Assembly (NCBI GenBank): GCA_025094145.1
Contig: JALLLS010000124.1
Coordinates: 1-64,000 of the forward strand
Direction: 5' to 3'
From: Spinellus fusiger
Lineage: Eukaryota; Mucoromycota; Mucoromycetes; Mucorales; Phycomycetaceae
DNA length: 64,000 nt
Shown here: positions 1-64,000 of the stretch, piece after piece
Numbering within the stretch: the first letter of the stretch is position 1
Layout: each line of letters begins with the position of its first letter
The notes under the pieces: model-generated
The model's database searches: none
Told to the model about the DNA's origin: nothing
What the model saw: only the letters and a program-made list of their open reading frames with translations
Translations under genes and position numbers: made by a program

Positions 1-1360
1 TTGAAGTGTTTTAATGTTTATTCTATTTTTTCAAAAGTTCTCATAGGGTGGCTAAAATGCCCAATGCGCGAATAGCAATCAACACCCATAAATAAAAATA
101 CTTTGAACTGTATATAGAGTCAAAGATACTATAGTACCAGGCAGATATTATAGTACCTGATGTTGTTTTTTTGTCGTGGTAAAAAAAAAACTAAGGTCCC
201 AGAGAAAACCCCCTGAAGTTCAATACATTTAAGATACGAGGATTATCTATATATTTAGAGTAAAGTGATTTTGATAATATATCAACTCTAGAATATTCTC
301 CCAATAAAACTGAACTACACTATGCCACCCACACATCTAAACTACTTGGCATAAGTCAGATGTTCTCAAAAGCTTTTATACCATCTTGTATGACTTTGTT
401 TCTACTAATGTCATATCATATTAACACAGTTTCCAGAACCGGTAAACCCCATAATAGAAGGTCACTGTTCCAATATCCAATATGAGTGCTCATGAGTTCA
501 CTCATATTCTAACCTCCACGTGCTGCTTGGAAAAGACAGGCCTTGTTTGCTTGTTTTGTTTTGTTTTGTTTTAGGGGAGGGCTTACAAGAGATTACGAAT
601 TATTCCAACTAAATGAATTCAAAATACTCATGGAAACACAGGATGTTATGGCCTTGGTAAAGACATGAATAGTTTGTAAGAGAGCATATTAGATCTTATT
701 AATTTTCTAAGGCTTTTTATACCAAGCTTCTTTCTTCTTCTTTCAGAAAGTAGAGAAGTTGTAACAAAGTCTGTTTTTTTTTGTAGTACAGAAATTCTCT
801 GTCCACAGTGAAAGTGCTCATAAGGAGCATGAAAGAAATTCTAGCATTCAGCTTGCTGTTTACAATAGTCATAGTTGTGTATGATACAGCTCGGCGTTAG
901 TATTATTATGATTCATAGCAGGGGGAAGTTTTTTTTGGGGGAACATGTGAATGTGAACAGATTGAGCTAACACGAGGAGGGTAGTGGCTAGAAAATGCAA
1001 AAGATGTGTATAAAAATCTCTTAGCTGATAGTACAAGATGTGAAACAGGGTAATTACTTGAGTGCCCATTCCAACGATTTGGACGCTACATTAAAGACAC
1101 TTGCATTTTTATAATTTTCTACAATTTAAAAAACTTAATTGCCATGATGAGATGGACATTCTAATATTGATTAAGAAATATTTATAATCAGCAGTAACAT
1201 GCTTCAAGATAGTAAAGGCACTTATAGACTACATTTATCTATTTTTATGTCTATTATCTGTCAATATGTTTTGATGGTAGATTCTATAATTTATGATATT
1301 ATGTCCATAGCCACAATAAACACTAACACTACATAAGAGGAAACGAAATAATATACTATA
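1..1360. other. AT-rich flank, possible eroded mariner remainder
   Basis: No gene is supported here. A short T/G-rich run (TTTTG repeats) lies near 550-573. If the Tc1/mariner pseudogene to the right (about 6.69-7.51 kb, minus strand) was split by the Plavaka-like element, its C-terminal half should lie here on the minus strand. Around 1250-1320 the minus strand reads something like a hydrophobic stretch plus Met-Asp, followed further on by Lys-Cys, which faintly resembles the second catalytic block of mariner transposases. It is full of stops and is inference only. Confidence 0.3.
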
Positions 1361-1381
1361 CACACCCAAAGATTTTTCTGG
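1361..1381 (+). repeat. Left terminal inverted repeat of Plavaka-like element A
   Basis: The first 21 bases match the starts of the other two copies except at three adjacent positions (CCAAAG here, CAGGAG there). The outer 12 bases pair with the right end at 6673-6684. Confidence 0.65.
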
Positions 1382-1935
1382 CTTTTAGGCGGTGATATCT
1401 CCTTCCTTTTACATCTAAAAATATATTGCCTTTTATGCATCTGTGTTTAAAATCAAAAGGTTTGCAAGTATCTAAATAATTGTTTCCTTTTGTGGATACC
1501 TCAATATCAAATTGTATTATCAGTAAAATATATTGTTTATGAATAAAATTATTGATGGATAAAATTGTTTATTGTAATAATATAGCTAATAATACTGTAG
1601 CTAATAACATACTATTACTATAGCCACTGCTGTTCTAGGTGTATTCCTTCATAGCAACAGAATATACACCCTAAAAGCCTTGTGCTTTATCCTTGGGAGA
1701 TAGATAACTATGCTCAGGAGTATACTCTAGACAGCCTAGACCGTATAGAAGGAAGAAGATCACCTTGGACTGACTTGAGAAGAGTCTTAACTTATCTAAT
1801 AACAGAAGAGTGTATTAGTAATAGTTCAATCAAGAGAGATAGTATGCTTACCTTTTAGTTAATACTTGTCTTAAGAATAATAAGCCATATGCTATCTATT
1901 AAAAGAAGAGTCAGTACTATGTCTTGTACATTGCA

Positions 1936-2082
1936 ATGAGCTCAAGCCCAGATGATGACACTGCTTACCTTTTTATCTCAAAAATAGCCTTTGGTAGTGT
2001 CTATCACCTCCTTCTATTGTTTTTCTTTGTTAATAACCACACATTACCTTGCTTATTTATGCTCATCTTGACGAGTAATTAA
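1936..2082 (+). CDS. Short conserved ORF of the Plavaka-like family, copy A
   Basis: A 48-residue ORF begins Met-Ser-Ser-Ser-Pro-Asp-Asp-Asp, followed by a hydrophobic segment (LLLLFFFV) and a LPCLFMLIL tail. The same frame is open at the equivalent place in copies B (31575-31742) and C (40180-40347), where it starts about a dozen codons earlier. The three versions differ by amino-acid substitutions but none has a stop. It resembles no family I recognise. It might be a small membrane peptide, a leader, or a chance open frame in conserved noncoding DNA. Confidence 0.3.
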   Translation: MSSSPDDDTAYLFISKIAFGSVYHLLLLFFFVNNHTLPCLFMLILTSN

Positions 2083-2264
2083 GTATCAAATATTATGGGC
2101 AGTGTGAAAAACAACAAAAGAATAACAGATAAAAGAATAAGAAAATATTTTGATTTTGGTGACGTATCACTTTAGCCTCCACTTTCCAATAATTTATTAA
2201 GTCAAAACTCATAAGTCAAACAGCTCACTCTCTTTCCAATTTTTATTTCGAAATCTTTCTTAAC

Positions 2265-5177
2265 ATGTCTTTCACTACCATCAGATTCAAGAAGAATGAA
2301 ATTCCCACCTGCACTGTCTGCCAAAAAAAAATTTAAGACCAAGGGAAATCTGAAATCACACTCTTCTATTCACAACATGTAAGGATAATCTCAAAGAGTC
2401 ATGTTGCTCATTCTCTACTATGAATAGTTCCATGGCCGAATCTTCTTATAGGTATTTATCATAGAAATAGAGGCATAGAATAATAAGAACCAAACTCATC
2501 ATGCTTTATTGCTATTGTTCACAGACCTCTCCCCGCCATCACCACAGTCTTCCGTGTAGAAGAGGAAGGTGATGATGACCAGGAGATAGTTGTTGAAGAT
2601 GAGGAAGTTCTTGAAGAATAACCTCTTTGGGTTACCGGGGAAGATGATTTCGACAGCAGCAACAACACCTTTGAGGAGGCTGCCTCTAGATGATATCTTC
2701 CCATTCTCGACAAAGCTGGAGATGATCATACATCGTTTCTTTACTGAAAATGAGGAACGTATCTCGAGAAGATTTGCAGGGGAGATCATCACCTTGTGCA
2801 AAGATGTAAGAGAGGCTTGTCTTGCCAATCCTCAGGAGAAAGTTCCTGCTTTAAATAGGGTTCTTAACCTCGAGAAGAGGGTGAGAAGCCATGTCCCCAA
2901 GTTCCCCACCACCACCCATAATGTTACAGTGGTTGAAACCTGCAAAGGCTTGCCCCCCACCACCACCATCCACCAGTTCTCTATGAACAAACCCTCCGAG
3001 CATTTGAGGCTGCTCACCACCAACCCCCTCAAAACAACAATGCTCTCTGCCTTGCCAGACAGAACACCTGAACAGAGTGTTTTGCCTCAGCAAGGGGAGA
3101 AATGGAAGACACACCCGCTATTCCGGCACCCAATGGTCACTGTCACCATTAACAACATTTCTGTGGATCTCTGGGTGGGAGATCTAGTATATGCCTCTCC
3201 TGGTGAAAGTGTAACTTCACCATACAAGCTTGCCTCCTTTTTCATGTCAAGCGGTAGATTGATGGCCAACGCCTATGAAGAAGCATCTGGTTTGTCTTCT
3301 GTCAGAAGCATTGTCATTCTAGACATTGTGAAAGACATTCGACTTTCCAACAACACCCACACCAACTCTACCGCCCACCACCCACTCAAAAAATTGCTAC
3401 AAGTACCACCAACCCCAACAGACAGTTCATGCCAGTAAAAACTGTGCCTCTGAACTTGTTCTTAGATGATACAAGTGGCAATACAACCAAAAAGTGGAAC
3501 AAGTTTGAGAGTTGTGTGATGTCTCTTGCGGCAATGCCGTTCAAAGAACAGTGTAAGGTTGAGAATCTGTTCTTTGTCTGCACCAGCAACAAGCTGTCGA
3601 TCACGGAGATGCTCCCGGAGCTTGTGAAAGACCTTGGAGCCTTGGAGAAAGGTGTGGAGATGTTCGATGTGGAGTATGGCGAACCTGTTCTTGTTGTTGG
3701 TGTGGTGCACTTTCTCATGGCAGACAACCCTATGCATGCAGCTGTGGCATGCAGTCTTGGTGCTAAGGCTAGGCTGCCATGTAGAAAGTGTTACTGGGTT
3801 AATGGTGGAAACGCAACAGTAGAGCAGGAGGGAGTGGATGGTGACGCTCATGCAAGAAGAAGAAAGGAGGATCTGGTGGAGATGTACCAGCATTGTGCCA
3901 GCAACCCCAGCAATGCTAGCCTCAGAAGCAACTCTGACACTGGGTACAAGTTGACTGGTGGCGAAGCCCTTTTGTCCTTGCAGTCGTGGGATCCGACCAT
4001 GGATTGCCCAGTGGAAATACTCCACACCATCCTTCTTGGTGTTGCAAAACATCTTGTGGTTGGCATGGTGCCATTTTACGCCGAGAAAGAAGTGAAGCAG
4101 TTGGAAGAAAGATTTTTCAACTACCACTCGAAGGCTTTCACAAGAAAGCACCGTACTCCATTTCGCCTGCGTGGATCTTATCTTGGAAGAGACTACAAGA
4201 TCATCATCCAGCAGATGCCCACCATCCTGTGTGACCTGGTCCAAAGAAGACTTATAAGCAACAATGATTCAAAAGCAATCATCCTTGATTGTTTTGTCAA
4301 GCTTGGTTCGCTTGTATCTCTTCTCTACATGCAGGATATTGAGGCATGTCTGGACATCTATGTGGACAAGGTCAGATCTGCCACAAAAAAGTTGGTTGCT
4401 TCTATCATCATGTATGATGATTTGCCAGCTCCAAGTGCGTCTGCAAAGAAGACGATCATCAGCAACACCTTGAAGCTGCATCTCCTCCACCACCTGTACG
4501 AAGATATCTTGCGGTTTGGTTCACCTGTTTGATACGAAACAGAGAGAGGTGAACAATACAACAAGTTTATCCGAGAACACATACTGCACACCAACAGACA
4601 GTCACCTTCTCGGGATGTTGCTGTGTCTTTTGGAAAGAAGTGTATCTCGACACACATCTTTCAGGGTGGTTACTGGCAGGTACCAGGCCACAGTGGTCTC
4701 TTTACTGCTGGTGCTGAGGTGAAGCTGTTTCAGCACATACGTCCTCTTGTTCTGTCTCGTGAGCTTGCAGACAACAACTGCAGCTCCAAAAGAATAGTTG
4801 TTGGTCTGGCCGGTCTCTTTTTCTTTTTTTCTGGTGCTTTGCCTGTCTTTGGTAAGGTCGTTACCATTGACAAAAGGGAGAATATGGCCACCATTCTTCC
4901 CTACAACTTCCAACTTGTCTTTGGTGAGAATTCAACCACCCACCCTCAACATCTTGCCTTGGCTGCAGGTCCCGATTCTTTCTCTCTTTTTTCCTTGGGT
5001 TTAAAAGATAGCATTGGAAACAATGTTATCTTCCCATTGAACACCACCATTGAGGTAGCCCTCAACGAGATAGTTGTTGAACAAGTCGTAGACATTGTGT
5101 CAATGAATGAATGCACTGTTCTCAACACAAGTAAGTTTGGCTCTCTCTTTTGGACAATGACCACTAGAGTTAATTGA
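2265..5177 (+). pseudogene. Plavaka-type transposase, multiply frameshifted and interrupted
   Basis: This was a DDE-type transposase of the Plavaka branch of CACTA-like elements. The ancestral start is probably the ATG at 2265, followed by a C2H2 zinc finger (CTVC ... H-x3-H). That finger is broken by one extra A in the nine-A run at 2323-2331. An acidic linker follows in another frame, then a long frame carrying SMNKPSEHLRLL and KWKTHPLF (about 2980-3130). Near 3380-3440 the frame shifts again into the catalytic part, with LFLDDTSGN, the CRKCYW zinc knuckle, and PVEILHTILLG. An in-frame TGA at 4530-4532 cuts the frame just before the conserved YETERGEQYNKFIREHILHT block, after which the same frame runs to 5177. 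Domain order and motifs match known Plavaka transposases; the protein cannot be made from this copy. Confidence 0.8.
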
Positions 5178-5892
5178 GTGCGAGTCCCACAATAAATATT
5201 TTTTAAAACATTGTTATGCTGCAAATACTGTGGGCTTAAGGATAACAAATTATGCTAAGAGAAGAATATCGGTGACTGAGTTGTAATTTTGGGGTGATTC
5301 TTGTTCTATTTCTTGTCTTTACAGCCAATTTTCTACTTTTCAATTGCAAAGTCAATTATCTTTGTTCTGATAGGCAGGCAGAGTTTGAAATCAATCATCT
5401 GGACAATAAAAAGGCATTTTCAAACATATTAGCCAATCATAAGAAGATTTTGATTTTATTCTCAGGATATTTCTTTTTATATCCCAAAAATCTTTGGGTG
5501 TGTACAAAGGCTGGTCTAGGGAAATCAAAGAGGGTACATGAACAGGGACACAACACACAATTTGAATACAACGGGTAACTAGGCAACTGTTCTTTAAGGA
5601 ATTCTTTTTTTTTTCTAAAATGTTGTTGCAGTCTGCATTACTTTGGTAGTTCTGATTAAGCAAGTGAATTGTGAAAATTCGTTTTGTTCTCTTCTGTTTG
5701 AATATAAATACCTGCCAATCATAGTCTGTTGTTCTTCATAACTTCTATCCTCTTTAACTTGTTTGTCTTTGTCTGGCATATAAACCAACAGTTGTGATCT
5801 AGTGAGTGTTCGTGCATGTTTATTATGTCTGACATGTTAGTCAGTTTCTATTTTATTTTATTTTATTTTAATAAACCCAGTGAATCCGTTAC
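5178..5892 (+). other. Inter-module region of the Plavaka-like element
   Basis: This stretch between transposase and Fanzor fragment is shared in part with copies B and C. An open frame at about 5294-5578 has no recognisable motif. Upstream exons of the Fanzor gene would be expected here, but no RuvC-I block (DPG-like) could be read in any frame, so the N-terminal half of that gene seems lost or too eroded. A TTTTA microsatellite lies at 5850-5870. Confidence 0.4.
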
Positions 5893-6466
5893 AAAGGCAA
5901 GAAAAATGTGCCAGTGCAAGGGTAATACGACACATACATAGAGTACGTTGATACATCTTGGACTAATTATTTTTACTATTATTTTATTATTGAAAAGAGG
6001 TATTGGCACCTAAAAGGATTTGAGTACGATCCTACCAAGCTGCCAGTTGTTGCTTATGGCACAGGAATAAAGGTAAAAGAGACAGCCAAGTTTAAAGGTC
6101 ATTGTGTTGGTTTGACGAGAGTTTTATATCAATCACTGAAAAAGAGACAAAAAGATGGAGATCTTCTTATGGTTGATGTTGATAAATTTCGAACATCGAG
6201 AGTAAACATGATTGACTTCTCACCCAATATGAAAAGCTCTTCTAACAGTTGTTTTGTTTTGTTTTGTTTTTATTCTCAAGATCTGCCATACTTATAACAC
6301 AAATAACCTCACCGAGGTATTCATAAATTTCAACAATATCCATGCTTGCCAAAGTTGTGGAATTGTTTGGAACAGAGATGTAAATGTATCAAAGAATATC
6401 TATACAATTGCAGAAGAGGGATTAAAGGGTCGCCACCGACAAGCTCCATTCTTTAGAAAAGAATAG
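5893..6466 (+). pseudogene. Fanzor (eukaryotic TnpB-like RNA-guided nuclease), C-terminal fragment
   Basis: Fanzor proteins are eukaryotic relatives of TnpB that cut DNA with a RuvC-like fold guided by an omega-type RNA. Three exon pieces can be read. The first is 5893-5921 (KGKKNVPVQG). The second is 6000-6201, with LPVVAYGTGIK, KFKGHCVG and VDVDKFRTSR. The third, after a 79-nt GT-AG intron at 6202-6280, is 6281-6466 and carries the OrfB-type zinc ribbon (ICHTY ... CQSCG) and the RuvC-III block VWNRDVNVSKNI. Two features suggest loss of function: the first zinc knuckle reads C-x-x-Tyr instead of C-x-x-C, and a Lys stands in VDKFRTS where many homologues have Glu. No RuvC-I is visible. The gene lies just downstream of the transposase in the same orientation and inside the inverted repeats, so it is cargo of the element. 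Confidence 0.72.
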
Positions 6467-6672
6467 GTATTCGTATTTGTATTCATATTATATATCACCA
6501 TATCGAAGTTGGTTTCCTCCGGGATTCAGATATCTACAGGTAAATCTACATAATAATCTTTATTTGTTTAAAAACTAACATGAATACATATTAATTTATT
6601 TTTGCTCCTTTTCAAATCGATGTCATTTCTTAAACAATTATATTTCGACTATTTCCTTTTATATCTTAAAGA

Positions 6673-6684
6673 CCTCCTGGTGTG
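6673..6684 (-). repeat. Right terminal inverted repeat of element A
   Basis: CCTCCTGGTGTG is the reverse complement of the family's left end. It matches the right end of copy C (TCTCCTGGTGTA) apart from one base at each edge. Confidence 0.7.
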
Positions 6685-7510
6685 TAGAGTACTCCTAATA
6701 AAATTGAAATAAGAGCCAGTGACAGTGCTTGTTGTTTTAATTGCTTTGGAGGCAGATACTTTAGAAGCACTTGGTAATTTTTGTTTCTTTGACCAGGCCA
6801 TTGTTTTCAAGTTGATATGAGACTCTGATTCATCAATAAAGACACATTTAATCTGAACATCTACATCGGTCTGTGTCCATCTTGCTATCCATTCATGTAT
6901 CTGTTGTATCTTTTCAGACGATTTTATCTCTGAAGAATAAAAATATGGGTTTTTTGAGTGATAATGTCCATTCATTCGCCATGAACCTATGAATATTTGC
7001 TTGAGAAACATTCAGTCCTTCAAATTGACTTGTTATGCCTTCCATAGCACACTCTACTGTGTTAGAGGGGTTTTTACCCAATGTCTGCTTGAGCTATTGT
7101 TTGTGTTCTTTACTTAACAATGACTTTCTCCCAGATTTCTTCTTTGACTCATCTTCAACACTATTATTTTCTTCAAATCTATCTTTTAACTCCATCTGAT
7201 CCTTCCCCAGTCAATGATAGGCAGTTCTACGAGCAAAGTTCAGTTGCTTTGCTGCTCTACCCACAGTCAACCCTTTCTCATTAACAAGAAAAACAACAAC
7301 AACAACAACAATTCCTTAATGCCATTGCCATATTTTCTGTTGACTTTATTTTAACCTCAAAAATAATTAGAGCTGTTTTGTTTCGCAACTTTAGATTTTG
7401 TCTCATTTTTTGGGTGGTTTTTGTTCAAAATGTGTATCGAAGTCTGTAGCTTTGTCCAAAGGGTATGCTTCTTCGTCTATCTCCATTTGAACAGAGTCAT
7501 GCCCACCTTT
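6685..7510 (-). pseudogene. Tc1/mariner-type transposase, N-terminal two thirds, decayed
   Basis: Reading the minus strand from about 7510 down, several frames together give a typical fungal Tc1/mariner transposase. There is an acidic N-terminus (MEIDEEAYPLD), a helix-turn-helix block (EKGLTVGRAAKQLNFARRTA), a linker with GRKSLLS, and the first catalytic block CVFIDESESHINL preceding AWSKK. Stops and frameshifts (for example near 7210 and 7100) interrupt it. The reading ends at TVTGSYFNFI, exactly at the right inverted repeat of the Plavaka-like element, so the remainder of the DDE domain was probably displaced to the other side of that insertion. It cannot encode an active protein. Confidence 0.7.
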
Positions 7511-9700
7511 ATTTTATTTTTATCATTAACTTGTCCATCATCTAAAAATAACAGCAAGGGAATTATTGTTAATTGAAGTTTCAAAAGAGAAAGAGAAAGG
7601 TAACTTATCAAAAGTATGCCATATAAATCTTGGAATTGTGCCCAAAACAAATTTGGTCAGTGTGCCAAAATGGAAATAGTTTTTGTGCCACTTATTTTTT
7701 TCGGAGAGTGGACCAGATGATTTGAGAAATAGTGTAAATACAAGCACAAGTATTAAGTTGAAAGAGAATAGAAGAGCTAGATATACCATTTTTGTTCTAT
7801 TGAATGGCAATACCTTTTGATGACCAGCCATTAAGCACAAATATACGTCCAGACATAAACAATGTCTTGAGTTTATAGTCAAAGTAAAAAGTCACTTTAT
7901 AGAGTAAATATAATTACCACTCTAAAAGAAATCTCCATAGAGAATATTAATATATTTATATTTATATAGAATATAAATGGTAATTATTAAATCGTGCAAT
8001 GGGCTTATGAATTCTTTTATTGATTTGAAAATGAGTAGAGTGTATTGGTTGTTATTATGTTATTACTATGATTACTATTACCATGAAGTAATGAAACAGA
8101 TTGGTTTTTAGGCCAAGAATTCATAGCCAATATTAAAGCCTATAGATTACTCATTCATTTGTTTTGCTTACAGTTTTGTTTTTGTTTTTGTTTTGATTGC
8201 AGTTGATTATTTCCATACATAGCAAAATACAATTTCTTCCTATGCGTATAAGTTTAGATACGTAAATAGATAGTTAGACAGCCATCGGATCCTTTTTCAT
8301 CAAGTCATTTACTGCATAAATGCATCATTTACCTGAAATTATATGTCTATTCCTTTTAAACATATCAGGTGAAATAACAACCCATAAATAAAAGTGGAGG
8401 TACTTGATGAAAATGATATGCATAGGGTAGGATCATACGACTAACTTTCTTAGTTCATGATCAAACAATATCGAGTCATCAACTCACATAAATACAGATC
8501 GTCTGTTATGGCATATCATATGTAGCCTTGATATGTGTTTAGCCACAATAATAATTGTCTATATTTTTGGCTATTGTGGTAAATATGGCGTATTTCACAG
8601 GCAACTTACTCATAACAAGAAATTGTTATGTATAGATTATCTTTTTATCCATTAACAGCAATTTTTGTCATTTAAAGACCACCTTTCTACTTGTTCATAA
8701 CAAATAGCCACTTTGCAGCTCATTAATCTCAAAGTAAATAATCAATCTGCATTGTCAGACTGTCTATCTATTGCTGTTTCCTTATTTTGTCTATTCAAAA
8801 AGTTGTAAATAAAGACTGCAGGGCCCATATCAATAGTTGCAAAGAAAAGAAAAGAAAAAGAATCTCATGATTCAACTGACATGATTGGATACACAACTAT
8901 TACTATTTAGACTGCCTTCCCACTACTGTTACTTAGAAAAAGAGAAAAGAAGATTAGCAGTGGGAATAATAAAATTCCTATCGAGCTGTGTTATGTAATA
9001 CGTTGGATTCTCAAAATACACATTGAATTTTGATATACTTTTTATACAAATGACGTCAAGAGTAGCTTACACAGTCGAGTATCTTTTTTAAACCTAAGAA
9101 AGATAGAGGCTGTTGCTTGGAAGGGGAAAGATATCTCCTCTACCATCACCACTGCTCATATTTACAACAATAAAGTAGCATGAAATAGCATGGAATAACA
9201 TATAATCATTCGACCGAGAAAGAGTATCCTTGGCATTCAATCTATATTAAGTGGTCTTTTACACAAATCCTATGTTTTTATGTCGTTCTATTTAAATAGT
9301 AATTCTACCAGTTTACTCTTACAGAAGGAAATAGGTACTACTTCCATAGGACAAGAACAAAGAGCCTTCAGTTCATAAACAGAATAGTGTTTATGGTTTA
9401 TCCTTATAACACCTCGGAGAATCCAATTTTTCTATCTTTTTATTTACCATTCTTTGTTAACCTTGCTTATTCTCGTGATCAAAAGGGATACATTTGGATA
9501 TTGAAATACCAAAACTCTTCTTTCATGCTTTGACTTGCTCTACAAAGGGAACAGTGATAGGCCCTCACGGACAACAGTCCTCATCATGTGACCACCCATG
9601 TTATTGACAGTAGACAAAAATGGCATTGCTATTCTGTGGCATACCATATTAAATACATCATGATTTGCCCTTCAATGCTCTCTTCTTCCCTTTTCTCAAG
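7511..9700. other. AT-rich intergenic region
   Basis: No confident gene. A minus-strand open frame (about 7538-7882) with a hydrophobic stretch may be leftover transposon sequence. A perfect TGACGTCA palindrome (bZIP/CRE-type site) sits at about 9051-9058, roughly 650 bp upstream of the next gene, and could be regulatory. Short A/G-rich runs occur near 8845-8865 and 8937-8950. Confidence 0.5.
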
Positions 9701-11127
9701 ATGATTTATATCCAGCCTACAAATATCACAAGTCCCACACAGCCCCTGAAGATAAAAACCACTAGGGCACTGTCTACCAAACTATCTAGGTCAAGTAAAT
9801 TGATATCTACACGACCTACACGCATTCCCATCAAGCCGCCTGTTCCGGTTCTCCCTAAGCAAGTCAAGGCAACAAAATCACCGTCACGTCTGCCTACTGC
9901 ACCTCCTCCCGAAAAAGTTCGGTCAAGATCCCGTATTGCTGTGCCACATCGGCCAGTAAGGAAGAATGTTCACACAAACCACTCAGCCCAGAGACTGTCT
10001 CCAAAGCCTCTCCAAAAAACATCTCCAAAGCTACCACAGAAAACATCTCCAAAGCTACCACAAAAAACATTGTCTAAAGCGCTTCCTAAACTTGTACAAA
10101 GACCCACCTCCAAGGCTTTCCTCAAAACTCCGTCACCTCTTGTTCAAAAGAACGCACAAGACAGACCACCCTCCTATACAACCCCCAAAAAGTCACCGGT
10201 AGCACAAATGAAAGAAACCCTAGAAAAAGAACAGCAAAAGGTAAATATTCTGAGTAATACAGAAAGTCTAATTTCTGTCTGTAGGTGGAAGAATGTCAAC
10301 AGAAGATTGAGCAACAAGCCAATGTATTGGATCAATTAAGGGCAGAATCAGAGGTAAATCACAATAGTAATGCAGAGTGCTGAATGAATAATGAAATAGC
10401 ACTAACATGTTCTGTCTATCCTTCTCAGGTACAAGAACAAATGTACAAACAGACACTTTCTGAAAAGGAAAAGGAAATATCCGAACAGCAGCAGATAATA
10501 ACCACGCTTCGACAGACTCTGGAAGAGCGAAATCAAGAATTTGCAGTCATCAAAGCAAGTCATCAATTAGAAGAAGAGAATTCAAACAAGAGAGAGAGAG
10601 AGAATGAACAAAAACCACAGTCGATCTCCATAGGAACAAATACTACACCTGTTTCCATAGAAACCCACACTCCACAAAAGAAATACAATGATGCGTCAAC
10701 ACAAACAATCCGAAAGAGAACGCCCACACAATTACAAACAGCGCCTAACATGGATGAGGCTATTGAGCGGCTATTGAATGAAATAGAACAAGCGGAGCAT
10801 ACTCACCGTCCAGAGATCTCTACTCAAGTGTCTTTACCGCCTTCACCACCCCCTCACCACCACTCAAAACCTTTTCTATCCAAAAGACCTCTCTCTAACC
10901 AATGGGACCAACGGTTTTTACCCACTGAAGCAGTGTCTTGGCCCACTCCTCAGTCACTTTCTGTGCTTCGAAAGACATCTACACAAGAGACACCCAATAG
11001 ATATTCCTCTGCTATTTCTACTACTATTTCTACTAATTACACACAGGAGGATGAGGCTTTGTTCAGAGAGATTGAACAGGAAATCAATAGTGGAAAAATG
11101 TTAGATCTTTGCCTAGAAGACTTCTAA
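9701..11127 (+). CDS. Coiled-coil, Ser/Thr/Pro-rich basic protein of unknown function
   Basis: Three exons splice in frame: 9701-10240, 10285-10353 and 10429-11127, joined by GT-AG introns of 44 and 75 nt, giving about 435 residues. The start is the ATG at 9701 (MIYIQPTN). The first 160 residues are very basic and rich in Pro, Lys and Ser, with three imperfect repeats of the kind SPKLPQKT around residues 106-130. Exons 1-3 junctions encode a continuous Gln/Glu/Lys-rich coiled coil (about residues 165-275). The rest is low complexity (SPPPHHH, poly-Thr/Ser) and ends in an acidic motif, LCLEDF. The combination suggests a cytoskeletal or centrosome-associated scaffold, but that is a guess; no family is recognised. 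Confidence 0.7.
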
Positions 11128-11227
11128 ATAGCTCATAGGCACTCATTTTATTCATTTTTTTTTATTATTATTAAAAAAATATGTGATAGTATTTTCAATG
11201 TAGTGTATTCATAATAGGGCAGAGGGT

Positions 11228-13795
11228 TCAATGCGAGGCAGTGGCTACATTAGACGGGAATGCTTGTGCCGGACTGCATCCCATAGCTTCAGTCTCCAGT
11301 AAAAAAGAAGCATCTTGTAGACTACGAATGCCTTCATATTCTTTTGTTCTTGGGGGCAAAGGAGGTGCCCAAGATGATGAGTGAGTCCTATTCACTCCTT
11401 CTACCAATTCTTCTTCTCCCTGGTTTCCCTGGTCTATTGTGTCTGCCTTGTCTGCCATGGAATAAAAGGGAGGCTCACCCACAGTCAGAGTCCCCTCATG
11501 GCTACACCTTCGTTGCATGTCAGCCACCCGACTTGCAAAGGCATTCATCTTTCTTGCATGAAGTTCTTGCATTTCTTGATTTCTCTTTTTACGCACATCT
11601 CGTGTGGCGCCCTTATGAAACAGTGTACCTGCAACAGTGTAGAGGGCGCTCTTTTTGTTGGACAGAGCCTTTCCTGCACTCTCTGTATTGAAGTTGCCTA
11701 TTTTGTTGAGAAGACTACGTTTGTTGAATGAATGTGAACTCAATAAAGAGCTTGTGTCATCAGCATCATGTCTTTCGTCTAGTGCTTCATGATGTTCCTC
11801 TATTAGAGCGACATTCTCTTGTTTAGGTTTGCAGGGCCTTTTCCTGAATGCCATAGACACTGGCCATCGTCCTTGAGGATCTACTGGTAAAGGGGCAATG
11901 TAAGGTGGTGGTGAGGATGAGGCGGAGAAAGAGGAAGACACTGTATGAGTAAGATGAAGGGGTGGTATTTCATGTAGATCAGGTACAATGGGTGGGGTGT
12001 CTGTAGTCCAACAAACATCCTGTTCAAAACTAGTAGTAGCGGTAATAGTAGTCGCAGTGTTGGTGCTGGGAGATGTCTCGATGAGAAGAGAACTCTCTTG
12101 GCTGATTCTGTTGCAAGGGATCGACAACTCATGTTTATCTTTTAGTTCATGGCAGGTGGGTTCATGGAGAGTAGTTTCATGTGTACTTTGTGATATAGTC
12201 TGTAGTCTAATATTTGTATAATCTGAAGCAGCAGCAACAGCAGTAGCAGCAGCAGTAATGATAGCAGTAGAATAAAGAGAAGAACACGGGCGTTTACTTC
12301 CCTTGATACTCTGAGATATTTCAACAGACTCCCCTTGTAGTCCTTGTAGTGTGGCTGACTGTCCTGGGTCTACTTGGACATGATTTACTACGGCTACAGG
12401 TTCAATCGCTGGCGAATCCTTCATAGCAGATACACATGGCAGAGGAGTACTTTCTGATCCATCGCTTGGCTTGGGTACTTTCTCACCAAAGATCCCTCCC
12501 TTTCCATGCGAGAATGAAAAGGGAAAATCGTCCATGTTAGGCAATACCATGTTTTCCACCATGTATTCTCTTATTCTTGACTCGATGGCATTTGTCACCA
12601 TAGATAGTTTGATTTGCTTATCAGATACTTCTGGAGTTATCGCCCAACTCATCAATGGAGTCTCACAGAATCCAATCCAGAATCTGTTGGAAGGTGGTGG
12701 TTTGATTTTGATAACACATTTGCCCACAAGCTGCTTCAATTGTACCGACAGCACCAGTCTTACTCTGAATGGCTTCATCAGGGAAGAATAAGATGCTGTC
12801 AGGTCTGTTTCTACCACAACACACATCCCACCACTGTAGTCAACGTGTGCTTCTGCTAACAACTCACCCTCAGGAGAAATTGAAAGGAGTTTTGGATTGG
12901 TGATGTAAGGAATGGAGTGTCCAAGATCCACACTACGCACTTGAATATCACCCAAAAAACTAGGCAATTGTGCCTTTTTGGACTTATTGGTGATCATTTC
13001 CTCACACCTCCGACGTATTTCCTGTGTCTTGTAGACTCCCAGAAACACTCTCCCTAGAACAGCATTAAGCCACTGCATTTCACAGTGACTTTTGCTCTGA
13101 TATACTGTGCTGATAAGAGACTGCATTGCACTAGGATCAAATTCAGTGTAGTCCATGGTTTCGATATGTGCTTTGTTGGGAGTATCCGACATCATTTCAC
13201 AGGCTGCTGTCAGAGCAAGAAGCCAGTCTTCCTTGTCGGAAGCACGCTCACAGACCAAATACAGATCACAGCCTAACAAATAGCTGTAGTCGATTTCCTT
13301 GGGAGGTGCTCCTTCTTCCTGTGGGTGGGGATGTTGTGTGGATTCTTTTGTAGATGCCTGTTCTTTAAGGGACAGTTGAATAGAAGACGTTCTCCCATAC
13401 AGCTCTCCTTCTGCCTTTTTGGGTGGATAAATAGACACAGTATAGTCATGTAATGGAAGAATGATACGGCATGCTTGTTGATCTGAAGATTCGTAGATAA
13501 ACAGTGCGCCATGTTTTAGTACACCATACACAAGTCCCCTTCTCTTTCCGAGTGGGCCTATGTAGGACTGTAGGTTTGTCATTAGCTTATGAGTGTCAGT
13601 GGCTTTAGGCTTGTGGCGGGTGCTTAGACGGATCCACCCCTGTTTTTCTGTCTGTCCATAGGCATTGGAGTGTCGTTGGGGTGGAGGTGTAGGTGCTGTT
13701 ACTGGTGTGGTGGACAGATAGGTATAGACCATGGCTAGGAAGGGCAGCGTCAATACGCCTAGAAAATAAACAAAGAGAGATGCCAGCAAAGACAT
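11228..13795 (-). CDS. NVJ2: PH and SMP domain lipid-transfer protein (Nvj2/TEX2 family)
   Basis: A single-exon gene of 855 residues. An N-terminal membrane anchor (residues about 3-27, LLASLFVYFLGVLTLPFLAM) is followed by a PH-like domain (about 50-215: GWIRLSTR, GALFIYES) and an SMP domain (about 235-430: EMQWLNAVLGRVF, GDIQVRSVDLG, NRFWIGFCETP). This order, transmembrane-PH-SMP, is the signature of yeast Nvj2 and animal TEX2. These proteins sit in the ER and move lipids such as ceramide at contact sites with the Golgi, vacuole and other membranes. The C-terminal half (about 440-855) is disordered, Ser/Thr-rich and longer than in yeast. It is divergent from SUA5 across a pyrimidine-rich 360-bp promoter. 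It is the only sizeable recognised host gene here, besides SUA5, without an intron. Confidence 0.87.
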   Translation of the reverse strand: MSLLASLFVYFLGVLTLPFLAMVYTYLSTTPVTAPTPPPQRHSNAYGQTEKQGWIRLSTRHKPKATDTHKLMTNLQSYIGPLGKRRGLVYGVLKHGALFIYESSDQQACRIILPLHDYTVSIYPPKKAEGELYGRTSSIQLSLKEQASTKESTQHPHPQEEGAPPKEIDYSYLLGCDLYLVCERASDKEDWLLALTAACEMMSDTPNKAHIETMDYTEFDPSAMQSLISTVYQSKSHCEMQWLNAVLGRVFLGVYKTQEIRRRCEEMITNKSKKAQLPSFLGDIQVRSVDLGHSIPYITNPKLLSISPEGELLAEAHVDYSGGMCVVVETDLTASYSSLMKPFRVRLVLSVQLKQLVGKCVIKIKPPPSNRFWIGFCETPLMSWAITPEVSDKQIKLSMVTNAIESRIREYMVENMVLPNMDDFPFSFSHGKGGIFGEKVPKPSDGSESTPLPCVSAMKDSPAIEPVAVVNHVQVDPGQSATLQGLQGESVEISQSIKGSKRPCSSLYSTAIITAAATAVAAASDYTNIRLQTISQSTHETTLHEPTCHELKDKHELSIPCNRISQESSLLIETSPSTNTATTITATTSFEQDVCWTTDTPPIVPDLHEIPPLHLTHTVSSSFSASSSPPPYIAPLPVDPQGRWPVSMAFRKRPCKPKQENVALIEEHHEALDERHDADDTSSLLSSHSFNKRSLLNKIGNFNTESAGKALSNKKSALYTVAGTLFHKGATRDVRKKRNQEMQELHARKMNAFASRVADMQRRCSHEGTLTVGEPPFYSMADKADTIDQGNQGEEELVEGVNRTHSSSWAPPLPPRTKEYEGIRSLQDASFLLETEAMGCSPAQAFPSNVATASH

Positions 13796-14155
13796 ATTAA
13801 GTAGAAGAAGAAGAAAAGAAAAGAAGCCAAACCTCCTCTCTTTCTTCTTTCTTCTTTCTTTCCTATACCCCTTTTTTTCTTTCTCTTTTTACATACATAC
13901 ACACTCTCTTTCTCTTTTCTATAGTAGAAGAATAGATAGACATTCATTCATTATCATCAACAACAAAATAAACATAAGAATCATTCAAATTGCACCCTCT
14001 TCTTTAGGACAGCACCTACAGAAGGAGTGTTCAACGATCACCTCTTGGACATGTCAAATAGCACTTGTCTGGCGGACACTTGTTGCATAAAGGCGGAGTT
14101 GAGAGGCTTAGCAAAGGCAAATAGCGGGTACTGAATGAAAAAATAATACTTCTTG
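13796..14155. promoter_or_regulatory. Divergent promoter region NVJ2-like / SUA5
   Basis: A 360-bp gap between divergent start codons holds strongly pyrimidine-rich DNA (CTTTCTT runs at about 13830-13920), typical of fungal promoters. No specific operator is claimed. Confidence 0.45.
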
Positions 14156-15385
14156 ATGGTCTGTCTTTCCTCTCTGTGCCTTTTCTCTACCTCTCGTCCA
14201 GGGCTACGTCACACGATGAAGACTGCTCTTCTTTCTGTGGACCCTTCACACTTTCTCTTTCAACCGAAACAAGTCCCGCCTACAAAGGTGAAAGTCACTC
14301 ATGAAAGCGATCGTCTCGCTATTGCCACTGCAGTAGAATACCTCACACAAGGAGAGGCAGTTGGAATACCCACAGAAACAGTCTATGGCTTAGCTGCCAA
14401 TGCTCTCGACGCACAGGCAGTAGATAAGATATTCGCTGCCAAGAATCGTCCCCAAGATAACCCGCTTATTGTTCATGTCTCTTCTCTTGATATGCTGAGA
14501 GACATGCTTCCTCAGAAAACCATTCCTCCTGTCTATTTACCCGTCATTAAAAAGTGTTGGCCAGGTCCACTGACTCTTCTTCTTCCTGCTTCCTCCCTCC
14601 TCCCACCCAATGTGACATGCCATCATCCTACAGTGGCCGTCCGATTTCCTTCTCATCCTGTTGCTTGTGCTGTGATTGAACAGTGTGGATTTCCACTAGC
14701 AGCTCCTTCTGCCAATTCCTCCGGCAAACCCTCCCCCACACTTGCCAGTCACGTTTACAATGATCTGCAAGGACGTATTCCGTTGATCTTGGACGCAGGG
14801 CCCTGCAATGTGGGTGTGGAAAGCACTGTCTTGGATGGACTTCGCACACCGCCTGCTATTTTGCGCCCTGGAGGTGTAACATACGAAATGCTCAAGGACA
14901 TCCCTGGTATGGAAGGACTGCAGGTGTATCGTAAGGATTTCGTAGACAAAGCACTTGAACAGGCCCCCACAACACCTGGGATGAAGTATCGTCACTATTC
15001 TCCTGATGCCAGTGTTGTCTTGGTAGAACGTGGTTTGGAAGAAGAGGATGCTGTCTTCCACCAACGATTTGAAGCCATCTTAAAGAAAGAATGTCAGATG
15101 AGAAATGTATCAAGAGTTGGTATTTTGAAAACAGCACCCCATGAGGAGGATGTGCGGTGGGAAACAAAGAGAGTGGGAGATATAGATTGTATTGAGTTTC
15201 CTATGGGTAGATCTGAACACCCCGACGAGGTGGCAAGAGGCATGTTCAAAGGCCTGCGTGCATTGGACGAACATCTATTAGAGCTTATCTTTGTACAGGG
15301 TATCTTGGAATCTAGAGAGGGGATGGCTGTTATGAATCGTCTAAGAAAAGCAGCGTCAACAATTGTAGAGATAAATGATATATAA
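14156..15385 (+). CDS. SUA5: Threonylcarbamoyl-AMP synthase (Sua5)
   Basis: Sua5 makes threonylcarbamoyl-AMP from threonine, bicarbonate and ATP, the first step of the t6A37 modification of ANN-decoding tRNAs. The 409-residue product has the YrdC domain first (GEAVGIPTETVYGLAANA, then KIFAAKNRPQDNPLIVHV with the conserved Lys/Arg pair, and FPLAAPSANSSGKPSPT). The linker and C-terminal Sua5 domain follow (TTPGMKYRHYSP to the end). Length fits yeast Sua5. Two in-frame ATGs, at 14156 and 14216, differ by a 20-residue basic, Ser/Leu-rich extension (FSTSRPGLRHT) that looks like a mitochondrial presequence; use of both could supply mitochondria and cytosol. There are no introns. Confidence 0.92.
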   Translation: MVCLSSLCLFSTSRPGLRHTMKTALLSVDPSHFLFQPKQVPPTKVKVTHESDRLAIATAVEYLTQGEAVGIPTETVYGLAANALDAQAVDKIFAAKNRPQDNPLIVHVSSLDMLRDMLPQKTIPPVYLPVIKKCWPGPLTLLLPASSLLPPNVTCHHPTVAVRFPSHPVACAVIEQCGFPLAAPSANSSGKPSPTLASHVYNDLQGRIPLILDAGPCNVGVESTVLDGLRTPPAILRPGGVTYEMLKDIPGMEGLQVYRKDFVDKALEQAPTTPGMKYRHYSPDASVVLVERGLEEEDAVFHQRFEAILKKECQMRNVSRVGILKTAPHEEDVRWETKRVGDIDCIEFPMGRSEHPDEVARGMFKGLRALDEHLLELIFVQGILESREGMAVMNRLRKAASTIVEINDI

Positions 15386-17047
15386 AGCAATAAAACAATA
15401 AAGCAATAAAACAATAAAACAATAAAACAATAATAGAAAAGAGAACTAGGACATTATGGAAGTATTCTGTGTAGTGATTTCTGTCAAGCTAAGATATACA
15501 TCTAGATGTATGCATGGATATACATCTAGATATATGTCTACATGTGGCAAGATAGGTTTATTCATAAAAGTGAATGAAGAGAGATGACTGTTGCTTAATC
15601 AATAACACCTCCTATTGAGCATTATTCAGGGCCATTGTCAATGTCAACAACAAGATGTTCTTCCTGCTTATTTCTACATAATGTTAGTGCATAAAACAGC
15701 AATACTGTACCCTACCACTTGTTGCCTGATGTTATCCATGCAAATCTAAATTGAATTATCTTCAACTTGCACACTACTGTAAATAAAATATTCTTTCTCT
15801 AATGTCTATTCATAGTTGGCAATCATAGCCCCCTTTCCTCCCTCCCTCCCTCCCTCCCTCCTTTTTCTTCTTTTTTTTTTCCTTTTTCCTCTTCTTCAAA
15901 TTAATGGAAAAAAAGAGTAGTGAAAAAGACACTCCTACACTAACAATTAGAGAAAACACCAGACGGGACTGTAGTATATGTTTGAGTTGATCTACTGCAA
16001 TTGACTAAACTCTACATACAAGGTTCATTTATGTAATTCATAAGTATAAACATATCTTGAGTGTCATCAGTGCTCTCCTTTAGTCTATAGTACAATCTCC
16101 ATTTGGATATTCTATTATTTGATGGACATGGCATGAACATGAGCTTCTACTGTTATAACAAAAATAAAATAAAAAAACCAACAAAGACATACCAGCACTC
16201 CTCCATGCCAGTAGTTACAGTGTAGTTTCTTTCATCAACATTGGAATGTATACAGAGTACTCTATAAAGATACCCAAAGAAAAGAGAAAGAGAAAGAGAA
16301 AAAACATGGCATCAGTTCTAACAGATCCACCACCAGAATGTATTTCTATCTATTCCACTCCACTCCAAATTCCTTTTAGAAACCACCTACAGTATTTGAT
16401 CCCAAAATGTATTGTATTTAGAATACACACAACACTGTTTGTTAGTGTCTATAACCAACCTCTATTTATTAATGATTCAAACTAGTGTCTTCTTTTATCA
16501 GATAAAGGGATCTTGTTGTTCGGGTACTGTTTCTTTAGTATTCACTTGTAAACTCAAATTAAAGTCGACTTAACACTTATTTGAGAGTAAAATAGCCATC
16601 ACCAAAAAAGAGTTTATTTATTGATAAAGTTATTGGAGTTCTTTTAAATACAATCCACTGCAGTACCATTGATTTCTATCTTCGTATTGTATTTTCGCAT
16701 TGGACCTTGCATTGGATTTTACATTAGACTTTGCATTGGATTTTACATTAGACTTTGCATTTGGATAGAGTGAAGTGATAATAGACTCGAAATAATAAGT
16801 CCTTAACGAGACAGAGAGGAAAGTGTGAGTTTAGTAGGGCCATGTCTTTGAGTTTATCATCATCTTAATGCATAGGTGGCCTATATCGTCTCTTTAGTGG
16901 TGACTTTAAATTCCCGGTCAAAGGCAACCAAGCAAGGTCTTCTTTGTGCATTCCAAGGTGTACTTGGACTTTTTCTTTATTTTCTTTATTTTTATTTTTA
17001 ACCTTTTAACCTTTATTTAACTTCTTTTCTCTCTTTAATATTACTGT
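15386..17047. other. Intergenic region with simple repeats
   Basis: No gene is supported. It holds an AATAAAACAATAAAGC-type tandem run directly after the SUA5 stop (15386-15435), which also supplies several polyadenylation-like AATAAA signals. There is a partly palindromic ATACATCTAGATGTAT stretch (about 15490-15540), a CCCT run (15838-15861), an AGAGAAAG tract (about 16280-16300) and an imperfect tandem of TTGCATTGGATTTTACATTA-type units (about 16700-16760). A 79-codon open frame at 16246 is Lys-rich, lacks conserved-looking sequence and is not called. Confidence 0.55.
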
Positions 17048-18688
17048 ATGATACAAGTAAAACTCGTCAATGGCTATGCTCAACACCTTTATGACTGTTC
17101 CTCGCCGATTTCCTTATCAGAAGAATGGACTCACAGTCATGGTCCTGGGGAAAGATACCAGAACAGTCCCTCCTTTTCTGGAAAAGATACAAAGACATCT
17201 CTAGAATCATTTTATGACACTTCTATCCCAACCACCTCACACAACCCTATAGAGTTTATATTGCCTTCTCCCTCCAACAAGCCTATCAGTGACATGTCCT
17301 ACGAAACAGCGGACAGGGCGTTCTATGCTACGATTGATAAATTCTCTCGCCAAAACTACCCAGAATACAGAAGACCTCCCTATTCATTCTTAGAAAACTG
17401 GTTTTTGCATACTATCTATAGTAAATCACAAAAGACTTTGTTGGGAATGGTGAATACGCCTGTCGTGCTATTATCAGGAGACGACTTTATGTTCACGCCG
17501 CCTTTGACGCCGCAGACACCGAGCGACTCATTGGACAGCATCGAGTCAATGCAATATGACTGGGGAAATGAGTCTTATTTGCAGTATGATGTTGAGTTTG
17601 GAGATTATTTGGAAGATGACCATGATCACGCCAACAAAGAAATGCCACTCATGTCCCTGAATGCATGGACGGATCCAAAGCAACCCCCCAGTATGTACAC
17701 TACAGAAAGATATCATCCATTGCACGAGTACTCTTTTGATGATCATGATAAAGAAGAGATACCGTTTGATGTTGAGAATAGATCAGATAGAGGTTTCTAT
17801 TTACAAGACAATGTTAATACAGTCAGTATGGATCAGCAATGGCAGAGAACAAGACCGTGGCATGCACAGGATACATTAGAGAGATCAATGGAGTGCCAAC
17901 AGCCTTTTAGCCAGTTTTATGACTTGACTGTGGATCACTCAATGAACCACTCAATGGATCACTCAATGGATCACTCAATGAACCACTCAATGAACCACTC
18001 AATGGATCACTCAATGGATCACTCAATGGATCACTCAATGGATCACTCAATGGATCACTCAATGGAACATCTAATGAACCATGCCATGAGTTGCTCTATA
18101 AACCACACTCAGGAGCATGCTATGAATCACTCAATGGATCATTCAATGATCCACTCCATGATCCACTCCATGAACCCTTCCATAACTCATTCTATGGATT
18201 ACACCATAAAACATCCTATAAACCACACCATAAAACATTCAATAGATCATCTTGAGCATTCCTTTATCAGACCAGGCTTTGTTTCTCATGTACCAGCAAA
18301 TCAAGATTTAGATACCAATGATGTGCATACACATTACCACGAAAGTAACTCCCTCGGTTCTATAGCTTCCTACCAATCATTGGCAGACATGATGAGTTCC
18401 ACAGGCCCCACTAGTGACTATAGCCTCTGTGCTTCAGACGTCAGTGCATGGAATATACTTCAAAAACGCAGCATGACAGCATCAGAGCGACTTGTGAAAA
18501 CAACCTCTCTTGTCATTGACATGACCCAATCTTATACCAATGAAGACATGAGTTATGGGGATATGGAAGCAAGCCTTGAACCCAGACCCTCCCATGGGCT
18601 ACTTCGCTTTACTGTGAGCGTGTTCTATGTCTGGCGTACATTGTTTGTGTGTGCAGAGAGTATGTTGAGTGACATATGGGAGAAATAG
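17048..18688 (+). CDS. Protein with a Met-Asx-His-Ser tetrapeptide repeat; function unknown
   Basis: A 546-residue single-exon ORF starting MIQVKLVNGY. The first half is acidic and Pro/Ser/Tyr-rich with a local DDHDH motif. Residues about 297-345 are a near-perfect tetrapeptide repeat (MDHS or MNHS, about twelve units), decaying into degenerate units (MIHS, IKHP, INHT) to about residue 405. The repeat array has a Met and a His every four residues, a spacing seen in copper- or zinc-binding segments. The C-terminus is hydrophobic with basic and acidic ends (LLRFTVSVFYVWRTLFV), possibly an amphipathic or membrane-associated helix. No family is recognised; metal binding is inference. The DNA is a 12-bp tandem repeat, so length variation between strains is likely. 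Confidence 0.75.
   Translation: MIQVKLVNGYAQHLYDCSSPISLSEEWTHSHGPGERYQNSPSFSGKDTKTSLESFYDTSIPTTSHNPIEFILPSPSNKPISDMSYETADRAFYATIDKFSRQNYPEYRRPPYSFLENWFLHTIYSKSQKTLLGMVNTPVVLLSGDDFMFTPPLTPQTPSDSLDSIESMQYDWGNESYLQYDVEFGDYLEDDHDHANKEMPLMSLNAWTDPKQPPSMYTTERYHPLHEYSFDDHDKEEIPFDVENRSDRGFYLQDNVNTVSMDQQWQRTRPWHAQDTLERSMECQQPFSQFYDLTVDHSMNHSMDHSMDHSMNHSMNHSMDHSMDHSMDHSMDHSMDHSMEHLMNHAMSCSINHTQEHAMNHSMDHSMIHSMIHSMNPSITHSMDYTIKHPINHTIKHSIDHLEHSFIRPGFVSHVPANQDLDTNDVHTHYHESNSLGSIASYQSLADMMSSTGPTSDYSLCASDVSAWNILQKRSMTASERLVKTTSLVIDMTQSYTNEDMSYGDMEASLEPRPSHGLLRFTVSVFYVWRTLFVCAESMLSDIWEK
17935..18075 (+). repeat. 12-bp coding minisatellite (TCAATGGATCAC units)
   Basis: About twelve near-identical 12-bp units, TCAATGGATCAC alternating with TCAATGAACCAC, encode the Met-Asp/Asn-His-Ser repeat of the surrounding gene. 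Homogeneity of the central units suggests recent slippage or unequal exchange. Confidence 0.9.
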
Positions 18689-19040
18689 GTTTTCTTTAGC
18701 AACCAGTAGATAGTGTACATTTCTTATATCTTATATTTTATATCTCTTTTTTTCTTTTTTTTCTTTTTTAAAAAAGGTATATTTGCCTTTCATTCATTTA
18801 TTGTACATTATATTTATGACACAAACACTTTCATAGTACATCTATACTAAAGAAACACACCTAGTTGTGTCTATGGATCTATCTATCTGTCATTCCAAAA
18901 AGAAGAAAAAGAAAAGAAAAAGCAGTACAGACAACACGTCTTATGTTTATTGCTATTCCACCTAATGATGTTCTTGCAAATCACCTGAAAAGCGACCATG
19001 GGATTCCATACGTAAATGTGCATACTCCTTTCCACCAAAG
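18689..19040. other. Intergenic, convergent 3' ends
   Basis: This gap lies between the Met/His-repeat gene and the end of the minus-strand peptidase gene. It has T-rich and A-rich stretches but no supported gene. Confidence 0.5.
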
Positions 19041-22000
19041 CTACATCAAAGATGAGTCATACTATAGAAAAATACTATATATTTATATATATATATATTC
19101 TTACCTTTCAAATAAAAATTCAGTCAATAAATAATACAAGTTTCGAGTGGCATTGTGGTAGTAAATGGCATGGTTGCTATCAGTAAAGAATTGAACTCTG
19201 TAGTTGTGGATATTGGCTCTTGTCAACTTGTCAATAAGAACAGCAGAGTGTTGAAAATGAACTATAGAAGAGTTAGGTTATGTCTATTTATTTTATTTTA
19301 TAGATACCATTATCATCTCCTGTGCCATGAACAAGCAAGTACTTTGCATTTTCAAATCCTGTCATGTTATTCACAGCAGTACTCTCATAGCCTTGAGGGT
19401 TTAACTGAGGAGTCAACATGTAGCGTTCAGTATACACAGAGTCTATTGATCCCAGTCTCTATTAGCATACTCGTTTATTCCATTCAATGCAGTAGTTACC
19501 ATAAAAGTGCCAGTCAGTAACAGGGGCAACAGCCATACCAGCAGCAAAGACACCACTGTTGGCTTCTATGACCTTACTTGTCATGTAACCACCATAAGAC
19601 TATAGGAGAACATAGAATCCATGAGAACCACAGTCTATTCCACTGGAACTTACCCAGCCCCAAATGGCAATTCTCTTAGTATCAACATAGCCAAGACTTG
19701 CCCAGTGTCTATTATTATGTTGCATCAACACACTGCCTTCCACGGATGAGAATGCCTTACCTTCCTGCATTCACTTGATCAATGGTTTCTAATTCACCCA
19801 ATCTACCACGAACACCCACTTTGTATTTACGTCCTTTGAATCCTGTACCTCTGCCATCCACCTTATTTTAAGCATAATGATTAGTACTAGTAATAGTGTT
19901 CTATTTCTTCATGTACTTACAGTCACAATAATATAACCAAGTTGACTTGCTACAAATGATTGCCAACTCAACTCAAATTGATAAGATACCAATTGTGAGC
20001 CAGGACCGCCGTACACATGGAACAAGACAGGATACTTTTGAGTAATGTCAAATTTAGGAGGCAACATCTCCATAGCATTCATTTCTAATCAAGAAGAAGA
20101 AAGGAACACTGATGAATAACAGACTCTCCATCATAAACACCATCAACACCAATTGACTTACCCACACCGCCACTCATAACAGTGGACATACGAATACGAG
20201 GAAGTTCGTAGTCTTCAAGCACCTTCTTCAACACTGCATTGTCTTCCAACACAGTAACAAATGTAGTGTCTTCTATCTTTCTGACAGTGGTAGTAGGTAC
20301 ATCAGGTCCCAAGTAATACAGAATGTAATAACCAAACTTGGGTGAAAAGACAGCATTGTAAGTAGCATGCACATCAGGATCCTCAGGACATGTCAGACAC
20401 TTTTTAGAATCTACAGGTGCCTTGGTATCCAAATTCAAAGTATACAAATGACGTTCCATGGAGGATCGTTCTGTTGACATGAAATGCCTATAGTTACCAT
20501 GACCCAAGGTGAGTCATCTTTCTTTCTCCTCTTGCTTCGATTGTATATCTATGGACTTGACTTACACGAGCTTTCTCTTATTGTCAGTTATCACTGAACC
20601 AGGAATGACTTCCCAATCTCCCTTTGTAAGCCATACAGGCTCTTTCTTTGGGTCTGTGGCAGAGAAGATTGCAAGGTGCAAAAAGCCATTGTCATCATCA
20701 GCAATGTCCATGAACATGACTTCATCCTTGTTGTTATCACCCGTAGGCAGAAACACCATGGACTGCATTGTCTCTATCCAACCCTCATCTGTGGGTTTGT
20801 AGTCTTGTATCTGCTCCACAGTGGAAGTGGAGATATTGGAAGCAAGAGTGATAAGACTGGTAATCGAGTGGTCTTGGATTCTGTTCATTTGCTTGAATAG
20901 CAAGTGGGTGTTTGTTTCTGTAGCCCATGCCACATCAGTAATAAGACGGTCATCTTCTTTGAATTCATTAGTATTGGCGATGGAGAACTGATCGGTTTCT
21001 GTTGTAATGTGAGTAGCTACTATAGTGGTATTGCTGGTCAAAGAGTAAATGTGAAGAGAGGCCAATGGGTTGGGAGCACCTGCCTAGAGAAGGAAGGGGA
21101 AGGTGTGAGTGAGTTGGGATACAATGTATAGCTTTGTTTTATTTATTATTCTTACCTTGGGATACTTAATCTTGAGTTCTTCTGGGTAAGATGCATTGGA
21201 AGCAGTATACAATGGCATATGGAATTCAGGTACTGCTGTCTCATTGAATCTGAGATAGGCCAAATGGGTGGCATCAGGAGACCACCAAAGTGCGAAATTA
21301 GTAGAAAAGACCTCCTCTACAAAAGAAAAAGAAAAGAGTATGTATGAATAGGCTGTTGTGTGTGTGTGTGTGTGAATGTAACGGTCACCTTCATACACCC
21401 AGTCAGGAACACCATTGAAAACAGTAGCAGAACCATCAAAGGTGATTCTATGATGATCTGTGAGGTTTGTGATGTAAATATCATTGTTCATTACATAGGC
21501 CTAGTGTATCATCAGTGGTTAATCAGTGGTAAGAACTCCTTACTAATCGGTGTCCCACTGTACTCCAAGCAGCATAGGAAATAGTGGGAGCATCATTAAC
21601 TGTAGAAGTAGGGAGTAAGGGAAATAGCGAATGATCAGCATTTCTGTAAATGTAAATGTTGGAATAGTACGAATGACGCCATTGCTACAGACGGTTATCA
21701 TGTTAGTCAAAAGAACCTCCATTGACTAGGGTTCTAGACTATATATATATGAATAAAGATGAATATTTACACTGGTGCAGTTGGTACGCAAAAGAACATA
21801 CTCTCCATCTTGGGATAGGTCAAAAGAATCCACATTAAGGAATCGATCTTTGATATACTAGTGTAGCTACAGTGAGTCATAAAGTACAGTGGGTTGCAGA
21901 AGTATTCAAAAGCTTACAAGATGACTGGCATTCACATAAACTGTGCTCTTTCCATCTTCAAGAGACTGTAAAAGAATATCACGGGTGTCAGGATCAGTGT

Positions 22001-22628
22001 GAGTGAAAATACCATCCCTTGGATCTAATCATAAAACCACACGTATAGAAAGGTAAGTCACTGTTGTGTTTCTTTCTTTCTTCTTCTTTACCATTCTCAA
22101 CCCACACCAAAGATACTCTCTTGGGCACAAATGTACTATTGAAAACATCGGCAAAGTTGATATTCTTCAATCCTTCTTCTTCTGGTGGCAAAATGGCTGA
22201 GTCATACTATTTTAAGTTCTTGTTCTTCATTTCATGTGCTTGTCTTACCCCCGCCTAATTTACTCAATACAACTGTCCATACTACCCAGGCAGTTAGCAG
22301 GATAGCCAAGAATCCCATGCAAACCCAATTGAGTTGAGTCTACAAGAGTACTCATAAATACAAAAAAAGAAAAAAGTAAACACTGTTTCCTCACTTTTTT
22401 TGTCTTTTTAATGGCATTGCTGAACAGGTGCTGGTGGACTTCTTCGTCAGGATCCCCCCCATACGACTGAGCATGGGTTAATCCACCATCCATAGAGTCG
22501 TCAAAAGAATCCCGTGGGTGCTGAGAAGTGTCGTGTCTTGCCTGGTTATTATAACCAGCACTCTCTATGTCTCCATGGTGACGGTCACTTGGAGATACAT
22601 AGGAAGTATCTCTGCCTGAATGTGTCAT
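19041..22628 (-). CDS. Dipeptidyl aminopeptidase, S9B family (DAP2/STE13/DPP4-like), spliced
   Basis: A multi-exon gene for a type II membrane serine peptidase that removes X-Pro/X-Ala dipeptides from N-termini. The first exon (from ATG at 22628) gives a hydrophilic cytosolic tail. The second gives one transmembrane helix ([17 protein letters not shown]). Several exons then encode the eight-bladed propeller (for example [30 protein letters not shown]) and the alpha/beta-hydrolase domain ([25 protein letters not shown]). All three catalytic residues are visible: Ser in GWSYGGY (split by an intron after GW, near 19603-19656), Asp in HGTGDDN (about 19312-19330) and His in TDSNHAI (about 19185-19205). 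The last short exon ends at a TAG at 19041. Introns are GT-AG and short. It could serve the Golgi or the vacuole; the sequence does not decide. Confidence 0.9.
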
Positions 22629-22811
22629 TAAGCAACAGACAGAAAAAGATAGATTAAAAGAAGAAGAAAAAAGATATAAAAAGATATAAATTTTTAAAAA
22701 AAAACAGTAAGAACAATAAAAACGAAAGAAGGAAATAAAACTGAGAATCCTTGTTTATTTCCGATGCCCAAAGAGAGAGGGTCATTCTCCATGACAACCA
22801 CCTGTGTAACA

Positions 22812-24373
22812 TTAAAGGGTTTTTCCCAGTTCGCGTTTTACTTGAAGGGCGCGTTCTGCCCTGTATAAAACTCCGTCAATTAGGCCTGCTACTGTAAAAA
22901 TGCCGCCAACAATAGCACAGAGACTGGTTAAAAGACTAGACAGGGACTGCCGCTTTTCATTGTAGGTGATAAGCATAGGAGAGAACTCCATCATAAAGAA
23001 CACGCCTAAATAATGCATGGAGTATATGAGACATTGAGGGGAAGTTTATCAATGCAGTGGTAGTTTACCTGGAAGTCCACCCATCGGCTGCTCCTTAAGA
23101 TTGCGCTCCTGATAACTTGCTGAATATTGGAATGTAGCGAGGGTCTTTTCTGACAAATAGTTGATTTGTGTAGGAACAATCTTAAGGAAGTACTGGTACA
23201 TCATCAACACTGGTGTCTTTATGAGATACATCTCCTTTTTCCCTTTTCCTTTTTCCTTTCTTTCTTCCTTGCAACTTACCTTCATCATTTCCTCGGGTGG
23301 TTCCCTGCAAGGGATGTGTAAGGGTATAGTCAGGTGTGGAACGGTGTTTCCATAGTGCTTGATCCTGTTCTCCACACTGGAATGAGTGTATTCTGTGATG
23401 AAAGTCATGATGTTCAGCCATGTAGTTCCTGACATCATGAATATGAGAAGCACCCTGTGCAAATGCCTTTCCTGGTGAGAAGTGGATGTTTCCCCTGACT
23501 TTGTTAATGAGGAGTTTGCCATGAAGATTACAGCCTTCTTGTGACTGTAGCTTTGCTTTGTTCTTCCAGTCTTCTCCTACACACTGTCCATCTCTGTCAG
23601 TCCATCGTCAACTGCATCGTCAACTGCCCTACCTGTTCTGCCTTGTCTGAATCAAAGGCCCACCCCATCTCCCTGTATGCCTCCTGCACCTGTTCGCATG
23701 TATTGCAGCATTGGCTTGGTTTGAGTAGATTAGCACCATAGCAGGGTCCACAATAACCCTCCTTTGCTTTTGCCAGGAACTCATTTCGAATCGAGTTTTT
23801 TGGATCTGTCCATTCGTCACTTGCATAAAGAAGGCAGGTATTTTACCTTGTGATCTCTCCTCCTGTAGCCTACTCCCTTGACTGTCCAGGCGTACCATTG
23901 TGACTTCATGTCCATAGTGTGTCATCTGTTCTCCGCTTTCGTCCATCACATCCAAGCTAATTACTAACAACGGTGAATCACAGAACACACACACACATTC
24001 TTCTTACAATAGCAGGGAAGATGGGGAAATGTGATATTAAACGACACGGGCAGCTCTTGCTACAGGGAAGATTAGCTTCCACTCGTCTCTATTGTCTTAC
24101 TGCTGCTCCTCTATCCACAGTGATCTCGGGTATCATGGTGGGTGTCAGGAAACGAGACACTTCATACACCACCAGAGTAATGATAATAAGCCCACTCACA
24201 AGAGTCACTGTGCCATGGACAATGTGTCATTAAGAGTCATGGGAGCTGGGGTTTTCCTCCACTTTGCTAGAATTACCTGCTCCTCCTAGTGTTGTCTTTA
24301 TACGAAAGTCATCCAGTGTCTTTGCATAGGCATCCAACCGTCGGAACCGGTTCATAAATGACTTTGAGAGCAT
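22812..24373 (-). CDS. ERV46: ERV46/ERGIC3-type COPII cargo receptor, spliced
   Basis: Erv46 pairs with Erv41 and cycles between ER and Golgi as a receptor for soluble cargo and retrieval of ER proteins. The start at 24373 gives MLSKSFMNRFRRLDAYAKTL followed by DDFRIKTT, the family's hallmark N-terminus. The first transmembrane helix follows (VTLVSGLIIITLVVYEV), then the lumenal domain with LDVMDESGEQ, the Cys-rich CGPCYG/CCNTCE segment (about 23690-23760), and GNIHFSPGKAF. The second helix and short cytosolic tail close the protein (SSLLTSLCAIVGGIFTVAGL). Introns are short, and several minus-strand exons join in frame. It ends LGKTL at the stop at 22812. It is head-to-head with TMA20, only 138 bp apart. 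Confidence 0.92.
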
Positions 24374-24511
24374 GATGAGAACAAAGGAAAGGCGGTGTCA
24401 TCGATTTGAAAGGGACTGTCTTTTTATTTTTTTAAAAAATACACTCTCTTTTTATTTTTCCCTTGTGAGAAGACAAGTCTCTCTCTCTCTCTACCTCTTA
24501 ATTACTTTACC
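24374..24511. promoter_or_regulatory. 138-bp bidirectional promoter ERV46 / TMA20
   Basis: Two start codons face away from each other across 138 bp containing A/T-rich runs and a CT dinucleotide tract (24479-24492). Shared promoter use is inferred from spacing. Confidence 0.55.
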
Positions 24512-25328
24512 ATGTTTAAAAAGTAAGGCCTACACATGAGATGACCTTCCTCATGTGGGTGTAGGTTCAGTTTTCCTGAAAACATAGCAGGTCAATCCCA
24601 GCTCAAGTCTTCTGTACAACGCGCCATTCGTTCACGACTGCTTGAACAGTATCCATTGTTGGAGCCTATTTTTGATGATTTGATGCCCAAGAAGACACCT
24701 ATTATCCAAATGAAAGGGTAACGTACAACTACAAAGAAGAGTTGTGTTAATAACGCGTCTAGTCATGAGCACATGACTTTCTTGTCTGTCAATGGCAAGA
24801 TTCTATTCTTCCAGCACTTTGACGGTCCCTTTTTCCCTACGATCAAGCTGCTCCACAAGTGTAAGTGTGGATAGAAACCACTCTGTTGGACTCTATTACT
24901 TGTGTACTATGACTGAAATGCCGCTTATTCTATACAACCATATACAACTACATGCTGTTCAACTACACGCTATACAACTACACGCTATACAACTACAGAC
25001 CCAGACATCCTTCCCAAGTTACAGGTGGACCGTGGTGCCATTAAATTCGTATTGTCGGGAGCTAACATCATGTGCCCTGGATTGACTTCCAAGGGAGCAC
25101 GCATTGATGTGAACTTGCCTAAGGATGCTGTCGTGGCTGTCATGGCAGAAGGAAAGGAACATGCATTGGCCATTGGACTGCTAAAAATGAGCACGGAGGA
25201 AATGTAAGTCACTCCGAGAAAGAAGTAAAGAACTCATCAAAGGCAGTCGTCATATCAACAAGGGCATTGGTTGTGACAATATCCACTACTTGACGGATAA
25301 CCTGTGGAAGGAGACATTGGAGTGCTAA
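24512..25328 (+). CDS. TMA20: MCT-1/Tma20 PUA-domain ribosome-associated protein, spliced
   Basis: Tma20 (MCT-1) acts with Tma22 in recycling of post-termination 40S subunits and in re-initiation. Exon 1 is tiny (MFKK, from ATG 24512). Exon 2 reads [20 protein letters not shown] and PKKTPI. Exon 3 is [20 protein letters not shown], and exon 4 starts the PUA domain ([43 protein letters not shown]). After a 44-nt intron (about 25206-25249) the last exon ends [17 protein letters not shown]. The splice choice restoring HINKGIG keeps the spacing of the human protein. Length (about 180 residues) and order fit the family well. Confidence 0.9.
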
Positions 25329-25556
25329 AACTAAAGTAAACATGGCCCATGGATCGATAGGGCCAGTAATGAATAAGAAAATCAATAAGAAATAACAGAG
25401 AGTGTGGGGTAGGAGTGATTTGACTGTGTAAAAATAAAGAGATGCTTATTACCTTTGAATCCCAGTCACAAGCTCAGTCACAGTCACAGTCACCTCCCTC
25501 CTCTATACCTCTGGCGGTCCTACTCTCCAGCCTCACTGGATGAAGAGTGCAGGCCC

Positions 25557-26437
25557 ATGGTCACTTATGATGAAGAAGAATACCGCGCAGAAAGAGGGTA
25601 GTTTGACCAGACGCTGGTTTCTTTCTTTCTTTTTCTTTTTCTTTTTCTTTCTTTACTTAATACAGAAATAGACAAATGTTCTCTCGTACACAGCACAGTC
25701 TTACGAAAACAGAGATGGTACAAGGCATGGCCAACCGCTTCATGTACTCTCGCTTCTACAGTGTGTTGTACTTTGGTCTTGCCTTGCTCAGTCTAGTGAC
25801 GATTGTTATGGTAAGCACATAATAGGATAAACTGGACTGGACTGGATTGGACTTATGGAATTGTATAGTCCATTAGAGAAACATGGTAAGCTGTGTTCAG
25901 TGTCCAATGTTACGCTCAATAGAACAGCCCTTCTTTTCTGTTGATTGTCTTTGAAGGGGTGATCAATGCAGCCATGATAATTGAGGTGGGAGTACGTATG
26001 GTTGCCCTCCGCAGTGTAAGTGCTTTTGTTCCTTCTTCTCTTAGTCATACATTCACTAGGCCTACTGGAGATCCTTATGGAATGGTGTCGATACAGTCCT
26101 TGTAGGGTTGTGTGCAGTGACATTAGTAGTGTTGGCTTCTGGCTGTTCTGCCACTGAGCGCAATGAGGCTATTTTTGACACTGCACTGTTGGTCATTCGC
26201 AACTGTTTCCAATTGACTCGTCTGTTGATGATGGTCAGAAAGTAAGTTAAAAGTGTATGGGGGCGATATTGATATTGCAGGAACAAAAACACCATCAATG
26301 CACGCTCAACTCGTATTGATTTTGATGTTGTGCCGCTTATTCGAGAGCCCTCTGTTGAGTTTACAGTGTGGGATCGTCAGCGTGGGTTAGAAGAGAGCTT
26401 TTTGGAGGAATCTGATACAGAACATGATCCTCTTTAA
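25557..26437 (+). CDS. Orphan four-helix voltage-sensor-like membrane protein, spliced
   Basis: Exons joined by GT-AG introns encode about 190 residues. There are four predicted helices: YSVLYFGLALLSLVTIVM, LLIVFEGVINAAMIIEVGV followed by Arg, a third preceded by WNGVD, and a fourth, LLVIRNCFQLTRLLMMVRK. Acidic residues in helix 2 (E...E..R), the N/D pair at the start of helix 3 (WNGVD) and spaced arginines in helix 4 match the pattern of voltage-sensor domains (S1-S4) of ion channels, but no pore helices follow. The cytosolic tail is acidic (EESFLEESDTEHDPL). The start is uncertain: ATG 25557 is used, while an upstream Gln/Ser-rich frame from ATG 25442 is not in phase without an unseen intron. 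It may be a fungal Hv1-like or regulatory VSD protein; function is inferred. Confidence 0.65.
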
Positions 26438-26553
26438 CAATGAACAGCCTCTATTTTATAGTCTCTATTCTATAGTCTCTATTCTATTCTGTTCTGTTCA
26501 TACATATTCTATTCATATATGCTGTTTATTCATACATGCTGTTTACTTGCTAA
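26438..26553. repeat. Convergent 3' ends with tandem TCTATTCTATAG-like units
   Basis: The 116-bp gap between two converging genes consists of short repeats (CTATTCTATAGT units, then TATTCATA/ATGCTGTTTA units). It probably carries both polyadenylation regions. Confidence 0.6.
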
Positions 26554-28021
26554 TTATTTGCTAATCTCAGCAGCAAATACTTCAGGAAGTCTGCCTTCTG
26601 CTTGTGCCTTTTCGAGTGTCTTACGCAATGCCTCCAACTCATTCAATCCCTTGTTCTTGGCAATAAGATCATCCAATGCAAGAAGTTGACGATCAATATC
26701 ATTGGGTGTGGCAGGTGTGGCAGCAGCAAGACCGTAGTTGTTGTCCTTGATCAAAGACTTGAGTGTCTTCTTCTCCTTCTTAATAGCACGCTTGACTGCT
26801 TCCTTGTCCTTCTTGGCATTGCTGGCTGCATCCTTAGCCTCAGCCTCAGCCTTCTCAAGAGCAAGTTTCTCTTCTTCTGCCTTGCGAGCAGCCTCCTCAG
26901 CAGCAGCCTTATCAGCAGCAGCCTTGGCATCCTTCTTGGCATTTCTGCGCTTCTTCTCTTCTGCCTTGAACAGGGCAATACGAGGATCAGTGGCCAAGCA
27001 CACATCCACCAGCTTACGAAGACGAGCATTGTCTTCCTTCTTCAACTGAGCACGCTGAGCACGGTTCTTCTTTTCTTGGTAACGCTTGTCATCACGGCTA
27101 ACACCCATGCATCAGAAAGGCACTCTAGATACTATAACTTACTTGTCAGCTCCTTCAGCTCCTTCCTTGTCGAGCCATTCAAAGGATCTCCATGAATCAA
27201 AGTTGTAGAAAAAGTCGTAAAAGGCCTCAACATCTTCCTTGCTGGAGTCTTCATTGCCGAACACAAGGGTTGTCTGTTTGTTAGAGAAGCGTGCCTCACG
27301 TTCAAACAGAGCAGCCCACTGCTTGTAAAAGGCGGCTCCTGACTTGGCAGAGGGAGTGGCGTGGTCGTAGTGGGCCATGCCAAAATCAACAGAGTCGTAC
27401 TGGCGACGGGAGACAGGGTTCATAAGAGTGTCATGGGCCTTGGCAATGCACTTGAAGAAGGCATCGTCGTTTTTGTCGGCCTTCTTGTCAGGGTGGTGGA
27501 GAAGGACCATACGACGATGGGCTTTTTTGATTTGATCTTCGTTAGCCTTGTATCTGAGCTTAGTCAAGCCCAAGACAGCGTAGTTATCTTGTGTCTATAA
27601 AAGAAGAGTGTTACTACGACTACTACGACTACTATGAATGTTGTTCTACCTTCCACTGTGTAGGGTCATTGTTGACAGTGGTGATATTGACGTCTTCATA
27701 CACAAAGTCAACTTTCTCTTCCTCAACTACTTGGCTGGCTTTTTCTTCAGCTTGGTGCTTTTCATCCTCAGAGAAGGTGCGGTTGTTTCTCTTTCTGCGG
27801 GCATGGGCAAGAAAGTGCTGTCCAACAGGCTCAAGGAGACGGGCCTGGGTTGCTGAGAAAGAAGAAAGAGAAGAGGTTTAGTTTTGTACTGTGGTTTATA
27901 CTGCCAATAGAAGAAGAAGAACCTCCTACTTACCGCTCACAGTGGCGTGGGTCACGTAAGGCTGTTCAATCTTGTAACTGGCAGGGGGAGGAGGCAGCAA
28001 AAAGTCAAGAGTAAGAGACAT
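26554..28021 (-). CDS. ZUO1: Zuotin, ribosome-associated J-domain co-chaperone, spliced
   Basis: Zuotin with Ssz1 forms the ribosome-associated complex that activates Hsp70 at the polypeptide exit tunnel. Exon 1 (28021-27934) gives MSLTLDFLLPPPPASYKIEQ; exon 2 from 27852 gives the N-terminal region (LLEPVGQHFLAHARRKRN). The next exon encodes the J domain with an intact HPD in LHHPDKKADKNDDAF and the zuotin homology domain (FNKQTT-like, FYNFDSWRSFEWLD, 27573-27139). The last exon (27108-26554) is the long charged helical region rich in Ala/Lys/Glu that binds the ribosome, starting MGVSRDDKRYQEKKNRAQR. The total of about 430 residues matches yeast Zuo1. The Myb/SANT repeats of animal DNAJC2 are absent, as in fungi. 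Confidence 0.93.
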
Positions 28022-28326
28022 GATGAAAAAGAAACAAGAGAATGGATTGGCACTGCAAAAAGTTTTTCTTGTGTATAATAAGCAGTCACTTCTAAAGTGA
28101 AATCTTGGGAACAGTAACAGAGGCAAAGGGTGATTGATTGGCTGTGAAGGAACAGCTAAAGATGATAGTGAGACTACAGTGACATACTACAGTGACAGAT
28201 AACAGCCAATAACTACAGCTAAAGAATACCTACTTTATTCCTTAATAATAGGTTAAATACATAAAGGGACAATACCATCTACATCCCAGTGTCTGTCTAT
28301 TTTCCTCACTAATGAACCCCTCCTTC
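28022..28326. promoter_or_regulatory. ZUO1 upstream region / RRP36 3' end
   Basis: A 305-bp spacer between two minus-strand genes. Near 28160-28210 an imperfect direct repeat is built on ACTACAGTGACA and AACAGC. No gene is seen. Confidence 0.4.
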
Positions 28327-29627
28327 CTACTCTGATCTTCGACTGAAAGGTACACGGCGATGGTCCTTGTTGGCGTTTCTCTTGCGTCGCTTCTCGAGAA
28401 TCTTGTCCATATCTTTCTGGCCCAATTTGTTGTATCTGTCCACAAGATCCAGTTTTCTCTTCTCAGCTATTCAACAGGAATAAGCATACGTGCTCCATCT
28501 ATTATTGACTCTACTTACAGCGCTTAAGGAAATAGGGTGTTTTTCCTTGCTCAACAAGCTCAGCCTCTGTCTTCTTGCGTTGACGTGCAAGCATCTGCTT
28601 TCTCTTGGCTTCTTTTGCAGTATACTCTTTGGATGTCTATAATAACGCAGTAAAATAAGACCTTTTCTTCTTTCTTCTGCAGTGACTTACCATTCTCATC
28701 AAGGCTGTCTCAAGATCAGACCGCACATCAGGATCCCTTTCTTTCTTGATTCTCTCTCTCAGCATGGCCTGTTCTGATTGCTTATAGTCATTCAGGAACT
28801 CATAGGACTTCTCAAACAAGTCTTGGTTCAATTGGCCCGATAGCTTATCAAAACGAGGATCTCTTCTTTTCTGTTGTCTTTATTAAGCATTTCTTTCCTT
28901 CTTTTGCTTGTTGACTTACATTTGCTGCCATTGGAACCACCTCACGAAGACGACTCACTGCTCTCTTGGATGACATTTCCATAGGACTCATTGGGCAGTT
29001 TGCTTCTTAGATATTCTCGGTTGTAATGGGAAAGTACTTTTATTATTACCTGTGTTTGCTGTCTCTCTTCATGTCCATCTTGGTCCGCTTTACACGATCA
29101 CCCTTTAGTAGTCTGGAAGCATTTTTGAGGTCTTCAATGATCTGTGCCTTTGTCAATGGCTTGTTGGGTGTCTCTTCATCGTCATTGGATCTTTTCTTGT
29201 CTCTTATTTTGTTCATTTCTTTCATTCCAATCTTGTTTTTGATTTCTGCCAATTGTTCAAAAGAGACATGGGCCAAATCTGTTGATCATAGAAAGAGTAA
29301 GAGAGCTGTATTGGCTACAATGGAAATTCAGAAGAAGAAAGGCATACTTCTTTTCAACTGTAATATCTTGGCCTTTTTATTCATTGCTGATGTGTCTTCC
29401 TGCTCCTCGTCTTTGTCTTCTTCGTCTTTGTCTTCTTCGTCTTCGTCTTCTTCGTCTTCGTCTTCTTCACTAGTATAGACCTAACCAAACCAAACCAACC
29501 TCATAAGATTAGCCCTACTGTCTCTACATTACGCTGATTCTCAGTCACCTGCCTCTTCCTCTATTGTCTGTTCCTCTTCTACGTCCGAGTCCTCTTCTTG
29601 GCGTCTGGATACTTTTGTCTTGCCCAT
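28327..29627 (-). CDS. RRP36: rRNA biogenesis protein Rrp36, spliced
   Basis: Rrp36 is a nucleolar component of the 90S/SSU processome needed for early cleavages of pre-rRNA. The start at 29627 reads MGKTKVSRRQEEDSDVEEEQ, then an exon encodes a strongly acidic stretch of repeated EEDED and EEDKD units (about 29400-29470). Downstream exons give SRLLKGDRVKRTK and the core family block: SSKRAVSRLREVVPM, RRDPRFDKLSG, LFEKSYEFLNDYK, RIKKERDPDVRSDLETALMR, EQGKTPYFLKR. The end is LEKRRKRNANKDHRRVPFS, and the KDHR..P signature closes the family. Five to six exons are joined by short introns. Confidence 0.92.
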
Positions 29628-30034
29628 TGTGCAGTGTCAAAAAGTGAAATATTTCGAGCATGAAAAGCATTGACAGTCCTAAGCCACTCAAAAGGATTTC
29701 CACTTCTAGACTGTATTCCATCTCAGTAACATTTATCTACAGATCACTGATTGGACAGACTGTTTGATGAAGAGGACCCCCACCCACCCTCCAATCCCAG
29801 TCCCAGTTCCCAGAATTGATCTTTTCTATCAGAATACTCTATCAGAATGAGACAGTTGAAGAAGTATTCCTGGCCAATCATCACCTTCTTTCCTCTCGAC
29901 ACATAGTGCATTGAATCCATCTCCCTATAACTCCGTCAGGTCCAAAAAAGGAGAAGATATTCATCCCAGCACCGCAACAAGACAGTAGGCCATTCAAAGT
30001 CAGAAAAAGAATCGCCTGGTACTGATTTATTCTC

Positions 30035-30067
<33 letters not shown>

Positions 30068-30097
30068 TTTTCTTTCTCTCTCTCCCTCCCTTTTAGT
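29628..30097. promoter_or_regulatory. Divergent promoter RRP36 / MPTb-domain gene with pyrimidine tract
   Basis: A long CTTTCT-type pyrimidine tract (30029-30092) runs up to TTTTAG just two bases before the ATG at 30098. That resembles an intron acceptor, so a 5'-leader intron is possible. Confidence 0.45.
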
Positions 30098-31097
30098 ATG
30101 CATCTTCCACGCTTCTTTGTGCCTCTCCTCCACCGCTCACTGTATAGCCACCCACCCACAGCTGTCCCTGTCTACTCTCGGTCCATAAAAACAAAGGCCA
30201 ACTCTGCGCTGACGGCTGCCTGTTGTGTGATTGGTGATGAAATTCTCAGTGGCAAGACACACGAGGGCAATGCAAATTACTTGGCAAAAGTTCTGTTTGA
30301 TCTTGGGGTGGATTTGAGGCGTATTGAAGTGGTTCCTGATGAGGAGAGTCCTATTATAGACACCATCCGACGCCTATCAAACACTCATGATATTGTATTT
30401 ACAAGTGGTGGTATAGGTAAACTCCTTGGAAGAAGAGAAAAGGAAGAGGAAGAAAAGGCTTCTCTATTCATACACAACATACACACATACATTTTATAGC
30501 CTATAACCCTATCTAATCCTCTATGGAATAGGACCTACTCATGACGATATCACCTATTCTGCACTGGCAAAGGCATTTGATCTTTGTCTTGAACTCGATC
30601 CCCTCACCTGTCAACAGATGGAAGAATACGGAAAGAGTCTACAAGGATGGATCCTCAATGACAGCCGTAAGCGCATGGCACTCTTTCCTTCTCCGGCCAC
30701 TCTTCTTCGTCCTGCCCCTGAACTGTGGGTGCCTGTAGTGGTGGTCAACAAGAATGTCCATATTCTACCAGGTGTTCCTTCTATCTTCCAAACACTCGTT
30801 CAGTCCCTCGCCCCTCATATATTGGGTTTAGCAGAACAAAAGACAGGTGTGTCGGGTTCAACGAGGCACTACTACAGACTGCAAATTGAAACATCACAGC
30901 GTGAAGGAGATATTGCAGCCTATTTAGCTATGCTTCAGGAACGCGTCAAAGAACAAGGCATCAAAATTGGCAGTTATCCAAAGTGGGGATCTTCTTCAGG
31001 GGGCACCAGTGTAGTAGTGAGTATTGTTGGTATAGACAAAGAAGCACTACAGGCACTTCAAAAGGAGATCCATAAAAAGATTGGCAAAGATACCTAA
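30098..31097 (+). CDS. MoCF-biosynthesis/MPTb-domain protein (CinA/FLAD1 N-terminal type), likely mitochondrial
   Basis: Two exons (30098-30416, 30532-31097) encode 294 residues. The first 30 residues are basic and hydroxylated without acids (MHLPRFFVPLLHRSLYS...), typical of a mitochondrial presequence. The MPTb/MoCF domain follows: CVIGDEILSGKTHEGNANYL, VPDEESPIIDTIRRL, DIVFTSGGIGPTHDDITY, and later VHILPGVPSIFQTL. This is the architecture of the N-terminal domain of human FLAD1 and of CinA/MoaB-like proteins. In FLAD1 it has FAD-hydrolysing activity, while the FAD synthase domain is absent here. A short C-terminal alpha/beta part follows (KIGSYPKWGSSSGGTSVVVS). The role in flavin turnover is inferred. 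Short AAAGACACCT repeats follow the stop. Confidence 0.82.
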
Positions 31098-31193
31098 AGA
31101 CACCTAAAGACACCTAAAGAAAAAAAAATAGAAAAAAAAACATCCACAGTTGGGAACAATACTCTCTCATCTTTTAATAGACACACCCACCCA

Positions 31194-32401
31194 CACACCA
31201 GGAGATTTTCTGGCCTTTAAGCGCTGATATCCCCTTCCCTTTATGGAATTGTGTGTAAAATCAAAGGTTTGTGAGTATCCAAATTAGTATTTCCTTTTGT
31301 AGAATACCTCAGTATCAAATTGTATTATCAATAGAATATAGTGTTGATGAATAAAATTGTTTATTGTAATAGTATAGCTAATAAATATTATGACTATGGC
31401 TACTGCCCAAGTGCATTCCCTCATAGCAATAGAATCTATACCCTAAAGGCCTTGTGCTTTATCCTTGGGAGATAGATAACTATGCTCAGGAGTATACCCT
31501 AGACATCATTGACCTTGTAGAAGACTACTTGGGACCGATTTGAGAAGAGTCTTTACTTGCCTAGTAACAATACAATGAGTGTCTTGTGGAACACATTGAG
31601 CTCAAGCCCAGATGAAGACACTGCTTACATTTTTATCACTAGACTAGCCTTTGGTGGTGTTTACAACTTCTTTCTATTGTTTCTCTTTGTTAATAATAGC
31701 ATATTACCTTGCTCACTTATGCTCATCTTGATGAGTACTTGAGTGCTAAGTTGTATGTACAGTGTGGGGAATAACAAAAGGAAGGAACTATCAAAATAAA
31801 TAATAATTTTATCTCTATTCTGGTGGGGTACATCATCCTCCACTCATAAGATTCACAAGTCATACAATTCACACTCTATTTGCCTTGGGTCTAAAGTCCA
31901 GCATTAGAAATAATACCTTATTCTCACTAAGTACTATTGTTAATACCAGTTACAATGAGATAATTGAAATGATTATGAATACTGAGTCAATAAATAAATA
32001 TACTGTTCTTAATATAATTAAGTTTGGTTCTATTTTATGAACAATGACCATTAGAGCTAATTCAGTGTGTTCTATAATACATCTTTCCTAAGCAGTGCTA
32101 TGCTGCAAATACTGTGGGCTTATAGTTAACATATTATGTTAAACAATAAACGCAGTGACTGAGTTGTAATTTTGGGGTGATTCTGGTTTTATTTCTTGTC
32201 TTTACAGCCAATTCTATACTTATTAATTACAAAGTCAATAGCCATTGCTAAAACAGGCAGGTAGAGTTTGAAATAGCTTATTTAGACAGCGAAAAAGCAT
32301 TTTTAAACACATTAGCCAATCATAAGAATATTACATTTTTATTCTCATAATATTTCCTTATATATTCCAAAAATCTTTGGGTGTATAAAGATCACCTATT
32401 T
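31194..32401 (+). mobile_element. Deletion derivative B of the Plavaka-like element
   Basis: This 1.2-kb copy keeps the left inverted repeat (CACACCAGGAGATTTTCTGG), the left-end sequence with its short ORF, the last part of the transposase region (around 31950-32050, matching 5070-5170) and the start of the inter-module region (matching up to about 5505). It lacks nearly all of the transposase and the whole Fanzor part. At 32387-32401 AAAGATCACCTATTTA resembles an eroded right end (AAAGATCTCCTGGTGTA in copy C), so the element probably ends there after an internal deletion. It sits between the MPTb and folylpolyglutamate synthase genes. Confidence 0.7.
31575..31742 (+). CDS. Short conserved ORF of the Plavaka-like family, copy B
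   Basis: Starting from ATG 31575 (MSVLWNT), this 55-residue frame includes SSSPDEDTAY, a hydrophobic run (FFLLFLFVNN) and LPCSLMLILMST. It is the counterpart of 1936-2082 and 40180-40347. It is open in all three copies despite many substitutions. Function, if any, is unknown. Confidence 0.3.
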   Translation: MSVLWNTLSSSPDEDTAYIFITRLAFGGVYNFFLLFLFVNNSILPCSLMLILMST

Positions 32402-32640
32402 AATGCTCTCTTCTACCGGCTACTTAATAATTCAAACATCGACATAAAATTCACTGTGCATTTCATTTTTTTCCATTTATGGAATCTACAGATGGGAGAT
32501 GGGAGATGGGTGGGCTTTTCATTAAAACTCTAATTTAGGTACTACTTTATAGGTATAAAATAAATAAAATAGTTATGACACCCTTTTTATCAGTGCTCTC
32601 TCGTGCTTGTCCTTTGCCAACACATAGAAACCCCATAAGA
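32402..32640. promoter_or_regulatory. Upstream region of folylpolyglutamate synthase
   Basis: About 240 bp of AT-rich DNA with a GGGAGAT tandem (around 32492-32512). The proximal promoter is next to the transposon derivative, so the insertion may have supplied regulatory sequence. Confidence 0.35.
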
Positions 32641-34690
32641 ATGTCGTCTTTTCAAGTAGGAATGGATATTTGAACCGTGCGATTGATCTTCTCTAGGTTA
32701 CTATTGATAGAATCAACTCATTACAGACCAATGCCAGTCTTCTTGACTTATTGAGAACCTCCCACTCGCGTTTTCAAGACGAAAGTCTTCCTGGCATGCG
32801 TTCTTATCTTAAGCGTGTTGGTTATGAAGTAAGCTCAGCCTTTTGATAATAGACACATAGTTCTCTCTCTCTCTCACTAACAGTGCTGTTATGACTAGCC
32901 AAGTGCTTTTGATAGGCTTAATATGATTCATATCACTGGAACAAAAGGAAAGGGATCCACCAGTGCTATGGTTCAGTCTATTTTACATCGCTATCCTATG
33001 GGAGACAAGCCTCTTCGTACAGGTCTATTCACGTCACCCCATCTTATTAGCATACGTGAGCGTATTCGGATCAATGGGGAGCCCTTGAGCGAGGCGTTAT
33101 TTGCCAAGTATTCAGATGAAGTATGGGATTCCCTCGAGAAAAACAAACAAGAACCCAGGGATACATCAGAACCACTGTCAAACGAAATGGTAGGCATAGA
33201 AGAAGAATAGAGTCACTGCCAATGACTGGAAGAGCTAAAAAAAAATGTGTTACTGTAGGAAATGAGAAATGCTATCTTGGATAGTAAGCTGCATCCTGAC
33301 AAGCCTTCCTACTTTAGATACTTGAATATTCTGGCCTTCCATGTGTTTATGCGTGAAGAAGTAAGGCGAGGGTAGTGAAGAAACTGGGCCAATGTTCATC
33401 TTCTCTTATGATGGGGGTAGGTGGATGTAGCTATTCTTGAAGTTGGTATTGGTGGAGAATACGATTCTACAAATATCATTGAGCGCCCTATTGCATGTGG
33501 TATCACTGCACTGGGAATTGACCATGTTAATGTAATGGGAAACACCATTGATAAGATTGCCTGGCACAAGGCTGGTATCCTAAAGGTAACAAGAATAAAA
33601 CAAAACGAAATGGTGCCTGTATCTTAGTGTATTAGCCCCATGTTCCTGCTGTATCCTTTGAACAACTCCCTGAAGCCATACAAGTAGTGGAGCAAAGAGC
33701 AAGGGAGAAAAATGTAAGATAGAATAGACAAGGGAAACAGTTGATGAACCTCATTGTCCTAGGCTTCCTTGCAAATAGTGCATGCAAGTGACATTGGTGT
33801 TTTGGATGGCATAGAAATTGGTAAGCCCAGATGCCTTTTTTATTATTATTCTATTACATTCTAGTCCATGCTCATATGGACTCTGTGGGGATGTATATTC
33901 TTTACTCTAGGTCTGGCTGGCATTCATCAAAAGTACAATGCACTGGTTGCCATTGCTCTCTGCAAAATATGGCTGAAGCAGTGTCGTCAGATTGAATTGA
34001 CAGAAGCTGTTCCTAAAGAGTTTCATGAGGGCCTTGCTAAAGTCAACTGGCCTGGACGTGCTCAAAAAGTGACTGCATCAGAGACTAAATACGCATCACA
34101 GATTCCATCCCACCAACAAGTAACATGGTATCTTGATGGCGCACATACGGTGGAAAGCCTGCAAGTGTGTATCGATTGGTTCAGAGAAATAGCAAAGGAT
34201 AAGAAAGAGACCAAGGACACTCTACGAGTCCTGATCTTTAACTGTACCAATGGACGAGATGGAGCCAACCTCTTGAATGTTATTACGCGCTTACATACTG
34301 AATTGGGCTTTGATCATGTTGTCTTTACCACCAACATCACCTTCCGTGAAGGGTATACATCAGGTAACATTTAAACCCATTGAACCTACTGGGTGGTATG
34401 CCTTTTTCTTTTATTAACATGACTTATCTAATATAGAAAATACAAACAACACTGCCTCTACCACAAGTGCAATGCTTATGCAATCTGTATTGGCAGAAAG
34501 CTGGAGAGAAGCCATTCCTTCCTTTCATCCTGAGAATGTACACATGGCTGACTCTATAGAAGCTGCAAATGACTGGGTGGTAGAACATCTTAAGTCTGTA
34601 CCTGAGGCTAAGCAGTTACAGGTATTAACTACCGGTAGCCTAATTTTGGTTGGAAATACTCTTAATGTGCTTGGTTTGGAAGCAAAGTAA
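32641..34690 (+). CDS. MET7: Folylpolyglutamate synthase, spliced
   Basis: This enzyme adds gamma-linked glutamates to folates using ATP, which retains them in cytosol and mitochondria. Exon 1 is tiny (32641-32655, MSSFQ); exon 2 is 32697-32828 and exon 3 is 32899-33189. Later exons run to the stop at 34690. Motifs in order: the P-loop ITGTKGKGSTSAMV, the folate-binding LFTSPHLISIRERIRING, LEVGIGGEYDSTNII, GIDHVNVMGNTIDKIAWHKA, and in the C-terminal domain WYLDGAHTVESL and IFNCTNGRD. Introns are 40-100 nt with GT-AG ends. The N-terminus has no obvious mitochondrial presequence; an upstream exon was not found. Confidence 0.92.
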
Positions 34691-35243
34691 GGGCTCTGTT
34701 GATCCATTATAATAAACTATGGGTGTGTTTGTGTGATTATTCTTTTTCTTTCTCGCTCCCTTTTTATGTTTGTTTGTTTGTTAATATAGACGTCTACAGT
34801 AGTGTACCCAAAGAATGAGAATGAGAAAATAGAGTATTCATTTATAATCCCTAGGACTAGTCATTTGTATAGAAAAGAGTATATATTATTTATGGATTTA
34901 TTATTATAGAACAGTAAAAGCACAAACCCATTTTATAAGGATAAAATGAATAATGTACAGTGAAAAATCAAATAACACATTATAGTGTGTTTGTGATTTC
35001 TCTGTCTAGATTTCTGTATATTTGTATATAAAAGCATGTGAGGTTTTTGCTTTCTTCCGTATGTGTATCTAGCACTCATTCTATTTTTCTTCTTCTTTTG
35101 TATTGAAATTCTATTAAAATAGTGTTAGTAGAGCAAGATATATATAAGAGCTTACCATAGATAATACATCTTTCAACGGATAAATAGTAAACTAGAACAT
35201 CAATACAAAAAAAAAAGAGGGGAGAATTAAAGCTATTATTCCA
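34691..35243. other. Convergent 3' region
   Basis: The AT-rich gap between the stop codons of two converging genes contains TTTGTTTG repeats (about 34768-34784). No gene is supported. Confidence 0.5.
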
Positions 35244-37219
35244 TCATGGCTTCTTGGCGTAAGGCAAGTCAGTAGTATCGGGTCTTATCTGCTCATTATT
35301 TGGATTTAAAGTGGATTCTATAGTGCTAATAGGCTGCATTTGAGAGTGTGTGGGTGTTGTATAAGGATAGAATCGGGAGTGGCTACCACGCGTAAGTGTA
35401 CTGGCATGAAGACCTTCACGGTATGGAGTCGATGAGTTCGAGTCCTCACTGTAGTGTCCTTCTGATTCAGGTGGTGGTAACGAAGAAAAGCCGACAGGTG
35501 TATAGGAAGTTCCTTCTTGTCCACTTGTTGATAGTGGAGGAGGTAAGTTAAATAGATCAAAAGAAGAAGGCTGCGGTGTACTATTGTCATTATAGTCTTG
35601 AGATTTTCCTGTATAGCTAGTGATAGAACCTGACTGGCTAGTATAGGGCTGACCTAGTGTCAAGAACTTTTAGTCATTGGGTCTTTGAAAAATATGTTCA
35701 TTTCTCTTTCTTTCTACCTTTTCTTGACAAGTTCATTTTGGTTTTTTTAAAAAATTCAGGTGTATGCAAAGCTATACTACGTTTTGGTTCATAGAGTGAA
35801 GTAGGGCTATTGCATCCTGAGTCTTTGATAGAAAGACCCTGAAATTGCTGTGAATTCGTAAAAGTAGACGGGCTATTAGTGTAATGAAGAGCCGAGTTCC
35901 CAATAAATTCTTGCTGGTTATTACTGCCATCGGCCGACAGGTAATTATTCGAAGGGGCATTCAACAGATTATAATCTGATGGATGATAGCTGATTGTGGG
36001 GGAACATGTATTCTGATGTGTTGCGCTTATTTGTGAGTATTGAGAATATCGCCAGTCTATAAACATCAATAAGTATCCTTTTCCTTTCTCTTTTTCAGTG
36101 GAAGGGATGTCTACCCATCCTCACTACAGTTGAAAACCAAAGTAGTTACCGTGATACACCGTTGTAAGTGATTCATGTGCATTGAACCGATTTAGCTTTT
36201 GAGGTTTTGAGTTATTTGGAGTACTAGGACTACCAGAAGTACTTTCAAAGGAAGATGTAGGTCGATAGAACTGACTTAACCGGTGCTGGCTTGGACCCAG
36301 TGGATAGTGAAGAGAGGTCATATAAAAGAAAACACTTGGATCTTCTACAAAAAGTGGATACAATGGCTCTCGTATCTTGTATTGGCTTGCAAACACACAT
36401 GCCCGTTGAAACGGTATCCTGAAGAAAGAGAATCAGTAAAATATATTACTGTCTTTGATTAGATCCTTACCATACTCCTTTTAGATGCATAGCACCTACT
36501 TTGACTACTACTCGGCCCTTTTCGTTCTTTAAAATGCCATCTCTCTTTCCTCGAGACATCCCTGTGACATTTAGTAGCTTTGTTCCATTGACCATATTGT
36601 TATCTATTAGATTGAAAACACTGTTCAGTTTATGTATATCTAAAATAACTCATTCCTTACCTCTTCTTCGTGATACACATATGTTTTTAATATTGACCTG
36701 GTAGCAAAGAGTATTCTCATCCTCCCACATTGTCGTAGTTAGCCTAATACGAGGCCCGAGGTTGTTCCGAGGATATCTAGAGGCCGCTGTGTGGTAGGGA
36801 GATCGTGTAGTATCGTGATTATCCCCACGATAGTTTTGGTATGAAAGAGGTGGCTCACAGTGACTAGAAGATGTACTTTGCAGAGTCGAAGTGGGGTTGG
36901 TTACATTTTTTTCCATCCACTGTAGCTCATGCTGTGATGCAGGCAGAAAGGCTGAAGTATGAGAAGGTATTACATCTTCGGCCGTACTATTGCTTGTATT
37001 GGATGAGAGATTTTCCTGACTTTGGCGCCATTCTACAATCCATCTTCATAAGTTTTTTTTTGTGTTCCATCAGTTGATCCTATAGCACCTACCACTACTA
37101 TGGTTCAAGTCCTCGCGATAATTGAAGTTGTTCTGCGTCTCTTTTGCACTAGCAACAGCTGAAACGTCTGTCTGATTTGGAGACTTGGGTTGTTGCCTTT
37201 CTGATAGGTATTGAGACAT
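35244..37219 (-). CDS. APSES-domain transcription factor (StuA/Efg1/Sok2 type), spliced
   Basis: APSES factors are fungal bHLH-like regulators of morphogenesis and sporulation. Starting at 37219 ([19 protein letters not shown]), a Ser/Asn-rich N-terminal region precedes the DNA-binding domain, assembled from three exons: [40 protein letters not shown] with [20 protein letters not shown] (36486-36611); and [20 protein letters not shown] followed by PLFVEDPS. These match the conserved APSES/KilA-N block of StuA, Efg1 and Phd1. The long C-terminal part is Ser/Pro/Asn/Gln-rich and probably carries activation function. Ankyrin repeats, which mark the Swi6/Mbp1 group, are absent. It has an unusually long upstream gap (about 2.5 kb), which would suit complex regulation. 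Confidence 0.9.
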
Positions 37220-39771
37220 GGGTTGGAATGGTGTAAAAATCATAAACTATCAGCTTCAAGAGACTTTCTTTTTGGTTGGGTATAAAAGTAATAGTCAATG
37301 TATTAATACTATAAAATAAGATACTTTAATGAAAGGAAAGAAAAGGTTAATGTATTTCAAGTGATTATTTGTATAGTTGTTAATATTGATGAATGATGCT
37401 ATAATAGTGATCCGTTCAAATAAAAAGAATTTTTACTAATGATTTACGCAAATTAGCATCACTCGGCTTTGGATGTGGCTTTAGATATGATTAATTTGAT
37501 ATTTCAACCAATAGGTATACCAAAAAACTAACGAGAAGTAAAACGTTAAATCTGATATTCATGCCGTACTATTTTTTATCGAATTAAGCCGGATATTTAT
37601 GAATACAAGAAATGCATGCATGCCTTTAAGATATTTTTGTAGTATCAAAAAGATCAGAAAGATTAATGGAGCTAAATATAAATGGAATCGACTCATCTGT
37701 TAATAGTAAGTAGCTATGATGAAGATTTCTGTTTGTACACTCTATTGCTAACTTTATTTCATTCGGTTTTCAACCTAAAATGGCTTGAAACAGAACAAAA
37801 TATTTATCAGTAAATTTACGATTGACCTGTGATGTATCTTTACTCTAAAAGAATACTTTGATAATCATATTCTATACATTGATAATAGAACTGATACGTA
37901 TCAAATCGTCATAAGCAAAGCCCATCCGCTAATTATTTTTTTTATAAACAAAAAGGGGGATTCTCTAAAACTTATTGTATAAGATAGCTTAGAATCAAGT
38001 TTAATAATTATAGGAACTAGTAGCAGAATTTTATATATAATGCATAAGTATAATAGTTACGGAAAAAGTGACCTACAGAAAACTAATTATTTCTTATATA
38101 TTGCATCCATTAATAACTCTAATAGCATGACAATAAAACACCCAGATATATAGCCAAAAAAGCATAGATAGATGAATATAGAGTCAACAGACAACTAATA
38201 TAAAAACATTGTCAACGCTATCAATTGTATCAATTGTATCAAATGAAAAGAGGATGGCACTAAATTTTCTCAAGTCACCATTTGTCTCGTTTGCTTTTCA
38301 CTTTGTGTCTATGTTTCTTTCTTTTTTAAGAAAAAAGATTATCTATTTAATTATTTAAGATGGTAATTTAAAATAGTGCTGAAACAATGAGAATAGATTG
38401 TCCTCCATGAAAACATTTGCATTAAACTTTAGGTATGATTTAGTCCATGTAAAGTATGTAGGGTCATACACAAACATTAATACATATCGATATACTAATA
38501 TAAGTAATGTGTCGTAGTTCACTCTATAATAAGGCTTGTGACAGTAAGACTCGGCTTTCCTATACTGCTGATATTATGAGTGTCTTAAAAGTTGAAGTAA
38601 CAAAACATATATAAATCCTATATAAATATTTAACTAGTATTGATTATCTTTTTTATTTTATTTTATATTTATCAGAAGACGGATTTCAATCTCATCCTTA
38701 ACTCTAATGCTGGCAGAAACAGAGATATGGATTAAAGATGAGTGTGCTGAGCTTGATATACACAGGATGTACATAGAGTAAATATCTCTTTAAACCTTAT
38801 CTTGAATATCTAATTCAACAATAAGAGCTGAGAACTAAGTAGAGGACTTAGTGGTTTTTTTATTTTAAAATAAATATACATAATATTAGCATCAAAGTTA
38901 AATACGGGATCAATCATTGGTAAAAACATATACACATATACACATATACATTACAGAAACATACATCTAGGATCAGTGTTTAAAAAGCCCTGAAGGAGCC
39001 TATAGTTTATCTTAAAAATTTAACTTTAATCATTTTTGAACCAAATCTCGGGCATTTTTTTTAGTAGAAACATAAGCCTATATTACATACTTCATTCATT
39101 TGAATCTACTACACTTTATTTTACTATAAAATGCTTGATATTCTATTGAAAAATAATAAAGGACAATAAATATATAAGAAATACAGGTAACTCAGGAGAA
39201 ATAGATAAAAGTAAGAAGAAAAGGTTAATCTAATGAGTCTCCACCTCCTGCACTTTCTCATGTGGTAATATATAAGAAATTGAGAAAAGAACAGACAATA
39301 GTAAGAGGTCTACATATACATGCTTGGATCGAAATTAGAAAGATAAGCTTAATTGAATGATTGAACAAGTTATTTTAAAGTGACAGATTTTTTTTATCAA
39401 TGCCTTTAAAGTGTGATAATTAATAATATATTATAAAATAAGATTCAAAATAAACAAAGATAATTTATTAGATAACTCACTAATTTATATACTAGTTCTT
39501 TTACCAGCACCTGATTAGTTTATAAGAAGTCATGTAGAAGTTAATTTGAGAAAACCCATGTTAACCTACCTACAACAGGCGTATTTTTAAATACTTACTT
39601 TTCTCTTATACAATGGCTAGTAGAGGATGTTAAAAGTACTTGAGAGTAGTTAAACTATTAATTTAATATCAATAAATACACAACCTATTGAGAATGAACC
39701 ACAGACTATGTTTAATATACAGTATCATTTGAATAATCTGTTAAGATGGAAAGTTTAAAAGCAATAATCTA
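37220..39771. other. AT-rich gene-free region upstream of the APSES gene
   Basis: 2.5 kb with no coding signal on either strand. Local patches are a GCATGCATGC palindrome near 37613-37622, a TATCAATTGTATCAATTGTATC tandem near 38220, and ACACATATAC repeats near 38932-38950. It may hold the long promoter of the APSES gene. Confidence 0.55.
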
Positions 39772-40179
39772 CACACCAGGAGATTTTTCTGGGTTTTAGG
39801 CGATGATATATCCTTCCTGTTACGACACGACGCAATTTTGCCCTTTTATGTATCTGTGTGTAAAATCAAAGGTTTGTGAGTATCCAAATTAGTATTTCTT
39901 TTTGTAGAATACCTCAGTATCAAATTGTATTATCAATAGAATATAGTGTTGATGAATAAAATTGTTTATCGTAATAGTATAGCTAATGATATATTATGAC
40001 TATGGCTACTGCCTAAGTACATTCCTCATAGCAATAGAATCTATACCCTAAAAGCATTATGATCTGTTCTTGGGAGATAAATAACTATGCTCAGGAGTAT
40101 ACCCTAGACATTATTGACCTCGTAGGTGACCACCTGAGACTGACTTGAAAGGAGTCTTTACTTGCCTAATAATAATACA

Positions 40180-40347
40180 ATGAGTGTCTTGTGGAATACA
40201 TCGAGCTCAAGCCCAGAGGAAGACATTGCTTACCTTTTCATCTCTAAAACAGTCTTTGATGGTGTCTATCACTTCTTTCTATTGTTTCACTGTGTTAATA
40301 ATGGCATATTACCTTGCTCAGTTATGCTCATCTTGACAAGTACTTGA
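40180..40347 (+). CDS. Short conserved ORF of the Plavaka-like family, copy C
   Basis: 55-residue frame from ATG 40180 (MSVLWNT), with SSSSPEEDIAYLFISK, a hydrophobic run and LPCSVMLILTST. It is equivalent to the ORFs in copies A and B; see those for the shared pattern. Unknown function. Confidence 0.3.
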   Translation: MSVLWNTSSSSPEEDIAYLFISKTVFDGVYHFFLLFHCVNNGILPCSVMLILTST

Positions 40348-41200
40348 GTGCTAAGTTGTATGTGCAGTGTGGGAGATAACAAAAGGAGGGAACTATCAAA
40401 ACAAATAATAATTTTATCTCTATTCTGATAATGTATACACTAGCCTCCACTCATAAGATTCACAAGTCAAACAATTCACACTCTATTTGCTTTGGACCTA
40501 AAGTCCAGCATTAGAAATAATGCCTTGTTCTCACTAAGTACTATTGTTAATACCAGTTACAATAAGATAATTGAGGTGATTATGAATATTGAGTCAATAA
40601 ATGAATACACTGTTCTCAATGTAAGTAGGTTTGGTTCTCTTTTCTAGACAATAATTACTATAGTTAATTCTGTGTGAGTCCTATAATAAATACACTTTTA
40701 ACATTGTAATGCTGCAAATGCTGTGAGTTTATGGATAGCACGTTAAACATTAAATGCAGTGACTGAGTTGCAATGTCAGGTTTACTTCTTTTTATTCAAC
40801 TTTATAGTGTTTAATTGCACAGTCCATAGTCAATGCTAAAACAGACAGACAGTGGAAAGGAACACAACACACAATTTGATCACAATGGGTAACTAGGCAA
40901 CTGTTCTTTAAGCAATTCTTTTCTTTCTAAAATGTTGTTGTAATCTGCATTACTTTGGTAGTTCTGATTAAGTAAATGACTTGTGAAATTTCGTTTTGTT
41001 CTCTTCTGCTTGGATATAGAAACATGTCAAACACACTGTCTGTTATTCTTCATGTCTTCTACCCTCTTTATTTTATTTGCCTTTGTCTGGCATATAAACC
41101 AACAGTTGTGATCTGGTGAGTGTATGCTTATTATGTCTGACATGTTAGTCAGTTTCTATTTTATATTCTTTTATTTTAATAAACCCAGTGAATTCGTTAC

Positions 41201-41762
41201 AAAGGCAAGAAGAAGGTGCCAGTGCAAGGGTAATACGACACACACATAGAGTGCATTAATACATCCCGAACTAATTATTTTTACTATTATTTTATTATTG
41301 AAAAGGGGTATTAGCACCTAAAAGGATTTGAGTACGATCCTACCAAGCTGCCAGTTGTTGATTATGGTACAGGAATAAAGGGAAAGGATACTGTCAAGTT
41401 TAAAGGTCATCATGTTGTTTTGCCAAGAATTTTATATCAATCATTGAAAAAGAGACAAAAGGGTGATCTTCTTGTGGTTGATGTTGATAAATTTCGAACA
41501 TCGAGGGTAAGTATGATTGACCTCTCACTCAATATGAAAAACTCTTCTAACAGTTACTCTTATCTTTATTCTCAAGATCTGCCACACTTATAACACAAAT
41601 ATCCTCACTGAAGTATTTATAAATTTCAACAGTATCCATGCTTGCCAAGATTGTGAAAATGTTTGGAACAGAGATGTAAATGTATCAAAGAATATCTATA
41701 CAATTGCAGAAGAGGGATTAAAGGGTCGCCACCGACAAGCTCCATTCTGTAGAAAAGAATAG
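41201..41762 (+). pseudogene. Fanzor C-terminal fragment, copy C
   Basis: Counterpart of 5893-6466. Readable blocks are KGKKKVPVQG, LPVVDYGTGIKGKDTVKFKG, VVDVDKFRTSR, then a canonical 60-nt GTAAGT...CAAG intron (41517-41576) and an exon with ICHTY, CQDC, VWNRDVNVSKNI and RRKE-like end (FCRKE). Compared with copy A it has lost one codon (QKG versus QKDG). It carries a TAG at 41312-41314 where copy A has Trp, and has lost the acceptor AG before that exon. Both copies share the C-x-x-Tyr knuckle and the Lys in VDKFRTS, so those changes predate the duplication. Confidence 0.7.
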
Positions 41763-41981
41763 ATATTCGTATTTGTATTCATATTATAACATATCGCTAC
41801 ATTGAAGGTGTTTTCTTCCAGGATTCAGATATCTACAGGTAAATCGACATAATAATCTTTATTTGTTTAAAAACTAATATGAATACATCTTTATTTTTGC
41901 TCCTTTTCAAATCGATTTGTCATTTCTTAAACAATTATAATTCGACTATCTCCTTTTGTATCCTAAAGATCTCCTGGTGTA

Positions 41982-44900
41982 TAGACTAAGACATCATTCA
42001 AAGAATAATCCGTCCACAGTTAAAAATCATCTAAAGTAGCCATTTTCCTGCATAAACTTTTATAAAATATATTATTTATTATTCTTCCTATATGTTCTAT
42101 CACTATACATATTCCAACACCACGAGGAACAGTTCTTTATCCAATTCTTCAGTGTGTTGAAAGATAGAGTATATGGTTTCTAAGGATGAAACCTATAAGC
42201 ATGACCCTATTTTAATTAACACCTGGTAATCTTGGCAGAATCGACATAAAATTCAAAGGTGGGTTATTTCAAATCTTTATTGATTCTGTTTTAGTTTAGA
42301 TACTTTAGTCAAAATGCAAACATGCATCCTAGTTATTACCATTTTGTTTCATCTTTTATAAAACCATATCAAGAACTTACAGTATTATATTAGGCATTTG
42401 TATATGCTTCTTGTTAAAAATAATATTGAATACCTTTCTTCTCTCTCTCTCTCTAGACTGGTTGAAAGAGAAGAATATTTATACTGTTTTCATTATCTAC
42501 TTGTAGATGTGTTTCAGGTGAATGTAAAAATTAAGATGAACCATATTGTCTAATGATCTACTATTCCAAATATACACTCTTCCTTCTCTATTTACAAGGC
42601 AGATGTGTTGATCACACAGCCACCCTAAAGACACTTTTTTTCAGTGCTTTATCTCGCAGATGGAAGCAGCCCAGAGTATAATCAGATAAATGAGGCTAAG
42701 TGGCAATGTACTATGAAAAAAGTACACAAAGGATTGGATGAAATAAAAATCCCCTTAAAAACTCATTACAGGTAGATGACCCTTAATGTCTCCAAAGTAA
42801 AATTGCTAGTCTGTTGTGTAGTAAAGCCGTGTTGGCCAAGTTAGCCCTATAGACTACTTAGATCTATATAAAGTATAATTCTTTTACTGGTGTGCATCAT
42901 TAAACATATATCAATAAATAAAATTGTGAACAATTTTTTTACTGCCAACACACTAAGTTCTTGTAGATATGACCCTTTCTCCATTCATAAAGATCACTTC
43001 CTGGAGTAAATATTGGTTGATCAATAGCTTCTGATACTTTCTCTTTTCTTAGGTGCCTCTATGTCTTTAAAGAATATAATTTAAATTATATCAATGAGTG
43101 TCTAGATTCTTTTGAAATATTTACTTGGGACTTTTATCAATAGAGAGTTTGTTTGACTCAGATAACTAACACTGCTGGAAACAACTCAAGAAACAATGAC
43201 TACTTGGGACTTTGAAGCAGCCCCACCCTCTGATGATTTACTCATTGATACTGCTGATGGGTGGATTTGGCAGCTATATCAATAGTATTATGGCGTAACA
43301 GGTTCTTATTCTTCAAAATTTCTCCAAACCTCTTTGAACTTTCCATTGTTTATTACCTATTCTCCACCCTTTTATCAAAGCCAAGAGTGTTTAAATACCT
43401 CTATTTGTTTCTTTCATAGTGATAAATACTCGGAGAGGTCCCTCATTGAATTGATAATGGCCACAAAAATACATTTATCCTTCAAGTGTGCTATACTCCT
43501 TTGCTGAAAATAGCACTTTTTCTTTCTTTCTTCGTCAGTCTCATTTTAGGTAGTATTCCATTTCTACTTAATATTTTTGATAAAGAAATCCTTCCATAAA
43601 AATACATGACTAGTACACAATACCCAAGGCAAAAGTAAAAGGTGGATTTAACTAAAACAATTCCAAAAAGAGACTATGATTAGAGCTCCGAGTAAGTCAT
43701 CAAAACTGGAGCAGTGATGTTAGCAAACATTCCAACTATCAAGCAAAAGTAATAATCTGATAGATAAGTATATACATCCCACGAAAAAATAATAAAGTTA
43801 TCTATAAATGTACATAGAGTCTAATAAAGGCTATTCTCCGTGAACAGTTGATGCCAGTAATATTATAGGAATATATCTGTGAAGGCTTATTTGTCAGATA
43901 TTTTTAGTAGATTGGACATGGATTCTAAGAACTGTCAAGAACGCATTACACTACTTAAAACCACTAAAGATAAGCCCTTGCATATATTTCTATTCAACAA
44001 GACATCACACCTATACCCCAATAATGGCCACCAGTAAATCTGATAGTTTATAGAAAGGATCAGCATGTCCCACAGTAGTCATAATAATATCACTAATAAT
44101 AACAGTAATTTGCATTTTATTATTTTATTATTATTAAATGCGTACTACCATGAAAAAGACAAGAATCCCAAGATACGAAGTGAACCACATTTCCTGGGAA
44201 TGTGCTATAGAAAACTCTAAACCTTAATCAAATGGGGTATTATTGCTATTATTTTGATTGTCTGGAAAGAGAATTTTAGTATAACAGAGTTTTACAGTTG
44301 TAACAAATAAATAAAAATGGATTGAGAACTGAAAGGTTACCTTGAATAAGTAGAATAGATCTGATTCTTTATTCAGTATCATTTGTATAGAATTAAACTG
44401 CAACATGCTCTATTTATTCTTGTGTATCACTATCACGAAAAACACGTTCAGTTGTTGCAGATAGTGTCATAATGGAGGAGTTCTAGGCATAAAGATGAAA
44501 ACACGGGTTTGTTTGAATCTACTGATCATCTGCCTTCCCGTTGCCTTTTTGCATGTTTTTTTTAAAGTTCTATAGTAGCATAATAATAGACAAAGAACAG
44601 TGTTACCCAATGCTTCACAAGATTACAGCCAACCATCAAAGTGCTTCATTCATAAAAAGGCACAATAGTCTATTCTTGTTCTTATTCATTCTTTTATAGG
44701 AAAATCCAATGTAAATGCACAATCTGCAAGATGGAGCATTCCAAAGAATTCATCTAGAAAGAGCCTTTAGTGTTTCTTTATTTTTCACTAAATAAATTCT
44801 TCTTTATTTACCCAAGTATCTGTAGGGATTACCCTTTGACAGATGAGAATGAATCCAATGTGCCTCTATTATTTTTTGTTAGAATGGCATTAGACACATT

Positions 44901-46217
44901 TTACATTCATTGCATAATAATAATAATAATAATAATAATTCATGTCTTTGAGAATTCAACACACATATTCAAACTCTACTCTTTTTCAAGGGTGGTTGTT
45001 TTCCTTATAATATTAAGATTATTCCTTTTATGATTGTTCCTTTTAAGCTTATGACTATGTTTCCATGTTGTGTATGTCCTACCCTACATTTAACTATAGA
45101 GTATTTTCTAATTTTATTTGTATTTATTCTTAACAAACAAAACAAAAAAAACAAAAAAACAAAAAAAGGAGTCTAAAGAAATGTTCTCCAAGCAAAAGAC
45201 ATGAGAGGAAGGGTATCCATAGCAGCCTCTTATCTCTTTTATGTTTTGTTTTGATTTCTCCAAGAATACCATGAATTCTCCACCAAATTAATAATTGATT
45301 CTATACTCTTCATGGCCATTGGTATTCCCCCCCCCGAGAGTGGAGAATGTCTGTTTTCAGGAATAGCATTACCTCTATTTATATTTGTTTACACCTATGA
45401 AGCAGGAGCATCTGATCATCGTCAAGCAACGTGGTGACTGTATCACATCTTTACTATTCAGGTTTCCTGATTTAATCTACCGACATTGCGATGTTTTAAT
45501 TATCAGCGTTTATTATTATTATTATTATTATTTCAAGACTTGACTCTATCATCCTCTACAGACCTATGTTTGTATCATTTGCTTGTGAGAAATAATAATA
45601 ATAAAAAAGGAGCAATGTATGATTCAATAGGAATGAGTTATACTCGAGGTGTCTCATTAAAAATGGAGGTGTATTGGAGGAGAGTAGAATGTGCAATGGT
45701 ATAGATAGAGATAGAGATAGAGATAGAGATACTGTGTAGGTTGTGCTGTAGAGGGTAGAATTGGCACTGGAGAAAGACAAAAGACGTAGATGTGACTCTT
45801 CTTTTATGTCTAATGGTCTACAGTAGAGGGTGTTCTATGGACAGCGATGGAAGACACTTCTTTATCACTGCTCTCTTACTTGTCGATGCTGTCCCCCACC
45901 AGTAGCAAGCCTCTCATGTGAGACATGGGTCAAAAGACAGTCAACACAAATTACATTCCGTCCAATAGAAACGCCATGCACTGGGATCTTTCCAAATGTA
46001 AGACAGGAATTTACATGAGACGGTCACTGAACTCTGCTTCACCTGAGAGGGGTGTGACACTTGTGTTGCTTCCAATCAAAAAAAGAACAAAGAACTGAGC
46101 AAGGAGACAAGGAGACAAGCAAACACCGAGCAAAACGGAAAAGAGACTGATCGATAGAGAAAAAGAAAAGAAAAAGAAAAAGAAGAATTCACTCTTGTTC
46201 ATCATTATCCGCCACTC
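41982..46217. other. AT-rich gene desert
   Basis: 4.2 kb without a supported gene. Simple repeats: CT tract near 42441-42455, (AAT)n at 44917-44939, A-rich AAACAAAA runs at 45135-45170, (TTA)n at 45512-45532, and (GATAGA)n at 45703-45730. An open frame at 44770 is low complexity. The last 400 bp (45800-46217) is less AT-rich and is probably the promoter of the MIT-domain gene; an A/G-rich tract (46158-46185) lies just before its ATG. Confidence 0.55.
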
Positions 46218-49200
46218 ATGAAGACGATGAGCCAACAAGGCACACCTCCACTGTCCACCCTACAATCTGCCAACACTGTGGCATGTCCACCGTCGTCATC
46301 CCCTTCATTATCGTCTAGCACAAAACAACAGTCCAAGGCTATTCTAAGAGCAGCACTACAAAAGGCCAACTCTGCTGTGTTATGTGACTCTACCAATGAT
46401 GTTGTAGGGGCGATGGATGCGTATTCAGAGGCCATCACTCTGTTGAATAGAGTCCTGGTCACAGCAGAGAGAGAGAATGACAGAAAGAGACTCCAGGAAA
46501 TCGTAGGTATCCCAATAGGACGATAGAACAGTAGTAGAAAAAGAAGAGAGAAGAGAGAAAAAGAAGAAGAGAAAAGAAGGAGAAAAGAAAAAAGAAAAAG
46601 AAAAGGGTTTCAAGGTGGAAATGGAGAAGGAGCAAAAGTCAGCACTGGTAGAGAAGTGCATGACTTGTAGAAGAACACACATCCAAGCATCGGAGAAGCT
46701 AATTTTTGTTCCTTGTACGATGAGGTAGCACGACTCTTACTCTGAAAGACTGCGTTTGCTAGGGGCTCTCTCACCCAAATCAGAGGATGAAGAGCTGTAC
46801 GAGACCTTTAGAGAAGATAGCAGTCCATGCAAGATCAGCATGCCAGCAGAAGAAGCCAAGGAGAATCCATGGCCAGTTCAGACAACCCAAAAGACATTCT
46901 CCCGGTCACATAGACGCTTCAATTCACTCCATCGTGTTACTTCTTCTTCTTCCTTTGAAAGCACAATGTCAGCCTACGACGCAAGAAGCCCTGACTCACC
47001 CTACCGATCTGACTATGATCTCCCGAGCAATACGTCTTCAGATCCCATCTTCACTCCACCTCATTCGGCTCGATCCACACAATGGATGGCAGACAGCTCC
47101 CCACCCCACACCTATGGACTCACTCGCCTGGTCTCTGCTACAAAGATAGGACAGCATTCCACCAAAACCCTTGTTCCAGCCAGTCCACAGACCTCCAGAA
47201 GCACACCTGTCAATACACGGGTAGCCATGTCGCATGATATCACACAGCGTCCCGGCTTCCCTGATGAGGACATGCCTGCCTACCCTCCCTCCCCTGCAGA
47301 TCCCTCCACAGTAAAAGACCAAAAGTCCATCCTCCCTCAAAAGATATCAAAGACCATTGCCTTTTCATTGAGGCACGCTGGTAAAGGAAAGGACACACTG
47401 GCCATTGAGAATGAGAATTTAACAGAGACATCGCATCGGCTGTCTGCCAATTCAATAGTCTCTGTTTCCTCCATGGCCTCCTCCACAGAAAGCGAGACAT
47501 TTGGAGCAGAGCCAATGATGCGCATGAACAACCACCACCAGCCACCCATGGCCCTTCCTTCCCTTCGTTCTGCTAAACTAGAAGTCCTGGGGAGACGGTG
47601 GACATTGAGGTGTCTGATGATGAGGAAGAGGGCTACACCTATACAGCACAAAGAGTCAGTCCAAACGAACGGTCCTCCAGCAAAAGTGGAAAGGAAACCC
47701 CACTGAGTACTATCTCCAGAAAAACATCCATGCGAGCAAGAACAAGTAGTCTTCCAAAGCAATTGTTCTTACCACGAGCCAAAACTCCAATGATCACTCA
47801 TCTGAATGGCACGAATGGCACGAATGGCATAAACAACACGAGCAGTGAGATGGTCTCCAAACCATTCCAGCCCATGTCTTCTTCTGCCTCAGTATCAGAA
47901 ACAAGCATTCCTCAAGAAGACCATGATCCAACAGCAATGCGCCGTGCATTAACACAGCCCATGTCATCTACTAAAGATTCTAGTGAATCCTCCTCACCTG
48001 CCCTGCGTCCTGCCATTCATCCTCAGACAAGCAGTATAGGAAGTGTTCATCGCAAAGGAAGTCGACTGTCCCGGTCCAGTATGGAGGGAGCATCACGTAA
48101 AGATAAGAATGCATCACATTTTGGGTCATTGATGAAGGAGATTATCACACCCCACACATCTGCAGCAGAAGTGCCATCAGACTACTTTTCTAAATTCACA
48201 TATCTCTCATCACAACATTCAAAAGAAGAATCACAGGCTCGCTATGAAGAGTGCGTAGGCCATCTCTTCATGGATGGATCTATGGAGGATCCACTACTAG
48301 AAACAAGTAGACAGCTGAGACCTATCTTTCTGCTTGAGCAAAGTATGGTGCAGGGAGGGTACATTACGAGTCGCCTATATATCCCTAAGAATCTATGGTA
48401 AAGACCCTTTCTTTTTCTTTTTTCTTTTTTCTTTTTTCTTTTTTCTTTTTTCTTTTTTCTTTTCTTTTTTTTTGGGATACTCATGCCATCTTTCTGTAGG
48501 TACCAATCTAATATTAAACTAGCCTCCATGGATGTCAAGGCAGCAGCGTGTGAGTCACTCTACTCAGATCTTGTTCACTTTGAAAAGTGGAAGCAATTGG
48601 ATGATATATCAGGGAGCATGAAGATGTTGGATGGCCTTTTACTGGCACTTCAATCTCTGCAGACTAATCTCTCCAAGAAACTCAAACGAGATAGCATGAT
48701 ATCCTCAAGTCTGCATGGCAGCACTGGTGGCATCTCTTCTAATAGCCATTTGCCTAGTACAAATGGAAAGGACATGCCAGGCTCAGCAGGAATGAACACC
48801 TTCATCAGTGTAAATGATACATCTTCAAAAAAAGCACAGGCCTTTTTATCATGGGGTACCAAATTGACGAAATCTGTAGAGAGAATGAATGCCTTCAGTC
48901 TCACTAAAGCGTAAGTGGGCAGGTGTGTGGGTGAAGGCAGGCAATTCATTCATTTTCTCCCTTTGTTATTTCTGTGGATAGTGAAGATCAGTATAGAAAC
49001 TACATTGACAGTCTACAGAAGCTGTTTGCCAAAGTGCATATATTGGGTAAGCAAGGCAGTTGTGTAGATCCACACTTGCTATCTGTACAGATACACACAT
49101 TCACCCCCTTTGTTCTATTTCAAACAACCTAGAACAGTGGATGGACCATTATGTGAAGCAGGCCAGAGTAGAAGATGCTTCTTCATGCAGCATCACTTTC

Positions 49201-49320
49201 CATAGACTCAACGAGATATGCATTCTAATGAATGTTGTAATAGGCGGATTTGTAGTAAGAGACATTGCAGTTCTATTAGGAAAATGGCTTAAACGAGGTG
49301 GATCTTGGGTCAATGAATGA
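46218..49320 (+). CDS. MIT-domain protein with long disordered middle, one frame discontinuity
   Basis: Five exons: 46218-46502, 46729-48397, 48500-48910, 48982-49046 and 49133-49320, about 870 residues. Residues about 37-105 form an MIT (microtubule interacting and trafficking) three-helix domain (ILRAALQKANSAV, MDAYSEAITLLNRVL, RLQEIHDSYSERLRLL), which usually binds ESCRT-III tails. A Ser/Pro-rich disordered middle follows, then a helical C-terminal domain (KAAACESLYSDLVHFEKWKQ ... ICILMNVVIGGFVV). Between about 47560 and 47600 the frame shifts by one base: LRSAKLEVLG in one frame, TRSPGETVDIEVSDDEEEG in the next. No plausible intron explains this, so it is either a sequencing error or a real lesion. 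The role in endosomal trafficking is inferred. Confidence 0.8.
48398..48499 (+). repeat. TTTTTTC tandem inside intron 3 of the MIT-domain gene
   Basis: The intron 48398-48499 consists largely of a CTTTTTT heptamer repeat (48410-48472) that doubles as an extended polypyrimidine tract before CTGTAG. It is probably length-polymorphic. Confidence 0.8.
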
Positions 49321-50510
49321 ATTTTCTCTTTTTAATTATGCAAGAATCCTTTGTTTTGTATTATTTGTTCAGTCTCTCATCTGATTCTACATTTCTCCAT
49401 TCTTTACTGTTCTTTATATATATATTATTTCTACTGTTATTGTCTTTTATTTTTATTTTTATCCTATTTTATTCTATTTTATCCTATTTTATCTTATTTT
49501 ATCCTATTTTATCCTATTTTATTGATTGATCAATAGTTCTACCACTTTACTTCTTTTCTCTTTATATTAACAGATATCCTTTTATACTGTCTTGTTATTA
49601 AATCAATGCATTAAAGAGCAAAGAATGTGTCTTTATGGGGCCATGGTTCTATTTATACCTGTGGGCATCTATTTTCTTTGCTGAACAGAGCTGCTCAGAA
49701 ATAGGTACAAATATAGACATAGATATGTATATCCATGTATGTCTTTTTACTTTTCAGAGTCAGTGACTAAATGCCCTCACATATCCAGCCAATCAAACAC
49801 ACTCCAGAAATATAAAAGAGCCACCCAAGGTGCTGTCCAATGCGGGATCATCGACGGAGCTATAAAGTAGCATTGGATCGACATACTTCAACCCCGACAA
49901 GCAAAGGAGTATCCCAGCCCAATCCATCTCTACCCACAGAAACACTATGGTAACCTCTTTGTAGGACAGCAGACAATGAATTGCACCGAGAGAACCATGA
50001 ATGGCCTCTCATTGGTTGTTATTTCCTAGACCACCATTGCGTGTTCTACCAATAGAAGGAGAAAGACAGTCGATCGACACTTCTTTTGTCCTTTTCTTTG
50101 TCCATGGCCTGTTTAGGACAGTCACTGCTCATCCTCCAATGAAAAGACATATATCGCTCACCCTGACATCAGCATACCACGTCTCCACACCTGTCTGTCG
50201 TGCTTGACCATTTATTCTGAGTTTTAAATCTTACTTCCACTCCTCCCCTTGACCTTTATTTTTTTTTCTTGCACTCACTTCTCACTTCCCTTTTTTATTC
50301 TCTTGGACTCTTTGTGCTTATAGTTCCCAAAACAAAAAAAACACAAAAAAACACAAAAAACAAAAAACACACAAAACGCACAAAACACAGGCGCCAAGTC
50401 AACCTCCCTTTTGTAGCACAACTCCACTCATTTTTCACAGTTCAATTGCACTCCCTTTTGCATCCTTCCCTCGTCATCCCACCTGTCATCCTCTGTACGC
50501 GGTTCTCTTG
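49321..50510. other. Intergenic region with TTTTATCCTA minisatellite and kinase promoter
   Basis: A tandem of TTTTATCCTAT-like units covers 49455-49525 and makes a false low-complexity ORF. Further on, an A/C-rich run (50331-50392, ACACAAAAAA units) lies about 120 bp before the kinase ATG, probably in the 5' leader. No gene is supported between. Confidence 0.6.
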
Positions 50511-53271
50511 ATGCCGTTTCGTGCTGTTACTGAGCAATGGAGAAGCAAATGGCGTCGTCAACCAGCAGAAAAACCGTCTTCATCTCTCCCAGACACTCCA
50601 CAGACAACTGTTCAACCCAGAGAAATAGCTCATTACCAGAAACCAAACGAACCCAGAGAACAGAGAGAGTCTCTTCCTCCTAAAGAACACAGAGAAACAC
50701 ATGAGCCGAGAGAATCTAAAGAACACAAAACACACACCATCACACCACCTAATGAAGTACCCACACCAGAGAAGAAGGCCCATGAGAAGAAAATATCCAC
50801 CAAAGAATACCCTCCCAGTGCTGATACTCTGCTGGGTGGCATTGGAGACTACATCTTTCTAGATCCCTTGGGCCGGGGCAAGTTCAGTACAGTCATCATG
50901 GCTCAGCATTATCTGACAGGCGATAAGTTTGCCGTCAAGGTAAGACAAGGAAGCTCTTGAAGTCCTCAACATAGATTGACCGCCAGGAAATGCTCTACAG
51001 ATTATCGATAAACGAGCGCATGATTATAGGGTCATGTCTCGGCTTGTACGAGAGATCACTCTTATGGAAGTCATTGATCACCCCAACATTGTGCATTTGT
51101 ATGAGACCTATGAGACAGCAGATTCCTTATATTTGGTAATGGAGTATGTTCCTGGACTTAATCTAGATGAGTATCTCCAGCGTCAACACGGAGCATTGGA
51201 AGAGAGAGAAGCAAGAGCCATCTTTCGTCAGATGGTGGCTGCTGTAGATTACTGTCATAGTCGGTGGGTAGTCCATAGAGATCTCAAGGTAATAAGAAAG
51301 CATCTGTGGATGTGCTATGAGTGTATTATTGATGAACTGACGGGATCTACTGATATGCATAGGCTCCTAACATTCTACTGACACCTCAGGGCGATGTAAG
51401 GCTTGCGGATTTTGGACTTGGCAATCGGTTTGGACTGCAGAGACTCAAGACTATTTGCGGTAGGTACATGGTCTTCTACCTATGTCTATTCTTTCTATTT
51501 CTATATATTCTCAATAAACGTGTTTGTACTCATGGTTTGGGTAGGATCCATGTTATATTATAGCCCAGAAATCATTAGTGGACAGAAATACATGGGTCCT
51601 GAAGTGGATTGTTGGTGTCTAGGAGTGTCCCTGTTTCGGATGACTGCTGGATTTGAGCCATTTGCTCATGCACACAGTAAGTTGTACAGAAGAGGAGGCT
51701 CTCTTTCCTCTTTTTTTTTCTTTCTTTCTCTTTCTCATTTTACAGCTGTGGGTGAGTTGAGGAAAGATGTGGTCCATGGCAATTACCCCATGCCAGAACA
51801 TCTCAGCCAGGGATTACAGCGTACCATTCGTAAATGCCTGGCAGTGGATCGAAGGAAACGTATTGCCCTCAGAGTAGCACTCAAGGGAGATGCTTGGCTC
51901 AATGACAATGGAAGACTGCCTGACTTGTTTGCTGAGAAAAGTGTGTCCATAGAGGCGTGTGATGGAGATGAAGCCGTGCGTCTTCGCCTAGAAAAAGATC
52001 GTAACAAACGACAGTACATGAAAGACATGGAGGATGAGAGACAGACAGGCGTCAGAGCCAAACGAACCGTCATTTACCACCCATTGAGTGAATGTATCTA
52101 TTATACCAGCCCAACTCCCCACTCACCCAAGCCAGAAGAGAACCACCGAACACAGGAATTGTTGCGTGCTGAACTCTTCCAAGAAATAAAAGCCACTGTA
52201 CAACAGCTTCATCTGCAGTCTATACCCAATCTCTCTCTCTCTGATGTGAAATCACCCCTTCACCACCTCTTCCGAAAATTCAGGCGGTCAGAACAGCCTC
52301 TTTCTGATACATTCCCTCAGACACGCCTAAGGAAGACAACTTCTACACTAAGTCTTTCTCAGCTCTACCACAGAGTCACTAAAGACCAAATCACTTATTA
52401 TACAATGCAAAGGGCATGTCCACTGTCTTGTGCATCTCCTGCACCGTGTGATCACTCTTCTACTTCCTTTTCATCTTATTCCAACACCAACAGTCCCTCT
52501 TCTTCCTTACAACCTCCTTCTTCTTCTGGAGACAGAGTGTCCAAGGAAGAACATGAATTACTGCTCCTGGTGAAATCAGCCTGTGAAATCCTTGGCATCA
52601 CCTACCAACATGATGGGAGATCACGACTTGGCTGTGTCTTGACTCTTCGCAACTTCTCAGTAGAGAAGAACCGTGGTGCATGGCTCTACTCCATGCTACG
52701 AGATGGTCCCATGAATCCGAGCATTTCTACCCCCACTCTATTCCATGCCTATTCACAAGAAGGCTATTCTTCTGACCCATGGACGCATGGTCAGTCCAAC
52801 AGCAGTCTGGTGGATAAAAGCAAAGGTAGGTGGAGTAGGCAGTTGAAAAGACTTTCTATTCCTCTGCACCAGCTTCCTTGGTCCAACTCCATTCAATTGA
52901 GCTCTTCTGCTGCTATTCATCACAGCCACCACGGCAGTCATGGCAGCCAAGCCCTGGCCAATCAGCAGGGTCCCAGTCGTACGGAGCCTATGCCGATCCC
53001 TTCCGTTCCGGCACCTGTTGTGTATCCAGAAGATCCTCCCCCCAATAAAGAAGGGACTGCTTTGTTTTCCATTGAAGTCTTTTCTGTGCCTGCCAATGAG
53101 AACAAACATCAAAGGGCAGCAGGAACAAGAGACGAGGCAGGAACACAGCATAGAATGGTGGCCCTTCGATTCTCCAAGGCCAGTGGATCTACAAAAGTGT
53201 TTAAGCTGGCGAGTGGGTGGATTGGTGGTGTGCTCACATCAAGCGAGCATTATCAGGAGGCAAGGACTTAG
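50511..53271 (+). CDS. CAMK-type serine/threonine protein kinase (AMPK-related), spliced
   Basis: Five exons: 50511-50939, 51001-51288, 51363-51459, 51545-51676 and 51746-53271, all in frame, giving 823 residues. An N-terminal region rich in Glu/Pro/Arg (HREThE-like PRE repeats, residues about 40-90) precedes the kinase domain at about 115-370. Visible motifs are the glycine loop GRGKFSTV, catalytic Lys143 (FAVK, last residue of exon 1), HRDLK with Asp237, DFG at 255-257, and the P+1 loop CGSMLYYSPEI. It resembles the AMPK/MARK/Kin1 branch. The long C-terminal half is Ser-rich and ends with RFSKASGSTKVFKLASGWIG, a KA1-like pattern used by related kinases for membrane or autoinhibitory binding. 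The exact orthologue is not identified. Confidence 0.88.
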
Positions 53272-53482
53272 ATTACAGACATTCCCATTCATTATTATGC
53301 ATGCGTCATGGCAGGTTACTTGGCATTCTTTTTATCATTTTATTTTTATTTTACCAATAGCAGTCCATTCTACATCCTTTCGTCTTTCCTTTTCTCTTGT
53401 AGAACAATAGTAGATAGTAGATAGTGGTGGTAGTAGTGGTGGTGGTGGTGTTAGAATGGGTGAGATAATTAGGAGAATGTCA
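53272..53482. other. Convergent 3' region with GGTGGTAGTAGTGG repeat
   Basis: The gap between two converging genes contains TAGATAGTAG and GGTGGTGGTGGT runs (about 53409-53453). No gene. Confidence 0.5.
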
Positions 53483-53982
53483 TTATAGGGAGGTGTCTTT
53501 GAGCTCATTGTGCTGGTGGATTAGATGCAGTAGTTCGGAATCAGAAGCAAGACTCGTCTGTAGTGTCTGCATTCCTCTGTTCGTGCCTAGAGCAGTCCCC
53601 AACATGAAACCAGTCACACATCCCACTATAGACCCTCCCATCAGTCCTCATCCTCAAGACATCGTTGTTGGCTCACTACTACTTGCCTAGAGTAATAACA
53701 CGTGAACCTCTATTGCCTGCATGTGTGCGTGACTTTGCTGGTGTCATTCAATACCCTTCTTCACTCATTATTATAACTATGAATAGGACTTACACCAAAG
53801 ATGAGCGGACATGCCTAAAGATGCAGTGCCCAAACTGACTGTCATGGTGAGACGCTGTTGGACAGTAACTTACTAAAAGTGACCAACTGAAATACAGAAG
53901 ACTTAATAGCACGTTTTTCTTCTTCCTTTGGTTGGTATTGAACGAGTGTTTGGTAAAGTTCTTGTTTAGAAATAGTCGTCAT
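53483..53982 (-). CDS. Small spliced protein with two Gly-rich hydrophobic segments, unknown
   Basis: Reading the minus strand from ATG 53982: exon 1 MTTISKQELYQTLVQYQPKE ... KRAIKSSVFQ is helical and charged. Exon 2 carries TMTVSLGTASLGMSAHLW. After an intron with a GTAAGT donor (about 53798-53803), exon 3 carries SIVGCVTGFMLGTALGTNRG and then QTSLASDSELLHLIHQHNEL to a TAA at 53483. The total is about 95-105 residues. The GxxxG-like small-residue packing in both hydrophobic stretches recalls small mitochondrial or ER membrane proteins. The first intron boundary is not certain (a 29-nt GTCACT...ACAG intron would keep the frame). No family recognised. Confidence 0.5.
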
Positions 53983-54308
53983 GGAGGAAGACAGGTAGTA
54001 GCAGAAGAAGTAAAAGAAAAGTTTCCTACTTTTTCATTAACCGTCTTAAGGTGACACCCTTATAGAGTGACGGTCATTTCAGTCATCTATCTTTTCTATC
54101 TGTTTGCATAGATAATGTATGAAGACTGAATATAAAGCTGTCGTCCCATCCAACCCCCATACAGAAATATAGAAAGAAAGAGAAAAGCATTCCATCCTTC
54201 ATATGCATACACTCTATTAGAATAGACGACGATTGTACACACCCGAGGATTCTTGTTAATTCAGCAATCGGAGCAACCTATAGCAATTATTAAGTCTCCT
54301 AGTCTGAT
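53983..54308. other. Upstream region of the small membrane protein gene
   Basis: About 325 bp with no gene signal. It is AT-rich towards the transposon remnant on its right. Confidence 0.4.
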
Positions 54309-54750
54309 TTATTATTGTACAATCACCTTTTGTTTGTTTTTCATATATATTAATATATAAAAGTCTTAAACATGCAGTAAAAACCTCAAACTTATATAAA
54401 ATAGAGAGTTAACAAAAATAACAAATACAGGTTTATTAGGCCCACAGCATTAGTATTTGGTGATACCACTCTTGGGATCCACCACAGTCTGTTGTCTTCA
54501 ACTCACATTAGCAAGGGTAGTCTCTACCACTTTTGTTGATAGTCTGCACCATTCCCAGTATTGGAACAACTTCCAGGTGATGTTTGTCCACCTATGTATT
54601 CTTGTCTTTCCTAATAATTCCCCTCCTCTACTTGAGGGGTAGGCCCTGGATTGTCCTTGTATGCGCTTCAGTGTATTTGGCAGTCATAGTACACATTGGT
54701 GCTGGCACAACCTCCTATTTTATCAGTTGGTATATAATAAAAGAGAATAA
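54309..54750 (-). mobile_element. Tc1/mariner-like remnant (transposase C-terminus and end)
   Basis: On the minus strand the sequence before 54449 reads VVDPKSGITKY followed by a stop, the classic C-terminal ending of Tc1-like transposases. It is preceded by decayed frame with FQYWEWCRLSTKVVETTLAN. The flank at 54350-54405 (AAACATGCAGTAAAAACCTC, then AAACTTATATAAAAT) matches the flank of the other remnant at 63080-63115 with few differences, so both belong to one family. Stops and frameshifts make it inactive. Confidence 0.6.
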
Positions 54751-55825
54751 AACGGTACCTTTTCTTCTTCTAATGCCAGTCATCCCCAGGTTATTATTCA
54801 TATCTATACTTTTTGTCACATACTTAGTGCCTAATAATAATCAAAACATTTTCTTTTACTCGAGTTTTTGTATTCTTACTTGCTCATCTACGGCTAGTCT
54901 ACTTTTAATTGAATCTATTAAAAGCCAATTAATAACACAAACCATTACCACGAATCTGATGGTGAAGCCTATTAGCTGCTATTATTTAGTGTGTACATTC
55001 AAATAAAATACTACTCAAACAATAAGAAATGATTGTTAGATCAAACACAAATAACAGTAGCACAGAATAGCAGCAACAAAGTAAACCAAGTGGAAGGTAG
55101 GTATAGCTTTTGGATTCTAGAGAACAGATGACAAGTTTAGGGAATAGATCTTATTCAAGCATCAGGTTCGATATTTAACACTAAGACTAAGAAGGGATTC
55201 AGACAATGTTTATTACTTGGGAAATAATATACAGCAGCCAGAATACAATTGGCACAATAAGTACATTAAATACAAGTGAAAAGATAATGTATTATCAATA
55301 GCATTAAATAAATAAAAAAGGACAATCGTTCGCAGGCTTAACTGAACGATCTGCTACATATATGTTCCTAGTAACTACACCCAGTGTTCTATATTTACAG
55401 CTCATAACAATATAATGATAAAGGTAGAAGCACACCAAAACCATAATTAGAAATCATGTAATTATAGGGTGTGTTTCCAATCCATGAACATAGTGAATAA
55501 TTGTGATGTTCTGACATAACACTTTATTGTAAAAAAAAAAGTTTTACTAATAAGGGTAATTTCTCATAAGATAACATAAAAGAATATGTTAGAAAAATAT
55601 CAAAGATAGAATATGACAGTGTTTGATAAATTAAAAAAAAAAGACAAGAAAAAAGTATCATGTGGATTTTAAGCACGTCAAAAAGTATAAAAACACAACA
55701 AAAAAAGTAAAGAAAGGGGTAATAAAGAAAGGAAAGGGAGAAAGGCACCATGGTGGGCTGTCCTCTGGTGGCTTGGCCAAAAATCGACACTACACAATGG
55801 CGGTGTTATTATAGTCACAGAGTAG
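54751..55825. other. AT-rich intergenic region
   Basis: Nothing coding is supported. Open frames here are low-complexity or hydrophobic by base composition. Confidence 0.5.
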
Positions 55826-55995
55826 GAGTTGGCGTAGTTGGTAGTGGTCGCGGTTTCTACTCTGGGAATCCCGACTCGATCCGACTCGGGATTTAAGTCC
55901 TGTAAGGCTGATTCCTCTGAGTTAGCCCTGAGGCGGAGGACGCAAATCCTATCGTCGATCCTACGGATTCATAGGTGTCTTCTTTTTTTGTTTTT
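55826..55995 (+). repeat. GC-rich structured island, candidate tRNA-derived SINE or ncRNA
   Basis: A roughly 165-bp block much richer in G+C than the desert around it. It contains TGGCGTAGTTGG, a perfect match to the pol III box A consensus. About 30 bp later GACTCGATCC is an imperfect box B. Two hairpins are visible: AATCCCGA pairing with TCGGGATT over an 11-nt loop (about 55867-55893), and AATCC with GGATT around 55944-55970. A T-rich run with TTTTTTT (from 55982) follows, as in pol III terminators or SINE tails. A full tRNA cloverleaf cannot be drawn. The identity is inferred. Confidence 0.4.
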
Positions 55996-58900
55996 ATTTT
56001 TATTTTCTTCTTCTTTTACTCTTTTGAATAGCATGTTGATACCATTCTATTCTGATGTGATATCAAAAGTCATCTGTCTATAACAAAAGTCCATCATGGT
56101 ACAGACTTTTGTCTTACACTGCTCTTCCATCAAAACAAGTCTACACATGTAGTTAAATAAAGTCTGATACCAATGCATAGATGGGTCCTTGTTATTGATT
56201 TCATTCATAGGCTGTGTTTAAATACGTTTTAATAGTAATGAAAAATAAGAGTAGCTTATATTTTATAGTATGGCTTCAGTCAAGAGACTGCCTTGTACTT
56301 TGACTCTTGCATATTTTATATCTTTAAGATCATTTACTGTCTTTGAACATCTAAAAGTACGGCGATGCTACAACATAGAAAACGGCTCTAAAATTTATAC
56401 ACTATCCTGTAGGCCTGTTTGAACAGATATTGTAGAGCTTAGCAACTGGGATATATATGCCTTCTTTAAAGTTAATTTTGTAGGAGAACTAATGATTCAA
56501 GTATTCTGGTAGAATGTCATCGAGTTACTATCTCCATCTAAAAAGAGAATGCAGATAGGCTATATAGATTAGAAGTCACTATGATGTTCATGGCTCGATC
56601 TACAACAAGATATTTTATTCTGTTGAGCCATCTGTAAATCCCATAACTATTAACTGTAGGAACCATTGAGGATATAGATAATAATAACCATTCAATCTGA
56701 GGCATAGTTCTATTGGAAATAATGAGTGGTGAGATTAATTGATAAGTAGATCTATTAAATAGTGTATAGTATTTCTTACTAGATATTTATATATAATACA
56801 TTCTCTAGGTATCTAATCTAAGGATTACCACTAACTTCTTTAGTGTATTATTCACACATACACCAATATTCTTAGAATGACATATATATCACTAAATACA
56901 ATAAAAACACAATACATTTTTATTGCTGCTACTGTATAATCTAGATGTGTAATCACCAAATGTGTTGTGACTACATTGACAATATAATTAATCACTGATT
57001 AGTTATCAAATCACTTCCTTCCAACAACTCATTTATATTAAGGCGTCACATACCTTATCTGTCCAAACAGAAGTATCTCTTCTTGACTCTGATCAATGCC
57101 AATTGAACTCAACAAAATAACTCAATCAAAATAATTCAGAATAAGAGGAACTACATTAACAGTAGTTCCCTCTTTGTAGATGGCATATCTTATTAGATGT
57201 GTGTGTTCTATTTTTCATATAGAAATGATTTAGTAATATAATTATATTGTTAACTAGTCAAGATATCAAGACTACTAAATACAGATGAGAACAAAGACAA
57301 AAGACAGAGAGTACCAAGTGCTGTGTGGTGAAAACGCCTAACAACAGACATAAGATAGCAGACCACTATCTTATTGAGTAGAACATACAGTTATTTGTAA
57401 TAAAGAATGGTGAAAACAGTATATAATTGTTTTTTTAGACCTGGTTGGCTTTGGCGTAATAACACATTGCTGATAGTTATAATACTAATACACATGACTA
57501 TCATTTTAGATTATGACAAAGGCATATATCTTATTTCTAAATATGAAATCATTCAAAACACACGAGTTTGTTAATTTCGCAGTAACAGCATCTAATACCA
57601 TCATCAATGTACCTAAAGATGTATTCTTATGAGACATTTGTGTATTTTCTCAGTAGATAAAAAAGTTCTTCATAACTGCTACCTATTTTACTATTATATG
57701 CTTAATCAAAATAAAATAAATCTATTTATGTAATATATTAAACAAAAGAGTGAAAAATGGGAGCACATCTGTAATGTGTGTGGTGTGGTATGGCACGATG
57801 TAATATAAATAAAAGACTCTACCTGATATTGGGTCAAAAGGAGATTCCAATCATATAGTCAAAGAAATATCTAGTCATCCACAGTGTAATATAGAAGTTG
57901 TTACTATCATCAGCACTACACATTTCATACCTTCTCTTTCTTGTTACTACAGTGTACTCATTTTTTTATTAAACTAATTATTATTGACACATGAAATATC
58001 ATCCATACAATGCCAGATGAATGAAATATAACAGTAGAGGCAGTATATTTGACAGCAATATAGGATCGGCAAAAGAATCATCCTGCATGAATGCAAGTCT
58101 ACAGTCAGTCAGTCTACTTTATCCTCACTCATACAGCAACACATGTAGGGGCGGTCTTAAGAATAGTGGAAAGTCACAATTCTACAGCTTGGATTTAATG
58201 CAAAATAAAATGAAAAGGTACATACGCAACCACTGATAGTTTCTACTATACATATATCTGCCATCTCATTTACATTTTACATATCAACTGCACTCATTAT
58301 CCTGCTGGCCAAAACAGACATATCATAGAACACAATTATATAGCTTAGAGGAGTTGTCCAAAGTAAATATCAATTTCATTTATTAATGTTTGAGTACTAC
58401 CTTGATAATTACCTTCCACTTGGTGTATTTTGATATTATTATCTTGTCCCATTGTTATCTGTGTTTGATATAGCAACCATTCTGTAATGTTCAAATAGTG
58501 TTCTATCTGAACATATACACCACATAACTATTCCTCAACAAGCATTATTAATAATATGGGATGTCAGAAAAGAGTAGTGGATTTGACTATAGAATGCATA
58601 TCCAGTAGAGAGAATCATACACTAATAGTACAAAAAAGTCAATGCAAGGAAGCATGTGTATTATAATTAAGTTGCTGATGACAGTCTAAAGGAAACAATA
58701 TAATATGTATGAAAGTGGTGGGATGCTAATGACATGCCATAAGGCTGACAGTGGTTGCTCAGTTACAAACAAAAAAGTGTTGGCTATACACATCAGTGAT
58801 TGCACTCATTTCAATGTAATTGTCACCAGAACAGATCCATGACAGTAGCATGAGATGATATATTGGCACAAGTGTTGCGATAGCATGAGAATGCATTAAA

Positions 58901-59600
58901 GCTCTTATTGCCCCTTCATCCTTTTCAAATGAGTATATATTGTAGGCTTGTTTGCATAGTATAGATGGCTTTATGGTGTATTAAATAAATGAAGTAGTCT
59001 GATATCTGTCTTCTTTCTACTAAGTATCTTTTATCTAATATGATATTTTTAATCAAAGCACACTACCTATTACCCACTGTCTGGTGTTAACATTTAGCAA
59101 GTGGTTACACATGCAAAATAAAGGATGTCCTAGAGTGTAACATCCAAACCAGACCTACTACCAGAAAGTGTCTTGAGTACCTACTGTAATAGTTCTCCAG
59201 GTGCAAACGCATAACACTCTTCTTAGATAGCTGAAAAAATAACATCCACCACAGTTATTTCTATTGGATCTGATGCCTATAAGTGTTAGTCAAATAACTG
59301 AACCGACTCTTCCTAAATCATGACTGTAGAGTAAAGGGCCCAAAAGACAAGTAAATAGAAACGAGAACATGACCAGTACAGGCTGTGTAGATGCGCCGGA
59401 CACTGCTTGACGATGAGAGTATAATGAGTTCAGAAGAAAGATAGCAGGGTAGAATGTGTTGTTTGTGGCCTAAATCCACTCCTTTTTTGTGGATAACCAA
59501 CAGCTATTATACTTACAGAATCACAGCCAAACTACAGTCAATGAGAAAGAAGAATGGAAACAAGCCTACAGCCACAACCTACACATCAGTCTGAATAGTT
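55996..59600. other. AT-rich gene desert
   Basis: 3.6 kb with no convincing gene, repeat family or RNA. Scattered short frames (for example 58021-58236 and 59318-59500) show no motif and no splice pattern. Base composition is uniformly AT-rich. Confidence 0.5.
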
Positions 59601-59633
59601 TCCAGCCTACTTTCTTGTAAACAGCTGTTGATA

Positions 59634-59825
59634 TTAATCTTGTATTGAAGATACCCATGAATAAACAGGAGTTCCTGATAAAAGTCTATGGTAGGACTCG
59701 AATAGTGTGTGTTCAGTTGCCATGAGGACTGGTGGTGAAGAGTCTATCTTTTCTCTGAGTGGGTCTGTGGTATGTATTAAGAAAAGCCATAATAATAATA
59801 GTGTATATCCCAGTGCAAAGAGCAA
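59634..59825 (-). CDS. Weak small ORF with hydrophobic N-terminus
   Basis: A 63-codon minus-strand frame starts without an ATG (TTG), so it could only be an internal exon. It reads LLFALGYTLLLLWLFLIHTT, then hydrophilic sequence (DPLREKIDSSPP ... SGTPVYSWVSSIQD). It would fit a signal-anchor exon of a small spliced gene, but no upstream exon was identified. Low confidence. Confidence 0.15.
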   Translation of the reverse strand: MLFALGYTLLLLWLFLIHTTDPLREKIDSSPPVLMATEHTLFESYHRLLSGTPVYSWVSSIQD

Positions 59826-60028
59826 TAAGCAGTGATAGACTCAAACAACTGAGACTGTGTTTCTAGATGACTCGCGATGTTGAAGATGATGCTTCTCAAA
59901 GAACAACTTTTTTTCCAAACAAAAATAACTCTAGAGTCTATTTTCTATTGAGTGGATGAGGGATGACGTTGTTGTTGAACTTCAGTGCGTTGTGTTGACT
60001 AAAGACAGTACATGCCCAGGTGCGGGTG

Positions 60029-60220
60029 TTATTTGCTTGTTAGGGTGTCTATAGCAGACAGTGCCTGGCTATTAGCGGGAGGGGTCGTGGTTGTGCGGTG
60101 GCTACACATCATAACAGACACAGCACTTTTAATCTGCGGTGGTCGTTGGAAGTACGCAGAATAAGTAAAGTAAGCTGGGCTCTGTTCTGTTGTGGGGTCG
60201 AGAGTTAAAGCGGCACTCAT
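60029..60220 (-). CDS. Candidate small protein, 63 residues
   Basis: An ATG-started frame (MSAALTLDPTTEQSPAYFTY, then SAYFQRPPQIKSAVSV, ending DTLTSK) in a patch richer in G+C than its surroundings. It is upstream of and divergent from a TATATAAA-like box at about 60345-60362 on the other strand. No homology recognised. It may be real or chance. Confidence 0.3.
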   Translation of the reverse strand: MSAALTLDPTTEQSPAYFTYSAYFQRPPQIKSAVSVMMCSHRTTTTPPANSQALSAIDTLTSK

Positions 60221-60431
60221 TGTCTATTCACCAAGAAGTCCTTTACAAAGTCAAGCAGTGTGATGAGTACACCTAGCAAGTAAAACATACACACACTTCT
60301 TCACTGTCTATTATTATTATGACTAATCTATCCTCATTATAGATATATATATATATATAAAGCCACAGTGGAATAGACTGCTTATTATCATTTTCTTAAT
60401 TGTTTACGACATTGCTGCGCTACCTGCAACA

Positions 60432-60560
60432 ATGGGTCCAGGCAAAAAAGGGCGAGCCTTGAAAAATCCTGAGCCTACAAGCAGGAGCGACCCACTTGTA
60501 TCCATCACTCCTATTTCCACACAATCCTGTTTCCACACAATGCATAGTCACAATGCATAG
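60432..60560 (+). CDS. Candidate small ORF behind a TATA box
   Basis: A 42-codon frame (MGPGKKGRALKNPEPTSRSD, then PLVSITPIS) lies about 70 bp after a (TA)n-TATAAA motif (60342-60362). Basic and hydrophilic; no homology recognised. Low confidence. Confidence 0.2.
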   Translation: MGPGKKGRALKNPEPTSRSDPLVSITPISTQSCFHTMHSHNA

Positions 60561-60836
60561 GCCACCCAGCACACTTCCTACAAACCTAAAGATGGAGGGG
60601 AGCAGACAGGATGCTTACTAATGTAAACGCATAGCCATGTCTAGCGACCACATCAAGAATGCAGAAAGAGGCGAAGGTGAGTACACACTATAAACTACCA
60701 AGCACAAAGTATTCTCTTAAAAAGAGACTACTCTATGGAATTGATAGGTCATAAGAGCAAATAACTCCCATTACACCAAGCATAATTTCAGATTAGAGAT
60801 GTTTCATGATAAAGTCAACTCTCACTGTCTCTTCAA

Positions 60837-61201
60837 TTAATGCTTCCGATGGTAAAGAGAGAAAAGAAAAGGTGTGGAAATAAAGCGGATGTTTATACCT
60901 TTTTGACTAGGGTAGGAGATGCAAATCTGTGACTTAATAATGACTGCTGAGTGAATTACAGGATTCGGCTGTTGAAAATAAAAAGGACGGCTGTGGGTGG
61001 CTGCTATAGAGATAGAGTCAGGTGGGAAAATATTTTCATCTGATTCTGTGTGATGATTGGTCCTGCCACTGTGACTATAAATCAATGTGTATTATTATGT
61101 TCTCACAGTAAAGAGTATGCTTTTGGATAGAAGAAATAGGCTCCTATGGCATTGAAAGAGTCAGTCTGCTCTATAGTCCTACTGAGTACATTGTCTTCCA
61201 T
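60837..61201 (-). CDS. Candidate small spliced protein
   Basis: From ATG 61201 on the minus strand a frame reads MEDNVLSRTIEQTDSFNAIG and AYFFYPKAYSLL. A 32-nt GTGAGA...TTATAG gap would then join to HSGRTNHHTESDENIFPPDS and later RPFYFQQPNPVIHSAVIIKS. Splicing keeps the frame open to a stop at 60837. The RPFYFQQP...SAVI segment loosely resembles the YFQRPP...SAVSV segment of the ORF at 60029-60220. The intron is unusually short; treat as tentative. Confidence 0.3.
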
Positions 61202-63055
61202 GTATTTCCTTCTCAGTCATCTCAGCACAGTCAGGGCATTAAGTGTCTGTGTATTTTTTAAAAAACAAGCTCAACGATGTAGATCGGATGTCGTGATTCA
61301 GTCTAACAGGCTATCCTATTTCGATATCCGACGACACTCTTCCTTCTAGACAGCGTTGTTCGATTGTATTCTTTTCTCTTTATTTCTTGGCATTGTCAGT
61401 GAAGCCTTCCCGAATCTAATAATTTAATATGTGTCTATTAATTCTTAAATTGAAGCATTGATTCATTACATCTATGGAATAAGATGTATGTGGCAGTGAA
61501 ATTCAAAGAAACAATTGGATACTGAGGTTGTAGAACTCATTAGATTTCACCGTACTTTGACATGTGTTCTATTGATCGCATTGCCTTGATACTAAACCTA
61601 TTGAGATACTTCTCTCTCACATTAAGGTTATTTAAAACTCATTATAAGTATGGATAAAATAAATAACATGCCTATCTCAAGTACTAGAACTGTAGTTGAC
61701 ATTGCCAGTGATGTGGAATATCAGATCAGCCATTCAGCCCAGACAGTTGTTCAGCTATACAGTCACCAGCTGCTTAAAACTAATATGCGACAAGACAGAT
61801 ATAGAAAATAGCATTATTTGTCCATTAAAAGTTTGATTTATGAAAAGAGAAATATAATCTCTATGTGTTGAAATTATGACACCTGTCTATAAGGATTTCA
61901 TAGAGCTATGGTCATAATAATGAAGCAGTCAAGCGAAGAAATTCACTCTGAGCTCGAAACAGTAGACCTTAACTTGTACCCAAGTTTATAGAATAATGTT
62001 ATAATATCATACCTTACTCAAGAGACATTATGTAAATAGAATCACAGGTATTTTATATTTTGATTATAAAAGCAAAAAGAAAAAGAGATAGAAATTATTT
62101 CTCTCTCTCTCTCTATCTCTCTTCCACTCCTGTTGAAGAACACCCTACTAACAAATATATAGTACTTTTTATGTGATATTATTGTATATCTACGTGAATT
62201 TACTAGTAGTATTATTATTTTTACAAAAAAAAAATTGATAAGAAGAAATAAATTAAGTCTTTTGGAAATGATACATGATGTTGAAATCAATTATATCATG
62301 GTATAATAACAATAGGACTATAAACTATTATTCTTGTAAAATGAAATAAAAGCCTATATTACAGAGATATCTCTTATTGTTTACTTGTATATTTATGTCA
62401 AAAAAGTCCTCAACACCAAGATAAATAATTTTAAATGTACCCTAATCACTTTGTTTGCCACTCTCTGTTGTTTTTCTCTAATATGATTAGTGAGAGAATG
62501 CATATCTCGGGATGTAGATAAACGTTCGTCAGTGTTTAAAACTCCAATCTATACAATAATATGGAAAGTATGCCATAATATAATTATTGTTTCTTTGTAT
62601 ACTAATCATTTCATTTCATTAAATATATATCTAATTATGTACCTTTTGCAGGTACATTATTCAGTTTTCCAATATAATACATGTTCATTGCAGTATTATT
62701 GTATGTCTGGTAAGGTTCTTTTTATCATAGCAAACATATATGTTCATAATTACTTATGCCTTTCAAGCTATAAGTACCTATATAGTATAATATGTGTTAG
62801 ATAAATTTACACAGTGAGTTATTAAATAGATGGACGACTACAATAAATTTAACTTAAATTGAATATAGTAAACATAGGAAGTTTTCTCATAATACTGTTG
62901 ATATGTATGAATTCACTTACTGTATATAAAATAGAATAGAATAGAATACTTTGTAAATGATTTGGTTTATGAATAAAACAACATACATCGAAAGAAACAC
63001 TCGCATGCTTTAGATTCTACAACTCTATTTCTTGTGTCATGTCATTCTACCTGTT
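61202..63055. other. AT-rich intergenic region
   Basis: No gene supported. A CT run (62101-62120) and an AGAATAGAATAGAATA run (about 62932-62947) are the only simple repeats of note. Confidence 0.5.
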
Positions 63056-63920
63056 TTATTATTATTAAAAGATACATTAAACATATAGTAGAAACTTCAA
63101 ACTCATATAAAACATAGATTAGGTCAATAGAATATTAAGATATAGGTATATTAGACAAAAAGTCTTAACATTTAGTACTACCACCCTTTGCTTCAATGAC
63201 AACTTTGCATCCCCAAGGAGTTCTCTCAATCAGGCTGTTGATCTTTTATAGTGGTATTTCTTGAATATCAAAGAAATAAAGCAGCCTCCAGATCCCTAAG
63301 TATACTTTGGACGGTTATCTTTTTTTTCGAAACAAGGTCAGAAATGTCTCCAAGGTACTCTAAGGTTTAGATCAGGGCCTTGTGAAGGCCAGTCCATGGT
63401 AATCACACCCACTATTTCTTTCTATTCCTTTGCCACCTTGCACCTGTGGCTACTGGCAGTATCCTCCTAAGAACATAACCACTTTCTGGATTCAGGTCAT
63501 AAATACAGGTCAGATCAGTAGAGTACTCTTCCAAGATCTCAATGTACCTGGGGCCATCAATATTGCTATTTACAGGGCATAGTCTTCTCACATTTTTACC
63601 AGACATAGAGTCACACGCTATTACCCTACCGCTGCTAAACTTTACGATGGGCTTCATATTCTTTGGGAGTAACCCTTCCTATTATTATTTTTTCGGATGG
63701 CTTTGTTGTGGCTATTGTGAGAGATGAGTTGGTGCCTTGACTTATCTGACCAGATAATGGTACGCCATTACTCATCAATCCAATGAGCATTGTCTTTGGT
63801 CCAAGCAAGTCTCATTTCCTTATACTTGATGGTAAGAGCAGGCTTCTTTGTATCTCTTCAGAATTCAGAATACAGTAGTAAAGTCTACATTGAATCAATT
63901 AGCATAAATAATGTGAAAGG
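63056..63920 (-). mobile_element. Tc1/mariner transposase remnant, DDE domain
   Basis: Minus-strand frames together follow a Tc1-like transposase from the linker to the end. They include ALTIKYKEMRLAWTKDNAHW, then IIWSDKS, KPIVKFSSGRVIA (63657 down), NIDGPRYIEILEE, DWPSQGPDLNP-like sequence (in DNA near 63380-63400), and finally CKVVIEAKGGSTKC with a stop at about 63170. Several frameshifts and stops make it a pseudogene. The right-hand end is not resolved and may reach the window edge. The 63080-63115 flank matches that of the remnant at 54350. Confidence 0.72.
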
Positions 63921-64000
63921 ATGGTAGAATAAGAAAAGATATATAATGCATATATAATTGTGGCATTTTTATTATTTTTGGCCAGAAGATTCAAAGCCTG

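What the first reader, a model, noticed from the sequence alone, without database searches (positions are those of the whole stretch)
1361..6684. Plavaka-like transposon carrying a Fanzor-type nuclease gene as cargo
Seen: matching inverted repeats bound a Plavaka transposase pseudogene and, downstream on the same strand, a spliced reading frame with KFKG, FRTSR, a zinc ribbon and WNRDVNVSKNI. Known: Fanzor proteins are eukaryotic TnpB relatives that have been found inside several eukaryotic transposon types. Inference: this family acquired a Fanzor gene that may have helped retention or spread, as TnpB is thought to do for bacterial elements. The pairing with Plavaka/KDZ elements deserves a survey.
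Basis: partly seen in the sequence, partly recalled or inferred. Interest (0 to 1): 0.88.

Follow-up and report, generated by a model that had tools for sequence, protein, structure and literature searches.

The report
Nested fungal transposons carrying Fanzor relics
A broken fungal jumping gene whose enzyme family resembles the immune recombinase RAG1 sits inside another element of its own family that carries the tail end of a gene for Fanzor, an RNA-guided DNA-cutting protein, and hundreds of such Fanzor tails are scattered through this genome.

The parts
1359..5504 (+). Transposase-bearing CMC/Transib-clade element (about 4.1 kb), TSD TA
   Evidence: Perfect 19-bp inverted repeat; 15 other rows match it end to end, 28 reach its right end, none crosses it
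1359..1377 (+). Left terminal inverted repeat TACACACCCAAAGATTTTT, its TA being the target duplication
   Evidence: 21 distinct left ends in fetched Fanzor loci start at the same place
5486..5504 (-). Right terminal inverted repeat of the transposase element
   Evidence: a right end was found in 23 of 30 fetched transposase loci, window included
2590..3438 (+). Transposase, N-terminal open piece (possible BAH-like fold around residues 176-273)
   Evidence: weak structural match on a low-confidence model
3279..4532 (+). Transposase, core open piece with DDTSGN, ADNP.H, CRKC; ends at an in-frame stop (4530-4532) just before the last catalytic Glu
4533..5177 (+). Transposase, C-terminal open piece with YETERGEQ..N (last catalytic Glu)
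5503..6686 (+). Right-hand remnant of a second, Fanzor-bearing non-autonomous element of the same family; cut at its left by the transposase element
   Evidence: Recurs as a unit at C117 (two places) and C140; at 27 of 29 distinct places the conserved sequence continues upstream of 5503
6001..6201 (+). Fanzor C-terminal exon A (YWHLKG...VDKFRTSR), Glu changed to Lys in this copy
6202..6280 (+). Predicted intron GT...AG
   Evidence: sequence; GT...AG kept in 32 of 41 copies; no RNA evidence
6281..6466 (+). Fanzor C-terminal exon B (ICHTY...CQSCGIVWNRDVN...), second zinc Cys changed to Tyr; stop at 6464-6466
   Evidence: PF07282 E 2.8e-5
6650..6686 (+). Right end of the Fanzor-bearing element; homologous to 5468-5504
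   Evidence: present at 38 of 39 other fetched Fanzor loci; this end type occurs 461 times genome-wide at up to 1 mismatch over 27 nt, control 0

Best explanation
The locus is a nest of two elements of one transposon family in a mucoralean fungus. Shown: the inner element (1359-5504) encodes a broken transposase of the CMC/Transib (RAG1-like) clade and lies at a TA inside a second, non-autonomous element that ends at 6686 and carries the last two exons of a Fanzor gene. Shown: both kinds of element have homologous left ends, closely similar right ends (two end types, both found in both kinds) and TA duplications. Inferred: the same transposase cuts and pastes both. Inferred from collinear deletion derivatives: an ancestral copy had a Fanzor gene joined downstream of the transposase, lost the last few bases of the inner right end, was then moved by the left end plus the Fanzor-side right end, lost the transposase body, and spread to many copies. 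Most fetched copies keep only the 3' part of the Fanzor gene next to the right end and lack the full catalytic motif, so they are best read as hitchhiking relics moved in trans. How the left half of the window's Fanzor element was lost (deletion, or transposition of 1359-6686 as one hybrid-ended unit) is open.
For: Inner boundary. Nested insertion: the sequence abutting 5503 in other copies is conserved in 34 of 36 rows, that is 27 of 29 distinct places, and absent in the window and L046. Shared ends: (39 Fanzor loci other than the window: right end 38, left end 27, exact left start 15, transposase tail 19, transposase coding region 0). Mobility: 37 of 38 right-end rows (37 places) close with TA and flanks differ, the inverted pair L058/L059 excepted; 21 distinct left ends in Fanzor loci all carry TA. 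End types TCTTTGGG and TCTCCTGG both occur on transposase copies (L003, L004 and L028 have the second) and on Fanzor copies (L074 has the first). Fusion lineage: L080 and L081, junction alignment, 40 of 40 scored candidates full length at 94-100% among 366 candidates; 15 of 40 have a listed Fanzor within 2.5 kb downstream on the same strand, 0.3 expected. Transposase clade: D, D, C(2)C, H(3)H, E columns and RAG1/Transib fold of a relative. Fanzor identity: PF07282, rearranged-Glu and zinc pattern in 3 of 41, DP at RuvC-I in relatives.
Against: The left flank of 1359 does not carry the expected upstream half of the Fanzor element (no better than shuffles; one search gives only an uncorrected hint: 25 of 1555 control TA sites score as high with a 26-nt flank, 56, 118 and 330 with 20, 34 and 50 nt). 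No copy with both genes intact was found. 3 of 38 Fanzor loci with enough upstream sequence show neither left end nor transposase tail. Movement in trans is inferred, not shown. Lists were capped: 100 of 182 transposase candidates scored, 150 of 992 and 150 of 457 Fanzor candidates (150 rows typed from each), 40 of 366 junction candidates; 25 of the 40 junctions have no listed Fanzor. Only 41 of 100 listed right ends of the 461 have a listed Fanzor exon near.
Confidence: 0.8

Rival explanations
1. One reading: 1361-6684 is one transposon that carries transposase and Fanzor together and moves, or once moved, as a unit by its outer ends.
For: TA lies at both outer ends. Dispersed elements with the same mix of end types exist (L031 and L039: left CCCAAAGA, right TCTCCTGG or CCTCCTGG). 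The left half of the Fanzor element is missing, as expected if the hybrid unit moved. The fusion lineage shows that such a composite did amplify.
Against: The inner right end is intact and is the family's usual end. 82 of 82 other transposase loci lack a listed Fanzor within 6 kb downstream on the same strand. The base before the left TA is A, while 18 of 21 left ends have C. In the joined-flank search no match spans the join, so no empty site was found.
Confidence: 0.25
2. Chance neighbours: two unrelated transposons that share nothing but position.
For: One such neighbour is about what chance gives (0.4 within 1.5 kb, 1.6 within 6 kb).
Against: Left ends homologous over about 100 to 700 bases at 70-96% identity, right ends over 37 nt, same TA target, transposase tail inside 19 of 39 Fanzor loci.
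Confidence: 0.03
3. The C-terminal Fanzor piece is a kept, working small protein (for example a binder of the right-end RNA or a regulator) rather than a relic.
For: Exon A dN/dS 0.44 in frame against 0.70 and 0.99 in the shifted frames; the piece recurs at 238 listed loci.
Against: 10 of 41 copies have a stop in exon A and 19 of 41 in exon B; exon B ratio 0.56 against 1.17 and 0.49, no signal. The Glu is kept in 20 of 41 and the first zinc CxxC in 21 of 41. Copies were picked by protein similarity, which lowers dN. The frame lacks RuvC-I and the N-terminal half.
Confidence: 0.07
4. The frame is not a Fanzor but another zinc-ribbon protein.
For: The window frame alone is under Pfam's cut-off; PDB sequence hits are weak.
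Against: P0077 is over the cut-off; E-x6-CxxC-x(12,18)-CxxC-x(4,8)-D met in 3 of 41 copies; RuvC-I exon with D 133 residues before E in P0077; GVDP/AIDP/GIDP in relatives.
Confidence: 0.03

Closest known systems
Fanzor1 in eukaryotic DNA transposons (Bao & Jurka 2013, PMC3627910)
   Same: A Fanzor1-type gene inside TIR-bounded DNA transposons of Mucorales, there in elements without a transposase (ROr-4, PBl-3, MCi-4).
   Different: [quoted passage not shown] here CMC/Transib-clade ends with TA duplications, and a candidate partner transposase in the same genome.
Spu-1 Fanzor elements and 'ghost' loci of Spizellomyces punctatus (Saito et al. 2023, PMC10432273)
   Same: Fewer fuller Fanzor copies amid more elements that keep the right end but not the gene.
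   Different: In S. punctatus no transposase was found between those ends; here transposase loci exist in the same genome, and 23 of 30 fetched ones show the family's right end. A right-end RNA was shown there; here no structure was supported.
Fungal EnSpm / ESTA / Plavaka in the CMCT clade (Kojima 2025, PMC12730594)
   Same: 5'-CA..TG-3' ends, 2-bp TSD, D-D-C(2)C-H(3)H-E, RAG1-like; cargo capture (TET/JBP) is known there.
   Different: The cargo here is Fanzor; that paper's main text holds no word beginning 'Fanzor' or 'Mucor'.

Membership tests
CMCT clade (CACTA/EnSpm-Mirage-Chapaev-Transib) transposon | D, D, then C(2)C and H(3-4)H before the last E | tested here: met
   Nearly invariant D262, D348, C367-x2-C370, H608-x3-H612, E629 in P0002 over 49 sequences; corresponding columns in 36 sequences led by a Spinellus copy. 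That these are the catalytic and zinc residues is inferred from the pattern in PMC12730594.
CMCT clade (CACTA/EnSpm-Mirage-Chapaev-Transib) transposon | RAG1/Transib-like fold | tested here: met
   [not shown]
CMCT clade (CACTA/EnSpm-Mirage-Chapaev-Transib) transposon | 5'-CA..TG-3' termini, TSD of 2-5 bp | tested here: met
   TA|CACACC...GGTGTG|TA
Plavaka | Match to the Plavaka profile PF18759 | tested here: not met
   0 of 3 window pieces and 0 of 3 long-frame genome copies; 1 of 36 relatives at E 0.005 against 5 of 36 for Transposase_21. The whole-genome search rang nowhere and is uninformative.
Plavaka | Termini TGT..ACA (A) or CATCA..TGATG (B), as given in PMC12730594 | tested here: not met
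   Ends are CACACC..GGTGTG
ESTA (EnSpm-like with TA TSD) | Transposase phylogeny groups with ESTA | not tested
   TA duplication and RAG1-like fold fit; the reference sequences are in a supplement not available here
Fanzor1 | Rearranged Glu six residues before a C4 zinc ribbon, then D (E-x6-CxxC-x12-18-CxxC-x4-8-D) | tested here: met
   At family level: 3 of 41 copies match, all 3 among the 10 that were picked by PF07282 score; the window copy does not match (E to K, C to Y)
Fanzor1 | RuvC-I Asp (DPG in most Fanzors) 120-160 residues before that Glu | tested here: inconclusive
   P0077: DLG, 133 residues; P0079 GVDPD, P0080 GVDPN, P0081 AIDPN, P0082 GIDPN. DP present in relatives, G absent. 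Not present in the window.
Fanzor1 | Right-end guide RNA (omega RNA) | tested here: inconclusive
   18 consensus pairs, 1 with a double change, covariation term 0.09; no Rfam match in the region; needs RNA data

The most novel reading that the evidence does not exclude
In this fungus a RAG1-like (CMC/Transib-clade) transposon and a Fanzor nuclease form a split system: transposase-only and Fanzor-bearing elements share ends, a handful of fuller Fanzor genes act in trans, and the hundreds of truncated elements serve as sources of right-end guide RNAs that direct cutting at empty sites and so help the whole end-family persist.
Probability: 0.08. Interest if true: 0.8.

Novelty: new member of a known kind. 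Interest (0 to 1): 0.5.

Why it matters
It adds the CMC/Transib (RAG1-like) clade to the transposon types known to have taken up a Fanzor gene, as far as the papers searched here show, and it does so in a genome where a candidate partner transposase can be named. That makes a question usually left open for Fanzor elements, which transposase moves them, directly testable. It also shows a plausible route of capture: nested insertion followed by loss of the inner end, leaving a fused unit that moves by hybrid ends.

Tried and rejected
Empty-site test with joined flanks: no match spans the join; besides the window only two short hits to the right flank (61 and 64 nt), so nothing learned. Search for a remnant of the missing Fanzor half left of 1359: local alignment no better than shuffles (107 to 245 of 300 shuffles as good); anchored test with four flank lengths, best 25 of 1555 controls, uncorrected; left open. 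A composite-insertion argument from the C-TA-G target preference was dropped: the base before the window's left TA is A, not C. Omega RNA: no covariation support, no Rfam match in the region. Selection on the Fanzor piece: mixed, biased sampling. Plavaka profile in the whole genome: rang nowhere including controls, uninformative. PDB sequence search with the transposase profile found only C2H2 zinc fingers.

Papers: searches. The only work found that holds both 'Fanzor' and 'EnSpm' is PMC12633428 ([quoted passage not shown] The words EnSpm and CMC (or CACTA) have 0 occurrences in the main texts of PMC3627910, PMC10711439 and PMC10432273. PMC3627910 was seen as outline with abstract, passages and section 12; PMC10432273 as passages and section 7; PMC10711439, PMC12730594 and PMC12633428 as passages; all others as listings only, and one search listed 20 of 94. 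Supplements were not readable and most subscription papers are not held, so prior mention is not excluded.

I inferred Spinellus fusiger because three named protein records lie on contigs of the same length as G000 contigs: 93043 (C17), 639089 (C13), 281955 (C140).

Full report
Where it is. The window is G000:C29:1-64000 of a 38.1-Mb genome in 197 contigs. Three named protein records of Spinellus fusiger lie on contigs of the same lengths as G000 contigs (93043, 639089 and 281955), so I take the genome to be that mucoralean fungus (taxonomy).

The transposase element ends at 5504. A perfect 19-nt inverted repeat lies at 1359-1377 and 5486-5504. An own-genome search with 1340-6720 gave 76 rows besides the window: 15 run from end to end of 1359-5504, 28 reach its right end, none crosses it, and four start at the join (35 of 1830 candidates were scored). 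The frame is broken in the window into three open pieces (2590-3438, 3279-4532, 4533-5177). Single stop-to-stop frames of 864, 885 and 915 aa stand in other copies (L019, L020, L026).

The Fanzor piece belongs to another element. The stretch 5503-6686 recurs without the transposase at C117 (two places) and C140. L061, one of these, is a 2.1-kb element from TA|CACACC to GGTGTG|TA. Its left 600 bp is homologous to the left end of the transposase element (1359-1816 and 1920-2120, 76-82%), and it has no transposase. In 34 of 36 rows, which are 27 of 29 distinct places, the sequence just upstream of the point matching 5503 is conserved; the window and L046 are the exceptions. So 5503/5504 is an insertion point: a TA inside a Fanzor element received the transposase element. 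The conserved upstream part is not found left of 1359 (one search gives only an uncorrected hint), so half of the host element has been lost, or the hybrid unit 1359-6686 has moved.

The link at family level. Of 39 fetched Fanzor loci other than the window, 38 have the right end (the other, L045, is cut by its contig end), 27 the left end, 15 its exact start, 19 the transposase 3' tail, and none the transposase coding region; 3 of 38 with enough upstream sequence have neither left end nor tail. Right ends close with TA in 37 of 38 rows (37 places) and have different flanks, the inverted pair L058/L059 excepted. All 21 distinct left ends found in these loci carry TA, with C before it in 18. A right end was found in 23 of 30 fetched transposase loci, and two end types occur in both kinds of element. 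In L080 and L081 the order is left end, transposase tail, spacer, Fanzor exons, right end. Five distinct loci (L031, L046, L057, L079 and L080, the last also held as L076) read from the transposase element's right subterminal sequence into similar new sequence a few bases before the end would have been. That junction was searched genome-wide: 366 candidates, 40 scored, 40 full length at 94-100%; 15 of the 40 have a listed Fanzor within 2.5 kb downstream on the same strand, 0.3 expected. The right-end type of the Fanzor elements occurs 461 times at up to one mismatch, control 0; of the 100 places listed, 41 have a listed Fanzor exon within 700 bp upstream. These lists are capped, so counts are lower bounds, and 461 counts ends, not Fanzor genes.

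From 106 transposase rows (83 loci; 100 of 182 candidates scored) and 300 Fanzor rows (238 loci; 150 rows from each), only the window has a Fanzor within 6 kb downstream of a transposase on the same strand; about 0.4 would be expected by chance within 1.5 kb and 1.6 within 6 kb. No locus with both genes intact was found.

The Fanzor gene itself. The window frame is just under the PF07282 cut-off; P0077 of the same genome is over it. The pattern that PMC10711439 gives for the rearranged glutamate and zinc ribbon (passages) is met by 3 of 41 copies, all three among the ten picked by PF07282 score; the Glu is kept in 20 of 41 and the first CxxC in 21 of 41. In the window Glu is Lys and one Cys is Tyr. 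A RuvC-I exon region was matched by 50 exon rows; by my count 18 loci include the RuvC-I stretch itself. P0077 reads GVDLG 133 residues before that Glu; relatives read GVDPD, GVDPN, AIDPN and GIDPN. In L082, the one such locus fetched, the Fanzor exons run into the same right end and a separate 1.06-kb relic with perfect 19-bp ends stands upstream. So the nuclease is real as a family but, in the copies fetched, mostly eroded to its last exons.

How it most likely works. Shown: shared ends, target and sequence between the two kinds of element, the nested insertion, and the recurring fused junction. Inferred: one transposase moves both kinds, the Fanzor-bearing ones in trans; the fused lineage arose from a nest like this one by loss of the inner right end; the Fanzor 3' part persists because it lies next to the right end. 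Not shown: any guide RNA, any activity, any benefit.

Novelty. [quoted passage not shown]); PMC10711439 adds hAT and Crypton (passages). None of the searches named under Tried and rejected turned up a CMC-clade host. I call it a new member of a known kind, namely Fanzor1 cargo in a DNA transposon, with a new host clade and a candidate partner transposase.

Noticed in passing
[not shown]
   Followed up: partly
window 6687-7011, minus strand: Directly right of the Fanzor element lies a frame with a weak, sub-threshold hit to TNP-like_RNaseH_N (PF21787, E 0.06); by eye it looks like a cut-off Tc1/IS630-type transposase (recalled motif, not tested).
   Followed up: no
left and right flanks of the family in the fetched loci: Insertion sites favour C-TA-G: C before the left TA in 18 of 21; G after the right TA in 15 of 35 Fanzor ends (3 of 38 rows left out) and 14 of 22 transposase ends (window, L026 and L027 left out of 25).
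   Followed up: partly
L064 328-3022 (C117:290300-293700): Two Fanzor elements lie as an inverted pair, 99.9% identical over 1.1 kb, with two left ends between them; L058/L059 (C167) also lie as an inverted pair sharing part of their right flank.
   Followed up: no
L082 330-1385 (C13): A 1.06-kb internally deleted transposase-family element with perfect 19-bp ends stands upstream of the only fetched Fanzor locus with a RuvC-I exon; frames between the two look LINE-like by eye (untested).
   Followed up: no
P0080, P0081 (Basidiobolus ranarum), P0083 (Rhizopus microsporus): Relatives of the RuvC-I half of this Fanzor in other early-diverging fungi (P0080 is unnamed), without a Pfam hit over its cut-off; P0083 runs on into a part resembling what the window keeps.
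   Followed up: partly
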